A stretch of DNA of 34,423 nucleotides from an uncultured Bacilli bacterium (GTDB taxonomy: Bacteria > Bacillota_I > Bacilli_A > RF39 > UBA660), in assembly GCA_949439935.1 (NCBI GenBank), contig CASRZA010000007.1, positions 1 to 34,423 of the forward strand. Reading direction: 5' to 3'. The position numbers were made by a program, and so were the translations under genes. Every line of letters begins with the position of its first letter. Positions within the stretch are counted from its first letter, which is position 1. The notes under the pieces are model-generated. The model saw nothing but the letters and a program-made list of their open reading frames with translations, searched no databases and was not told the origin of the DNA. This document shows positions 1 through 34,423 of the stretch, piece after piece.

Positions 1-54
1 TGTGTTTTATCCGGACCTTGTGTTTTATCCGGACCTTGTGTTTTATCCGGACCT
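1..54. repeat. 18-bp tandem repeat, three exact copies
   Basis: The unit TGTGTTTTATCCGGACCT occurs three times in a row with no mismatch. On the minus strand it reads AAGGTCCGGATAAAACAC and lies just downstream of the promoter at 68-97, so it would be in the 5' leader of a minus-strand gene beyond the left edge. A degenerate one-and-a-half copy version is in the leader of the small secreted protein gene (around 25883-25913), and one partial copy is in the leader of its pseudogene (around 28085-28100). Confidence 0.9.
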
Positions 55-67
55 TATCTACTCTTAA

Positions 68-97
68 ATTCTAACCCTACGGATACCTTCTTGTCAA
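68..97 (-). promoter_or_regulatory. Candidate promoter for a gene left of the window
   Basis: The minus strand shows TTGACA (97-92), an 18-bp spacer and TAGAAT (73-68). It points out of the left edge and is followed by the three 18-bp repeats. The AAGCTTGACAAG segment carrying this -35 box is also conserved in the leaders at about 25950 and 28135. There, better promoters lie further upstream, so the segment may be a leader element rather than a -35 box in those copies. Confidence 0.5.
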
Positions 98-100
98 GCT

Positions 101-169
101 TTTTCGACATTTTCAACGGCTACTTTTCGACATTTTCAACGGCTACATTTCGACATTTTCAACGGCTTA
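101..169. repeat. 23-bp tandem repeat, three copies
   Basis: Three copies with a 23-bp period begin at 101, 124 and 147. They share the core CGACATTTTCAACGGCT and differ only at the unit ends. They lie between the stop codon of the epimerase gene and the promoter at 68-97, directly upstream of that promoter. Repeated binding sites for a regulator are possible, but nothing in the sequence names one. Confidence 0.85.
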
Positions 170-174
170 ATTAT

Positions 175-1113
175 TTACTTATTTTTAGCGTCTCTTCGTT
201 TTTTTCTTCCACTAATTCGTTTGAAAATCAAATATTTAGGATAATTAAAAATCTTTAATAATAAGACTTTTACACCACTATTTTTTCTAGAGATATCTTC
301 TATTACCGTTTTCAAATCGTCACATTTAATATCTAGAATTTTATTAAGTGCATCGCCATCTTCAAAAGTACCGTAGTAAAGAGTTCTATTAAACAATCTT
401 ATTTTCCCAGTGCTTCGGTATAAAGCCACGATAACTTGCGATGAGTTTTCTTCGAATCCACTTATGTTATACACCTTGCCAAGAACTTTTTTGGATTTCA
501 TAATGCCAATAACGATATTGTTCAAATCATCCTTAGTAATAAAATCCATTTTAGAATCTAATCTCATCGAATTTAAAAAGTAATTGTTCTTTGTTAAAAC
601 GACAGGCATTCTTAAAATTACGTATTTTCTTAAATTACTTTTAATATACTCTTCACTTCTAACTAAGCTGACAGAATAATAGTCATCTGGATAGTTGCTC
701 TCTGTGCCCACAGTAAGTCTGCGCTTCGCCATCTTAGTCGCACCATAGATACTGATAAATGACATATAAATGTATACACATTCAGGGTTAGTTTCCTTAA
801 TTGCATCTACTATATTTTTTGTACCTCCGTAGTTAATCGAATTTGCAACAGTAGAATTCAAATTAGCTAATGGTGGCATGATTCCCGCGTAATCTATTAC
901 GATGTCATTTCTTTTAACTAAATCCCTAACTAAATTTTCATCCTCGACGTCGCCGTAGACGATCTTTACGATGTTTTTATATTTCTGTAATCTCTTTATA
1001 CTACTTTTGCTTTCTAAATCTAAAATTGTAACGTTGTAATTAGTATCGATAAGTTTTTGTACTAAATTAAAACCTATCTTTCCGGCCCCACCGGTAATCA
1101 ATACACCCTTCAT
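175..1113 (-). CDS. NAD-dependent epimerase/dehydratase-like (extended SDR), atypical
   Basis: This 312-residue protein has an N-terminal Rossmann fold with GGAGKIG at residues 8-14 and the acidic residue D32 after the second strand, as in NAD-binding extended SDR enzymes. The usual Ser plus YxxxK catalytic set is only partly present. Ser is in the SFISIYG region (118-121) and Tyr is at 146, but the Lys position is Leu150 (YSVSL). The C-terminal substrate half is divergent and ends in a basic tail. It is the last gene of a three-gene minus-strand unit. Its ribosome site GGAGG is made from the final codons of the ZIP gene, with the stop codon 1 nt from this start. Substrate is unknown. With the Lys missing it may be a weak enzyme or only bind a nucleotide. 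Confidence 0.8.
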   Translation of the reverse strand: MKGVLITGGAGKIGFNLVQKLIDTNYNVTILDLESKSSIKRLQKYKNIVKIVYGDVEDENLVRDLVKRNDIVIDYAGIMPPLANLNSTVANSINYGGTKNIVDAIKETNPECVYIYMSFISIYGATKMAKRRLTVGTESNYPDDYYSVSLVRSEEYIKSNLRKYVILRMPVVLTKNNYFLNSMRLDSKMDFITKDDLNNIVIGIMKSKKVLGKVYNISGFEENSSQVIVALYRSTGKIRLFNRTLYYGTFEDGDALNKILDIKCDDLKTVIEDISRKNSGVKVLLLKIFNYPKYLIFKRISGRKKRRDAKNK

Positions 1114-1114
1114 A

Positions 1115-1849
1115 TTATCCTCCGATTATCAAAATTATAACCATGAATAGAACTCCAGTTATAAGTCCTGCAGTAGAATATTTCTTATTCTTAGAAGTTC
1201 CTAATTCAGTCAATAACTCGAATAATACTAAATAGATTATCATTCCTATTGTCAAACTCATCAAAGATCCCAATATAAAATCGTCTATAGACTTAAAAAT
1301 CATCATTATTATAGCACCAAAAACTGTACTCAAAGTAAGCAATAAAATGTTCAAAAAGACGCTTGTTTTATTCTTTTTCGTTTCATTCAAAGTTGCAGTT
1401 ATCTCTATACCAAAAGGAATGTTGTGAAGTCCAACCCCGATTGCCATTAATAATCCTGCCTTAAAATCGACTAATGCAATATTATAAATTCCTACTCCCT
1501 CGATAACGTTGTGAACGATCAAAGCTAAAGAACTTATAATTCCTATATGCTTTAAATGCCTGTCATGCGTTTTAATTTCTTCATCATGATCGTGATGGGG
1601 AACTAATATATCAATAAGCTTCAATGTGACGATTCCTATCACGATAAAAACGTACATAAAAATCGTACCTTTTTCTTCTAAAAGCTCCAAGACTTCCGGA
1701 ACGATGTCGAACGCTAACAATAACAGCATCACCGAAAAGGCCATACCTATACTGAATTCGACGAGCCCTTTTCTATTCTTTCCAAAAAACGCTAGGAGTG
1801 CTCCTACTAAAAAGAAAGCACCAGCAATTAAAGTAGCAAGAAAAGCCAT
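1115..1849 (-). CDS. ZIP-family metal transporter
   Basis: This 244-residue integral membrane protein has about eight hydrophobic segments. A histidine-rich loop (residues 85-101, PHHDHDE...) precedes the two metal-site helices, HNVIEG at 113-118 and HNIPFG at 142-147. These match the HNxPEG-type signatures of ZIP (ZupT/GufA-like) zinc or iron importers. The second site has Phe where Glu is usual, so metal choice is uncertain. It sits between the membrane-anchored unknown and the epimerase and is probably co-transcribed from the promoter at 2388-2416. It starts 4 bp after the stop of the upstream gene. Zinc or another divalent metal is an inference from the family. Confidence 0.88.
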   Translation of the reverse strand: MAFLATLIAGAFFLVGALLAFFGKNRKGLVEFSIGMAFSVMLLLLAFDIVPEVLELLEEKGTIFMYVFIVIGIVTLKLIDILVPHHDHDEEIKTHDRHLKHIGIISSLALIVHNVIEGVGIYNIALVDFKAGLLMAIGVGLHNIPFGIEITATLNETKKNKTSVFLNILLLTLSTVFGAIIMMIFKSIDDFILGSLMSLTIGMIIYLVLFELLTELGTSKNKKYSTAGLITGVLFMVIILIIGG

Positions 1850-1853
1850 AATT

Positions 1854-2369
1854 TTACTCCTGTTCTAATACGATGTCGGATTTAAATATCTCCACATTAC
1901 CTTTATCGTCATTTAATGAATAATTCAATTTAAATTTTTTATTACTTAAGAAATCTATTGATATATTAGATCCTAAGATTACTTTTTTTAAAGATTTATT
2001 ATTTAACGATCCAGAATTATACAGAATGTAATTATTTGTTATTTCATCATAAACGTATAATTGCCATTCTAAACCATTTGAACTTTCAAAAAGTTCCACA
2101 TTTTCAAAGTATAAATTAAACTTTGCACTTTGCTTCTCTCCTCGAACGTATTGCACAGAGAACTTTATCTCTTCGACTTTCGCATCGACTGAATCATCTT
2201 CTATCGACGTTTTACCATCCAAAACGAGATCAGGTTTATCCTTAAGCATCGTTACATACCTGGTATTATCCTTAATGTTTTTCATCTTGAAAAAATAAAT
2301 ACTTCCAAATATCATCGGAACTACTAAAGCGATGATGACTGCGACTACAAAGTATGATCTGTCGTTCAT
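1854..2369 (-). CDS. Membrane-anchored extracytoplasmic protein of unknown function
   Basis: I do not recognise this family. The protein has one N-terminal membrane helix (VVAVIIALVVPMIFGSIYFF) followed by about 140 polar residues likely outside the cell, rich in beta-strand-like alternation. A GTG start nine bases upstream (2378) is possible, but AAGGTGAG lies at good distance from the ATG at 2369, giving 171 residues. It is the first gene after the promoter at 2388-2416 and just downstream of tsaD. Co-expression with the ZIP transporter could mean a role in metal handling, but no metal-binding motif is visible. Confidence 0.7.
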   Translation of the reverse strand: MNDRSYFVVAVIIALVVPMIFGSIYFFKMKNIKDNTRYVTMLKDKPDLVLDGKTSIEDDSVDAKVEEIKFSVQYVRGEKQSAKFNLYFENVELFESSNGLEWQLYVYDEITNNYILYNSGSLNNKSLKKVILGSNISIDFLSNKKFKLNYSLNDDKGNVEIFKSDIVLEQE

Positions 2370-2387
2370 CCTACTCACCTTATGATA

Positions 2388-2416
2388 ATTCTACTATATT
2401 TTGCTATTTATTGCAA
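2388..2416 (-). promoter_or_regulatory. Promoter of the unknown-ZIP-epimerase unit
   Basis: The minus strand carries TTGCAA, a 17-bp spacer and TAGAAT. The -35 box abuts the tsaD stop codon (2417-2419). No terminator is visible after tsaD, so read-through from the t6A genes is also likely. Confidence 0.6.
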
Positions 2417-3436
2417 TTAGTCTTTTTTGTCGAAAAAATACTCGTGACTTTTAGCGTTCAAAGTAAAATTAGAAAAATCGTTCTTCAAAAACAAAGGATA
2501 CGCAGCCGCAGCAATCATAGTGGCATTATCTGTACAATACCTCATAGGTGGTACAGAAAAGTGTACACTCTTTTCCTCACACATGTTTCTTAATTCATCT
2601 CTAAGATAGGCATTAGCGCTTACTCCTCCAGCGACGATCATCCTCGAACTGTCATATTTCTCGATTGCTAAACGAGACTTTCTGACGAGCTGCTCGACCG
2701 CGACGTCCTGAAAAGATCTCGCCAAGTCGTCTACGTTGACTTCCTTTCCTCTTTGCTTTTCATTGTGCACTAGATTGATTATATAGCTCTTAAGTCCACT
2801 GAAAGAAAAGTTTAACGAATCGTCGTCCATCGGCTTTGGCAAATCGTACGTGTGCTTACCCAAAAGAGCATGCTTGTCTATATTAGGTCCACCAGGATAT
2901 TTAAATCCTATTATCCTAGCGATCTTATCATAGCATTCCCCGACCGCATCATCGAGAGTCGATCCTAACACTTCAAAATCATAATCGCCTTTGAGAAGTA
3001 TAAGCTCTGTATGCCCTCCACTGACAACTAATCCTAAAGATGGAAACTCGATTCGCTCGACCAAATTATTTGCATAGATATGTCCTGCAATGTGGTGTAC
3101 CGCAATCAAAGGCTTTTTGTAGATTAAACTCAATGTCTTTGCAAATTCTATGCCTACTAACAGGCATCCCATTAGCCCTGGTGCATATGTGACGGCAATC
3201 GCATCTATCATGTCCCAAGATATTCCAGAATTGCTCATGACGTCTTCCAAAACGAAAGTTATATTTTCTGTATGCATCCTGCTCGCAATTTCCGGCACTA
3301 CTCCTCCAAAATTAGCATGCGTATCCATCTGAGTGGAAACACACGTATAGACATCCTCGACACCGTTTTTTACGATCGAAATACTGGTCTCATCACAACT
3401 CGATTCTATTCCTAAAATATACACATCTTTTTTCAT
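2417..3436 (-). CDS. tsaD: tRNA threonylcarbamoyltransferase TsaD
   Basis: TsaD (formerly Gcp/YgjD) transfers the threonylcarbamoyl group from TC-AMP to A37 of ANN-decoding tRNAs, working with TsaB and TsaE. The 339-residue length is standard. The ASKHA-fold start GIESSCDETS (9-18), the metal-site histidines in HHIAGH (114-119), the GGVVPEIASRMH segment and the C-terminal CTDNATMIAAAA are all present. It is last in the tsaB-rimI-tsaD run, one base after rimI ends, so translation is probably coupled. Confidence 0.98.
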   Translation of the reverse strand: MKKDVYILGIESSCDETSISIVKNGVEDVYTCVSTQMDTHANFGGVVPEIASRMHTENITFVLEDVMSNSGISWDMIDAIAVTYAPGLMGCLLVGIEFAKTLSLIYKKPLIAVHHIAGHIYANNLVERIEFPSLGLVVSGGHTELILLKGDYDFEVLGSTLDDAVGECYDKIARIIGFKYPGGPNIDKHALLGKHTYDLPKPMDDDSLNFSFSGLKSYIINLVHNEKQRGKEVNVDDLARSFQDVAVEQLVRKSRLAIEKYDSSRMIVAGGVSANAYLRDELRNMCEEKSVHFSVPPMRYCTDNATMIAAAAYPLFLKNDFSNFTLNAKSHEYFFDKKD

Positions 3437-3437
3437 T

Positions 3438-3839
3438 TCATATCACCTTTTCCATAGAAAATGCGCTTTCTCCATTCCTATGATAATTTTTAATCTCTCT
3501 CAAAACAACAAATCCATTCTTTTTATAAAAATCCATTGCCATTTCATTACTTTTTCTAACTTCCAATATTACTTTAGAAACGCCACTTAACTTCTCCAGA
3601 TAGTGTAACATCTCTGTCCCCAATCCGAGGCCTCTTTCGGTTTCTGACACAACTATGTACAGCAACTCCAAAACTTCATAGACTTGCATGTACTGTGCAA
3701 AACCCACCACTTTTCCACAACGCTCATAAACTATAACCTGTTCTAAATCGCTTTTTCTAGACACATCATAATCACAATCGAATATTTTTCCAAGTTCATT
3801 TACGATACTGTGATCAGCTTCCTTGTATTCTCTTATCAT
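3438..3839 (-). CDS. rimI: GNAT N-acetyltransferase, RimI-like
   Basis: This 133-residue GNAT-fold protein has the acetyl-CoA loop motif RGLGLGTEML (V-S-E-T-E-R-G-L-G-L-G) and the C-terminal FYKKNGFVVLREIKNYH typical of RimI. RimI acetylates the N-terminal Ala of ribosomal protein S18, and in Firmicutes it is commonly encoded between tsaB and tsaD, as here. The start overlaps the end of tsaB by 4 bp (ATGA). The assignment rests on motif and position; other GNAT substrates are possible. Confidence 0.88.
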   Translation of the reverse strand: MIREYKEADHSIVNELGKIFDCDYDVSRKSDLEQVIVYERCGKVVGFAQYMQVYEVLELLYIVVSETERGLGLGTEMLHYLEKLSGVSKVILEVRKSNEMAMDFYKKNGFVVLREIKNYHRNGESAFSMEKVI

Positions 3840-4399
3840 TTTAAAGCATCGATTTCCTTTATATAGATCGGATTTACAACGTGTGGATTAACAGCGTCCA
3901 AATGAGTTGTATAATCTACAATCTTTTCTATATCAATTTGTTTCTCGTCTAAAACCTCAAAACCATTTTTTAGAACGTATTCCTCAAAGTCGCTTCGCCT
4001 TTGATACAAGAATTCACCATATTCTCCATCTTTACAAAGTGCACTATAGACTCCCTTCGAGTCTTCGACAGTAACTATATCAAAATGCTTATCTGAACTC
4101 ACTCCATACATTTCTAAAGAAGTTATGGTTTTAATAGGGATATTTTTACAATACGCGATAGTTTTGGCTACAGTGACGCCCATTCTTACTCCCGTAAAGC
4201 TTCCAGGACCATTTACGACGATCAATTCGTCTATATCCTCAATTTTACAATTTCCACGTTGCAGAACTTTCTCCAAAGTCGGAATCGTAACTTCACTATG
4301 ACTTCTATGGCTAGTAGCATCTTCTCTTATTATCGTCTCGCCATCTTTAAATATAATCCTCACACATTCGCTATGTGTATCTATAAAAAGAGTTTTCAT
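3836..4399 (-). CDS. tsaB: t6A biosynthesis scaffold protein TsaB
   Basis: TsaB is an inactive ASKHA-fold partner of TsaD needed for the t6A37 tRNA modification. The N-terminal FIDTHSECVRIIF and the middle GPGSFTGVRMGVT signature are diagnostic. At 187 residues it is a little shorter than the usual 220-230, mainly in the C-terminal half. The ribosome site AGGAGG lies 6 bases before the ATG. It has its own -10 box (4423-4428) after the terminator that follows tsaE. Confidence 0.95.
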   Translation of the reverse strand: MKTLFIDTHSECVRIIFKDGETIIREDATSHRSHSEVTIPTLEKVLQRGNCKIEDIDELIVVNGPGSFTGVRMGVTVAKTIAYCKNIPIKTITSLEMYGVSSDKHFDIVTVEDSKGVYSALCKDGEYGEFLYQRRSDFEEYVLKNGFEVLDEKQIDIEKIVDYTTHLDAVNPHVVNPIYIKEIDALK

Positions 4400-4422
4400 A
4401 ACATGCCTCCTAAATTGACTCT

Positions 4423-4428
4423 ATTATA
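4423..4428 (-). promoter_or_regulatory. -10 box ahead of tsaB
   Basis: TATAAT on the minus strand lies about 24 bases before the tsaB start and directly after the terminator of tsaE. The -35 region is only a T-rich run, so the promoter is weak or relies on read-through. Confidence 0.4.
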
Positions 4429-4440
4429 CAACAATTTACA

Positions 4441-4467
4441 AAAAAAAAATAGAACAAGTTGCTCTAT
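4441..4467 (-). terminator. Intrinsic terminator between tsaE and tsaB
   Basis: The minus strand forms a 7-bp stem ATAGAGC / GTTCTAT (one G-U pair) with loop AACTT, followed by nine T. The tsaE stop codon TAG lies in the stem. It splits what is often one operon, suggesting partial termination. Confidence 0.65.
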
Positions 4468-4931
4468 AAAACGGCACTTACGACATCTTCATAGGCTTGA
4501 CCATATGGCTTTAGAGTCAAAACTCTCGTCTCTTCGTCGATGACCTTAAACTTGATTTCTAGTCTTTCCTCAGGTAATGAGTCCTTTATGATGTCAGACC
4601 ATTCTATGATCGTTACTCCGCCTTTGTTAAAATAGTCAGTCAATCCGACAGAGCCATCATCACCATCTTCTAATCTATAGACGTCCATATGATATAGAGG
4701 CATCTCGCCATTTAAATACTCTTTGACTAATGTAAAAGTAGGACTAGTGATCGTCTCCTCGATACCTAAAGATTCAGCGAAACCTTTTACAAATACCGTC
4801 TTCCCACTTCCTAGTTCTCCACGCAAACAAATTACCATGTTAGGAAATTTTTCTGACTCAATATTTTGAGCCAATTCCATAGTATCATCTTCACAATGGC
4901 TAGTAAATTTATATTCATTTTCATTATTCAT
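4464..4931 (-). CDS. tsaE: t6A biosynthesis ATPase TsaE
   Basis: TsaE is the ATPase that drives turnover of the TsaB-TsaD complex. The Walker A motif GELGSGKT is at residues 38-45, followed by the conserved SPTFTLVKEY and YHMDVYRLED segments and IIEWSD. At 155 residues it is normal length. It is the first gene of the t6A block, with a well-formed promoter at 4949-4978. Confidence 0.96.
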   Translation of the reverse strand: MNNENEYKFTSHCEDDTMELAQNIESEKFPNMVICLRGELGSGKTVFVKGFAESLGIEETITSPTFTLVKEYLNGEMPLYHMDVYRLEDGDDGSVGLTDYFNKGGVTIIEWSDIIKDSLPEERLEIKFKVIDEETRVLTLKPYGQAYEDVVSAVL

Positions 4932-4948
4932 ATCTTATCACCATAATA

Positions 4949-4978
4949 ATTATATACAATATGCATCGAGAACGTCAA
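4949..4978 (-). promoter_or_regulatory. tsaE promoter
   Basis: TTGACG (4978-4973), 18-bp spacer, TATAAT (4954-4949), about 20 bases ahead of the tsaE start. Confidence 0.7.
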
Positions 4979-5023
4979 CCTATTTTACTACAATTTTGCA
5001 TTTTTACAGACTCTTCTAAAATT

Positions 5024-5053
5024 AAAAAGAATAACCCGAAGATTATCCCTTTT
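5024..5053 (-). terminator. Terminator after hsp20, UUCG tetraloop
   Basis: On the minus strand AAAAGGGATAATC pairs with GGTTATTCTTTTT across a TTCG loop, with G-U pairs, ending in a T run. Two other perfect hairpins lie between it and the hsp20 stop: ATGTAAAC / GTTTACAT (about 5079-5100) and AATAGTATA / TATACTATT (about 5103-5137), the latter overlapping the hsp20 stop. Confidence 0.75.
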
Positions 5054-5132
5054 ACCTAGGCTCTATTACAAGCCCACACATGTAAACTGTACCGTTTACA
5101 TTAATAGTATATACATTTCTATAAATTTTATA

Positions 5133-5525
5133 CTATTTTATTTGTATTTGTTTTTTCGAAGGTTTTTCCTCGACCTTAGGTACTATCACTCTCAAAGTAC
5201 CCTTCTTGAATTCTGCTTCGACAGATTCAGGATCGATATCACCTACATAAAATGAACGGCTAAACTTTCCATATCGTCTTTCGCGACGTATATAGTTCTT
5301 ATCTTCTTCTTTATCTTCAGTGCTTGTTTCAGCAGAGATAGTGAGATACCCATTGTCACATTCTATATTGATGTCGTCCTTGTCATATCCAGGAGCATCC
5401 ATAACGATGTTATAGTTTCCGTCCTTTTCATAAATATCGCATTTCATTTGTTCCTTTACGGTAGGTTCAAAGAAATCGTCAAAGAAATCATCACCTAAAT
5501 AAAATTTTCTTGGAATTAAATTCAT
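5133..5525 (-). CDS. Small heat-shock protein, Hsp20/alpha-crystallin family
   Basis: This is an ATP-independent holdase that keeps unfolding proteins soluble. The open frame extends upstream, but the real start is the ATG at 5525, giving the family-typical MNLIPRKF and 130 residues. AGGAGAG lies before that ATG, and the upstream part overlaps the operator and promoter. The alpha-crystallin domain runs from about residue 27 (KCDIYEKDGNYNIVMDAPG) to the conserved A-x-x-x-n-G-x-L box (AEFKKGTLRVIVPK), followed by the IQI C-terminal tail used for oligomer contacts. Heat control by HrcA is indicated by the CIRCE element just upstream. Confidence 0.96.
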   Translation of the reverse strand: MNLIPRKFYLGDDFFDDFFEPTVKEQMKCDIYEKDGNYNIVMDAPGYDKDDINIECDNGYLTISAETSTEDKEEDKNYIRRERRYGKFSRSFYVGDIDPESVEAEFKKGTLRVIVPKVEEKPSKKQIQIK

Positions 5526-5550
5526 CTTCCATCTCTCCTTTTCTGATATA

Positions 5551-5579
5551 ATCATATCACTATAATTAGCACTTGTCAA
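5551..5579 (-). promoter_or_regulatory. hsp20 promoter
   Basis: TTGACA (5579-5574), 17-bp spacer, TATGAT (5556-5551). The -35 box lies inside the CIRCE operator, so a bound repressor would block RNA polymerase. Confidence 0.8.
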
Positions 5580-5592
5580 CATAAAGTGCTAA
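5566..5592. promoter_or_regulatory. CIRCE operator (HrcA site)
   Basis: The arms TTAGCACTT (5566-5574) and AAGTGCTAA (5584-5592) form a perfect 9-9-9 inverted repeat. The CIRCE consensus is TTAGCACTC-N9-GAGTGCTAA; only the innermost base of each arm differs, and in a compensating way. HrcA repression of hsp20 follows from the known role of this element. Confidence 0.92.
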
Positions 5593-5642
5593 TAAATTGA
5601 AATATGTCATTCTTATTATGTAAAAACTCCACCAAAATATAC

Positions 5643-5667
5643 AAAAATTCGAGTTAAACCCGAATTA
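5643..5667 (-). terminator. Terminator after the cyclophilin gene
   Basis: The minus strand forms stem AATTCGGG / CTCGAATT (one G-U) with a TTTAA loop, followed by a short T run. It overlaps the stop codon. Confidence 0.6.
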
Positions 5668-6282
5668 TTTATCATCTTCATCAGACGTTGAATCTAAAAT
5701 AGTAACTTTTTCTATTATTGGCTGCTTTTCTTTTGCAACTAAACCAGTAAGCTGATTTTCTGGTGTGACGTTTTCAGCTATGTCATCTACTACGTCCATA
5801 CCGTCTGTCACATGACCAAAAGCGGCATAATCGCCATCTAAAGATAAAGCATCTTTATGCACGATGAAGAATTGACTGGATGCACTGTTCATATCATCCT
5901 GTCTTCTTGCCATCGAGATGACTCCTCTCACATGAGATATATTATTTTCGACCCCGTTTTCTTTAAACTCTCCTTTAATAGGATTTTCTGATCCACCTGT
6001 TGTATCAAATTTAGGATCTCCACCTTGTATCATAAAGTTTTTAACGATTCTATGAAAGGTCAATCCATCGTAGAAGCCATCGTTCGCTAAATTTACGAAG
6101 TTTGTAACCGTTATAGGCGCAACGTCAGCATCTAATTCGAGTTTTATTACTCCCATATCTTTAACCTTTATTTCAGCATTAATTTTTCCTGTCAAAAGAT
6201 TTTCCTCCTTCTCTTTACCACATCCACATAGGGCAAAAGTTGCACAAATTAAAATAGTTAAAACTAATAATTTCTTTCTCAT
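5665..6282 (-). CDS. Lipoprotein cyclophilin-type peptidyl-prolyl isomerase
   Basis: The enzyme catalyses cis-trans isomerisation of prolyl bonds and here probably helps fold exported proteins. The N-terminus is a lipoprotein signal: MRKK, a hydrophobic stretch, then LCG-C with Cys21 as the likely lipidated residue. The cyclophilin domain fills residues 36-195 and contains FHRIVKNFMIQGGDP with the catalytic Arg, SASSQFFI and the FGHV segment. At 205 residues it is typical of Gram-positive lipoprotein cyclophilins. It has its own promoter (6316-6344) and terminator, so it is a single-gene unit. Confidence 0.94.
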   Translation of the reverse strand: MRKKLLVLTILICATFALCGCGKEKEENLLTGKINAEIKVKDMGVIKLELDADVAPITVTNFVNLANDGFYDGLTFHRIVKNFMIQGGDPKFDTTGGSENPIKGEFKENGVENNISHVRGVISMARRQDDMNSASSQFFIVHKDALSLDGDYAAFGHVTDGMDVVDDIAENVTPENQLTGLVAKEKQPIIEKVTILDSTSDEDDK

Positions 6283-6315
6283 TTATTTCATTCCTCCATT
6301 CTTGCCACTATATAA

Positions 6316-6344
6316 TATATACTACAATTCACATGTTAAGTCAA
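6316..6344 (-). promoter_or_regulatory. Promoter of the cyclophilin gene
   Basis: TTGACT (6344-6339), 17-bp spacer, TATATA (6321-6316). The -35 box includes the TGA stop codon of the upstream nucleotidylyltransferase gene (6341-6343). Confidence 0.6.
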
Positions 6345-7072
6345 TTGAAATCTCTCACGTCACAAGAAGCATCTAATAGTGCATCGAAAGTCCCAGCATC
6401 GTACCATTTGACTTCGTTGTCCATGACGACCGCTTTCAATTTTTCTTCACTCAAGTACATGGCGTTTACTTCAGCCATCTCGTATTCCCCTCGCGATGAC
6501 ATCTTTATTTTATCTACCTTATCGAAGATCGTATTATCATAGAAGAACAGTCCAGTCGAAATTAAATTGCTCTTAGGATTCTCCGGCTTTTCTTCAAACG
6601 ATACTACCACATCATTTTTATCGATTTCCAACACGCCAAATCTTCTAGCATCTTGAACCGTATAAGCGAAAATAGTGGAATAGCCCTCTTTCATATTCAT
6701 TTCAACTACATTTTTAATCTTATTAAGATTTCTTCCTATAAAAATATTGTCCGCGAACAACAAAGCACAACCCTCGCCATTCAAAAATTCGCGAGATACT
6801 TTGAAAGCTCCTCCGCTCCCATCTTGAACTTTCTGAATCTCGTATGTGATTTTAACTCCGAACTCTTCTCCAAAACCGAGTTGATCTCTAATCATTTCTT
6901 TGTTCGTATCTGATACTACTACCAAAATGTCATTTACGCCGAGTTCCTTAAGCAATTCTAAAGAATAATAGATCATCGGTTTATCATAGATCGGCAACAG
7001 TATCTTTGGAATCACTTTTGTAAGAGGCATCAACCTTGTACCTTTCCCAGCTGCTAAAATAACACCTTTCAT
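6341..7072 (-). CDS. Sugar-phosphate nucleotidylyltransferase (RmlA/glucose-1-phosphate type)
   Basis: The enzyme would activate a sugar-1-phosphate with an NTP to make an NDP-sugar for the polysaccharide locus next door. The N-terminal MKGVILAAGKGTRLMPLT is the nucleotide-binding signature, followed by PKILLPIYDKPMIYYSLELL, close to the RmlA box. FADNIF and VSFEEKPENPKSNL supply the sugar- and metal-site segments. At 243 residues it lacks the C-terminal part of classical RmlA (about 290) and resembles the short forms. The sugar and the base (dTTP or UTP) cannot be told from the sequence. The -10 box is at 7096-7101. Confidence 0.88.
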   Translation of the reverse strand: MKGVILAAGKGTRLMPLTKVIPKILLPIYDKPMIYYSLELLKELGVNDILVVVSDTNKEMIRDQLGFGEEFGVKITYEIQKVQDGSGGAFKVSREFLNGEGCALLFADNIFIGRNLNKIKNVVEMNMKEGYSTIFAYTVQDARRFGVLEIDKNDVVVSFEEKPENPKSNLISTGLFFYDNTIFDKVDKIKMSSRGEYEMAEVNAMYLSEEKLKAVVMDNEVKWYDAGTFDALLDASCDVRDFN

Positions 7073-7095
7073 AATTAACCCTACTTTCTACTTAT

Positions 7096-7101
7096 ATGAT
7101 A
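7096..7101 (-). promoter_or_regulatory. Extended -10 box of the nucleotidylyltransferase gene
   Basis: TGGTATCAT on the minus strand, about 24 bases before the start and downstream of the terminator at 7135-7158. No clear -35 box is seen. Confidence 0.45.
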
Positions 7102-7134
7102 CCATAAATTAACCAAAACTATAATATAAACTTT

Positions 7135-7158
7135 AAAAAAGTAGATTTCTCTACTTTT
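7135..7158 (-). terminator. Terminator after the small membrane protein gene
   Basis: The minus strand has a perfect 9-bp stem AAAAGTAGA / TCTACTTTT with a GAAA tetraloop and following T residues. It closes the four-gene unit 7164-9858. Confidence 0.85.
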
Positions 7159-7163
7159 CAATT

Positions 7164-7514
7164 TCACCTTTTCCCAAAGGCCATTAAAACTATTCCAACA
7201 ATGACGAACACAGCACCGATTATTCCGAAGACTGTAACTTTCTCTTTAAAAATGAGATATCCCATTAAAAGAACTATTAGCTGAACTATTCCCGTCGCGA
7301 TAGGAACTATGTAGGATAGATCATACTTAACTAATAGTCGTTGCCAAAGTAAGAAGCTTACGAGATAGCAGACAAATCCAAAGAAAGTCAACCAGCCCAT
7401 TTTAAACATAGGTCCACCAGTTAATGAGATCTTAAGAGAATCTCCACCTAACTTCATAAGAGCTAAACCACTCGTCGTAAAAACGATATACACTATTGTC
7501 AAAAGGTATTTCAT
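7164..7514 (-). CDS. Small four-helix EamA/SMR-like transporter, possible lipid-linked sugar flippase
   Basis: This 116-residue protein is almost wholly hydrophobic with four predicted helices and a basic end (AFGKR). The pattern SGLALMKLGG in helix 1, a central YIVPIATGIVQL segment and FKEKVTVFGIIGAVFVIVGIVLMA fits the half-size EamA/SMR fold, which includes ArnE/ArnF-type flippases. The ATG at 7514 overlaps the upstream TGA in a TGATG junction, with AAGGTGAT as ribosome site. Placement after a DPM1-like transferase, DUF2304 and a glycosyltransferase suggests it flips an undecaprenyl-phosphate sugar outward. That role is inferred from context. Confidence 0.72.
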   Translation of the reverse strand: MKYLLTIVYIVFTTSGLALMKLGGDSLKISLTGGPMFKMGWLTFFGFVCYLVSFLLWQRLLVKYDLSYIVPIATGIVQLIVLLMGYLIFKEKVTVFGIIGAVFVIVGIVLMAFGKR

Positions 7515-8800
7515 CACTTTTTATCACCTTCTTCAGCATTCTTTAATAAATTCAATATGGCTTTTGCTTTCACAGACCAATCGTTCACACGCGCTTCTTT
7601 ATCTAAAAGTTCAATATATTTTTTATCATTCTTGAGCGAATATGCTTCATCTAATTTTTCAAGAAACTCTTCATGATCTTTTCCGATTAAGACGCTTTCA
7701 AATTCCCGACATTCTCTCAAATCTGTAATGACGATCGGCTTATGAAGAGCCATGTATTCATAAATCTTCAAAGGACTTGTCGACTCCGTTATTTCATTTA
7801 TCTTAAAAGGAATAGTTAAGATATCGCACTCTCTTGCGTAGTATTTTAAAATTTTATAATCTTTTTGTCCTAAAAAATAGACATTCTTTAGTTCACCTAT
7901 GTTGTTATCATCAAAAGAAGAATCATATTTGACCCCAAATAACACCACAGTATATTTATTGCTGTCGTTTATTTTTTTTAACAAATCATAATCGAACCAG
8001 TGAGCTAAGGCTCCATAATATCCTATGATAGGTTTATTGGCTAGCATTATCGACTTAAAGTCTTCGTCGAAAGAAAAGTTAATATCGAATTCTTGAAAAA
8101 AATCATAATCAACACCATTTGACGAGAAAACTAAGTTCGCATTACCTCTTCGCATTTTCACATGCTCTTCTAATCGCGAAGCAGTAACGACTATTAAAGA
8201 ATCCTTATGTTTCATCGCAAATTCAAACTTATCACCTATGTTTTTGGGCAATTCCTTTGTTCCAGATATAGACGCAGACAGCTCATCAATATATTCATAT
8301 AAAAGCCTATATCCTTTATTCAAATAACTGTTCATATTATCTAACGTAAATCGCCAATCAGTAGAATAAAGTTGTAAGTATTTAGGTTCTTTACGTTTAT
8401 TAACCTCTTCCATAAATATTTTGTTCAATAAATGGTTATTAAAATTTACAAGAAAGAGATTTTCTTTCACTTTCTTAATAGTTTTAACTCTATCTGTCAT
8501 AGAAGTGACTTCATAAAATACTATGCATCCATTTTTAGCAAAACTGTTAGCGATATGTTGAGGTCTCTGGAAAAGAGGAACATTGTACCCAAATCTACTC
8601 CGCCACACTATGATTCTTTCATAAGATGAAAGTCGTAAAATTTCTTCTATATTTTTCCGATATTTTTTTTTATTCAATAGCACTCTAAAACTAAACCTAT
8701 CAAAATAATTAGCGATAATATAAGCGAAAGACTTTTTAATAAATACGATCAACCCATCTTTTTTTAAAACATACCATAATTTAGATATTTTATCTTTCAT
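7514..8800 (-). CDS. Glycosyltransferase, GT4-like (GT-B fold)
   Basis: This 428-residue protein has a basic amphipathic N-terminus that may touch the membrane, then a two-domain GT-B layout. FQRPQHIANSFAKNG in the first domain and SPLKIYEYMALHKPIVITDLRE in the C-terminal donor-binding domain match GT4-type transferases. It resembles the N-terminal half of the fusion glycosyltransferase at 12835-14823 (shared SPLKI-EY motif and overall layout). Donor and acceptor are not predictable. It sits between DUF2304 and the small transporter in one unit, 4 bp after the DUF2304 stop. Confidence 0.85.
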   Translation of the reverse strand: MKDKISKLWYVLKKDGLIVFIKKSFAYIIANYFDRFSFRVLLNKKKYRKNIEEILRLSSYERIIVWRSRFGYNVPLFQRPQHIANSFAKNGCIVFYEVTSMTDRVKTIKKVKENLFLVNFNNHLLNKIFMEEVNKRKEPKYLQLYSTDWRFTLDNMNSYLNKGYRLLYEYIDELSASISGTKELPKNIGDKFEFAMKHKDSLIVVTASRLEEHVKMRRGNANLVFSSNGVDYDFFQEFDINFSFDEDFKSIMLANKPIIGYYGALAHWFDYDLLKKINDSNKYTVVLFGVKYDSSFDDNNIGELKNVYFLGQKDYKILKYYARECDILTIPFKINEITESTSPLKIYEYMALHKPIVITDLRECREFESVLIGKDHEEFLEKLDEAYSLKNDKKYIELLDKEARVNDWSVKAKAILNLLKNAEEGDKK

Positions 8801-8804
8801 AAAG

Positions 8805-9155
8805 TTAATTTCGTCCTCTTTTGGAAATCTCTTTTTTCATAATAGCCACTTCCTGTGTCAAAGTAATTACATTCATCTGTAATAAAGATATTTTCAAAGT
8901 AAGCGAAAAAATTATCAAAGTAATTATAAAGAAACCTATTAAAAATATCATATTTGAAGTAGTTTCAAAACCTAAGAATACTTTTAATGGAACTAGTAAC
9001 TCATCAAAAATAGTTAAAAGCATCAGCAAGAATAGCGTTACAAGCCAAATTAGACTATGTCTTAGTTGAAGCTGTTCTTTTCTAATCTTTTGATAAATGT
9101 AAAAACAAAAAATAACGCATATAATTAACAAAAAAATCTTAAGTTTAATGTCCAT
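8805..9155 (-). CDS. DUF2304 family membrane protein
   Basis: This 116-residue protein has three hydrophobic segments with the motif LRHSLIWL and an FDELLVPLKVFLGFE segment. These match the DUF2304 family, whose members are nearly always beside DPM1-like glycosyltransferases, as here. A longer frame to 9188 exists, but AAGGAG sits at proper distance from the ATG at 9155, which overlaps the GT2 gene by 11 bp. Function is unknown. A partner or regulator of the neighbouring polyprenyl-phosphate transferase is plausible. The C-terminal 30 residues could be a short coiled coil. Confidence 0.85.
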   Translation of the reverse strand: MDIKLKIFLLIICVIFCFYIYQKIRKEQLQLRHSLIWLVTLFLLMLLTIFDELLVPLKVFLGFETTSNMIFLIGFFIITLIIFSLTLKISLLQMNVITLTQEVAIMKKEISKRGRN

Positions 9156-9858
9156 CTTTAGCAACTCCTTTAGTATTGAGACCTGCAATTATAATAGAAA
9201 AAGAAACCTTCAACATGTAATAACCAGATTTAAGTGGACTTATGGAACTTTTTCCAGCTTCTCTACTTTTCATTTTTACGGGAATTTCTGTAACTGAAAA
9301 GCCCTTTTTCAATACTTCGACAATAGTGTCTGGTTCAGGATAATCGATGGGATAACGCTTAGCAAAGATCTGAATTATAGATCTATCTACCGCCCTAAAT
9401 CCGCTAGTAGGATCATAAATTTTATTTCCTGTAACCATTTTAATAAGTGAAGACAAAAGATTTTTTCCAAAACGCCTCATGAATGTCGACTTAAACTCGC
9501 TCAGTTCACTTATATAACGTGAGCCTATGACCATATTTGCTCCTTCTTCTATTTCACAAACTAAATCTTTTATATATTTAGCATCGTGTTGTCCATCACC
9601 GTCAAATTGTATGGCGACATCATAATCGTTCTCTAAGGCGTATTTATACCCTGTTTGAACTGCTCCACCGATGCCTAAATTGTTGGGCAGATCGATAAAA
9701 TTTAACTTTTCATTTATTAAAACTTCCCTAGTTTTATCCTTCGACCCATCGTTAATGACTATGTAATCTATATCTATGGTAGCATGGCTTAAACTCTTAA
9801 CAGTTTTAGCTATACTCAACTCTTCATTATATGCCGGAATTATAATTAGAACTTTCAT
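9145..9858 (-). CDS. Polyprenyl-phosphate glycosyltransferase, DPM1-like GT2
   Basis: This GT2 family enzyme probably transfers a sugar from an NDP-sugar to undecaprenyl phosphate. The start is ATG 9858 (MKVLIIIPAYNEE, 237 residues) preceded by GAGAGGT; the open frame upstream runs through the promoter. Motifs are IPAYNEE, IDYIVINDGSKDKT, QFDGDGQHD (the DxD-like metal site), GSRY and DPTSGFRAVDR. No large C-terminal membrane region follows, as in dolichol-phosphate mannose synthase-like proteins. It leads the unit GT2-DUF2304-GT4-small transporter, driven by the promoter at 9883-9912. Confidence 0.92.
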   Translation of the reverse strand: MKVLIIIPAYNEELSIAKTVKSLSHATIDIDYIVINDGSKDKTREVLINEKLNFIDLPNNLGIGGAVQTGYKYALENDYDVAIQFDGDGQHDAKYIKDLVCEIEEGANMVIGSRYISELSEFKSTFMRRFGKNLLSSLIKMVTGNKIYDPTSGFRAVDRSIIQIFAKRYPIDYPEPDTIVEVLKKGFSVTEIPVKMKSREAGKSSISPLKSGYYMLKVSFSIIIAGLNTKGVAKDGH

Positions 9859-9882
9859 TGTTACCTCTCTATCACTGCAATC

Positions 9883-9912
9883 AGTATACCATACATTATT
9901 TAAAAATTGCAA
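9883..9912 (-). promoter_or_regulatory. Promoter of the GT2-DUF2304 unit
   Basis: TTGCAA, 18-bp spacer, extended -10 TGGTATACT. It follows the terminator after wecB, so this block is a separate transcription unit. Confidence 0.7.
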
Positions 9913-9924
9913 GCAAGTTAGACA

Positions 9925-9955
9925 TTAAAAAACGCAAGACTGCTTTTCTTACGTT
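9925..9955 (-). terminator. Terminator after wecB
   Basis: Stem AACGTAAG / CTTGCGTT (one G-U) with loop AAAAGCAGT, followed by six T, on the minus strand. Confidence 0.8.
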
Positions 9956-11076
9956 CACTCTGCTAAGTTCTGAAAATAATCAATTATTGCGTCGACTATT
10001 CTCTTGCTTGCAAATCCATCCCCATAAGGATTAGCAGAGTTGCTCATTCTATCATAATCCTCTTTAGATGTTAATAAATTTTTGATCTCCGTATAAACCT
10101 TTTCTTCGTCGGTCCCAACAAGCCTTAAAGTTCCAGCTTCGATCCCCTCTGGTCTTTCAGTAGTATCTCTTAAAACTAAAACTGGTTTACCTAAACTAGG
10201 AGCTTCCTCTTGTATACCTCCACTGTCTGTCAAAATTAAATGAGCTTTATTTATAAAATTATGAAAATCTAAGACATCTAAGGGTTCTATTAATTTAACC
10301 CTCTCGCATTCAGAAAATATTTCATTAGCAATCTCTCTAACTTTCGGATTCAAATGGACTGGATATATTACTTTCACTTCTTCAAATTCTTCGATTATTC
10401 GCTTAATAGCTCTAAATATGTTATACATCGGATCACCGAGATTTTCTCTTCTATGTGCCGTCAATAGTATCAACTTTTCATCATTATTAATCCAGTTCAA
10501 TACTTCATGAGAAAAATCTTCTTTGACAGTTTTGCTCATCGCATCAATAACGGTATTCCCCGTCACGAAAATTTTGGTTACAGGAATGTTTTCCTTTAAG
10601 AGATTCTCTTTACTCGCTTCAGTAGGAGCAAAGTAAAGATCCGTCATCCTATCGATAATTTGTCTATTCATCTCTTCTGGAAATGGAGAGTATTTGTCCC
10701 AAGTTCTCAAGCCCGCTTCTACGTGCCCAATCGCAATTCTATTATAAAAAGCTGCTAAAGCTCCCACAAAGGCAGTAGTTGTATCTCCATGGACTAGAAC
10801 GATGTCTGGTCGAGTCTTTTGTAGGATATCTTCTATCCCTTGCAATGCTCTCACTGTAATCTCACTAAGTGTTTGTCCATTTTTCATAATATTTAAATCA
10901 TAATCTGGAACGATTTCAAAAACGCTCAGTACTTGATCTAACATTTCCCTATGTTGAGCAGTTACACATACTAAACATTCAACATTGTCTCTTCCTTTCA
11001 TTTCTTTTACCAAAGGTGCCATTTTTATAGCCTCTGGACGCGTCCCAAAAATACTTAATATTTTAATTTTACGCAT
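9955..11076 (-). CDS. wecB: UDP-N-acetylglucosamine 2-epimerase (non-hydrolysing)
   Basis: The enzyme interconverts UDP-GlcNAc and UDP-ManNAc, the donor for teichoic-acid linkage units and many capsules. From the ATG at 11076 it has 373 residues, standard length. Motifs are FGTRPEAIKMAP at the N-terminus, VHGDTTTAF, IGHVEAGLRTWDKYSPFPEEMNRQ, TAHRRENLG and TDSGGIQEEAPSLGKPVLVLRDTTERPEG. A first ATG at 11085 is also in frame, but the spacing to AGAAG favours 11076. It overlaps the end of the upstream membrane protein gene by 8 bp, indicating translational coupling. Confidence 0.97.
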   Translation of the reverse strand: MRKIKILSIFGTRPEAIKMAPLVKEMKGRDNVECLVCVTAQHREMLDQVLSVFEIVPDYDLNIMKNGQTLSEITVRALQGIEDILQKTRPDIVLVHGDTTTAFVGALAAFYNRIAIGHVEAGLRTWDKYSPFPEEMNRQIIDRMTDLYFAPTEASKENLLKENIPVTKIFVTGNTVIDAMSKTVKEDFSHEVLNWINNDEKLILLTAHRRENLGDPMYNIFRAIKRIIEEFEEVKVIYPVHLNPKVREIANEIFSECERVKLIEPLDVLDFHNFINKAHLILTDSGGIQEEAPSLGKPVLVLRDTTERPEGIEAGTLRLVGTDEEKVYTEIKNLLTSKEDYDRMSNSANPYGDGFASKRIVDAIIDYFQNLAE

Positions 11077-12823
11077 AGCTTTCATCTTCTTTCAAATTGA
11101 TAAATGGTATTATTAAACATAATGGTATACAGGTAAAGATACCATAAATATATCTCAATTCAGCACAAACTGGCGCACTTATCATCAAACTCAGCCACAA
11201 CGCTACCAAAGGAGCATAAGCTATTACAAATCTAGATTTAATTCCCTTTTTGAAAATAAATATTATAATAGACAGAAATAATATACAACAATACAGACCA
11301 CTACTCCAAAAGACGATACTAAATGGCAAAGTTTTATCCATTGTCTTATCGATAACTTTTACGAATGGTTCATAAAGCAAGTTTTTATTATCAATATCAT
11401 ATTCATACGCATTATATTCTTCATTTGCCGCATTTGTAGAACTTATGGCATGATATACTACATCTGGATACCAATATCCTATCGTGGACGACAAATATGA
11501 TTCTATATATTCTTTAGGGTGCTGCAGGAGTATTTTAAACCATACCTTTATAAATTTGGATTTATTACTGTCTAAAACATCAAAATCCACAGAATTTTTT
11601 ACCGGATCGGCAATATGAGGCACATAGCCAGTTCTAATTTTTTCTATGTCTAAGAGCTCATCCAAATATTCTCGGGAAACTCCATCGATCTCCTTATCAA
11701 GTACGATAACTCTTGCGATCTGCTGCAAAGGAATAGACAAAGCCTCAACAGTATTAGTTCTTTTTACACCGATATGGGTATATACAGGGCCTGTAATGAT
11801 AAAGTAAAAAACCAAAATTACGAATTGCACTGCAAAAATCTTAAGTCTACAATTTTTGAGCACTAAAATAATTAAAGGTATCAACAAAATAAAAATATAT
11901 ATTCCGTTATTTCTAAAAAACAACATTATCAACACTGAAACGGTATAAAAACTGATCGTCTTCAAGTTCATTCCTTTTTCTATAAGAGTTAATAAAGATA
12001 TTATAACCAAAATAAATATTGATCCAAATATTATGTCTTTCCACAATGTCACACTGAAGAATGCATGCAAAGGAGACAGTGCATAAAACAATAAGACCAC
12101 TAAACAGATCATTTTATTGACCTTCTTTTTATATAGATATGAAACTACCATTGCAAATAGACAAGCCAATATTATCATCTGAATAATTATATAAAAAGCA
12201 ACCGCTCCATTTCCAGCACCAAATAGTATTTTTCCTAGATTGTAGATTCCTCCAAAAAACCATGTCTGAACAAAAGGATGGTTGTTAGTAAAAACTACCT
12301 TTTCAACATTGTTAATCTGTACAAAAGAATCCGGAGACATCAACGCAGGATAACAGCGTAAAAAATACGGGATATAGCAGATAAAAATGATGAAAGCGCT
12401 ACTCAACCAAACCTTCCATACAGGAGCGTTATTGACCGTTGAAATTTTTATCTTTTCTAAAGCTGTAAAAGTTCTAATGAATACAAAATAAGCAAGTACA
12501 AAGTATGCAAGTAACATTAATACCAATGGAACTATGTTAGCTATCGAGAATATTACAAAATCTTGCGTAACAAACGTTTTTTGATAAACGAAATGTCCAA
12601 GCGAAAAAATTAGTGAGAAAAACACTCCCGAAACTACAGAAAAATTTTTGATTTTTTTCTTCACATCATGTTCTGTATGTACAAAAAAATGGCAAAGTAA
12701 CCCGGCAAACAAAAGGAACAATGCAGTATAATGTACAATGTTATTTTGTAAACCGAGTACGAATGCTACAAAAATGGCTAACATAAATTTTATCAATCCT
12801 TGGTATTTATAGATCTTTTTCAT
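11069..12823 (-). CDS. Large polytopic membrane protein, DUF6020/GT-C-like
   Basis: This roughly 584-residue protein has about 12-13 membrane helices. An extracytoplasmic segment holds MSPDSFVQINNVEKV and NNHPFVQTWFFGGIY, and a long loop runs between the last helices (IDGVSREYLDEL to DKTMDKTLPF). The NNHPF..T signature and topology recall the DUF6020 membrane family. An Asp after the first helices (SPDS) is where GT-C enzymes place the catalytic acid. I infer transfer of a lipid-linked sugar outside the cell, but no activity is proven for the family. GAGGTGG favours a start at 12823 or 12826 over 12838. It sits between wecB and the fusion glycosyltransferase. Confidence 0.7.
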   Translation of the reverse strand: MKKIYKYQGLIKFMLAIFVAFVLGLQNNIVHYTALFLLFAGLLCHFFVHTEHDVKKKIKNFSVVSGVFFSLIFSLGHFVYQKTFVTQDFVIFSIANIVPLVLMLLAYFVLAYFVFIRTFTALEKIKISTVNNAPVWKVWLSSAFIIFICYIPYFLRCYPALMSPDSFVQINNVEKVVFTNNHPFVQTWFFGGIYNLGKILFGAGNGAVAFYIIIQMIILACLFAMVVSYLYKKKVNKMICLVVLLFYALSPLHAFFSVTLWKDIIFGSIFILVIISLLTLIEKGMNLKTISFYTVSVLIMLFFRNNGIYIFILLIPLIILVLKNCRLKIFAVQFVILVFYFIITGPVYTHIGVKRTNTVEALSIPLQQIARVIVLDKEIDGVSREYLDELLDIEKIRTGYVPHIADPVKNSVDFDVLDSNKSKFIKVWFKILLQHPKEYIESYLSSTIGYWYPDVVYHAISSTNAANEEYNAYEYDIDNKNLLYEPFVKVIDKTMDKTLPFSIVFWSSGLYCCILFLSIIIFIFKKGIKSRFVIAYAPLVALWLSLMISAPVCAELRYIYGIFTCIPLCLIIPFINLKEDESYA

Positions 12824-12834
12824 CATGTTCCACC

Positions 12835-14823
12835 TCATTTTTTATATTTAAATAAATCTTTGTTGAGTTCAACCCATTTTGCAGTAAAATACTCTTGTTT
12901 TTCCTTTATGAGCTTACTATGCTCTTTACTACCACTTTTCGTAGTTTGATGTGGCAAATGTATTATTCCAAGATAAGGACAATAGTAAATTTCTTTACCG
13001 ATATTTCTTATTGCTAATGAAAGATCAGTATCTTCATAACATGTTGGATCATATTTTAAATCGAATCCACCTATCTTATCAAAATCTTCTCGTTTAACGA
13101 TCATACCACCAGAACCCAAATAACTGATATCATAACGTGCCAACATATTCGCAGGCATATATCTATAAGGAAAATTATCTACGACGTGATATGCCTGATT
13201 TCTGTTATTAAAAAATCCAGCCGCCCAACCAATGAGTCCCAAATTCGGAAATTTGTCATAGATGTTCTCATAAGGTTTTAGCCAATACTTGTTGGTTATC
13301 CATTGATCACTATCTAAAAACATTATATACTCTCTGTTAGTATGTTTAACACCTAAATTACGACCACTCGAACAGCCATTTTTAGAATTTTTTATCAACT
13401 TTATCTTGCCTTCATATTTCTTTTGTAAGAGTTCGTAAGATCCATCTGTACTACCATTGTCGACCACGATTATCTCGTAATTATAAAAGTCGTTAAACTT
13501 TAGTAATGTATTGACAGACTTAAAAATGACATTACGATTATTATAGTTTAAAACTACTATCGATAGCTTATCTTTAAACATGGAATCTTTCATATCAGGA
13601 TATACGATATCCATCATCTTAGTAACTCTACTACACCAAGAGTTATTGCCGACAAACTCATCCGCAGCGTCTATATCCACTTTTTCATTAATAGCGATAA
13701 CTTCTTCCCACGATTCCAACGAATTACCACAATAGACATTTGGATAACCCTTAACATCCGGCAATTCAGTACAAAGAACCTTTGTATACATAGAAATGTA
13801 CTCAAAGATTTTTAAAGGTGATACATAGTCTCCAATTTCGCCTGGTTTAAAAGGAATTAAAGAGAAATCTGTATATTTCAAATATGCTGGCAATTCGTCT
13901 TGTCTTTTTAATCCAAGAAAGTGAATGTTATATGGACAAATATCTACGATGTTTTTAATTCCCGAGAAATCTCCTATCAAATTGATTGAGTACCTCGGAT
14001 GTTTTAATGCCAAATCTATCAATAGATCCCAATCAAACCATTCTCCCCAAAGTGTTCCATAATACAAAAGTGTCACTTTATCCGTAACCATATCGACGGG
14101 TTTATCGTAATTTTTTATGCCGCAAAACATTTCCTCATCGACAGCATTCGGTAAATAAACTACCTGCTTCTCTTTAATATTATATTTCTTTAAGTAGTTC
14201 TTTAGCTGATCAACCAAAGGTTTTGCAGTCCCTACTAACAATTCCGATACTTCTAAGAGTCTTTTCAGCATCTCTTCATTATAAACAGTGGAACCAAGAG
14301 ATGTTTCCCAATTATCGATGTTTTCATATACTATTTTACATTTACGTTCAAGAGCAATGTCTAAAACTTCTTTAAATTTTATAGAAGGCGACTCAAATAT
14401 AAAGAGATCGTTTTCATTAACATAATTTGTAATTTTTTCTATCGTTTTAGGCTCGATAAAAAGATGCGCCTGCATAGGCATAGACAAATTAAATTTAACA
14501 CTCTCGGAAGATTTAAATGCATAAAGATAAATGACATTAAATCCCATCTTATTAAAAGTCTTTGCCAACTGTGAACATCTCTGCCCACCTCCGATATCAT
14601 AATAAGGGATACTCGCAACTATAAATACATTAGGTCCTGACTTTGCCAACAAATACTTTTTTTCTGCCTGAGATATCTCAATATCTACAAAGTCTTCGCT
14701 CTTAATTCTTTTTCTGTGTATCCTAAAAACCAAACAATTATATATCCAATTTACTGTCTCAAAAAGGCCATCGTCTTTCAAATGCGTACGTATTTTTTCT
14801 ATTTTACTTCTCATAATACTCAT
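12835..14823 (-). CDS. Two-domain glycosyltransferase fusion (GT4-like plus GT2)
   Basis: This 662-residue protein holds two transferases. Residues about 60-390 are a GT-B domain (GGGQRCSQLAKTFNKMG, YLPNAVDEEMF, LGLKRQDELPAYLKYTDFSLIPF, SPLKIFEYISMY), similar in layout to the product of 7514-8800. Residues about 415-655 are a GT-A GT2 domain with LSIVVLNYNNR, VVDNGSTDGSYELL, the DxD-like FLDSDQW and GGFDLKYDPTCYEDTDLSLAIR. It probably adds two successive sugars to the growing chain. It starts right after the ABC ATPase stop; a second ATG three codons later is possible. The following gene starts inside its stop region. Confidence 0.9.
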   Translation of the reverse strand: MSIMRSKIEKIRTHLKDDGLFETVNWIYNCLVFRIHRKRIKSEDFVDIEISQAEKKYLLAKSGPNVFIVASIPYYDIGGGQRCSQLAKTFNKMGFNVIYLYAFKSSESVKFNLSMPMQAHLFIEPKTIEKITNYVNENDLFIFESPSIKFKEVLDIALERKCKIVYENIDNWETSLGSTVYNEEMLKRLLEVSELLVGTAKPLVDQLKNYLKKYNIKEKQVVYLPNAVDEEMFCGIKNYDKPVDMVTDKVTLLYYGTLWGEWFDWDLLIDLALKHPRYSINLIGDFSGIKNIVDICPYNIHFLGLKRQDELPAYLKYTDFSLIPFKPGEIGDYVSPLKIFEYISMYTKVLCTELPDVKGYPNVYCGNSLESWEEVIAINEKVDIDAADEFVGNNSWCSRVTKMMDIVYPDMKDSMFKDKLSIVVLNYNNRNVIFKSVNTLLKFNDFYNYEIIVVDNGSTDGSYELLQKKYEGKIKLIKNSKNGCSSGRNLGVKHTNREYIMFLDSDQWITNKYWLKPYENIYDKFPNLGLIGWAAGFFNNRNQAYHVVDNFPYRYMPANMLARYDISYLGSGGMIVKREDFDKIGGFDLKYDPTCYEDTDLSLAIRNIGKEIYYCPYLGIIHLPHQTTKSGSKEHSKLIKEKQEYFTAKWVELNKDLFKYKK

Positions 14824-15579
14824 CTACTTTCCATTCATATATTCTATATACTGATCACAAATTTCGACCCCGCCTATTTTCTTTATCGTTCCTTGTTCTA
14901 TCCAAATTACTCTGTTACAAATCTTCTTGATCGCCTCTATCGAATGCGAAACATACAATACAGTCGTTCCACCGTTTATCATCGACAGCATTTTTTCCTC
15001 ACTTTTTGCTTGGAATGCGATGTCGCCAACTGACAATATTTCATCTACGATAAGAACTTCTGGTTCGACGATCGTCGCAACACTAAAAGCAAGCCTAGCT
15101 ATCATTCCCGAAGAAAAATTCTGAACAGGAACGTCCAAAAAATCTCGAAGTTCTGAAAACTCGACTATATCGTCAAATTTGGAATCTATAAGCTCTTTTG
15201 AATATCCTAAAACCGCTCCATTCAAGTAAATGTTTTCTCGTGCGGTAAGTTGCATATCAAATCCTGCTCCTAATTCGATCATAGGACATATGTTTCCGTA
15301 AACTTTTACCTGTCCCTTAGTCGGTTTCATAACGCCTGCGACTACCTTCAACATAGTAGACTTTCCGGCACCATTCGATCCAATAAATCCAACGACTTCT
15401 CCTCTTTTAACTTTATAATCGACATCCCTAAGAGCCCAAAACTCATTCTTTTTCTTCTTTTCTTTCTTTTTCTTAAAAAGATTAACAAATCCCTGTTTCA
15501 GCGAGAATCCTTTTTCGATTCCCAAATTGAAACGCATAGAGACGTTTTCAACCTCTATCATAACTTCGTTTTTTGTCAT
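14824..15579 (-). CDS. Polysaccharide/teichoic acid ABC exporter ATPase (Wzt/TagH type)
   Basis: This is the ATP-binding subunit that powers export of the lipid-linked polymer through the permease encoded at 15590-16381. From ATG 15579 (preceded by AGGAGG) it has 251 residues. Walker A GSNGAGKST is near 67-75, the signature NFSSGMIARLAFS follows, then Walker B EVLIVDEILSVGD and the H-loop VSHS. A lysine-rich insert lies at about 36-45 before the nucleotide domain, as in TagH. It lacks the C-terminal sugar-recognition domain found in some Wzt proteins, so export is probably not tied to a chain-end cap. Confidence 0.93.
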   Translation of the reverse strand: MTKNEVMIEVENVSMRFNLGIEKGFSLKQGFVNLFKKKKEKKKKNEFWALRDVDYKVKRGEVVGFIGSNGAGKSTMLKVVAGVMKPTKGQVKVYGNICPMIELGAGFDMQLTARENIYLNGAVLGYSKELIDSKFDDIVEFSELRDFLDVPVQNFSSGMIARLAFSVATIVEPEVLIVDEILSVGDIAFQAKSEEKMLSMINGGTTVLYVSHSIEAIKKICNRVIWIEQGTIKKIGGVEICDQYIEYMNGK

Positions 15580-15589
15580 TTCGAGCCTC

Positions 15590-16381
15590 CTATACATAAT
15601 AGATAAATTTATCTTGATTCTTTTTGAAGACAAAGATTCCTATCAAAAAGAATACGACTGCAAATACTGCGCAGTAAATCCAAACGTTCAACCCTGGAAC
15701 TACGTCGTATAATATGATGTCTCTTGCAAACTTTACGAACCAATAAAGTGGATTCAATTTAAATATTATCAGTAAATTGCTCGGAATAAAAGACATGTCG
15801 TACATGATCGGAGTCATATAAGTCCAAAGAGTTATAACCACGCCATAAATATAAAACATATCCCTCATGAAAACTGAAATTGTCGACAAGATAAACCCCA
15901 TTCCTACTGTAAAAAGAAATAGACATGCAAACATATAAGGTAACAATAAATGATAAATGTTCACACCTGTTCCAGTCAGCAATATGAGCACATAGAGTGG
16001 AATTAGAGTTAAAAGAAAGTTTATACCTATAAAAAGACATTTTGATAAAGGGAATATATACTTCGGCATATATACCTTGTTGATAAGACTAAAATTTGCA
16101 ACTACACTACTCATCGCCAAGTTAGAAGCTTCGCTAAAATAGTTAAATATGACGAGCCCTGACATCAAGTAAACTAAATAGTTAACCCCAGGAACATTAG
16201 TTTTAAACATATGCGAAAAAACCAAAGCCATCACAGCCATCGTAAGAACCGGATATAAGAGACTCCATAAAACGCCTAAAACACTTCTTTTATACTTCAC
16301 CTTGAAATCTCTCGATACCAACTGAGAAAGTAAAAACTTATATTTTTTGAAACTATACAATAAGTTATTGATCATTTTCAT
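15590..16381 (-). CDS. Polysaccharide/teichoic acid ABC exporter permease (Wzm/TagG type)
   Basis: This 263-residue ABC-2 type permease has six helices. The amphipathic N-terminal LVSRDFKVKYKRSVLGVLWSLLYPVLTM is characteristic of the TagG/Wzm/KpsM family, and NPLYWFVKFARDIILYD near the end is the usual extracellular-gate segment. It is first in its run and is followed by its ATPase 10 bases later. The promoter is at 16405-16433. Confidence 0.94.
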   Translation of the reverse strand: MKMINNLLYSFKKYKFLLSQLVSRDFKVKYKRSVLGVLWSLLYPVLTMAVMALVFSHMFKTNVPGVNYLVYLMSGLVIFNYFSEASNLAMSSVVANFSLINKVYMPKYIFPLSKCLFIGINFLLTLIPLYVLILLTGTGVNIYHLLLPYMFACLFLFTVGMGFILSTISVFMRDMFYIYGVVITLWTYMTPIMYDMSFIPSNLLIIFKLNPLYWFVKFARDIILYDVVPGLNVWIYCAVFAVVFFLIGIFVFKKNQDKFIYYV

Positions 16382-16404
16382 AATGTCGACCCTTTCCTAG
16401 AAAC

Positions 16405-16433
16405 ATTATACTATAAAGCCCATAAACTAGCAA
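16405..16433 (-). promoter_or_regulatory. Promoter of the exporter-glycosyltransferase unit
   Basis: TTGCTA, 17-bp spacer, TATAAT. The -35 box overlaps the TAG stop codon (16427-16429) of the polymerase-like gene. It would drive the permease, ATPase, fusion transferase, membrane protein and wecB. Confidence 0.72.
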
Positions 16434-17863
16434 TCTTTATATTTTCCAATAGAATTTACAATAAAAGCACAAGGTATGATAGGTCCCATAAAGTTCAGTA
16501 TGTTACCCGACAAGAATGCTGAAATAACAAAAAGGCAGAAACACAAGGCGATAGTTAAATTCATAAAACTCTTTTCTCTAATCGAAACTAATGTTAAATG
16601 ACCGAGAGCAAATAAATAGAACAATAGTGCTATAAGTCCACCGATGATACCGAATGCGTAAAAGTGTAAAACAAAATCTCTTTCGACATTCATCATACTT
16701 TGTATTCTCGAATTAGAAATACCAAATAAAATATTAGTTTTTCGGCCGTCGATTTCCCAAACTCTCTGAACGATCATAGTTTCGATCTTCCTATAATCGA
16801 GTTTCATCTCATTTTGCTTTGCAACGACATCCTTCCAAAATTCAGTATCGTATTGATAAGGGTAAAACTCCCTATAGAACTGTTCTCCGATTAGGTTTTT
16901 GTTTATGCTATTATCTATAAACTCTAATTCTTCTTTAAACTTCAAATCTTCGTCACTATCACTCAGTATTCTCTGATCATTACTTTCTTTATTTTTAGTT
17001 GCGTTTTCAATTTCTTGCACTCTAAAACTATTCGGTGATATAGGCAATATGACTATCCAGAAAATTACTATAGGAGTTAACCAGAGCACACTCTTGGATA
17101 TTTTCTTTTTAAAAACTAGATTATATCCTAGGTACAGCAGTATCACAAAAACTAAAACTGCTAACCCTCCATATGTAGATATTCTACTGCCGAGCATAAT
17201 CAGCGAAAGAGAAACAATCGATATTAATATGATGCTCTTCTTATCAATTTTTATAAATTCATAGATTGCCAAAACTAGTAACATCAACAATATCGCCACT
17301 TCTTGATTAGTGTAAGCAAACAATCCTTTTGTAGCAGTAAGTCGCATATCCATGCCTTTTCTCCAAGAGAAGATACTATAATTAGTAAATTCGCCCGTAT
17401 AAGAAGCAAGTGAAAGCCCACATATGTTTAATAAGACAATGCTACCCCCGATCAAAATTATCCAGACATTGACTACACGAAAAAAATCTTTTCTATCAAA
17501 ATCTTGATATTTTAAAACGAACAATATCGTAAACGGCATCGACAATTTTAATAATGTCATTGCCTCGCTCAAAAGATTAAAACTTACATTTGGAGCGATC
17601 GAATAAAATCCTTTGGAATGAAAATAACTGACGACTAAATAGCCTAATAAAGATAAATAGTATGCCACTAAGAACAAAAGCGTCTTTCTCGACTCTTTAT
17701 AAAGTGCAACCGTAATCGTTACGAAAATCAATAAACAACTCACTCTAAACAAAGTAGTTAAATGATTATAAAAATAAATAACGTCAAAAACTGGTGATAT
17801 CATAAAATATATCATCACGATAATCTTAAAAATTTTTCTTTTATCTATTTTAGCTTTTTTCAT
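16427..17863 (-). CDS. O-antigen polymerase/ligase-like membrane protein (Wzy/WaaL type)
   Basis: This roughly 478-residue polytopic protein has about ten helices and one large extracytoplasmic loop of about 100 residues (SPNSFRVQEIEN to ERDFVLHFYAFGIIGG) before the last helices. That is the classic Wzy/WaaL/O-antigen ligase topology. The conserved Arg-rich helix (MDMRLTATKGLFAYTNQEVAILLMLL) and GSRIS fit the family. It could polymerise or attach the surface polymer. The start at ATG 17863 lacks a ribosome site and lies 6 bases from a TATAAT box; a GTG at 17899 also lacks one. The start is uncertain. Confidence 0.78.
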   Translation of the reverse strand: MKKAKIDKRKIFKIIVMIYFMISPVFDVIYFYNHLTTLFRVSCLLIFVTITVALYKESRKTLLFLVAYYLSLLGYLVVSYFHSKGFYSIAPNVSFNLLSEAMTLLKLSMPFTILFVLKYQDFDRKDFFRVVNVWIILIGGSIVLLNICGLSLASYTGEFTNYSIFSWRKGMDMRLTATKGLFAYTNQEVAILLMLLVLAIYEFIKIDKKSIILISIVSLSLIMLGSRISTYGGLAVLVFVILLYLGYNLVFKKKISKSVLWLTPIVIFWIVILPISPNSFRVQEIENATKNKESNDQRILSDSDEDLKFKEELEFIDNSINKNLIGEQFYREFYPYQYDTEFWKDVVAKQNEMKLDYRKIETMIVQRVWEIDGRKTNILFGISNSRIQSMMNVERDFVLHFYAFGIIGGLIALLFYLFALGHLTLVSIREKSFMNLTIALCFCLFVISAFLSGNILNFMGPIIPCAFIVNSIGKYKDC

Positions 17864-17869
17864 GTCAAT

Positions 17870-17875
17870 ATTATA
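17870..17875 (-). promoter_or_regulatory. -10 box directly ahead of the polymerase-like gene
   Basis: TATAAT on the minus strand is separated by six bases (ATTGAC) from the ATG at 17863. Transcription would begin at or next to that ATG, making a leaderless mRNA. The -35 region is poor. Confidence 0.45.
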
Positions 17876-17898
17876 ACAATTTAAAAAGAATAATTCCA

Positions 17899-17926
17899 CA
17901 AAAAAAAAGTGAACTCATCAGTCCAC
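17899..17926 (-). terminator. Terminator after the CmpB-like gene
   Basis: Stem GTGGACT / AGTTCAC (one G-U) with GATG loop and eight T on the minus strand. The TGA stop of the upstream gene is within the hairpin. Confidence 0.82.
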
Positions 17927-18541
17927 AAATTTTGAGTTTGGGTATATCTTCTCCATGACGTCGTCGCTATAAAAATAGTCATAGTGTTTTTCTAATCTTG
18001 TCTTTGCCACTATATTCTTTCGTCTATCGTTTCTCCTCATACTTGCACCCAAACTTATTAGACAGTCGGCTAACATCAATAAAAAGCATGTTTTCGTAAA
18101 AAGTATATGTCCATAAAGCTTAGGAACATGGCTGTTAATTACAGGTAAGAACCATTTACCCCATGCCAGTGTCAAAACACCCCACATTAAAGAATAGACT
18201 AAGTTAATGCGTCCTTTTATATTAAATGGAAAATCCTTATAATCCCAAGATATCGTACCTATGACCCTTTCTTGATAATAAGAACAAATATACTCTATCA
18301 AAGATGCAACGACGACTCCCGTTACAAAGACGTTTCCTATCGTCTTATCTTTAGTTATATAAATCGCTATAGAAAGAGCTACAGCTGCTACCCCGTATAA
18401 TGGATTAAATGGACCATAAATCAGTCCTTTCCTAGATTCAAATCTTCTATTTTTCAAAAGACACCAAATCGTCTCGATTATCACTCCGAGTACTGATCCT
18501 ATAACAAATGTCCAAAAGAAATAAGTAAATTTTTCCAACAC
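17918..18541 (-). CDS. CmpB-like putative ABC transporter permease (DUF1113 type)
   Basis: This 207-residue membrane protein has about five helices. The segment GSVLGVIIETIWCLLKNRRFESRKGLIYGPFNPLYG is typical of the putative ABC_trans_CmpB family common in clostridia. Its true role is not established despite the name. It starts with TTG (18541) after GAGGTG. A terminator follows directly, so it is a single gene. The TATAAT ahead of it lies only 15 bases after a TTGCAA, a short spacer. Confidence 0.8.
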   Translation of the reverse strand: MLEKFTYFFWTFVIGSVLGVIIETIWCLLKNRRFESRKGLIYGPFNPLYGVAAVALSIAIYITKDKTIGNVFVTGVVVASLIEYICSYYQERVIGTISWDYKDFPFNIKGRINLVYSLMWGVLTLAWGKWFLPVINSHVPKLYGHILFTKTCFLLMLADCLISLGASMRRNDRRKNIVAKTRLEKHYDYFYSDDVMEKIYPNSKFVD

Positions 18542-18624
18542 TACACCTCTAATGAGTATAGATTATACTAGAATAACAAAAATTGCAATTACACTTTTTA
18601 AAAAATGTCTATTATTTAGAATGT

Positions 18625-19485
18625 CTATCTTACCAAATTTTTAATCTCAGCTGGAACACTAGATTCCAATTTTAATAAATTACCAGTACGTGGATCTTTA
18701 AGATACAATTTAGAAGCATGTAAAGCCAATCTATTGATAGGATTAACTTTCGATCCGTATTTTTTATCGCCGACGATAGGATGACCAGCTTCACTCATAT
18801 GGACTCTTATCTGATTACGTCTGCCAGTATCTATATTTACCTCTAAAAGCGAATATTTATTTTTATAAGATAGCAGCCTATAATTAGTTTTTGCATAATT
18901 ACCTATTTCTTTATTCTTGGTAGAATATACGATCTGAAAGTGATTCATCGTCAGATAAGATTCGAAAGTCCCCTTCTCTGGCATCCTACCACCAACAACG
19001 GCAATATATTCTCGCTTACTAACGAGTTCATTCCATTCTTTCTGTAACTTCTCTTTAAGACGCAAATTTTTAGAAAATAATAATACCCCCGAAGTCCCCT
19101 GATCTAATCTGTGTACGACGAACAGTTTAGCGTTCTTATTGTTCCTTTTTATATAATCGCTTACCAACCTAAAAGCTGTTACTTCCTTTTCTTTCGAATT
19201 AGAGATAGACAATAATCCAGCCGGTTTATCGATCACGACGATATCCTTATCTTCATATATAATATCCAAATCATAATCTGGAATGACCTTTTTAGAAAAA
19301 GAGACAGTTACACGGCTCTCCGCCTTAATGTCAAAAGAAGAATTTGTGACGACTTTCCCATCGACACTTACCATTTTATGTTTAATAAAACTCTTTAACT
19401 TTTTTGTACTAACATCCTGAATTGACCGTTTCAAAATTTCTAGAAGTTTATCTTCTTTCTCTACATAGATTATTTTTTCTTTCAT
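18625..19485 (-). CDS. RluA-family pseudouridine synthase
   Basis: The enzyme isomerises uridine to pseudouridine in rRNA or tRNA. From ATG 19485 it has 286 residues. An S4-like RNA-binding region lies at the N-terminus (LKSFIKHKMVSVDGKVV). The catalytic motif HRLDQGTSGVLLFSK carries the essential Asp. IDTGRRNQIRVHMSEAGHPIVGDKKYG follows, as in RluA/RluD proteins. A frame nine codons longer would start inside a 5' hairpin and is unlikely. It lies alone between CmpB-like and the LytTR regulator. The exact target (RluB/C/D-like) cannot be told. Confidence 0.93.
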   Translation of the reverse strand: MKEKIIYVEKEDKLLEILKRSIQDVSTKKLKSFIKHKMVSVDGKVVTNSSFDIKAESRVTVSFSKKVIPDYDLDIIYEDKDIVVIDKPAGLLSISNSKEKEVTAFRLVSDYIKRNNKNAKLFVVHRLDQGTSGVLLFSKNLRLKEKLQKEWNELVSKREYIAVVGGRMPEKGTFESYLTMNHFQIVYSTKNKEIGNYAKTNYRLLSYKNKYSLLEVNIDTGRRNQIRVHMSEAGHPIVGDKKYGSKVNPINRLALHASKLYLKDPRTGNLLKLESSVPAEIKNLVR

Positions 19486-19498
19486 TTCATCACCGACC

Positions 19499-19524
19499 TG
19501 TGGAAAAAACACGACTTTTCCACA
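19499..19524 (-). other. Perfect 9-bp hairpin in the leader of the pseudouridine synthase gene
   Basis: On the minus strand TGTGGAAAA and TTTTCCACA pair perfectly around an 8-base loop, between the -10 box and the start codon. There is no T run on the gene side that would make it a terminator (its T residues are inside the stem). It could protect the mRNA or block initiation. Confidence 0.5.
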
Positions 19525-19532
19525 ACAGATTA

Positions 19533-19538
19533 ATTATA
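19533..19538 (-). promoter_or_regulatory. Extended -10 of the pseudouridine synthase gene
   Basis: TGGTATAAT on the minus strand, just after the terminator of the regulator gene. No clear -35. Confidence 0.5.
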
Positions 19539-19555
19539 CCACAATTTTAAATAAT

Positions 19556-19579
19556 AAAAACGACAATTCGCATGCCGTT
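19556..19579 (-). terminator. Terminator after the LytTR regulator gene
   Basis: Stem AACGGCA / TGTCGTT (one G-U), loop of seven bases, then TTTTATT on the minus strand. Confidence 0.65.
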
Positions 19580-20328
19580 CATACGTTTATAGAGTCATTA
19601 CAATAATCTTTTAATCTCTGAGCTAACTTGCTTTTTCTATTTCTCGCAACATGATCTATCTTTTGTCCGTTTTTAAATATCACAATGTTGTCTTTTCTAT
19701 CATAAGAAGTAACATTATAAAGATTTATAATACAACTTCTATGTGATTTAAAGAATCTCACGTCACTTCCTAACTCTCTTTCGATACTTTTTACTGTCGC
19801 GTAATGTAAATACGAATCGTCCTTCGTATAAATAGTAACAGAATCATCGTTTATATTTTTCTTGATATAATAAATATCATTATAGGGAATTCTATACAGC
19901 TCATCAAATATTGAAAAGGTATAAACCGAATGTCTCGTTGCAATACTGTATGCTTCCCTTAAATTGATAGTCAAACTTTTTATAAAACGCTCATCGATTT
20001 TGACGATATCTAAAAATAAAATATTCTGTATTTTATCAACATAATCTTGTCTTTCTCGAGATGTCAACAAAATTATAGGACTGATAAAATCTCCAGCGTA
20101 TCTGATCTCTCTAGCTATTTCTAATCCGACAGAATTGTCGTCGTCTATATTTATAAGAAATATTCTAACACCTTCAATTTTACAAAGTTTATCGCGCATT
20201 TCCTTATTATACTTGCTAAACTCATAAACCTTGTAATAATCGCTTCCATCATAAAAGAAATTTCTTATAATCGTAGTACAATTATTCCTCCTCAAATCTT
20301 CCCTGTCATAAATAACAACGCTTATCAC
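19579..20328 (-). CDS. LytTR-domain response regulator, AgrA-like
   Basis: This is a DNA-binding regulator of the AgrA/ComE class, which usually answers peptide-sensing kinases. The C-terminal LytTR domain (FSIFDELYRIPYNDIYYI, FFKSHRSCIINLYNV, then VIFKNGQKIDH) is clear. The N-terminal half has receiver features: an acidic YDRED patch, IILLTS and the conserved Lys in VKIDERF. The segment expected to hold the phospho-acceptor reads FLINIDDD, with Asn where the FLDI-type Asp is usual. The ORF opens to 20379, but the start is more likely GTG 20328 (or TTG 20337) after AAGGAAAGG. No histidine kinase or peptide gene is next to it. Confidence 0.85.
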   Translation of the reverse strand: MISVVIYDREDLRRNNCTTIIRNFFYDGSDYYKVYEFSKYNKEMRDKLCKIEGVRIFLINIDDDNSVGLEIAREIRYAGDFISPIILLTSRERQDYVDKIQNILFLDIVKIDERFIKSLTINLREAYSIATRHSVYTFSIFDELYRIPYNDIYYIKKNINDDSVTIYTKDDSYLHYATVKSIERELGSDVRFFKSHRSCIINLYNVTSYDRKDNIVIFKNGQKIDHVARNRKSKLAQRLKDYCNDSINV

Positions 20329-20427
20329 ATTATCCAACCTTTCCTTCTTCGTCGCGAACGACAAACAAAAGCTTAGCACAATAATGTGAGTATTAAAATA
20401 GAAAATAGGTTATTTCTTGTCGAAATT

Positions 20428-20459
20428 AAGTAGAATTAGTTTTGAAAAAAATTCTACTT
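20428..20459 (-). terminator. Hairpin at the end of the PAP2 gene, possible terminator
   Basis: Perfect 10-bp arms AAGTAGAATT / AATTCTACTT with a 12-base loop, overlapping the TAG stop. The following T stretch is weak. Confidence 0.35.
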
Positions 20460-21068
20460 CACAAGTTCGTGTCTATCGCAAAAGAGAACATACAATATCA
20501 AATAGAAACCTGCTAGAGTGAACCCGCCCAATACATCACTTGCATAATGAACTCCTAAGTAGACTCTACTCACTCCTATAGCAAAAATGAGAACTCCCAG
20601 AAATGCCATAGATAAGATTTTCAATTTTTTGCTTTTACATTTTCGATATACTAGGTACATTAAAAATCCATAAAATGCAAAAGACGAAGCAGAATGTCCA
20701 CTCGGAAAACTATATCCCGTCACATCGATCAATCTAATCCCGATCGGACGAGGTCGCTTGACTAATATTTTTAAGGTAGCATTGCAAGTAGCAATCAAAG
20801 CCAAATTAAGTGGCACAGCAGCAGCCTCTCTTTTATTGGTGAAAAAAAGGAACAATGCTACTGACAAAAATATTAAAGTATAGGACTCCCCAAACCAAGT
20901 TACTATCTTCATAATTTTAGTTAAAATTTCATTATGCTCCAAAAGGCCATACACAAAATTATCGAATGCTACTATCGTGCCACTGTCGATCTTTTTAAAT
21001 ATAATAACAAATATAGTAAGCAAAACACATGCTACCAAAAAAAGAATTTTACGCTTTGTCCATTTCAT
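20454..21068 (-). CDS. PAP2-family membrane phosphatase
   Basis: This 204-residue protein has six helices and the full three-part phosphatase signature: KRPRP, SFPSGHSAS and SRVYLGVHYASD. It dephosphorylates lipid phosphates, for example undecaprenyl pyrophosphate (BcrC/PgpB type) or phosphatidic acid. Given the large lipid-linked polysaccharide locus nearby, carrier recycling is a sensible guess but not shown. The -10 box TGTTATAAT is at 21085-21090, divergent from the Nudix gene. Confidence 0.93.
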   Translation of the reverse strand: MKWTKRKILFLVACVLLTIFVIIFKKIDSGTIVAFDNFVYGLLEHNEILTKIMKIVTWFGESYTLIFLSVALFLFFTNKREAAAVPLNLALIATCNATLKILVKRPRPIGIRLIDVTGYSFPSGHSASSFAFYGFLMYLVYRKCKSKKLKILSMAFLGVLIFAIGVSRVYLGVHYASDVLGGFTLAGFYLILYVLFCDRHELVK

Positions 21069-21084
21069 ATTATCTCACACTTAT

Positions 21085-21090
21085 ATTATA
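21085..21090 (-). promoter_or_regulatory. Extended -10 of the PAP2 gene
   Basis: TGTTATAAT on the minus strand, 17 bases before the start codon. Confidence 0.5.
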
Positions 21091-21151
21091 ACATTAATTA
21101 AACTTTTTAGAACACTAAAAAATAATTGTTTCGTTATCTATCAACTGATGA

Positions 21152-21157
21152 TATAAT
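21152..21157 (+). promoter_or_regulatory. Extended -10 of the Nudix gene
   Basis: TGATATAAT on the plus strand, followed by AGAGGTG and the start at 21174. The -35 region (TTTCGT at 17 bases) is weak. Confidence 0.5.
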
Positions 21158-21173
21158 TTAAAAGAGGTGTAAT

Positions 21174-21800
21174 ATGGAATATTTAGATATATTTGATGAA
21201 GAAGGAAATCATTTAGGATACGAAACGAGAGATATAGTTCACAGAGACGGTCTTTGGCATAGAACTGTACAAAACTGGCTATATACGAAAGACGGCAAAG
21301 TTCTGTTCCAAATAAGAAAAGATAATGGCAAGTTCTACACTACAGCTTCAGGTCATGTTAAAAAAGATGAAACGATAGAAGAGGCTTTTACAAGAGAAAT
21401 ACAAGAAGAAATCGGTCTCATATATAATACAAAAGATGCCAAAATGATAGAACTCGTAACCTGGAAGATGGACAAAGTAAAGAAAGATGGAACAATTCTA
21501 AAAGACCGAGCAAAATCTAGCTTCTTCATCGTACCTTACGATGGAGATTATTCAGACTTTAAATTCGACCCAAACGAAGTTATGGGAATCGTCGAGGTAG
21601 ATGCAAAAGACGCATTAAATCTATTTGAAACAGAACGAGGAGAAATAGACGCAACCTTAATAACTACAGACGAAAATGGAAAAAACACTCTATCAAAAAG
21701 AAAGGTGCACTTAGATGAGTTCCTAGTTTTAGAAAATGAGAACGCTCTAAAAAAATATGGTAACGTTTTAAAAAATGTCATCGAAGCTACTAAAAATTAA
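21174..21800 (+). CDS. Nudix hydrolase, isopentenyl-diphosphate isomerase-like subgroup
   Basis: This is the only convincing plus-strand gene. A complete Nudix box lies at residues 60-82: G60, E66, R74-E75, E78-E79, G81. The N-terminal MEYLDIFDEEGNHLGYETRDIVHRDGLWHRTV is the pattern of the IPP-isomerase-like Nudix subgroup (YfcD type) that hydrolyses nucleoside diphosphate derivatives. At 208 residues it has a C-terminal extension beyond the core. Substrate is unknown. It has its own promoter and a strong bidirectional terminator, so it is monocistronic. Confidence 0.92.
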   Translation: MEYLDIFDEEGNHLGYETRDIVHRDGLWHRTVQNWLYTKDGKVLFQIRKDNGKFYTTASGHVKKDETIEEAFTREIQEEIGLIYNTKDAKMIELVTWKMDKVKKDGTILKDRAKSSFFIVPYDGDYSDFKFDPNEVMGIVEVDAKDALNLFETERGEIDATLITTDENGKNTLSKRKVHLDEFLVLENENALKKYGNVLKNVIEATKN

Positions 21801-21834
21801 AAATGAAACTAAATTTTTCTAGTTTCATTTTTTT
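21799..21834. terminator. Bidirectional terminator between the Nudix and Pr6Pr-like genes
   Basis: Perfect 12-bp stem AAAATGAAACTA / TAGTTTCATTTT with an 8-base loop; A runs before and T runs after make it work in both directions. The genes converge here. Confidence 0.9.
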
Positions 21835-21836
21835 GA

Positions 21837-22490
21837 TCAAACTATGCCGACCATTCTCGAAATCAAATCCTTCTCTACTAAAAAAGTATTATTTATAAAT
21901 ATAGTTATCAATCCTATTGCTAATATACCTACTAAGACAAACCCTATATTTTTTGCTACTTTTTGTATCCCTAAACTTTCGAGATCTACAAAAAAGTATG
22001 GATAATAATTTTTTGAGTGTTCGTATTCCATACCGAATTTGAAATGTCCTTTTAGAAAAATCAAAACACAGTACAATAAAGGATAGATCAAACTTAAAAA
22101 TAATGTCTTTATGGGATAATTGTAATGCTCAGTATACGAAAAATAATCGATTACTACCAATAATGGCAATCCTATATGGGCAATACAATCATAAAAAGAA
22201 TAAATATCTTTCCCGGTTCTAGCTCTTCTCGCTTGGGGAACCAACACAAAATTATATATGAGCATTACGATTACCATGTAGATCATCAAATAAAATTTGA
22301 GACATGAGAAGGTATAGTTTTTCTCTACAAAAAACAATTCTACAGCATAAAAGATCCAACAAAGAAGAATCGTAAGATGTGTAAACATAAATAAAGTGTT
22401 CACATTAAAATGTTTTTCCAACACTCCTAATTTCCTAATTATAATTATGATCGAAAAACACATAATCAATAATCCCAATATCACATGCAT
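21837..22490 (-). CDS. Pr6Pr/FAR-17a-AIG1-like membrane protein
   Basis: This 217-residue protein has about six helices. CIAHIGLPLLVVIDYF in the middle and YPYFFVDLESLG near the end resemble the Pr6Pr membrane family (related to FAR-17a/AIG1 proteins), often seen in Gram-positive bacteria. In eukaryotes related proteins hydrolyse fatty-acid esters of hydroxy fatty acids; no such role is known here. It has its own extended -10 box (22510-22515) after the YfhO stop. Confidence 0.7.
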   Translation of the reverse strand: MHVILGLLIMCFSIIIIIRKLGVLEKHFNVNTLFMFTHLTILLCWIFYAVELFFVEKNYTFSCLKFYLMIYMVIVMLIYNFVLVPQARRARTGKDIYSFYDCIAHIGLPLLVVIDYFSYTEHYNYPIKTLFLSLIYPLLYCVLIFLKGHFKFGMEYEHSKNYYPYFFVDLESLGIQKVAKNIGFVLVGILAIGLITIFINNTFLVEKDLISRMVGIV

Positions 22491-22509
22491 AAATCCTTCA
22501 CCTTACATC

Positions 22510-22515
22510 ATTATA
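22510..22515 (-). promoter_or_regulatory. Extended -10 of the Pr6Pr-like gene
   Basis: TGGTATAAT on the minus strand between the YfhO stop codon and the next start, with AAGGTGAAGG as ribosome site. Confidence 0.5.
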
Positions 22516-22525
22516 CCACACTTTT

Positions 22526-25039
22526 TTAAGAAAAGATTTTTTTTTGACCTCTAAAGATGTATATTCCACTAGAAACGATTCCTATCAAACTGATCGGAAA
22601 AGACTCTTTTAAGCCAGGTGGACAATAAGTAAATTCTATCGTATGTTTCCCACTCGGAAGATCGACGCCTATAAAAGTATCATAGACCTTATCGATCTCT
22701 ACACTTTCGCCATCTATTAGAACAGACCATCCTTTATCATAAGGAATAGTAGTAAACAAAACTTCATTTTCTCCACTTATCACTTCACCCTTTATATAGT
22801 CATCTTTTTTATATTCTAGTATATCCATCTTTCTTTCTCTAGCTTTTGCCACATAATTCTTCAAGTCTTCTTCTTTCAAAAAATATATATCTAAATCTTG
22901 TTTCTTGATCTCATAAGGCATCTCGCCTGCCGTTTTTCCACCATAAGTAATCTTCCAACCTTCGCCCTCTTCCACATAATAGATAGACGATATTTGCTCA
23001 GCTGGTATTTCTACCCCATTCTTGTAAAATTTTCCTCCATATTTTTTAAAACTATCGACATCTTTAAAGAAAAGAAATCCTTTTTCACCATGATCGTCAT
23101 AATATTTAATCTCACTACGTCCCGTTTTTTGCAACTGAAAAAGCTCCATTCCGTTTTTAGATACCAAACTATAATTATAAGTCTTATACTTAACAGGCTC
23201 AAAATTTACCTTGCCTGTGACGTCATAAATTATCTTTTCATAATTATTCAAGTAATCTTTTTTTGTTAAAACCGTATCATATATTTCGTTGGATACAACA
23301 AAAGACAAAGGCAAATAGTCATCGCTCTCATAAAAAGAAAAATACCCCTCATATATTTTATCATAATAAACCTCAGCGGTAGACGACAGATATTTGATTC
23401 CAAAAAAAGCATTTAGAAAAACATTATTTGGAACATAATCTATCCTACAAACCTTATCCGTATAAACGCCAAGATAATTATCGAAGAAATCGATCAACTG
23501 ACTATTTCTCAAAGAACTAAAAAATGTTACTCCATTAAAACCGTAAAATGCGCCGTTGTTATGTGAAAATTGCAAATGCAACTCCATTCTATAAAAATCG
23601 TTATCATCTTTATTTTGGTTCACAGTTTGAATATCATTGACGATACTGCTATTCATTTTTTTAAGATCTTTCATAAAATAAGTAAATGAAAGGTTCTTTA
23701 AAGTAAACGCAGTATTACAAAAAACCTCTATCAAGAATAATACCAAAATAATCTTATTCTTCTTCTTTGCAAAATTATATAGAAGAAAAATTATAATGCT
23801 ACCTACGATTAAGACGGTCTGAGTGACACTTTTAAAGGCCTGCGAATAGATAGCGCTAAAAACTATCAATAAAATTAGTGACAAATAAACTATCACTATT
23901 TTCCTAATCGAAAGCTTCATATTTTTAATATTACTAAAACTATCCGCCGCTATAGTAATTAAAAAGAAAGAAAAGATAAAAGAATATCTGTTTGGATACC
24001 AAATCGGCTCTTGAAACATCTGCCAAGCATAATCTAAAAGATTAAAACTGAAACTTAAAAAGAAGAACAACGTAACGGCTAAACAAGCGATTCTCTTCTT
24101 CAAAGGAATCTTCTTATTTAAATAAAAGATAACATTCAAGAATAAAACTAACACTGAACAATAGACGTTAGGTAACCCATAAGCGATATCATCTGTAAGA
24201 TAAGCTCCTGCTAAAAACCGATAGATAACCTTTAAAAAGTCTAAATTAAGTTTAAAATACTTAGCATTTTTAAAAGTTGTCCCCTTACCAGTGAGCAAAT
24301 CCGAAAATACAGGTATAGTAACAAAAGAAGTGATCAACCCGATCAGTAAAACGCTTATCAAAAAATCCTTAATCACAAGTTTATTTTTATTATGCTCGGT
24401 AACATATCTGAATATAAAATATACTAACGAGAACGCACTTATCATATACCCTATATAAAAGTTAAATATTATACTTAGAGATAATGTTACTAAAAAATAA
24501 GTTTTACTTTTTCTATCAAATAACTTTTCTATTCCAAGAATGACTAGAGGAAGCATGATTACTCCATCTAACCACATGTAATTTGAAAAATATGTGACAT
24601 TATAGGCCATTAAACTATAGGACACGCTTAAAATAAAAGAATTCAGATTGTTGCCACATTTATATTTAAGAAAGGTAAACATAGTTAGTCCGCATAACCC
24701 AATTTTTATCAACACTAAGAAAGAATAAAAATAATGTATATTCTCCGCTTTAAAAAATATTAAAAATATGTTTAAAGGACTAAATAAATAGTAAGCTGCG
24801 GTCGAATAATAATTATAACCTAGCCCTCCTTTAAATGAATACAAAAGACTACTCGTACCTTTTAAAACGTCTATGAAATATGAAGCAAGACCAGGATACT
24901 GTGCAGCCCCGTCATATGCTAATATACTCTTTTCTCCAAGTGGAAACAGATTAGAAAAAGTTCCTGCAACTATAAATAGCAGTACAGGAACAAAAAAACT
25001 TAACAAAACATACTTTTTATTGATAAATACTTTTTTCAT
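22526..25039 (-). CDS. yfhO: YfhO-family membrane glycosyltransferase-like protein
   Basis: This 837-residue protein has about twelve helices in the first 470 residues, then a long extracytoplasmic region and one last helix (PISLIGIVSSGIYIF). The first loop AYDGAAQYPGLASYFIDVLKG and GGLGYNYYSTAAYYLFSPLN are the YfhO signatures. YfhO is a GT-C type protein linked in Bacillus and Listeria to glycosylation of lipoteichoic acid with lipid-linked GlcNAc. The acidic DG in the first loop fits the GT-C catalytic position. It starts 54 bases after the small secreted protein gene and is probably co-transcribed with it from 25985-26014. Confidence 0.9.
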   Translation of the reverse strand: MKKVFINKKYVLLSFFVPVLLFIVAGTFSNLFPLGEKSILAYDGAAQYPGLASYFIDVLKGTSSLLYSFKGGLGYNYYSTAAYYLFSPLNIFLIFFKAENIHYFYSFLVLIKIGLCGLTMFTFLKYKCGNNLNSFILSVSYSLMAYNVTYFSNYMWLDGVIMLPLVILGIEKLFDRKSKTYFLVTLSLSIIFNFYIGYMISAFSLVYFIFRYVTEHNKNKLVIKDFLISVLLIGLITSFVTIPVFSDLLTGKGTTFKNAKYFKLNLDFLKVIYRFLAGAYLTDDIAYGLPNVYCSVLVLFLNVIFYLNKKIPLKKRIACLAVTLFFFLSFSFNLLDYAWQMFQEPIWYPNRYSFIFSFFLITIAADSFSNIKNMKLSIRKIVIVYLSLILLIVFSAIYSQAFKSVTQTVLIVGSIIIFLLYNFAKKKNKIILVLFLIEVFCNTAFTLKNLSFTYFMKDLKKMNSSIVNDIQTVNQNKDDNDFYRMELHLQFSHNNGAFYGFNGVTFFSSLRNSQLIDFFDNYLGVYTDKVCRIDYVPNNVFLNAFFGIKYLSSTAEVYYDKIYEGYFSFYESDDYLPLSFVVSNEIYDTVLTKKDYLNNYEKIIYDVTGKVNFEPVKYKTYNYSLVSKNGMELFQLQKTGRSEIKYYDDHGEKGFLFFKDVDSFKKYGGKFYKNGVEIPAEQISSIYYVEEGEGWKITYGGKTAGEMPYEIKKQDLDIYFLKEEDLKNYVAKARERKMDILEYKKDDYIKGEVISGENEVLFTTIPYDKGWSVLIDGESVEIDKVYDTFIGVDLPSGKHTIEFTYCPPGLKESFPISLIGIVSSGIYIFRGQKKIFS

Positions 25040-25093
25040 ACCAAAACTCTCCCAAAATTATTCACATCCTACAATAAATTAGTCGTCTTAGCG

Positions 25094-25861
25094 TTAATTC
25101 GCAGTGTCCGCACCTCCGCCACCACCAATTTCGTTTCCATTTTCCTGGCTTACAACCGTAGAATAGGAGGTGCTCACAGAAAAAGACTCAAACTGAGAGA
25201 AAGACTCTGAATTAGAAATATTATTAGAACACTCAAAACCACCATGAGAAAATACGTAAGCCTCAGACTGAATGCCTTCAGTCGTCACAGCATATATCGA
25301 AAAATTAGCACTTCTCGCATAATTTCCTCCATGCCCACAGAAATCAAACGGCAAAGAATCTTTTACATTTATTTTTCTATACTCGCCATCATCTACTGAT
25401 ATAAAATAACTTTCGATAAGAAACTCTTTCTCAAAAATAACTGAATTTAAAGCTGCAAAGGAAGAGCCATTCTCTATATCAACATCTATAATATTAGGCT
25501 TTTCTCTATTATCTACACTAAAATATAAAGTACAAGAATCTGCATTTGACGTTTTTAAATTGATGGTCTTCGTCTCCGGATCTTGAGAAAGAACACCACC
25601 TTTTAAACAGGAACTTTTTTCAACATCCAAAACATAACCCTCTTTTGGAAATTCCTTCCTATTTTGTAAAATAAAATTTCCCTCGTCGTCTTCCAAATAG
25701 TACACCAAAGTTCCCTTATCCTTATCCAGAGAATCTCTGCTTGAATCTTTATTTGAAAAGAAAAGATTGGTACTGACAGACAGTAGAAGCATAGTAGCTA
25801 ACAAAAACACAACTGCAAAACTTATTTTTAAGATACTTTTTCTAGATTTTTCCGGGTTCAT
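25094..25861 (-). CDS. Secreted or membrane-anchored protein of an unrecognised small family
   Basis: The protein has 255 residues. A basic start and one hydrophobic helix (13-34) suggest a signal anchor or uncleaved signal, with no lipobox. Then come a region with C85 and C110 (CLKGG...SCTLYF, a pattern seen in exported Gram-positive repeat domains), a beta-rich domain with C175 and C211 (FCGHGGNYARSANFSIY, GGFEC), and a serine-rich tail (212-240) ending in GNEIGGGGGADTAN. No LPxTG. A clear paralogue lies at 27313-28065 as a pseudogene. The promoter is strong, the leader is about 115 bases, and YfhO follows. Function is unknown. Four cysteines suggest two disulfides, and the Ser-rich tail could be glycosylated (inference). 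Confidence 0.8.
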   Translation of the reverse strand: MNPEKSRKSILKISFAVVFLLATMLLLSVSTNLFFSNKDSSRDSLDKDKGTLVYYLEDDEGNFILQNRKEFPKEGYVLDVEKSSCLKGGVLSQDPETKTINLKTSNADSCTLYFSVDNREKPNIIDVDIENGSSFAALNSVIFEKEFLIESYFISVDDGEYRKINVKDSLPFDFCGHGGNYARSANFSIYAVTTEGIQSEAYVFSHGGFECSNNISNSESFSQFESFSVSTSYSTVVSQENGNEIGGGGGADTAN

Positions 25862-25960
25862 ATTAGGAAGCCCCTTTCTATATATCTGGACCTTGTGTTT
25901 ATCCGATCTTGTCTCATAAATGTTTCAAATCAACTCTTACTCGTCAAGCTTTTTTACTCA
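25862..25960 (-). repeat. Conserved leader of the small secreted protein gene
   Basis: This leader shares ordered blocks with the one at 28066-28150: AATAAGTA-AGTATTT, then AAAGCTTGAC-AG, then GGATAA near the start codon. It shares AAGCTTGAC and the GGATAA(A)ACACAAGGTCC unit with 1-100. Spacing and sequence between blocks vary. The 5' untranslated region is long for a bacterial gene. Confidence 0.7.
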
Positions 25961-25984
25961 AAATACTATACTTATTACAGGTAT

Positions 25985-26014
25985 ATTATACCATAAAAGA
26001 ATTCGACTAGTCAA
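25985..26014 (-). promoter_or_regulatory. Promoter of the small secreted protein-YfhO unit
   Basis: TTGACT, 18-bp spacer, extended -10 TGGTATAAT. The -35 box contains the TGA stop (26011-26013) of the acyltransferase gene. Confidence 0.8.
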
Positions 26015-27144
26015 TTTTCTTTAGGATTCATCTCTGGACGACATAACTTACTTTTAAGAAAATCAATAAAGCATACTACTAGTTTGGCTATATAATCAAC
26101 ACAATAGGAAAAAACATTAGATAAGACAAATACGAACAATACTACTGGAAAATAATAAATCAGTCTTTCGCTAAAAGAATCGGTCATCTCGATTAGTTTA
26201 GGATACACAAATAAATCTAATATGTTCGATAATAAATATGTACTTAAAGATAAACGTGCTATCGACGAAATAGATTTATTTACTATTGTCGGCATTTTAT
26301 CTATTTTCAAATTTAATATTAGTACGAAAAACAAAACTGAAGTAATTAAATTATCTACGCTATTATAATTGTTAGTTACATTCATCAAAAAGCCTCTTCC
26401 ATAATTTCTAAAATAATTATATAAACCGAAGATAAAAACAGAAACGACTAACAGAACAAAATTTTTTTTCGTCCCTAACTTTATTTTATACTCACCTAAA
26501 TAAGCACCTATAAAATAATAAGTCAAAGGGTATATTACTGACCACATATCTGGAATCAGTTTTTGATATGTATTGGAAGACCAAGGTTTTAAAAAGAAAT
26601 CTTTAGTATACCAATCAAAAGAATTAAGAACTGTCGGAAGAATAGTTAATACTATTAAAGTTAAAATTAATGCCTTCCTTTGCTTCTTGGATTTCAAATT
26701 GTTCCATATTAAATTAATAAAAGGAATCAGCAAAAACAAAATTAGATATAACTCGACATACCATCCATAATCGCAAGCGCCGAAATTTAAGATCCTTAGA
26801 ACGGCTCCACCCATATTGAAATATTCACCCAAATAATATCTTTTAAAACATAGACAGCAAATACTACATAACAGATAAACTATATAGAATTTTAGTAAGG
26901 GCTTATAATAACTCCTCTTTAATTCTTTCTTATTCATTAAGAATCCCGTTATTAATAAAAATAATGGCACACATATAACAAACAAAGAGCGAAGTGTCAC
27001 TAGAACGTACATTTGAATACCTTTAACTGGTATTGTATAAAATCCTGCATTCCAAAGGAAATGAACAGCGACGACAAAAAAAACAGCTAAGGCTTTAATT
27101 AAATCTATATTTATATTTCTATTAGTTCTCTTAATACCTTTCAT
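26011..27144 (-). CDS. Acyltransferase family 3 (OafA/WecH-like) membrane protein
   Basis: This roughly 377-residue protein has about ten helices. NINIDLIKALAVFFVVAVHFLW near the N-terminus holds the conserved His of acyltransferase_3 enzymes, and LLITGFLMNKKELKRSYYKPLLKFY follows, as in OafA, WecH and similar O-acetyltransferases. These transfer acetyl or other acyl groups from the inside to glycans outside. The start is ATG 27144 after GAGGAAG; a longer start at 27159 overlaps that ribosome site. It lies between the two copies of the small secreted protein. Its target may be the surface polysaccharide or a glycan on that protein (inference). Confidence 0.88.
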   Translation of the reverse strand: MKGIKRTNRNINIDLIKALAVFFVVAVHFLWNAGFYTIPVKGIQMYVLVTLRSLFVICVPLFLLITGFLMNKKELKRSYYKPLLKFYIVYLLCSICCLCFKRYYLGEYFNMGGAVLRILNFGACDYGWYVELYLILFLLIPFINLIWNNLKSKKQRKALILTLIVLTILPTVLNSFDWYTKDFFLKPWSSNTYQKLIPDMWSVIYPLTYYFIGAYLGEYKIKLGTKKNFVLLVVSVFIFGLYNYFRNYGRGFLMNVTNNYNSVDNLITSVLFFVLILNLKIDKMPTIVNKSISSIARLSLSTYLLSNILDLFVYPKLIEMTDSFSERLIYYFPVVLFVFVLSNVFSYCVDYIAKLVVCFIDFLKSKLCRPEMNPKEN

Positions 27145-27166
27145 ATCAATCTTCCTCATATATTCT

Positions 27167-27195
27167 ATTATAACATAGTATTAAAAAAACAGAAA
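27167..27195 (-). promoter_or_regulatory. Promoter of the acyltransferase gene
   Basis: TTTCTG, 17-bp spacer, extended -10 TGTTATAAT on the minus strand. Confidence 0.55.
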
Positions 27196-27243
27196 AGCAT
27201 TACTTAAAGTTTAAATTCTGTTACAACTGAAAAATTCAAAATT

Positions 27244-27273
27244 AAAAAATCAGTTTAGATAAAACTAAAACTG
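27244..27273 (-). terminator. Terminator after the pseudogene
   Basis: CAGTTTTAG pairs with CTAAACTG (one bulged T), followed by ATTTTTTAATTTT on the minus strand. Confidence 0.6.
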
Positions 27274-27312
27274 GATTTCTTAATAGAATTTTATTAGATA
27301 GTAATTATATTA

Positions 27313-28065
27313 TTAGTTTGGATTAGCATCTTCTCCGTCTGGAGTTGCAGGCCCTTCGGTGGCTGATAGGGATGCTCCCATGGAGGCAGAATCAGAGGCA
27401 GAGGCAGAAACAGAGAGAGAAATATTATCAAAGCATTCAAAATTTCCATGATAAAATTCATAAGCATCAGACTGATTGCCATCAGGCGTTACAGCATATA
27501 TCGAAAAGCGAGCGGACCTCGCATAATTCTCTCCGTGGCCACAGAAATCAAAAGGCAAGGGTTCTTTAACAGCTATTTTGCTATACTCACCATCATTTAC
27601 AGATATGAAATATTTTTCGATAAGAAACTCTTTTTCAAAAAGAACTGCATTTAAAGTCGCAAAGTGTGTATCATTCACTATGTCGACGTTTATGATATTA
27701 GGTTTTTTTCTACTATCTATGTTAAAATATAAAGTACTGGAATCAGCATTTGATGTCCTTAAATTAATAGATTTAGTCGCCGTATCTTAAGAAAGAACGC
27801 CTCCTTTTAAACAGACACTTTTTTCCACATTTAAAACATAGCCATCTGTAGGAAATTTTTTCGTATTTTGTAAAACAAAATTTTCTTCATCATCTTCCAA
27901 ATAGAAAGCTAACGTCCCTTTGTTACTATTTAAAAAAAATTCATCCGAAGCCCCGCTTGAAAATAAAAAGCTAGCAACAACTGGCATTAATACTATAGTC
28001 GCTAACGAAAATACAACTGCAAAACTTATTTTTAAGACACTTCTCTTAGATTTTCTTGACTCCGT
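27313..28065 (-). pseudogene. Broken paralogue of the small secreted protein
   Basis: The whole length aligns in one frame with the protein at 25094-25861: KISFAVVFSLATIVL for the membrane helix, NKGTLAFYLEDDEENFVLQN, CLKGGVLS, then TKSINLRTSNAD and FDFCGHGENYARSARFSIYAV. Two lesions stand out. The codon matching the ATG start is ACG (28065-28063), and the Gln codon CAA after GVLS is TAA (27789-27787). The Cys matching C110 is Ser. The C-terminal tail is Ser/Ala-rich (SVSASASDSASMGASLS) and ends in DANPN. The promoter, leader and terminator are still intact, which suggests recent loss. Confidence 0.88.
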
Positions 28066-28150
28066 ATTTGAAGACTCCTCACTCTAGTTATCCGGGACTT
28101 GCCTAATAAGCATCACAAAACCATTTCTGCTTGTCAAGCTTTCATTCTAA
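28066..28150 (-). repeat. Leader copy of the pseudogene
   Basis: This region aligns with 25862-25960 in block order (AATAAGTAGAGTATTT, AAAGCTTGACAAG, CCCGGATAA). Good -10 and -35 boxes lie upstream at 28172-28201. GTGAGGAG could still act as a ribosome site, but no ATG follows in frame. Confidence 0.65.
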
Positions 28151-28171
28151 ATACTCTACTTATTAAAATAC

Positions 28172-28201
28172 ATTATATCACAAAAAAATAAAATCCGTCA
28201 A
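28172..28201 (-). promoter_or_regulatory. Promoter of the pseudogene copy
   Basis: TTGACG, 18-bp spacer, extended -10 TGATATAAT. Same geometry as 25985-26014, and both are preceded by an AAAGAAA stretch. The DNA from 28202 to 28492 upstream of it holds no gene I can recognise; open frames there are short and look random. Confidence 0.75.
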
Positions 28202-28492
28202 TTTCTTTATAGACTCTTCTTAATGGTTTCTATTTCATAATGATATCAAAAATTCAAAAAAAGGTTATCAAACAAAGAACTTCCTTTCTCATAACGACAT
28301 CCTTAAAGGTAGAAAGACAACACTTAAATCATAAATTATCAAAACCAAAAAACACAAGATTTCTCAATTGCTTTGCAAGGCTTTCTATAAATAAAAAATT
28401 ACTGAAATTCACGTGCTCATAATCTTAAAAAATCGACAAGTTTTGTAAAAATATTTATATACTATCAATATTAAAGCTTTTAAAATAATAAT

Positions 28493-28519
28493 AAAAAAGA
28501 GAATAAATTAATTATCCTC
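28493..28519 (-). terminator. Terminator after the large surface protein gene
   Basis: GAGGATAA / TTATTCTC stem (one G-U), TTAAT loop, then TTTTTTATT on the minus strand. Confidence 0.8.
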
Positions 28520-28544
28520 TGTATACCAATAGACCTATAAAGAA

Positions 28545-31500
28545 TTATTTGGACTTTTTAATAATAAATACCACTACTATTGACAAACTTAATGTTGCTG
28601 TAATGACTAATAATACTAGTTTAGTTGTTTTTTTCGCTTGTTCCTCTTCATCCGTTAAATTGTTATTATCTTCTTTGCTTGAATTATCAATATTAGGTTT
28701 TTGTTCCTCATTATCTGTTCCATTATTATCTGGCAATTGTTCTTCATTATCGTCAGGTTTCACTGTAGTCTCATTGTCATCTTCATCGTCATTATTAGTA
28801 CTATTGTTTGAACCGCTGTTATTACCATTATTACCGTTATTGCCGTTATCATTAGGCTTATTCGGTTTCTCAGGTTTGCTTACTCCAGGAGTACTTGGTT
28901 TATTGTCGCCTGGATTCTCCGGTTCAACTGGTTTATTGTCGCCTGGATTCTCCGGTTCAACTGGTTTGTTGTCGCCTGGATTCTCCGGTTCAACTGGTTT
29001 GTTGTCGTCCGGATTCTCCGGTTCAACTGGTTTGTTGTCATCCGGATTCTCTGGGTCAACTGGTTTATTAACATCATCTTTATCTTCTTCAAACGAATCT
29101 ATTTTTGCAATTAATTTTCCAACATTGCCGACCGAATCATAGAATTCTATTTCATACTCACCATTTTTAGTATATTCGTAAATTCCATTTCCTTCTTTAA
29201 ACGTAATTTCTTTACTAGGGTTTACTACAGTTACAATTACTTTATCGTCATGAATTTCATATTTCAACTCAGCAGTTGGAACAGTCTTGTCTATCCAGTC
29301 AACTTTTGCAATTATAGTTCCCATATTTCCAGCAGCGTCTTGGAATTCAAATATAAATTCGCCATTTTCAGTAAACACATGATCTGTCTTTCCGCCATTG
29401 TTTGTTACAGTTACATTTTCTTCATTAAAGGACACCCTTGCAGTAACATCTTTATTAGTCGATGTTCCTATATCGTATTCCACTGTTGCTTCCGGCGTTA
29501 CTGTATCAATCCAATCGACCTTAGCCGTTGCCGTACCCTTATTTCCCGCTGTATCCACAAACTCAAAAGTGAAAACACCATTAGAAAGGAACTCATAAGT
29601 AAATGGATTAATATTTGTAATATAATTTCCATCGCTGTCCCAAACGTCACCATTTTCGTCTGCTTTTAAACCAGGAATCATAATACCGTCGATATTATAA
29701 ATATTTCCTTCCTCATCAACAGTATAACTTCCATTATTTGTTACAGTAACTTTTTCACTCGGTTTCAATGTGGCAATTACAGATTGATTAGTAGCAGAGC
29801 GAGTAGAAAATTCAAACGTAGCAGTCGGAGCCTCTCTATCGATCCAATCGACTTTAGCTACTGCCGATCCCTCTAGACCCGTTTCCTTATCGATAAATCT
29901 AAATATATGTTCGCCGTTTTCTGTAAACGTATGTGTGTCTCCACCTTCACTTATTATTTCAAAGTTAGATGAAGTAATATTTAAAAGCCTTGCTACGACA
30001 TCTTGATTAGTTGGGTCAGTAGTGCTATATCCTATTCCTGCAGTCGGTCTTGGATTTTTTGTTATATCTTGGAAGATATTAAACGCTCTAGCAGCAAACC
30101 AATTTCCATTAGTTCTATCTGCTACAATTTTAACGTATTGAACCTCCCTCGGATTATCTATTTCAAATTTTTGAGTGAGATTGACGGCTTGTTCATTAGA
30201 ATTTGCCTGTGAAGAATAAGTTAAACCTTTTCTCTGTGATAATATTTCCCAATTCTTACCATCCGTACTTCCCCAAATAGTTCCATCGTTGATTCTACCA
30301 TTTCCTCCGCTTGCTGGAACGAATTCCACAGCTGAAACAAATCTCGGTTTATCTAATTTTATTGTGATAAATCTTTCTGTATCGCTTCCGTCCCATGCAC
30401 TATGCCATCTAGTATTATAGTTTCCATCGATTGCAAAGCTAGCAGAACCAGCGTTATTTGTTGCCTGAGTAGATACATCTTCTATAGATAGGTGAGATAC
30501 AGCTACATATTTTCTTGTATCAGGTTGATTGTCTGGCGTAAATGTATAAGTTACCGAATTCGTTGCTAATTGTGTGCCAGTTGCACCTCTTCTAACATGT
30601 AGAGTTTTATCTCCCGTATTATCTGGAGAAGCAATTCGATATGATGTCCAAGAATCGCTTTCGCTATTGCGCCATTCGTAAGTTAAATCTATACCAACGA
30701 CTCTGTTTTCTAAATCATTCGCATATAAATTACTACTTAATGAACCTTCCGTGATATCTATAGTATATCTATAGTCTGTTAATCCCATAAATTTAAAGAT
30801 TATATCATTTTCAGAGGTAATTTTAGCTAATTCCTCTTGTGTGAGTTCAAGAGAATCGTCCATTACAAATTCTGTAAAAGTAGTTCCCCCATCTAAACTG
30901 TAGGCCCAAGCAAGTTGATACAGTGGATTCTTGATAATTTTATTAGCATTTTCACCATCAAATGAGAACGTCATCGGGTCAGGTTGAGCTTTATTCAATA
31001 ATTGTCTTGCATGAGTTCTAACTGCATCTACTTGAATTGTCTCGTTTGAAGTTGCAGCAGAAGCCTTCTCTAACGCTTCCTTTTCTAGTCTATCGATGTG
31101 TAATTTCTCACTGCCATCTAAATAAGGTCTGATAACCTTAAGCAAGTCGAACATTGCGACAGGATGATACGCATAAGCTTTAATTATTCTATTCGCCAAA
31201 GCATACCAATCGCTCGAAGTAATCGTTCCGCCTTCATTTTTAACACTCATCTTTTTATAAAGATTGATGATGTAATCATAAGTGTCCAAATTGATATCGT
31301 TGACTTCTAAAGATTTAAAATATGTTTCTAATTTCTTATTATCATCTGTATAAGAATTCGCAGATAGATTTAAATACAACGATTTTTTATAATCTTCGTA
31401 TCTATTTAAGTTCGCTTGTGCTAAATATAGATATCCGGTACTTGATGCGCCCTTATTGCCACTGATGTGTTTATCAGTAAAATATTTATTATTCCAGTTA

Positions 31501-33146
31501 AACATATAACGTACAGGAATTGCTCCACCCCAGGTACTTCCAGCGCCACCCCAGTTACCATATCTTGGTGACCAGTATCCATTGCCATTCGCATCTTGAT
31601 AATAACTGATATACAGCTCATGTCCTACTTGATAAGCTCCTGTTGCAGGAACACCATTGACACGATACATACTTTGCCCTACACGAGAAGCATTCCAGCA
31701 GATACCACCATTAGCAAATACCATCCAATATCTAGGTATCTTCTGGCCATTTATCAAGCCATACGGAACACCATATTTACTTAAATAAAATTGATTATCA
31801 TATTTTTCCCTGTTTTCCTCAGCATAAAACTTATCTTGCTTATATTGTGGAGATACATAATCTATCATATAGAAACTTATGCTCTGCTTTTCGTGTGTAA
31901 ATCCATTAAGCCAAATGAGGTCACCATTACTCGTTCCATCTTGCATAACCATGCGCATCAACTCTACGTGATAATCTTTAAACCAGTTATTATCGATGAA
32001 TTCACCTTGTAAACCGTTTGTCTTAACTATTTTCAATTCATTATTATCGAATAGATTTTTCATTATACCAAAGCGCTCTAAATAGTCGTACGAAGGAGAA
32101 GGAAAATCAAAGTTGAGTGGAGATATAATTTTATCTGTAGAATATCCCGCAGCCAAAGCGATAGCCATTTTTTCATAGACATATCCATTTTCTGAATTCA
32201 TTTCATTTTGGTATTTATGATAAATATCAGAAATAACAGTTATGAATTTTGTAATATTTGCAATCTCACCAACTTCGATGACTTCCTCTACTCTTCTATT
32301 ATCGCTTAAAATCCAATCCATAGTTTCAGCAAATTTATTATCTATGTCTGCTAGATATTGGACATTCCAATAACCTAATTTATTTACTAATTCCCTTTCA
32401 AGAATGAGTCTATAATTATTGTTATAATTGTCTTCTGAACTATTAGATCTTAAAATATTGTCATAATAATCCAATTTTTGAATTTTATTGTAATTTCCTA
32501 CATCGTCAAACTCAAAATCTTTTGTAACTAAGCGTGCATCTGCTATAGTACCATGGTCAGCAGCGTTTGAGCCATTTGGATCGACATAAATACAAAGATA
32601 TTTATATCCTGTAACATCTAAATCGACCTCAAGAGATTCGCTTGTACCGGTCATGACATCAGTTCTATCGATCAATTTATCCCAAGTTTTTCCGTCGCGC
32701 GAAGCAGCAATTCTAAACCAAATGCTACCATTCGTTCCTCTTGCCGCATCGACGCCGAGTCTTGCAGTAAACCTTGGAAACTTTGTTGAATATTCAGATA
32801 TATCAAAAGTTACTTGTCCTTTTGCATGAACACCAAGACCCTTTGCGAATAATCTTTTTTCTCCATTTACTATAAGACTTAAAATTCCACCATCCTGGTT
32901 TTTATCCTTTTGAATTTCATGACCAGCCCAACCATTATAAGACCAGTTGTTCTCTGTAATATAATCTAGGTCAGATAAATAGTGATATCCCTTTGTTAAA
33001 TCTGTATTTGCAAGCAACTTTTTGGTCTCTACTTCGTTTGTTGCTTCTCGATAAACATTTTTGGGATATAATATACCTGCTGCTAAAGATATACTTACTA
33101 TTCCAACTAATAAATAACTATATTTCTTTTTCTTATTATTACGCAT
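28545..33146 (-). CDS. Large multidomain surface protein (NPCBM, Cys-His core, F5/8C, Ig-like repeats)
   Basis: About 1533 residues from ATG 33146 (AAGGGTGG ribosome site; numbers below count from an ATG three codons earlier). Order: signal peptide (12-32); NPCBM-type carbohydrate-binding module (about 51-212, with GLGVHAKG and YLCIYVDP); a central region with GGICWNASRVGQSMYRVNGVPA and VGHELYISYYQDANGNGYW, whose Cys486, His512 and Asp521 could form a papain/transglutaminase-like triad; F5/8 type C domain (about 880-1030); four Ig-like repeats marked by AKVDWID; Pro-Glu-Asn repeats; an Asn/Asp-rich linker; a C-terminal helix and KKSK. No LPxTG, so it is probably held by the helix. A host-glycan-binding adhesin or enzyme is inferred. 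Confidence 0.85.
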   Translation of the reverse strand: MRNNKKKKYSYLLVGIVSISLAAGILYPKNVYREATNEVETKKLLANTDLTKGYHYLSDLDYITENNWSYNGWAGHEIQKDKNQDGGILSLIVNGEKRLFAKGLGVHAKGQVTFDISEYSTKFPRFTARLGVDAARGTNGSIWFRIAASRDGKTWDKLIDRTDVMTGTSESLEVDLDVTGYKYLCIYVDPNGSNAADHGTIADARLVTKDFEFDDVGNYNKIQKLDYYDNILRSNSSEDNYNNNYRLILERELVNKLGYWNVQYLADIDNKFAETMDWILSDNRRVEEVIEVGEIANITKFITVISDIYHKYQNEMNSENGYVYEKMAIALAAGYSTDKIISPLNFDFPSPSYDYLERFGIMKNLFDNNELKIVKTNGLQGEFIDNNWFKDYHVELMRMVMQDGTSNGDLIWLNGFTHEKQSISFYMIDYVSPQYKQDKFYAEENREKYDNQFYLSKYGVPYGLINGQKIPRYWMVFANGGICWNASRVGQSMYRVNGVPATGAYQVGHELYISYYQDANGNGYWSPRYGNWGGAGSTWGGAIPVRYMFNWNNKYFTDKHISGNKGASSTGYLYLAQANLNRYEDYKKSLYLNLSANSYTDDNKKLETYFKSLEVNDINLDTYDYIINLYKKMSVKNEGGTITSSDWYALANRIIKAYAYHPVAMFDLLKVIRPYLDGSEKLHIDRLEKEALEKASAATSNETIQVDAVRTHARQLLNKAQPDPMTFSFDGENANKIIKNPLYQLAWAYSLDGGTTFTEFVMDDSLELTQEELAKITSENDIIFKFMGLTDYRYTIDITEGSLSSNLYANDLENRVVGIDLTYEWRNSESDSWTSYRIASPDNTGDKTLHVRRGATGTQLATNSVTYTFTPDNQPDTRKYVAVSHLSIEDVSTQATNNAGSASFAIDGNYNTRWHSAWDGSDTERFITIKLDKPRFVSAVEFVPASGGNGRINDGTIWGSTDGKNWEILSQRKGLTYSSQANSNEQAVNLTQKFEIDNPREVQYVKIVADRTNGNWFAARAFNIFQDITKNPRPTAGIGYSTTDPTNQDVVARLLNITSSNFEIISEGGDTHTFTENGEHIFRFIDKETGLEGSAVAKVDWIDREAPTATFEFSTRSATNQSVIATLKPSEKVTVTNNGSYTVDEEGNIYNIDGIMIPGLKADENGDVWDSDGNYITNINPFTYEFLSNGVFTFEFVDTAGNKGTATAKVDWIDTVTPEATVEYDIGTSTNKDVTARVSFNEENVTVTNNGGKTDHVFTENGEFIFEFQDAAGNMGTIIAKVDWIDKTVPTAELKYEIHDDKVIVTVVNPSKEITFKEGNGIYEYTKNGEYEIEFYDSVGNVGKLIAKIDSFEEDKDDVNKPVDPENPDDNKPVEPENPDDNKPVEPENPGDNKPVEPENPGDNKPVEPENPGDNKPSTPGVSKPEKPNKPNDNGNNGNNGNNSGSNNSTNNDDEDDNETTVKPDDNEEQLPDNNGTDNEEQKPNIDNSSKEDNNNLTDEEEQAKKTTKLVLLVITATLSLSIVVVFIIKKSK
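28909..29073. repeat. 33-bp tandem repeat, five copies, inside the surface protein gene
   Basis: The units encode the 11-residue repeat PVEPENPGDNK (with D or G variants) that forms the stalk before the membrane anchor. The three copies nearest the C-terminus are almost identical in DNA, so slippage could change the copy number and stalk length. Confidence 0.9.
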
Positions 33147-33215
33147 AATAATCATCCACCCTTTTTTATTATCATTTATAATAGTACAAACTTTCTTCTT
33201 ACAAGTTCTAAAAAT

Positions 33216-33245
33216 ATTTTATCACAAACGTATAGTGTTTGTAAA
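33216..33245 (-). promoter_or_regulatory. Promoter of the surface protein gene with internal operator-like repeat
   Basis: TTTACA, 18-bp spacer, extended -10 TGATAAAAT. The spacer and box edges hold the inverted repeat ACAAAC-N7-GTTTGT (33224-33242), placed where a repressor would block polymerase. A second TTGACA lies 17-20 bases further upstream. Confidence 0.6.
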
Positions 33246-33325
33246 CATTTTGTGTGAAATTGTCAATAATTTACACTTAGTTTTTTGCCCGCCATGATAA
33301 TTATAAAAATCATCCAGACGGTCCT

Positions 33326-33355
33326 AAAAAAAACTAGAAAATTGACTTTTTAGTT
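33326..33355 (-). terminator. Possible terminator after the Fic remnant
   Basis: AACTA / TAGTT arms extended by AAA / TTT across a mismatch, then eight T on the minus strand. Weak stem. The rest of 33246-33361 holds nothing I recognise apart from a short imperfect hairpin near 33292-33313. Confidence 0.4.
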
Positions 33356-33361
33356 GCACCA

Positions 33362-33844
33362 TTATATTCTTCCTCGTATAATCAATCTTATAGAAATTAT
33401 TAATCTATTTGATTTATCCTTTATTATTAAATCTAACCAAATTCTAGTACTCCTGCCATGCCCTCACGAAATGGCATTAGGTATTATTTTAAAAAAGTAG
33501 CTATTACCATTACTCTCTAAAAAGGGATGGGCAATATTCATCTTTACATATTTGTCAATAATTTCATCAAAAGATGATTCGCTCATCAGTTCAATTTTGT
33601 TTAACATATCCTCCAAATATAAAGAGTTTGCAAATCTAAAATTTCCTTTTGAAATATTTTCTTTTCTAATATTACCTGCAAAATTGTATAGATCCTTAAA
33701 TAAATATTTATGAATCTGTTGTAACCCTTTTATAGTACCTATTTCGATATTATCAATTTCATGATTGATGAATAACATTTTCGCATTTTCTAAACTTTTA
33801 ACATCTAAATCATCCGTTAAGATCACTCCAATATAAAAGCCCAA
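33362..33844 (-). pseudogene. Broken Fic-domain gene
   Basis: Residues from ENAKMLF onward match the N-terminal half of short Fic proteins ([31 protein letters not shown]). Fic enzymes AMPylate target proteins using an HPFxxGNGR loop. Here the frame reaches [14 protein letters not shown], with Gly and Arg of the motif replaced, and stops at 33464. Overlapping the stop in another frame, a second motif PFREG-(A)NGRSTRIWLDL appears at 33432-33474, needing one extra base to read through; it then runs to a stop at 33362. No good start codon exists upstream either, since the frame begins at TTG next to a terminator. It cannot make an active Fic enzyme. Confidence 0.82.
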
Positions 33845-33860
33845 AACATCGCTTGGGCTT
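33833..33860 (-). terminator. Terminator following the tRNA-Trp fragment
   Basis: Perfect 8-bp stem AAGCCCAA / TTGGGCTT with an 8-base loop, then TTATAT on the minus strand. Its place 10 bases after the tRNA 3' end is that of a native tRNA terminator, so this side is probably original chromosome. Confidence 0.7.
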
Positions 33861-33870
33861 GAAATTCTAA

Positions 33871-33919
33871 TGGCAGGGGATAAGTGAGTCGAACACTTGA
33901 CCTCGGTTTTGGAGACCGA
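33871..33919 (-). tRNA. 3' half of a tRNA-Trp gene (anticodon CCA), non-functional; likely att site
   Basis: The minus strand reads the anticodon arm CGGTCTCCAAAACCG, a variable loop, the T arm AAGTG-TTCGACT-CACTT, acceptor strand ATCCCCT, discriminator G and encoded CCA. The matching 5' acceptor strand AGGGGAT is absent; the DNA on that side is AT-rich. Only the 3' 49 bases are tRNA. Such 3' tRNA fragments are typical of the far junction of elements integrated at a tRNA gene. The bases TTAGTT and AATAT just 5' weakly resemble a D arm, so a decayed whole tRNA is an alternative. Confidence 0.82.
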
Positions 33920-33920
33920 T

Positions 33921-34340
33921 ATTATATCAATTTAACTAATTTTAATCAAGATTGTACGAAGTAAAAATCAATTAAAATTAGTTAAAAATAATTAACTTAA
34001 ATCAAAAATAATTAAAACTTTTTTTAGCACCTTGGTACAATTTCTCGTACAATTTTTGTGTTTTTAACTCTAATTATAAGTTTGAATTGTTGAAATTTCC
34101 TATACATAAAGGGTTTTACATACATAGAAGTCAGACTCCCATTTGGTGTTTTGGAGTATTTCGTACAATTTTAATTTTGATTGTCTTTAATCAATTTTTA
34201 TTACAACAAAATTAATTGATTGTTACTTTTTTAATTCAATATCAATCAAATTTAATCACAATTAACTAATTTGTATATAAATGGTACAATTTTAATTATA
34301 TTCTTAAAAATAATGTACCAATTTCTAAAAAACTTTCAGT
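33921..34340. repeat. AT-rich repeat field beside the tRNA-Trp fragment
   Basis: No gene is visible in 33921-34423. The stretch contains a perfect 16-bp inverted repeat TTTAACTAATTTTAAT (33931-33946 and, reversed, 33971-33986), echoed near 34262, and five copies of (C/G)GTACAAT at about 33951 (reverse), 34034, 34046, 34162 and 34283, plus a GTACCAATT at 34314. The spacing and mixed orientation resemble arm-type binding sites for an integrase or excisionase at the end of an integrated element. Confidence 0.55.
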
Positions 34341-34368
34341 GAGAGATTAATTTAGCTCAATTGCAAAA

Positions 34369-34408
34369 GTAAATTCCACTTTGAAGAGGTAAATTCCACG
34401 GAGAAGTG
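34369..34408. repeat. 20-bp direct repeat, two copies, at the right edge
   Basis: GTAAATTCCAC-N3-GAAG occurs at 34369 and 34389. Repeats of this look (AAATTCCACTTTGAAG) are found at the ends of some IS21-family insertion sequences, which carry multiple terminal repeats. The element itself would be beyond the window, so this is only a possibility. Confidence 0.4.
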
Positions 34409-34423
34409 TATTTTTCAAGAAAA

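Follow-up and report, generated by a model that had tools for sequence, protein, structure and literature searches.

A decayed element-borne tRNA-Trp gene suggests tRNA-dependent integration by two stacked elements

Near the end of a contig from an uncultured Bacilli bacterium we found a partial tRNA-Trp gene which, from comparison with related genomes, is best read as the wreck of a spare, element-borne and once complete tRNA-Trp gene. We consider it quite likely that the locus reflects tRNA-dependent integration at tRNA-Trp, with two stacked elements (E1 and E2) and decay of the copy that E1 carried. The true recombination core is most plausibly the 8-bp CTCCAAAA at 34149-34156, with an arm of E2 to its right and the arm, promoter and decayed tRNA-Trp of E1 to its left. 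The window, meaning the whole stretch of 34,423 nucleotides that was analysed, is contig C7 of genome G000 (1.43 Mb, 109 contigs, 91% complete) and ends at 34423. Its relevant features are listed here, L040 being the homologous locus in genome G200.

28545..33155, minus strand: NPCBM / F5-8 type C surface protein gene, belonging to the native chromosome on the downstream side of tRNA-Trp (DNA 81% identical to the gene that follows the intact tRNA-Trp in G008 and G168)
33372..33422, no strand: IS-associated remnant of 51 bp, close to the fic pseudogene and 94% identical to sequence that neighbours an IS110-type transposase in G002 (L036)
33419..33844, minus strand: fic pseudogene (Fic/DOC family), putative E1 cargo (Pfam Fic, 2e-6; 69% identity to the L040 fic; HPFxEGNGR region broken)
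33835..33861, minus strand: terminator-like hairpin, then a T run (AAGCCCAA..TTTTGGGCTTTT; also in L040 with a changed loop)
33871..33940, minus strand: decayed tRNA-Trp (CCA) gene assigned to the older element E1, with D-arm remnant, anticodon arm, T arm, 3′ acceptor strand and CCA (Rfam; 50-bp deletion relative to L040)
33921..33949, minus strand: promoter-like TTGATT-17-TATAAT, presumed to have driven the E1 tRNA-Trp, its −10 box now fused to the D-arm/anticodon arm (sequence and L040 alignment)
33950..34148, minus strand: putative P′ arm of E1, 76-78% identical to the arms of L040, C16 and G126; GTACAA occurs in it three times as an arm-type repeat (33952, 34035 and 34047); repeat excess against shuffles
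34149..34156, minus strand: recombination core CTCCAAAA, 8 bp, in the tRNA-Trp anticodon loop; L040 homology begins and homology of C16 to G002/G008 ends here
34157..34354, minus strand: putative P arm (right end) of E2, the second element, with arm repeats starting at 34163 and 34284; 34289-34354 100% identical to G008 5986-6051, which adjoins a DUF3800 module also on C16
34355..34423, no strand: insertion sequence end that interrupts the contig, flanked by the 13-bp direct repeat TAAATTAATCTCT; C16, C85 and other genomes have the same terminal repeat

On the minus strand, positions 33920-33871 read ATCGGTCTCCAAAACCGAGGTCAAGTGTTCGACTCACTTATCCCCTGCCA and comprise the anticodon arm (CCA anticodon), the T arm, the 3′ acceptor strand and CCA. 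The Rfam tRNA model scored this fragment at 40.6 bits (E 7e-7), above the gathering score. The original prediction had described it as a perfect 3′ half of tRNA-Trp without its 5′ half, followed by a terminator at 33833-33860. The 3′ part and the hairpin (approximately 33835-33861) are indeed present, but the covariance model alignment covers model positions 6-65 and includes the D-arm TTAGTTAAATTGATATAATA, reaching 33940; only the 5′ acceptor strand and the true start are missing. Compared to the intact L040 homologue, the window gene lacks 50 bp, namely the promoter/start region and the 5′ acceptor strand. This gap falls between two near-identical 20-bp repeats, TTAGTTAAATTGATATAATAT of the promoter and TTAGTTAAATGGTATAATAT of the D-arm, and the half gene therefore appears to have arisen by a short-repeat deletion. 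As a side observation, the TATAAT −10 box (33921-33926) now lies a few bases upstream of the 3′ part of the tRNA, and a 3′-half tRNA transcript could form.

An exact 47-nt string of the fragment was found in one other genome contig, CAMNSE010000022.1 of an 'uncultured Mycoplasma sp.' (G200). There, L040 contains a leftward cell-wall hydrolase gene, a tRNA-Trp 5′ half (AGGGGCGTGGTATAATGGTAGCATAGGAGT directly followed by CTCCAAAA), an arm with TTGTAC repeats, a promoter, a complete tRNA-Trp, a terminator and fic. The window is 76% identical to L040 over 706 bp, starting exactly at CTCCAAAA. In G000 itself, contig C16 carries a hydrolase gene, a host 5′ half (AGGGGTG..GGAGT followed by CTCCAAAA), an arm that is 76% identical to the window arm, and an intron-split tRNA-Trp. 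The homology of C16 to the intact tRNA-Trp locus in each of two congeners, G002 and G008, extends through CTCCAAAA and stops at its last base. Since the L040 homology starts and the C16 homology ends at the same 8 bp, both breakpoints coincide with CTCCAAAA in the anticodon loop. The junction is thus not at 33920, where it had been predicted, but 229 bp further to the right. The expectation that an element targeting tRNA-Trp extends to the right of the fragment held, with the E2 arm lying right of the core. Beyond 34156 the sequence continues as an AT-rich arm with further GTACAA repeats and without a tRNA 5′ half. In total, GTACAA/TTGTAC occurs five times in 430 bp, compared to a mean of 0.38 in shuffled sequences and at least five in 0 of 2000 shuffles.

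The stems of the tRNA halves were compared as well. The host 5′ half on C16 forms 5/7 acceptor pairs and 2/5 anticodon-stem pairs with the 3′ half in the window, whereas its pairing with the G002 host 3′ half is complete (7/7 and 5/5). The window 3′ half, on the other hand, fits perfectly (7/7 and 5/5) to the 5′ half of the G200 element tRNA. Element tRNAs pair with themselves (7/7 acceptor, 5/5 anticodon) and do not pair with the host half in G200 and G000. Stem pairing is uninformative in G064, where the host half pairs equally well with that of the element, and in G126, where host and element tRNA are the same.

These data bear on classical tRNA-site integration, in which the 50 bases would be a displaced 3′ half (attR) next to the original downstream DNA, as originally predicted, with a rebuilt intact tRNA-Trp at the other end of the element, to the right. 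A 3′ half with CCA and a terminator, with element DNA on its 5′ side, would fit. However, the D-arm and promoter of the same gene sit upstream, the stems of the fragment do not match those of the C16 host 5′ half, the core is 229 bp away, and the L040 alignment with its 50-bp deletion contradicts this reading. The intact tRNA-Trp with the same 3′ bases that the original prediction expected nearby was not seen either, an outcome named in that prediction as refuting it: ARAGORN called no intact tRNA in the window, and neither a second copy of the 3′ sequence nor an intact tRNA-Trp with it was present elsewhere in the 91%-complete assembly, of which none of the 29 tRNA hits is another uninterrupted tRNA-Trp. 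The absence of tRNA-Trp by itself says little, because several other isotypes are likewise absent from this fragmented assembly. Taken together, we regard classical integration as very unlikely.

The ends of related elements were found in several genomes. In G200, the left end on C22 reads host 5′ half, CTCCAAAA, arm, promoter, complete tRNA-Trp and fic, and the right end on C5 reads element, CTCCAAAA and host 3′ half (element, then CTCCAAAACTTTTGATGGGAG..CCCCTGCCA). When joined, the two host halves are exactly the intact tRNA-Trp gene of the congeners G008 and G005, and the tRNA is rebuilt at neither attL nor attR. The left-end layout of L040 recurs on C16 of G000 and in G126, G064 and G061, the latter three having the host 5′ half and then a complete tRNA-Trp within 300 bp. 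Complete element-borne tRNA-Trp genes are thus present in L040, G126, G064 and G061, that on C16 being intron-split. In G126, attL and attR are 8 kb apart on one contig; in G185, the sequence at the expected place of attL reads N. A 290-bp unit between two anticodon loops was discarded as the element, because the host 3′ half turned out to lie far from there in G126 and G200.

At its right end, the G200 element encodes a tyrosine recombinase of 458 aa (PHROG integrase, 4e-41) that ends 237 bp before the core; a small HTH-like protein is encoded ahead of it. G185 and G147 have homologues of this recombinase (71% and 61%) and G126 retains a remnant, each situated in front of CTCCAAA and a tRNA-Trp 3′ half, so that an integrase lies beside attR in three genomes and its remnant in a fourth. 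The predicted integrase is therefore found at the tRNA-Trp 3′ half in relatives, but none of this family was found in the G000 assembly, which counts against the tandem model; the integrases on C8, C34 and C44 of G000 belong to other families. The host 3′ half was likewise not found in the G000 assembly. The cargo of G185 includes a tail/lysis PHROG match. Viral contigs yielded neither the exact 3′ half nor a relative of the integrase, and phage records matched only to Fic and to unrelated phage tRNA-Trp. Two further arrangements were noted. In L091 (G181, 10052-10153, minus strand), a tRNA-Trp 5′ half precedes an intact tRNA-Trp with the same sequence by 101 bp, and arm repeats are missing. 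L145 (G005) harbours a second, possibly phage-borne tRNA-Trp of a different type directly after another tRNA gene.

The gene order in G008 is ychF, hydrolase, intact tRNA-Trp, DUF3800, orf166 and NPCBM gene. C16 shares 1437 bp of the DUF3800 module with G008 at 99.2% identity, the adjoining 66 bp in G008 match window 34354-34289 at every position, and the G008 NPCBM gene corresponds to that of the window (81%). Furthermore, C16 and the window (34355-34423) break off inside opposite ends of the same kind of insertion sequence, whose flanking 13-bp direct repeat is single in G008. Based on this synteny, the 100% overlap of 66 bp and the shared insertion sequence end, we placed C16 and the window as neighbours: C16 would adjoin the window through one insertion sequence copy, with E2 between C16:2077 and window 34156. 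Two observations count against the stacked-element model: C16 and the window are separate contigs, and in G008 the DUF3800 module directly follows the CCA of an intact host-type tRNA-Trp, an arrangement that the proposed history of E2 does not account for. The DUF3800 and orf166 module (G008 L155 4562-5998; C16 L071) is 99.2% identical between two species with flanks that are 67-76% identical, which points to a recent horizontal exchange between them.

Ends or remnants of insertion sequences flank the region (33372-33422 and 34355-34423) and would also agree with an arm-core-arm attP fragment that was carried into the chromosome by insertion sequences, with no tandem junction. This is about as unlikely as classical integration, as the NPCBM gene and the DUF3800 module occur in the same order beside tRNA-Trp in G008, which indicates a native tRNA-Trp locus. 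In a third and similarly unlikely reading, the remnant would be an old host tRNA-Trp turned pseudogene without involvement of any element: in G168 an intact tRNA-Trp that is 93% similar precedes the same NPCBM gene, but the host tRNA-Trp of the congeners is of another type (AGGGGYG..), G000 has its own host 5′ half of this other type on C16, and the upstream arms and core match element ends.

The position of fic is less uniform. The gene lies on the element side in G200 and beside an intron-bearing tRNA in G155, which makes its assignment as a host gene doubtful, but it follows a plain tRNA-Trp in G098, which counts against the stacked-element model.

The tRNA-Trp on C16, the only complete one found in the G000 assembly, contains a 263-nt intron (L071, 1535-1800, minus strand) placed exactly before the anticodon-loop core CTCCAAA, and its spliced form folds. 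Intron homologues of 88-90% identity were found in the tRNA-Trp of G155 (L163, then fic) and G081 (L164), and a related stretch lies within another gene in G081 (L168). In keeping with group I rules, the 5′ exon GUCGGU can pair with an internal GCCGAC (P1) and the last base of the intron is G in three genomes; the Rfam Intron_gpI score of 14.9 bits is below the gathering score of 50. The idea that the intron confers absolute self-immunity is weakened by G081, in which the intron-bearing tRNA is itself broken right after CTCCAAAACC.

For the stacked-element reading, we propose that a tyrosine integrase of elements in this bacterial family recombines at the 7-8 bp anticodon-loop CTCCAAA(A) of the host tRNA-Trp. 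As this core is too short to rebuild the tRNA gene, integration would split it, leaving the 5′ half at attL and the 3′ half at attR. The element would keep the host alive by bringing a complete tRNA-Trp with its own promoter just inside the left end. In G000, the newer E2 (DUF3800 cargo and the intron-containing tRNA-Trp on C16) would have integrated at the core remaining from the older E1 (fic cargo). With tRNA-Trp supplied by E2, the E1 copy would have become redundant and lost its 5′ end by the short-repeat deletion. We infer this order of insertion and also that the host 3′ half and the right end of E1 were lost. The replacement tRNA-Trp on C16 is presumably essential to its host. A pattern search found a single intact host tRNA-Trp in each of G002, G007 and G008, which fits with, but does not prove, a need for the element tRNA in integrants. 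We put forward only tentatively, and consider rather unlikely, a wider scenario: small, partly integrase-less cassettes (tRNA-Trp and one or two genes, e.g. Fic or DUF3800) would move by tRNA-dependent integration, stack at the only tRNA-Trp of the host and make it dependent on an element-borne, self-splicing tRNA-Trp, whose intron exactly at the recombination core would shield the replacement from becoming a target.

A comparable process is known as tRNA-dependent lysogeny (Guerrero-Bustamante and Hatfull 2024, PMC10865867), in which the integrase acts on a core of ~10 bp inside a tRNA gene, integration does not restore this gene, and a phage-borne tRNA of the same isotype is required for lysogens. 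The elements described here share the integrase at a host tRNA site, the short core without tRNA rebuilding and the complete element tRNA of the same isotype. They differ in using tRNA-Trp, whereas the phages in Table 2 of that study use tRNA-Lys, tRNA-Ile2 and tRNA-Leu, all in Actinobacteria, and in coming from uncultured Mycoplasma-like MAGs, known from sequence alone. In addition, the replacement gene and the integrase are at opposite ends of the element, the former by the att arm, elements appear to be stacked in tandem, some replacement genes contain an intron and some copies have no integrase. In vTRX32-1-like prophages of Rhizobium leguminosarum (PMC8631192), a complete phage tRNA replaces the host tRNA-Leu, which contains a 12-bp core; the phage tRNA lacks the core, which was proposed to block super-integration. 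In contrast, the replacement here keeps CTCCAAA, and stacking appears to have taken place. With classical tRNA-targeting islands and prophages (Islander, PMC4383910), the elements described here share the tRNA target, the tyrosine integrase and a displaced fragment at one end, whereas a regenerated target that shares a long 3′ core is absent here and the gene is broken instead of restored.

The mechanism appears to have been described so far mainly in phages of Actinobacteria and rhizobia. Our findings would extend tRNA-dependent integration to another bacterial lineage, to the isotype tRNA-Trp, to stacked elements and to intron-bearing replacement genes. The leftovers resemble classical attR half-sites and may mislead the annotation of island boundaries. 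For the host, this would be a case in which the copy of a mobile element takes over for an essential tRNA gene.
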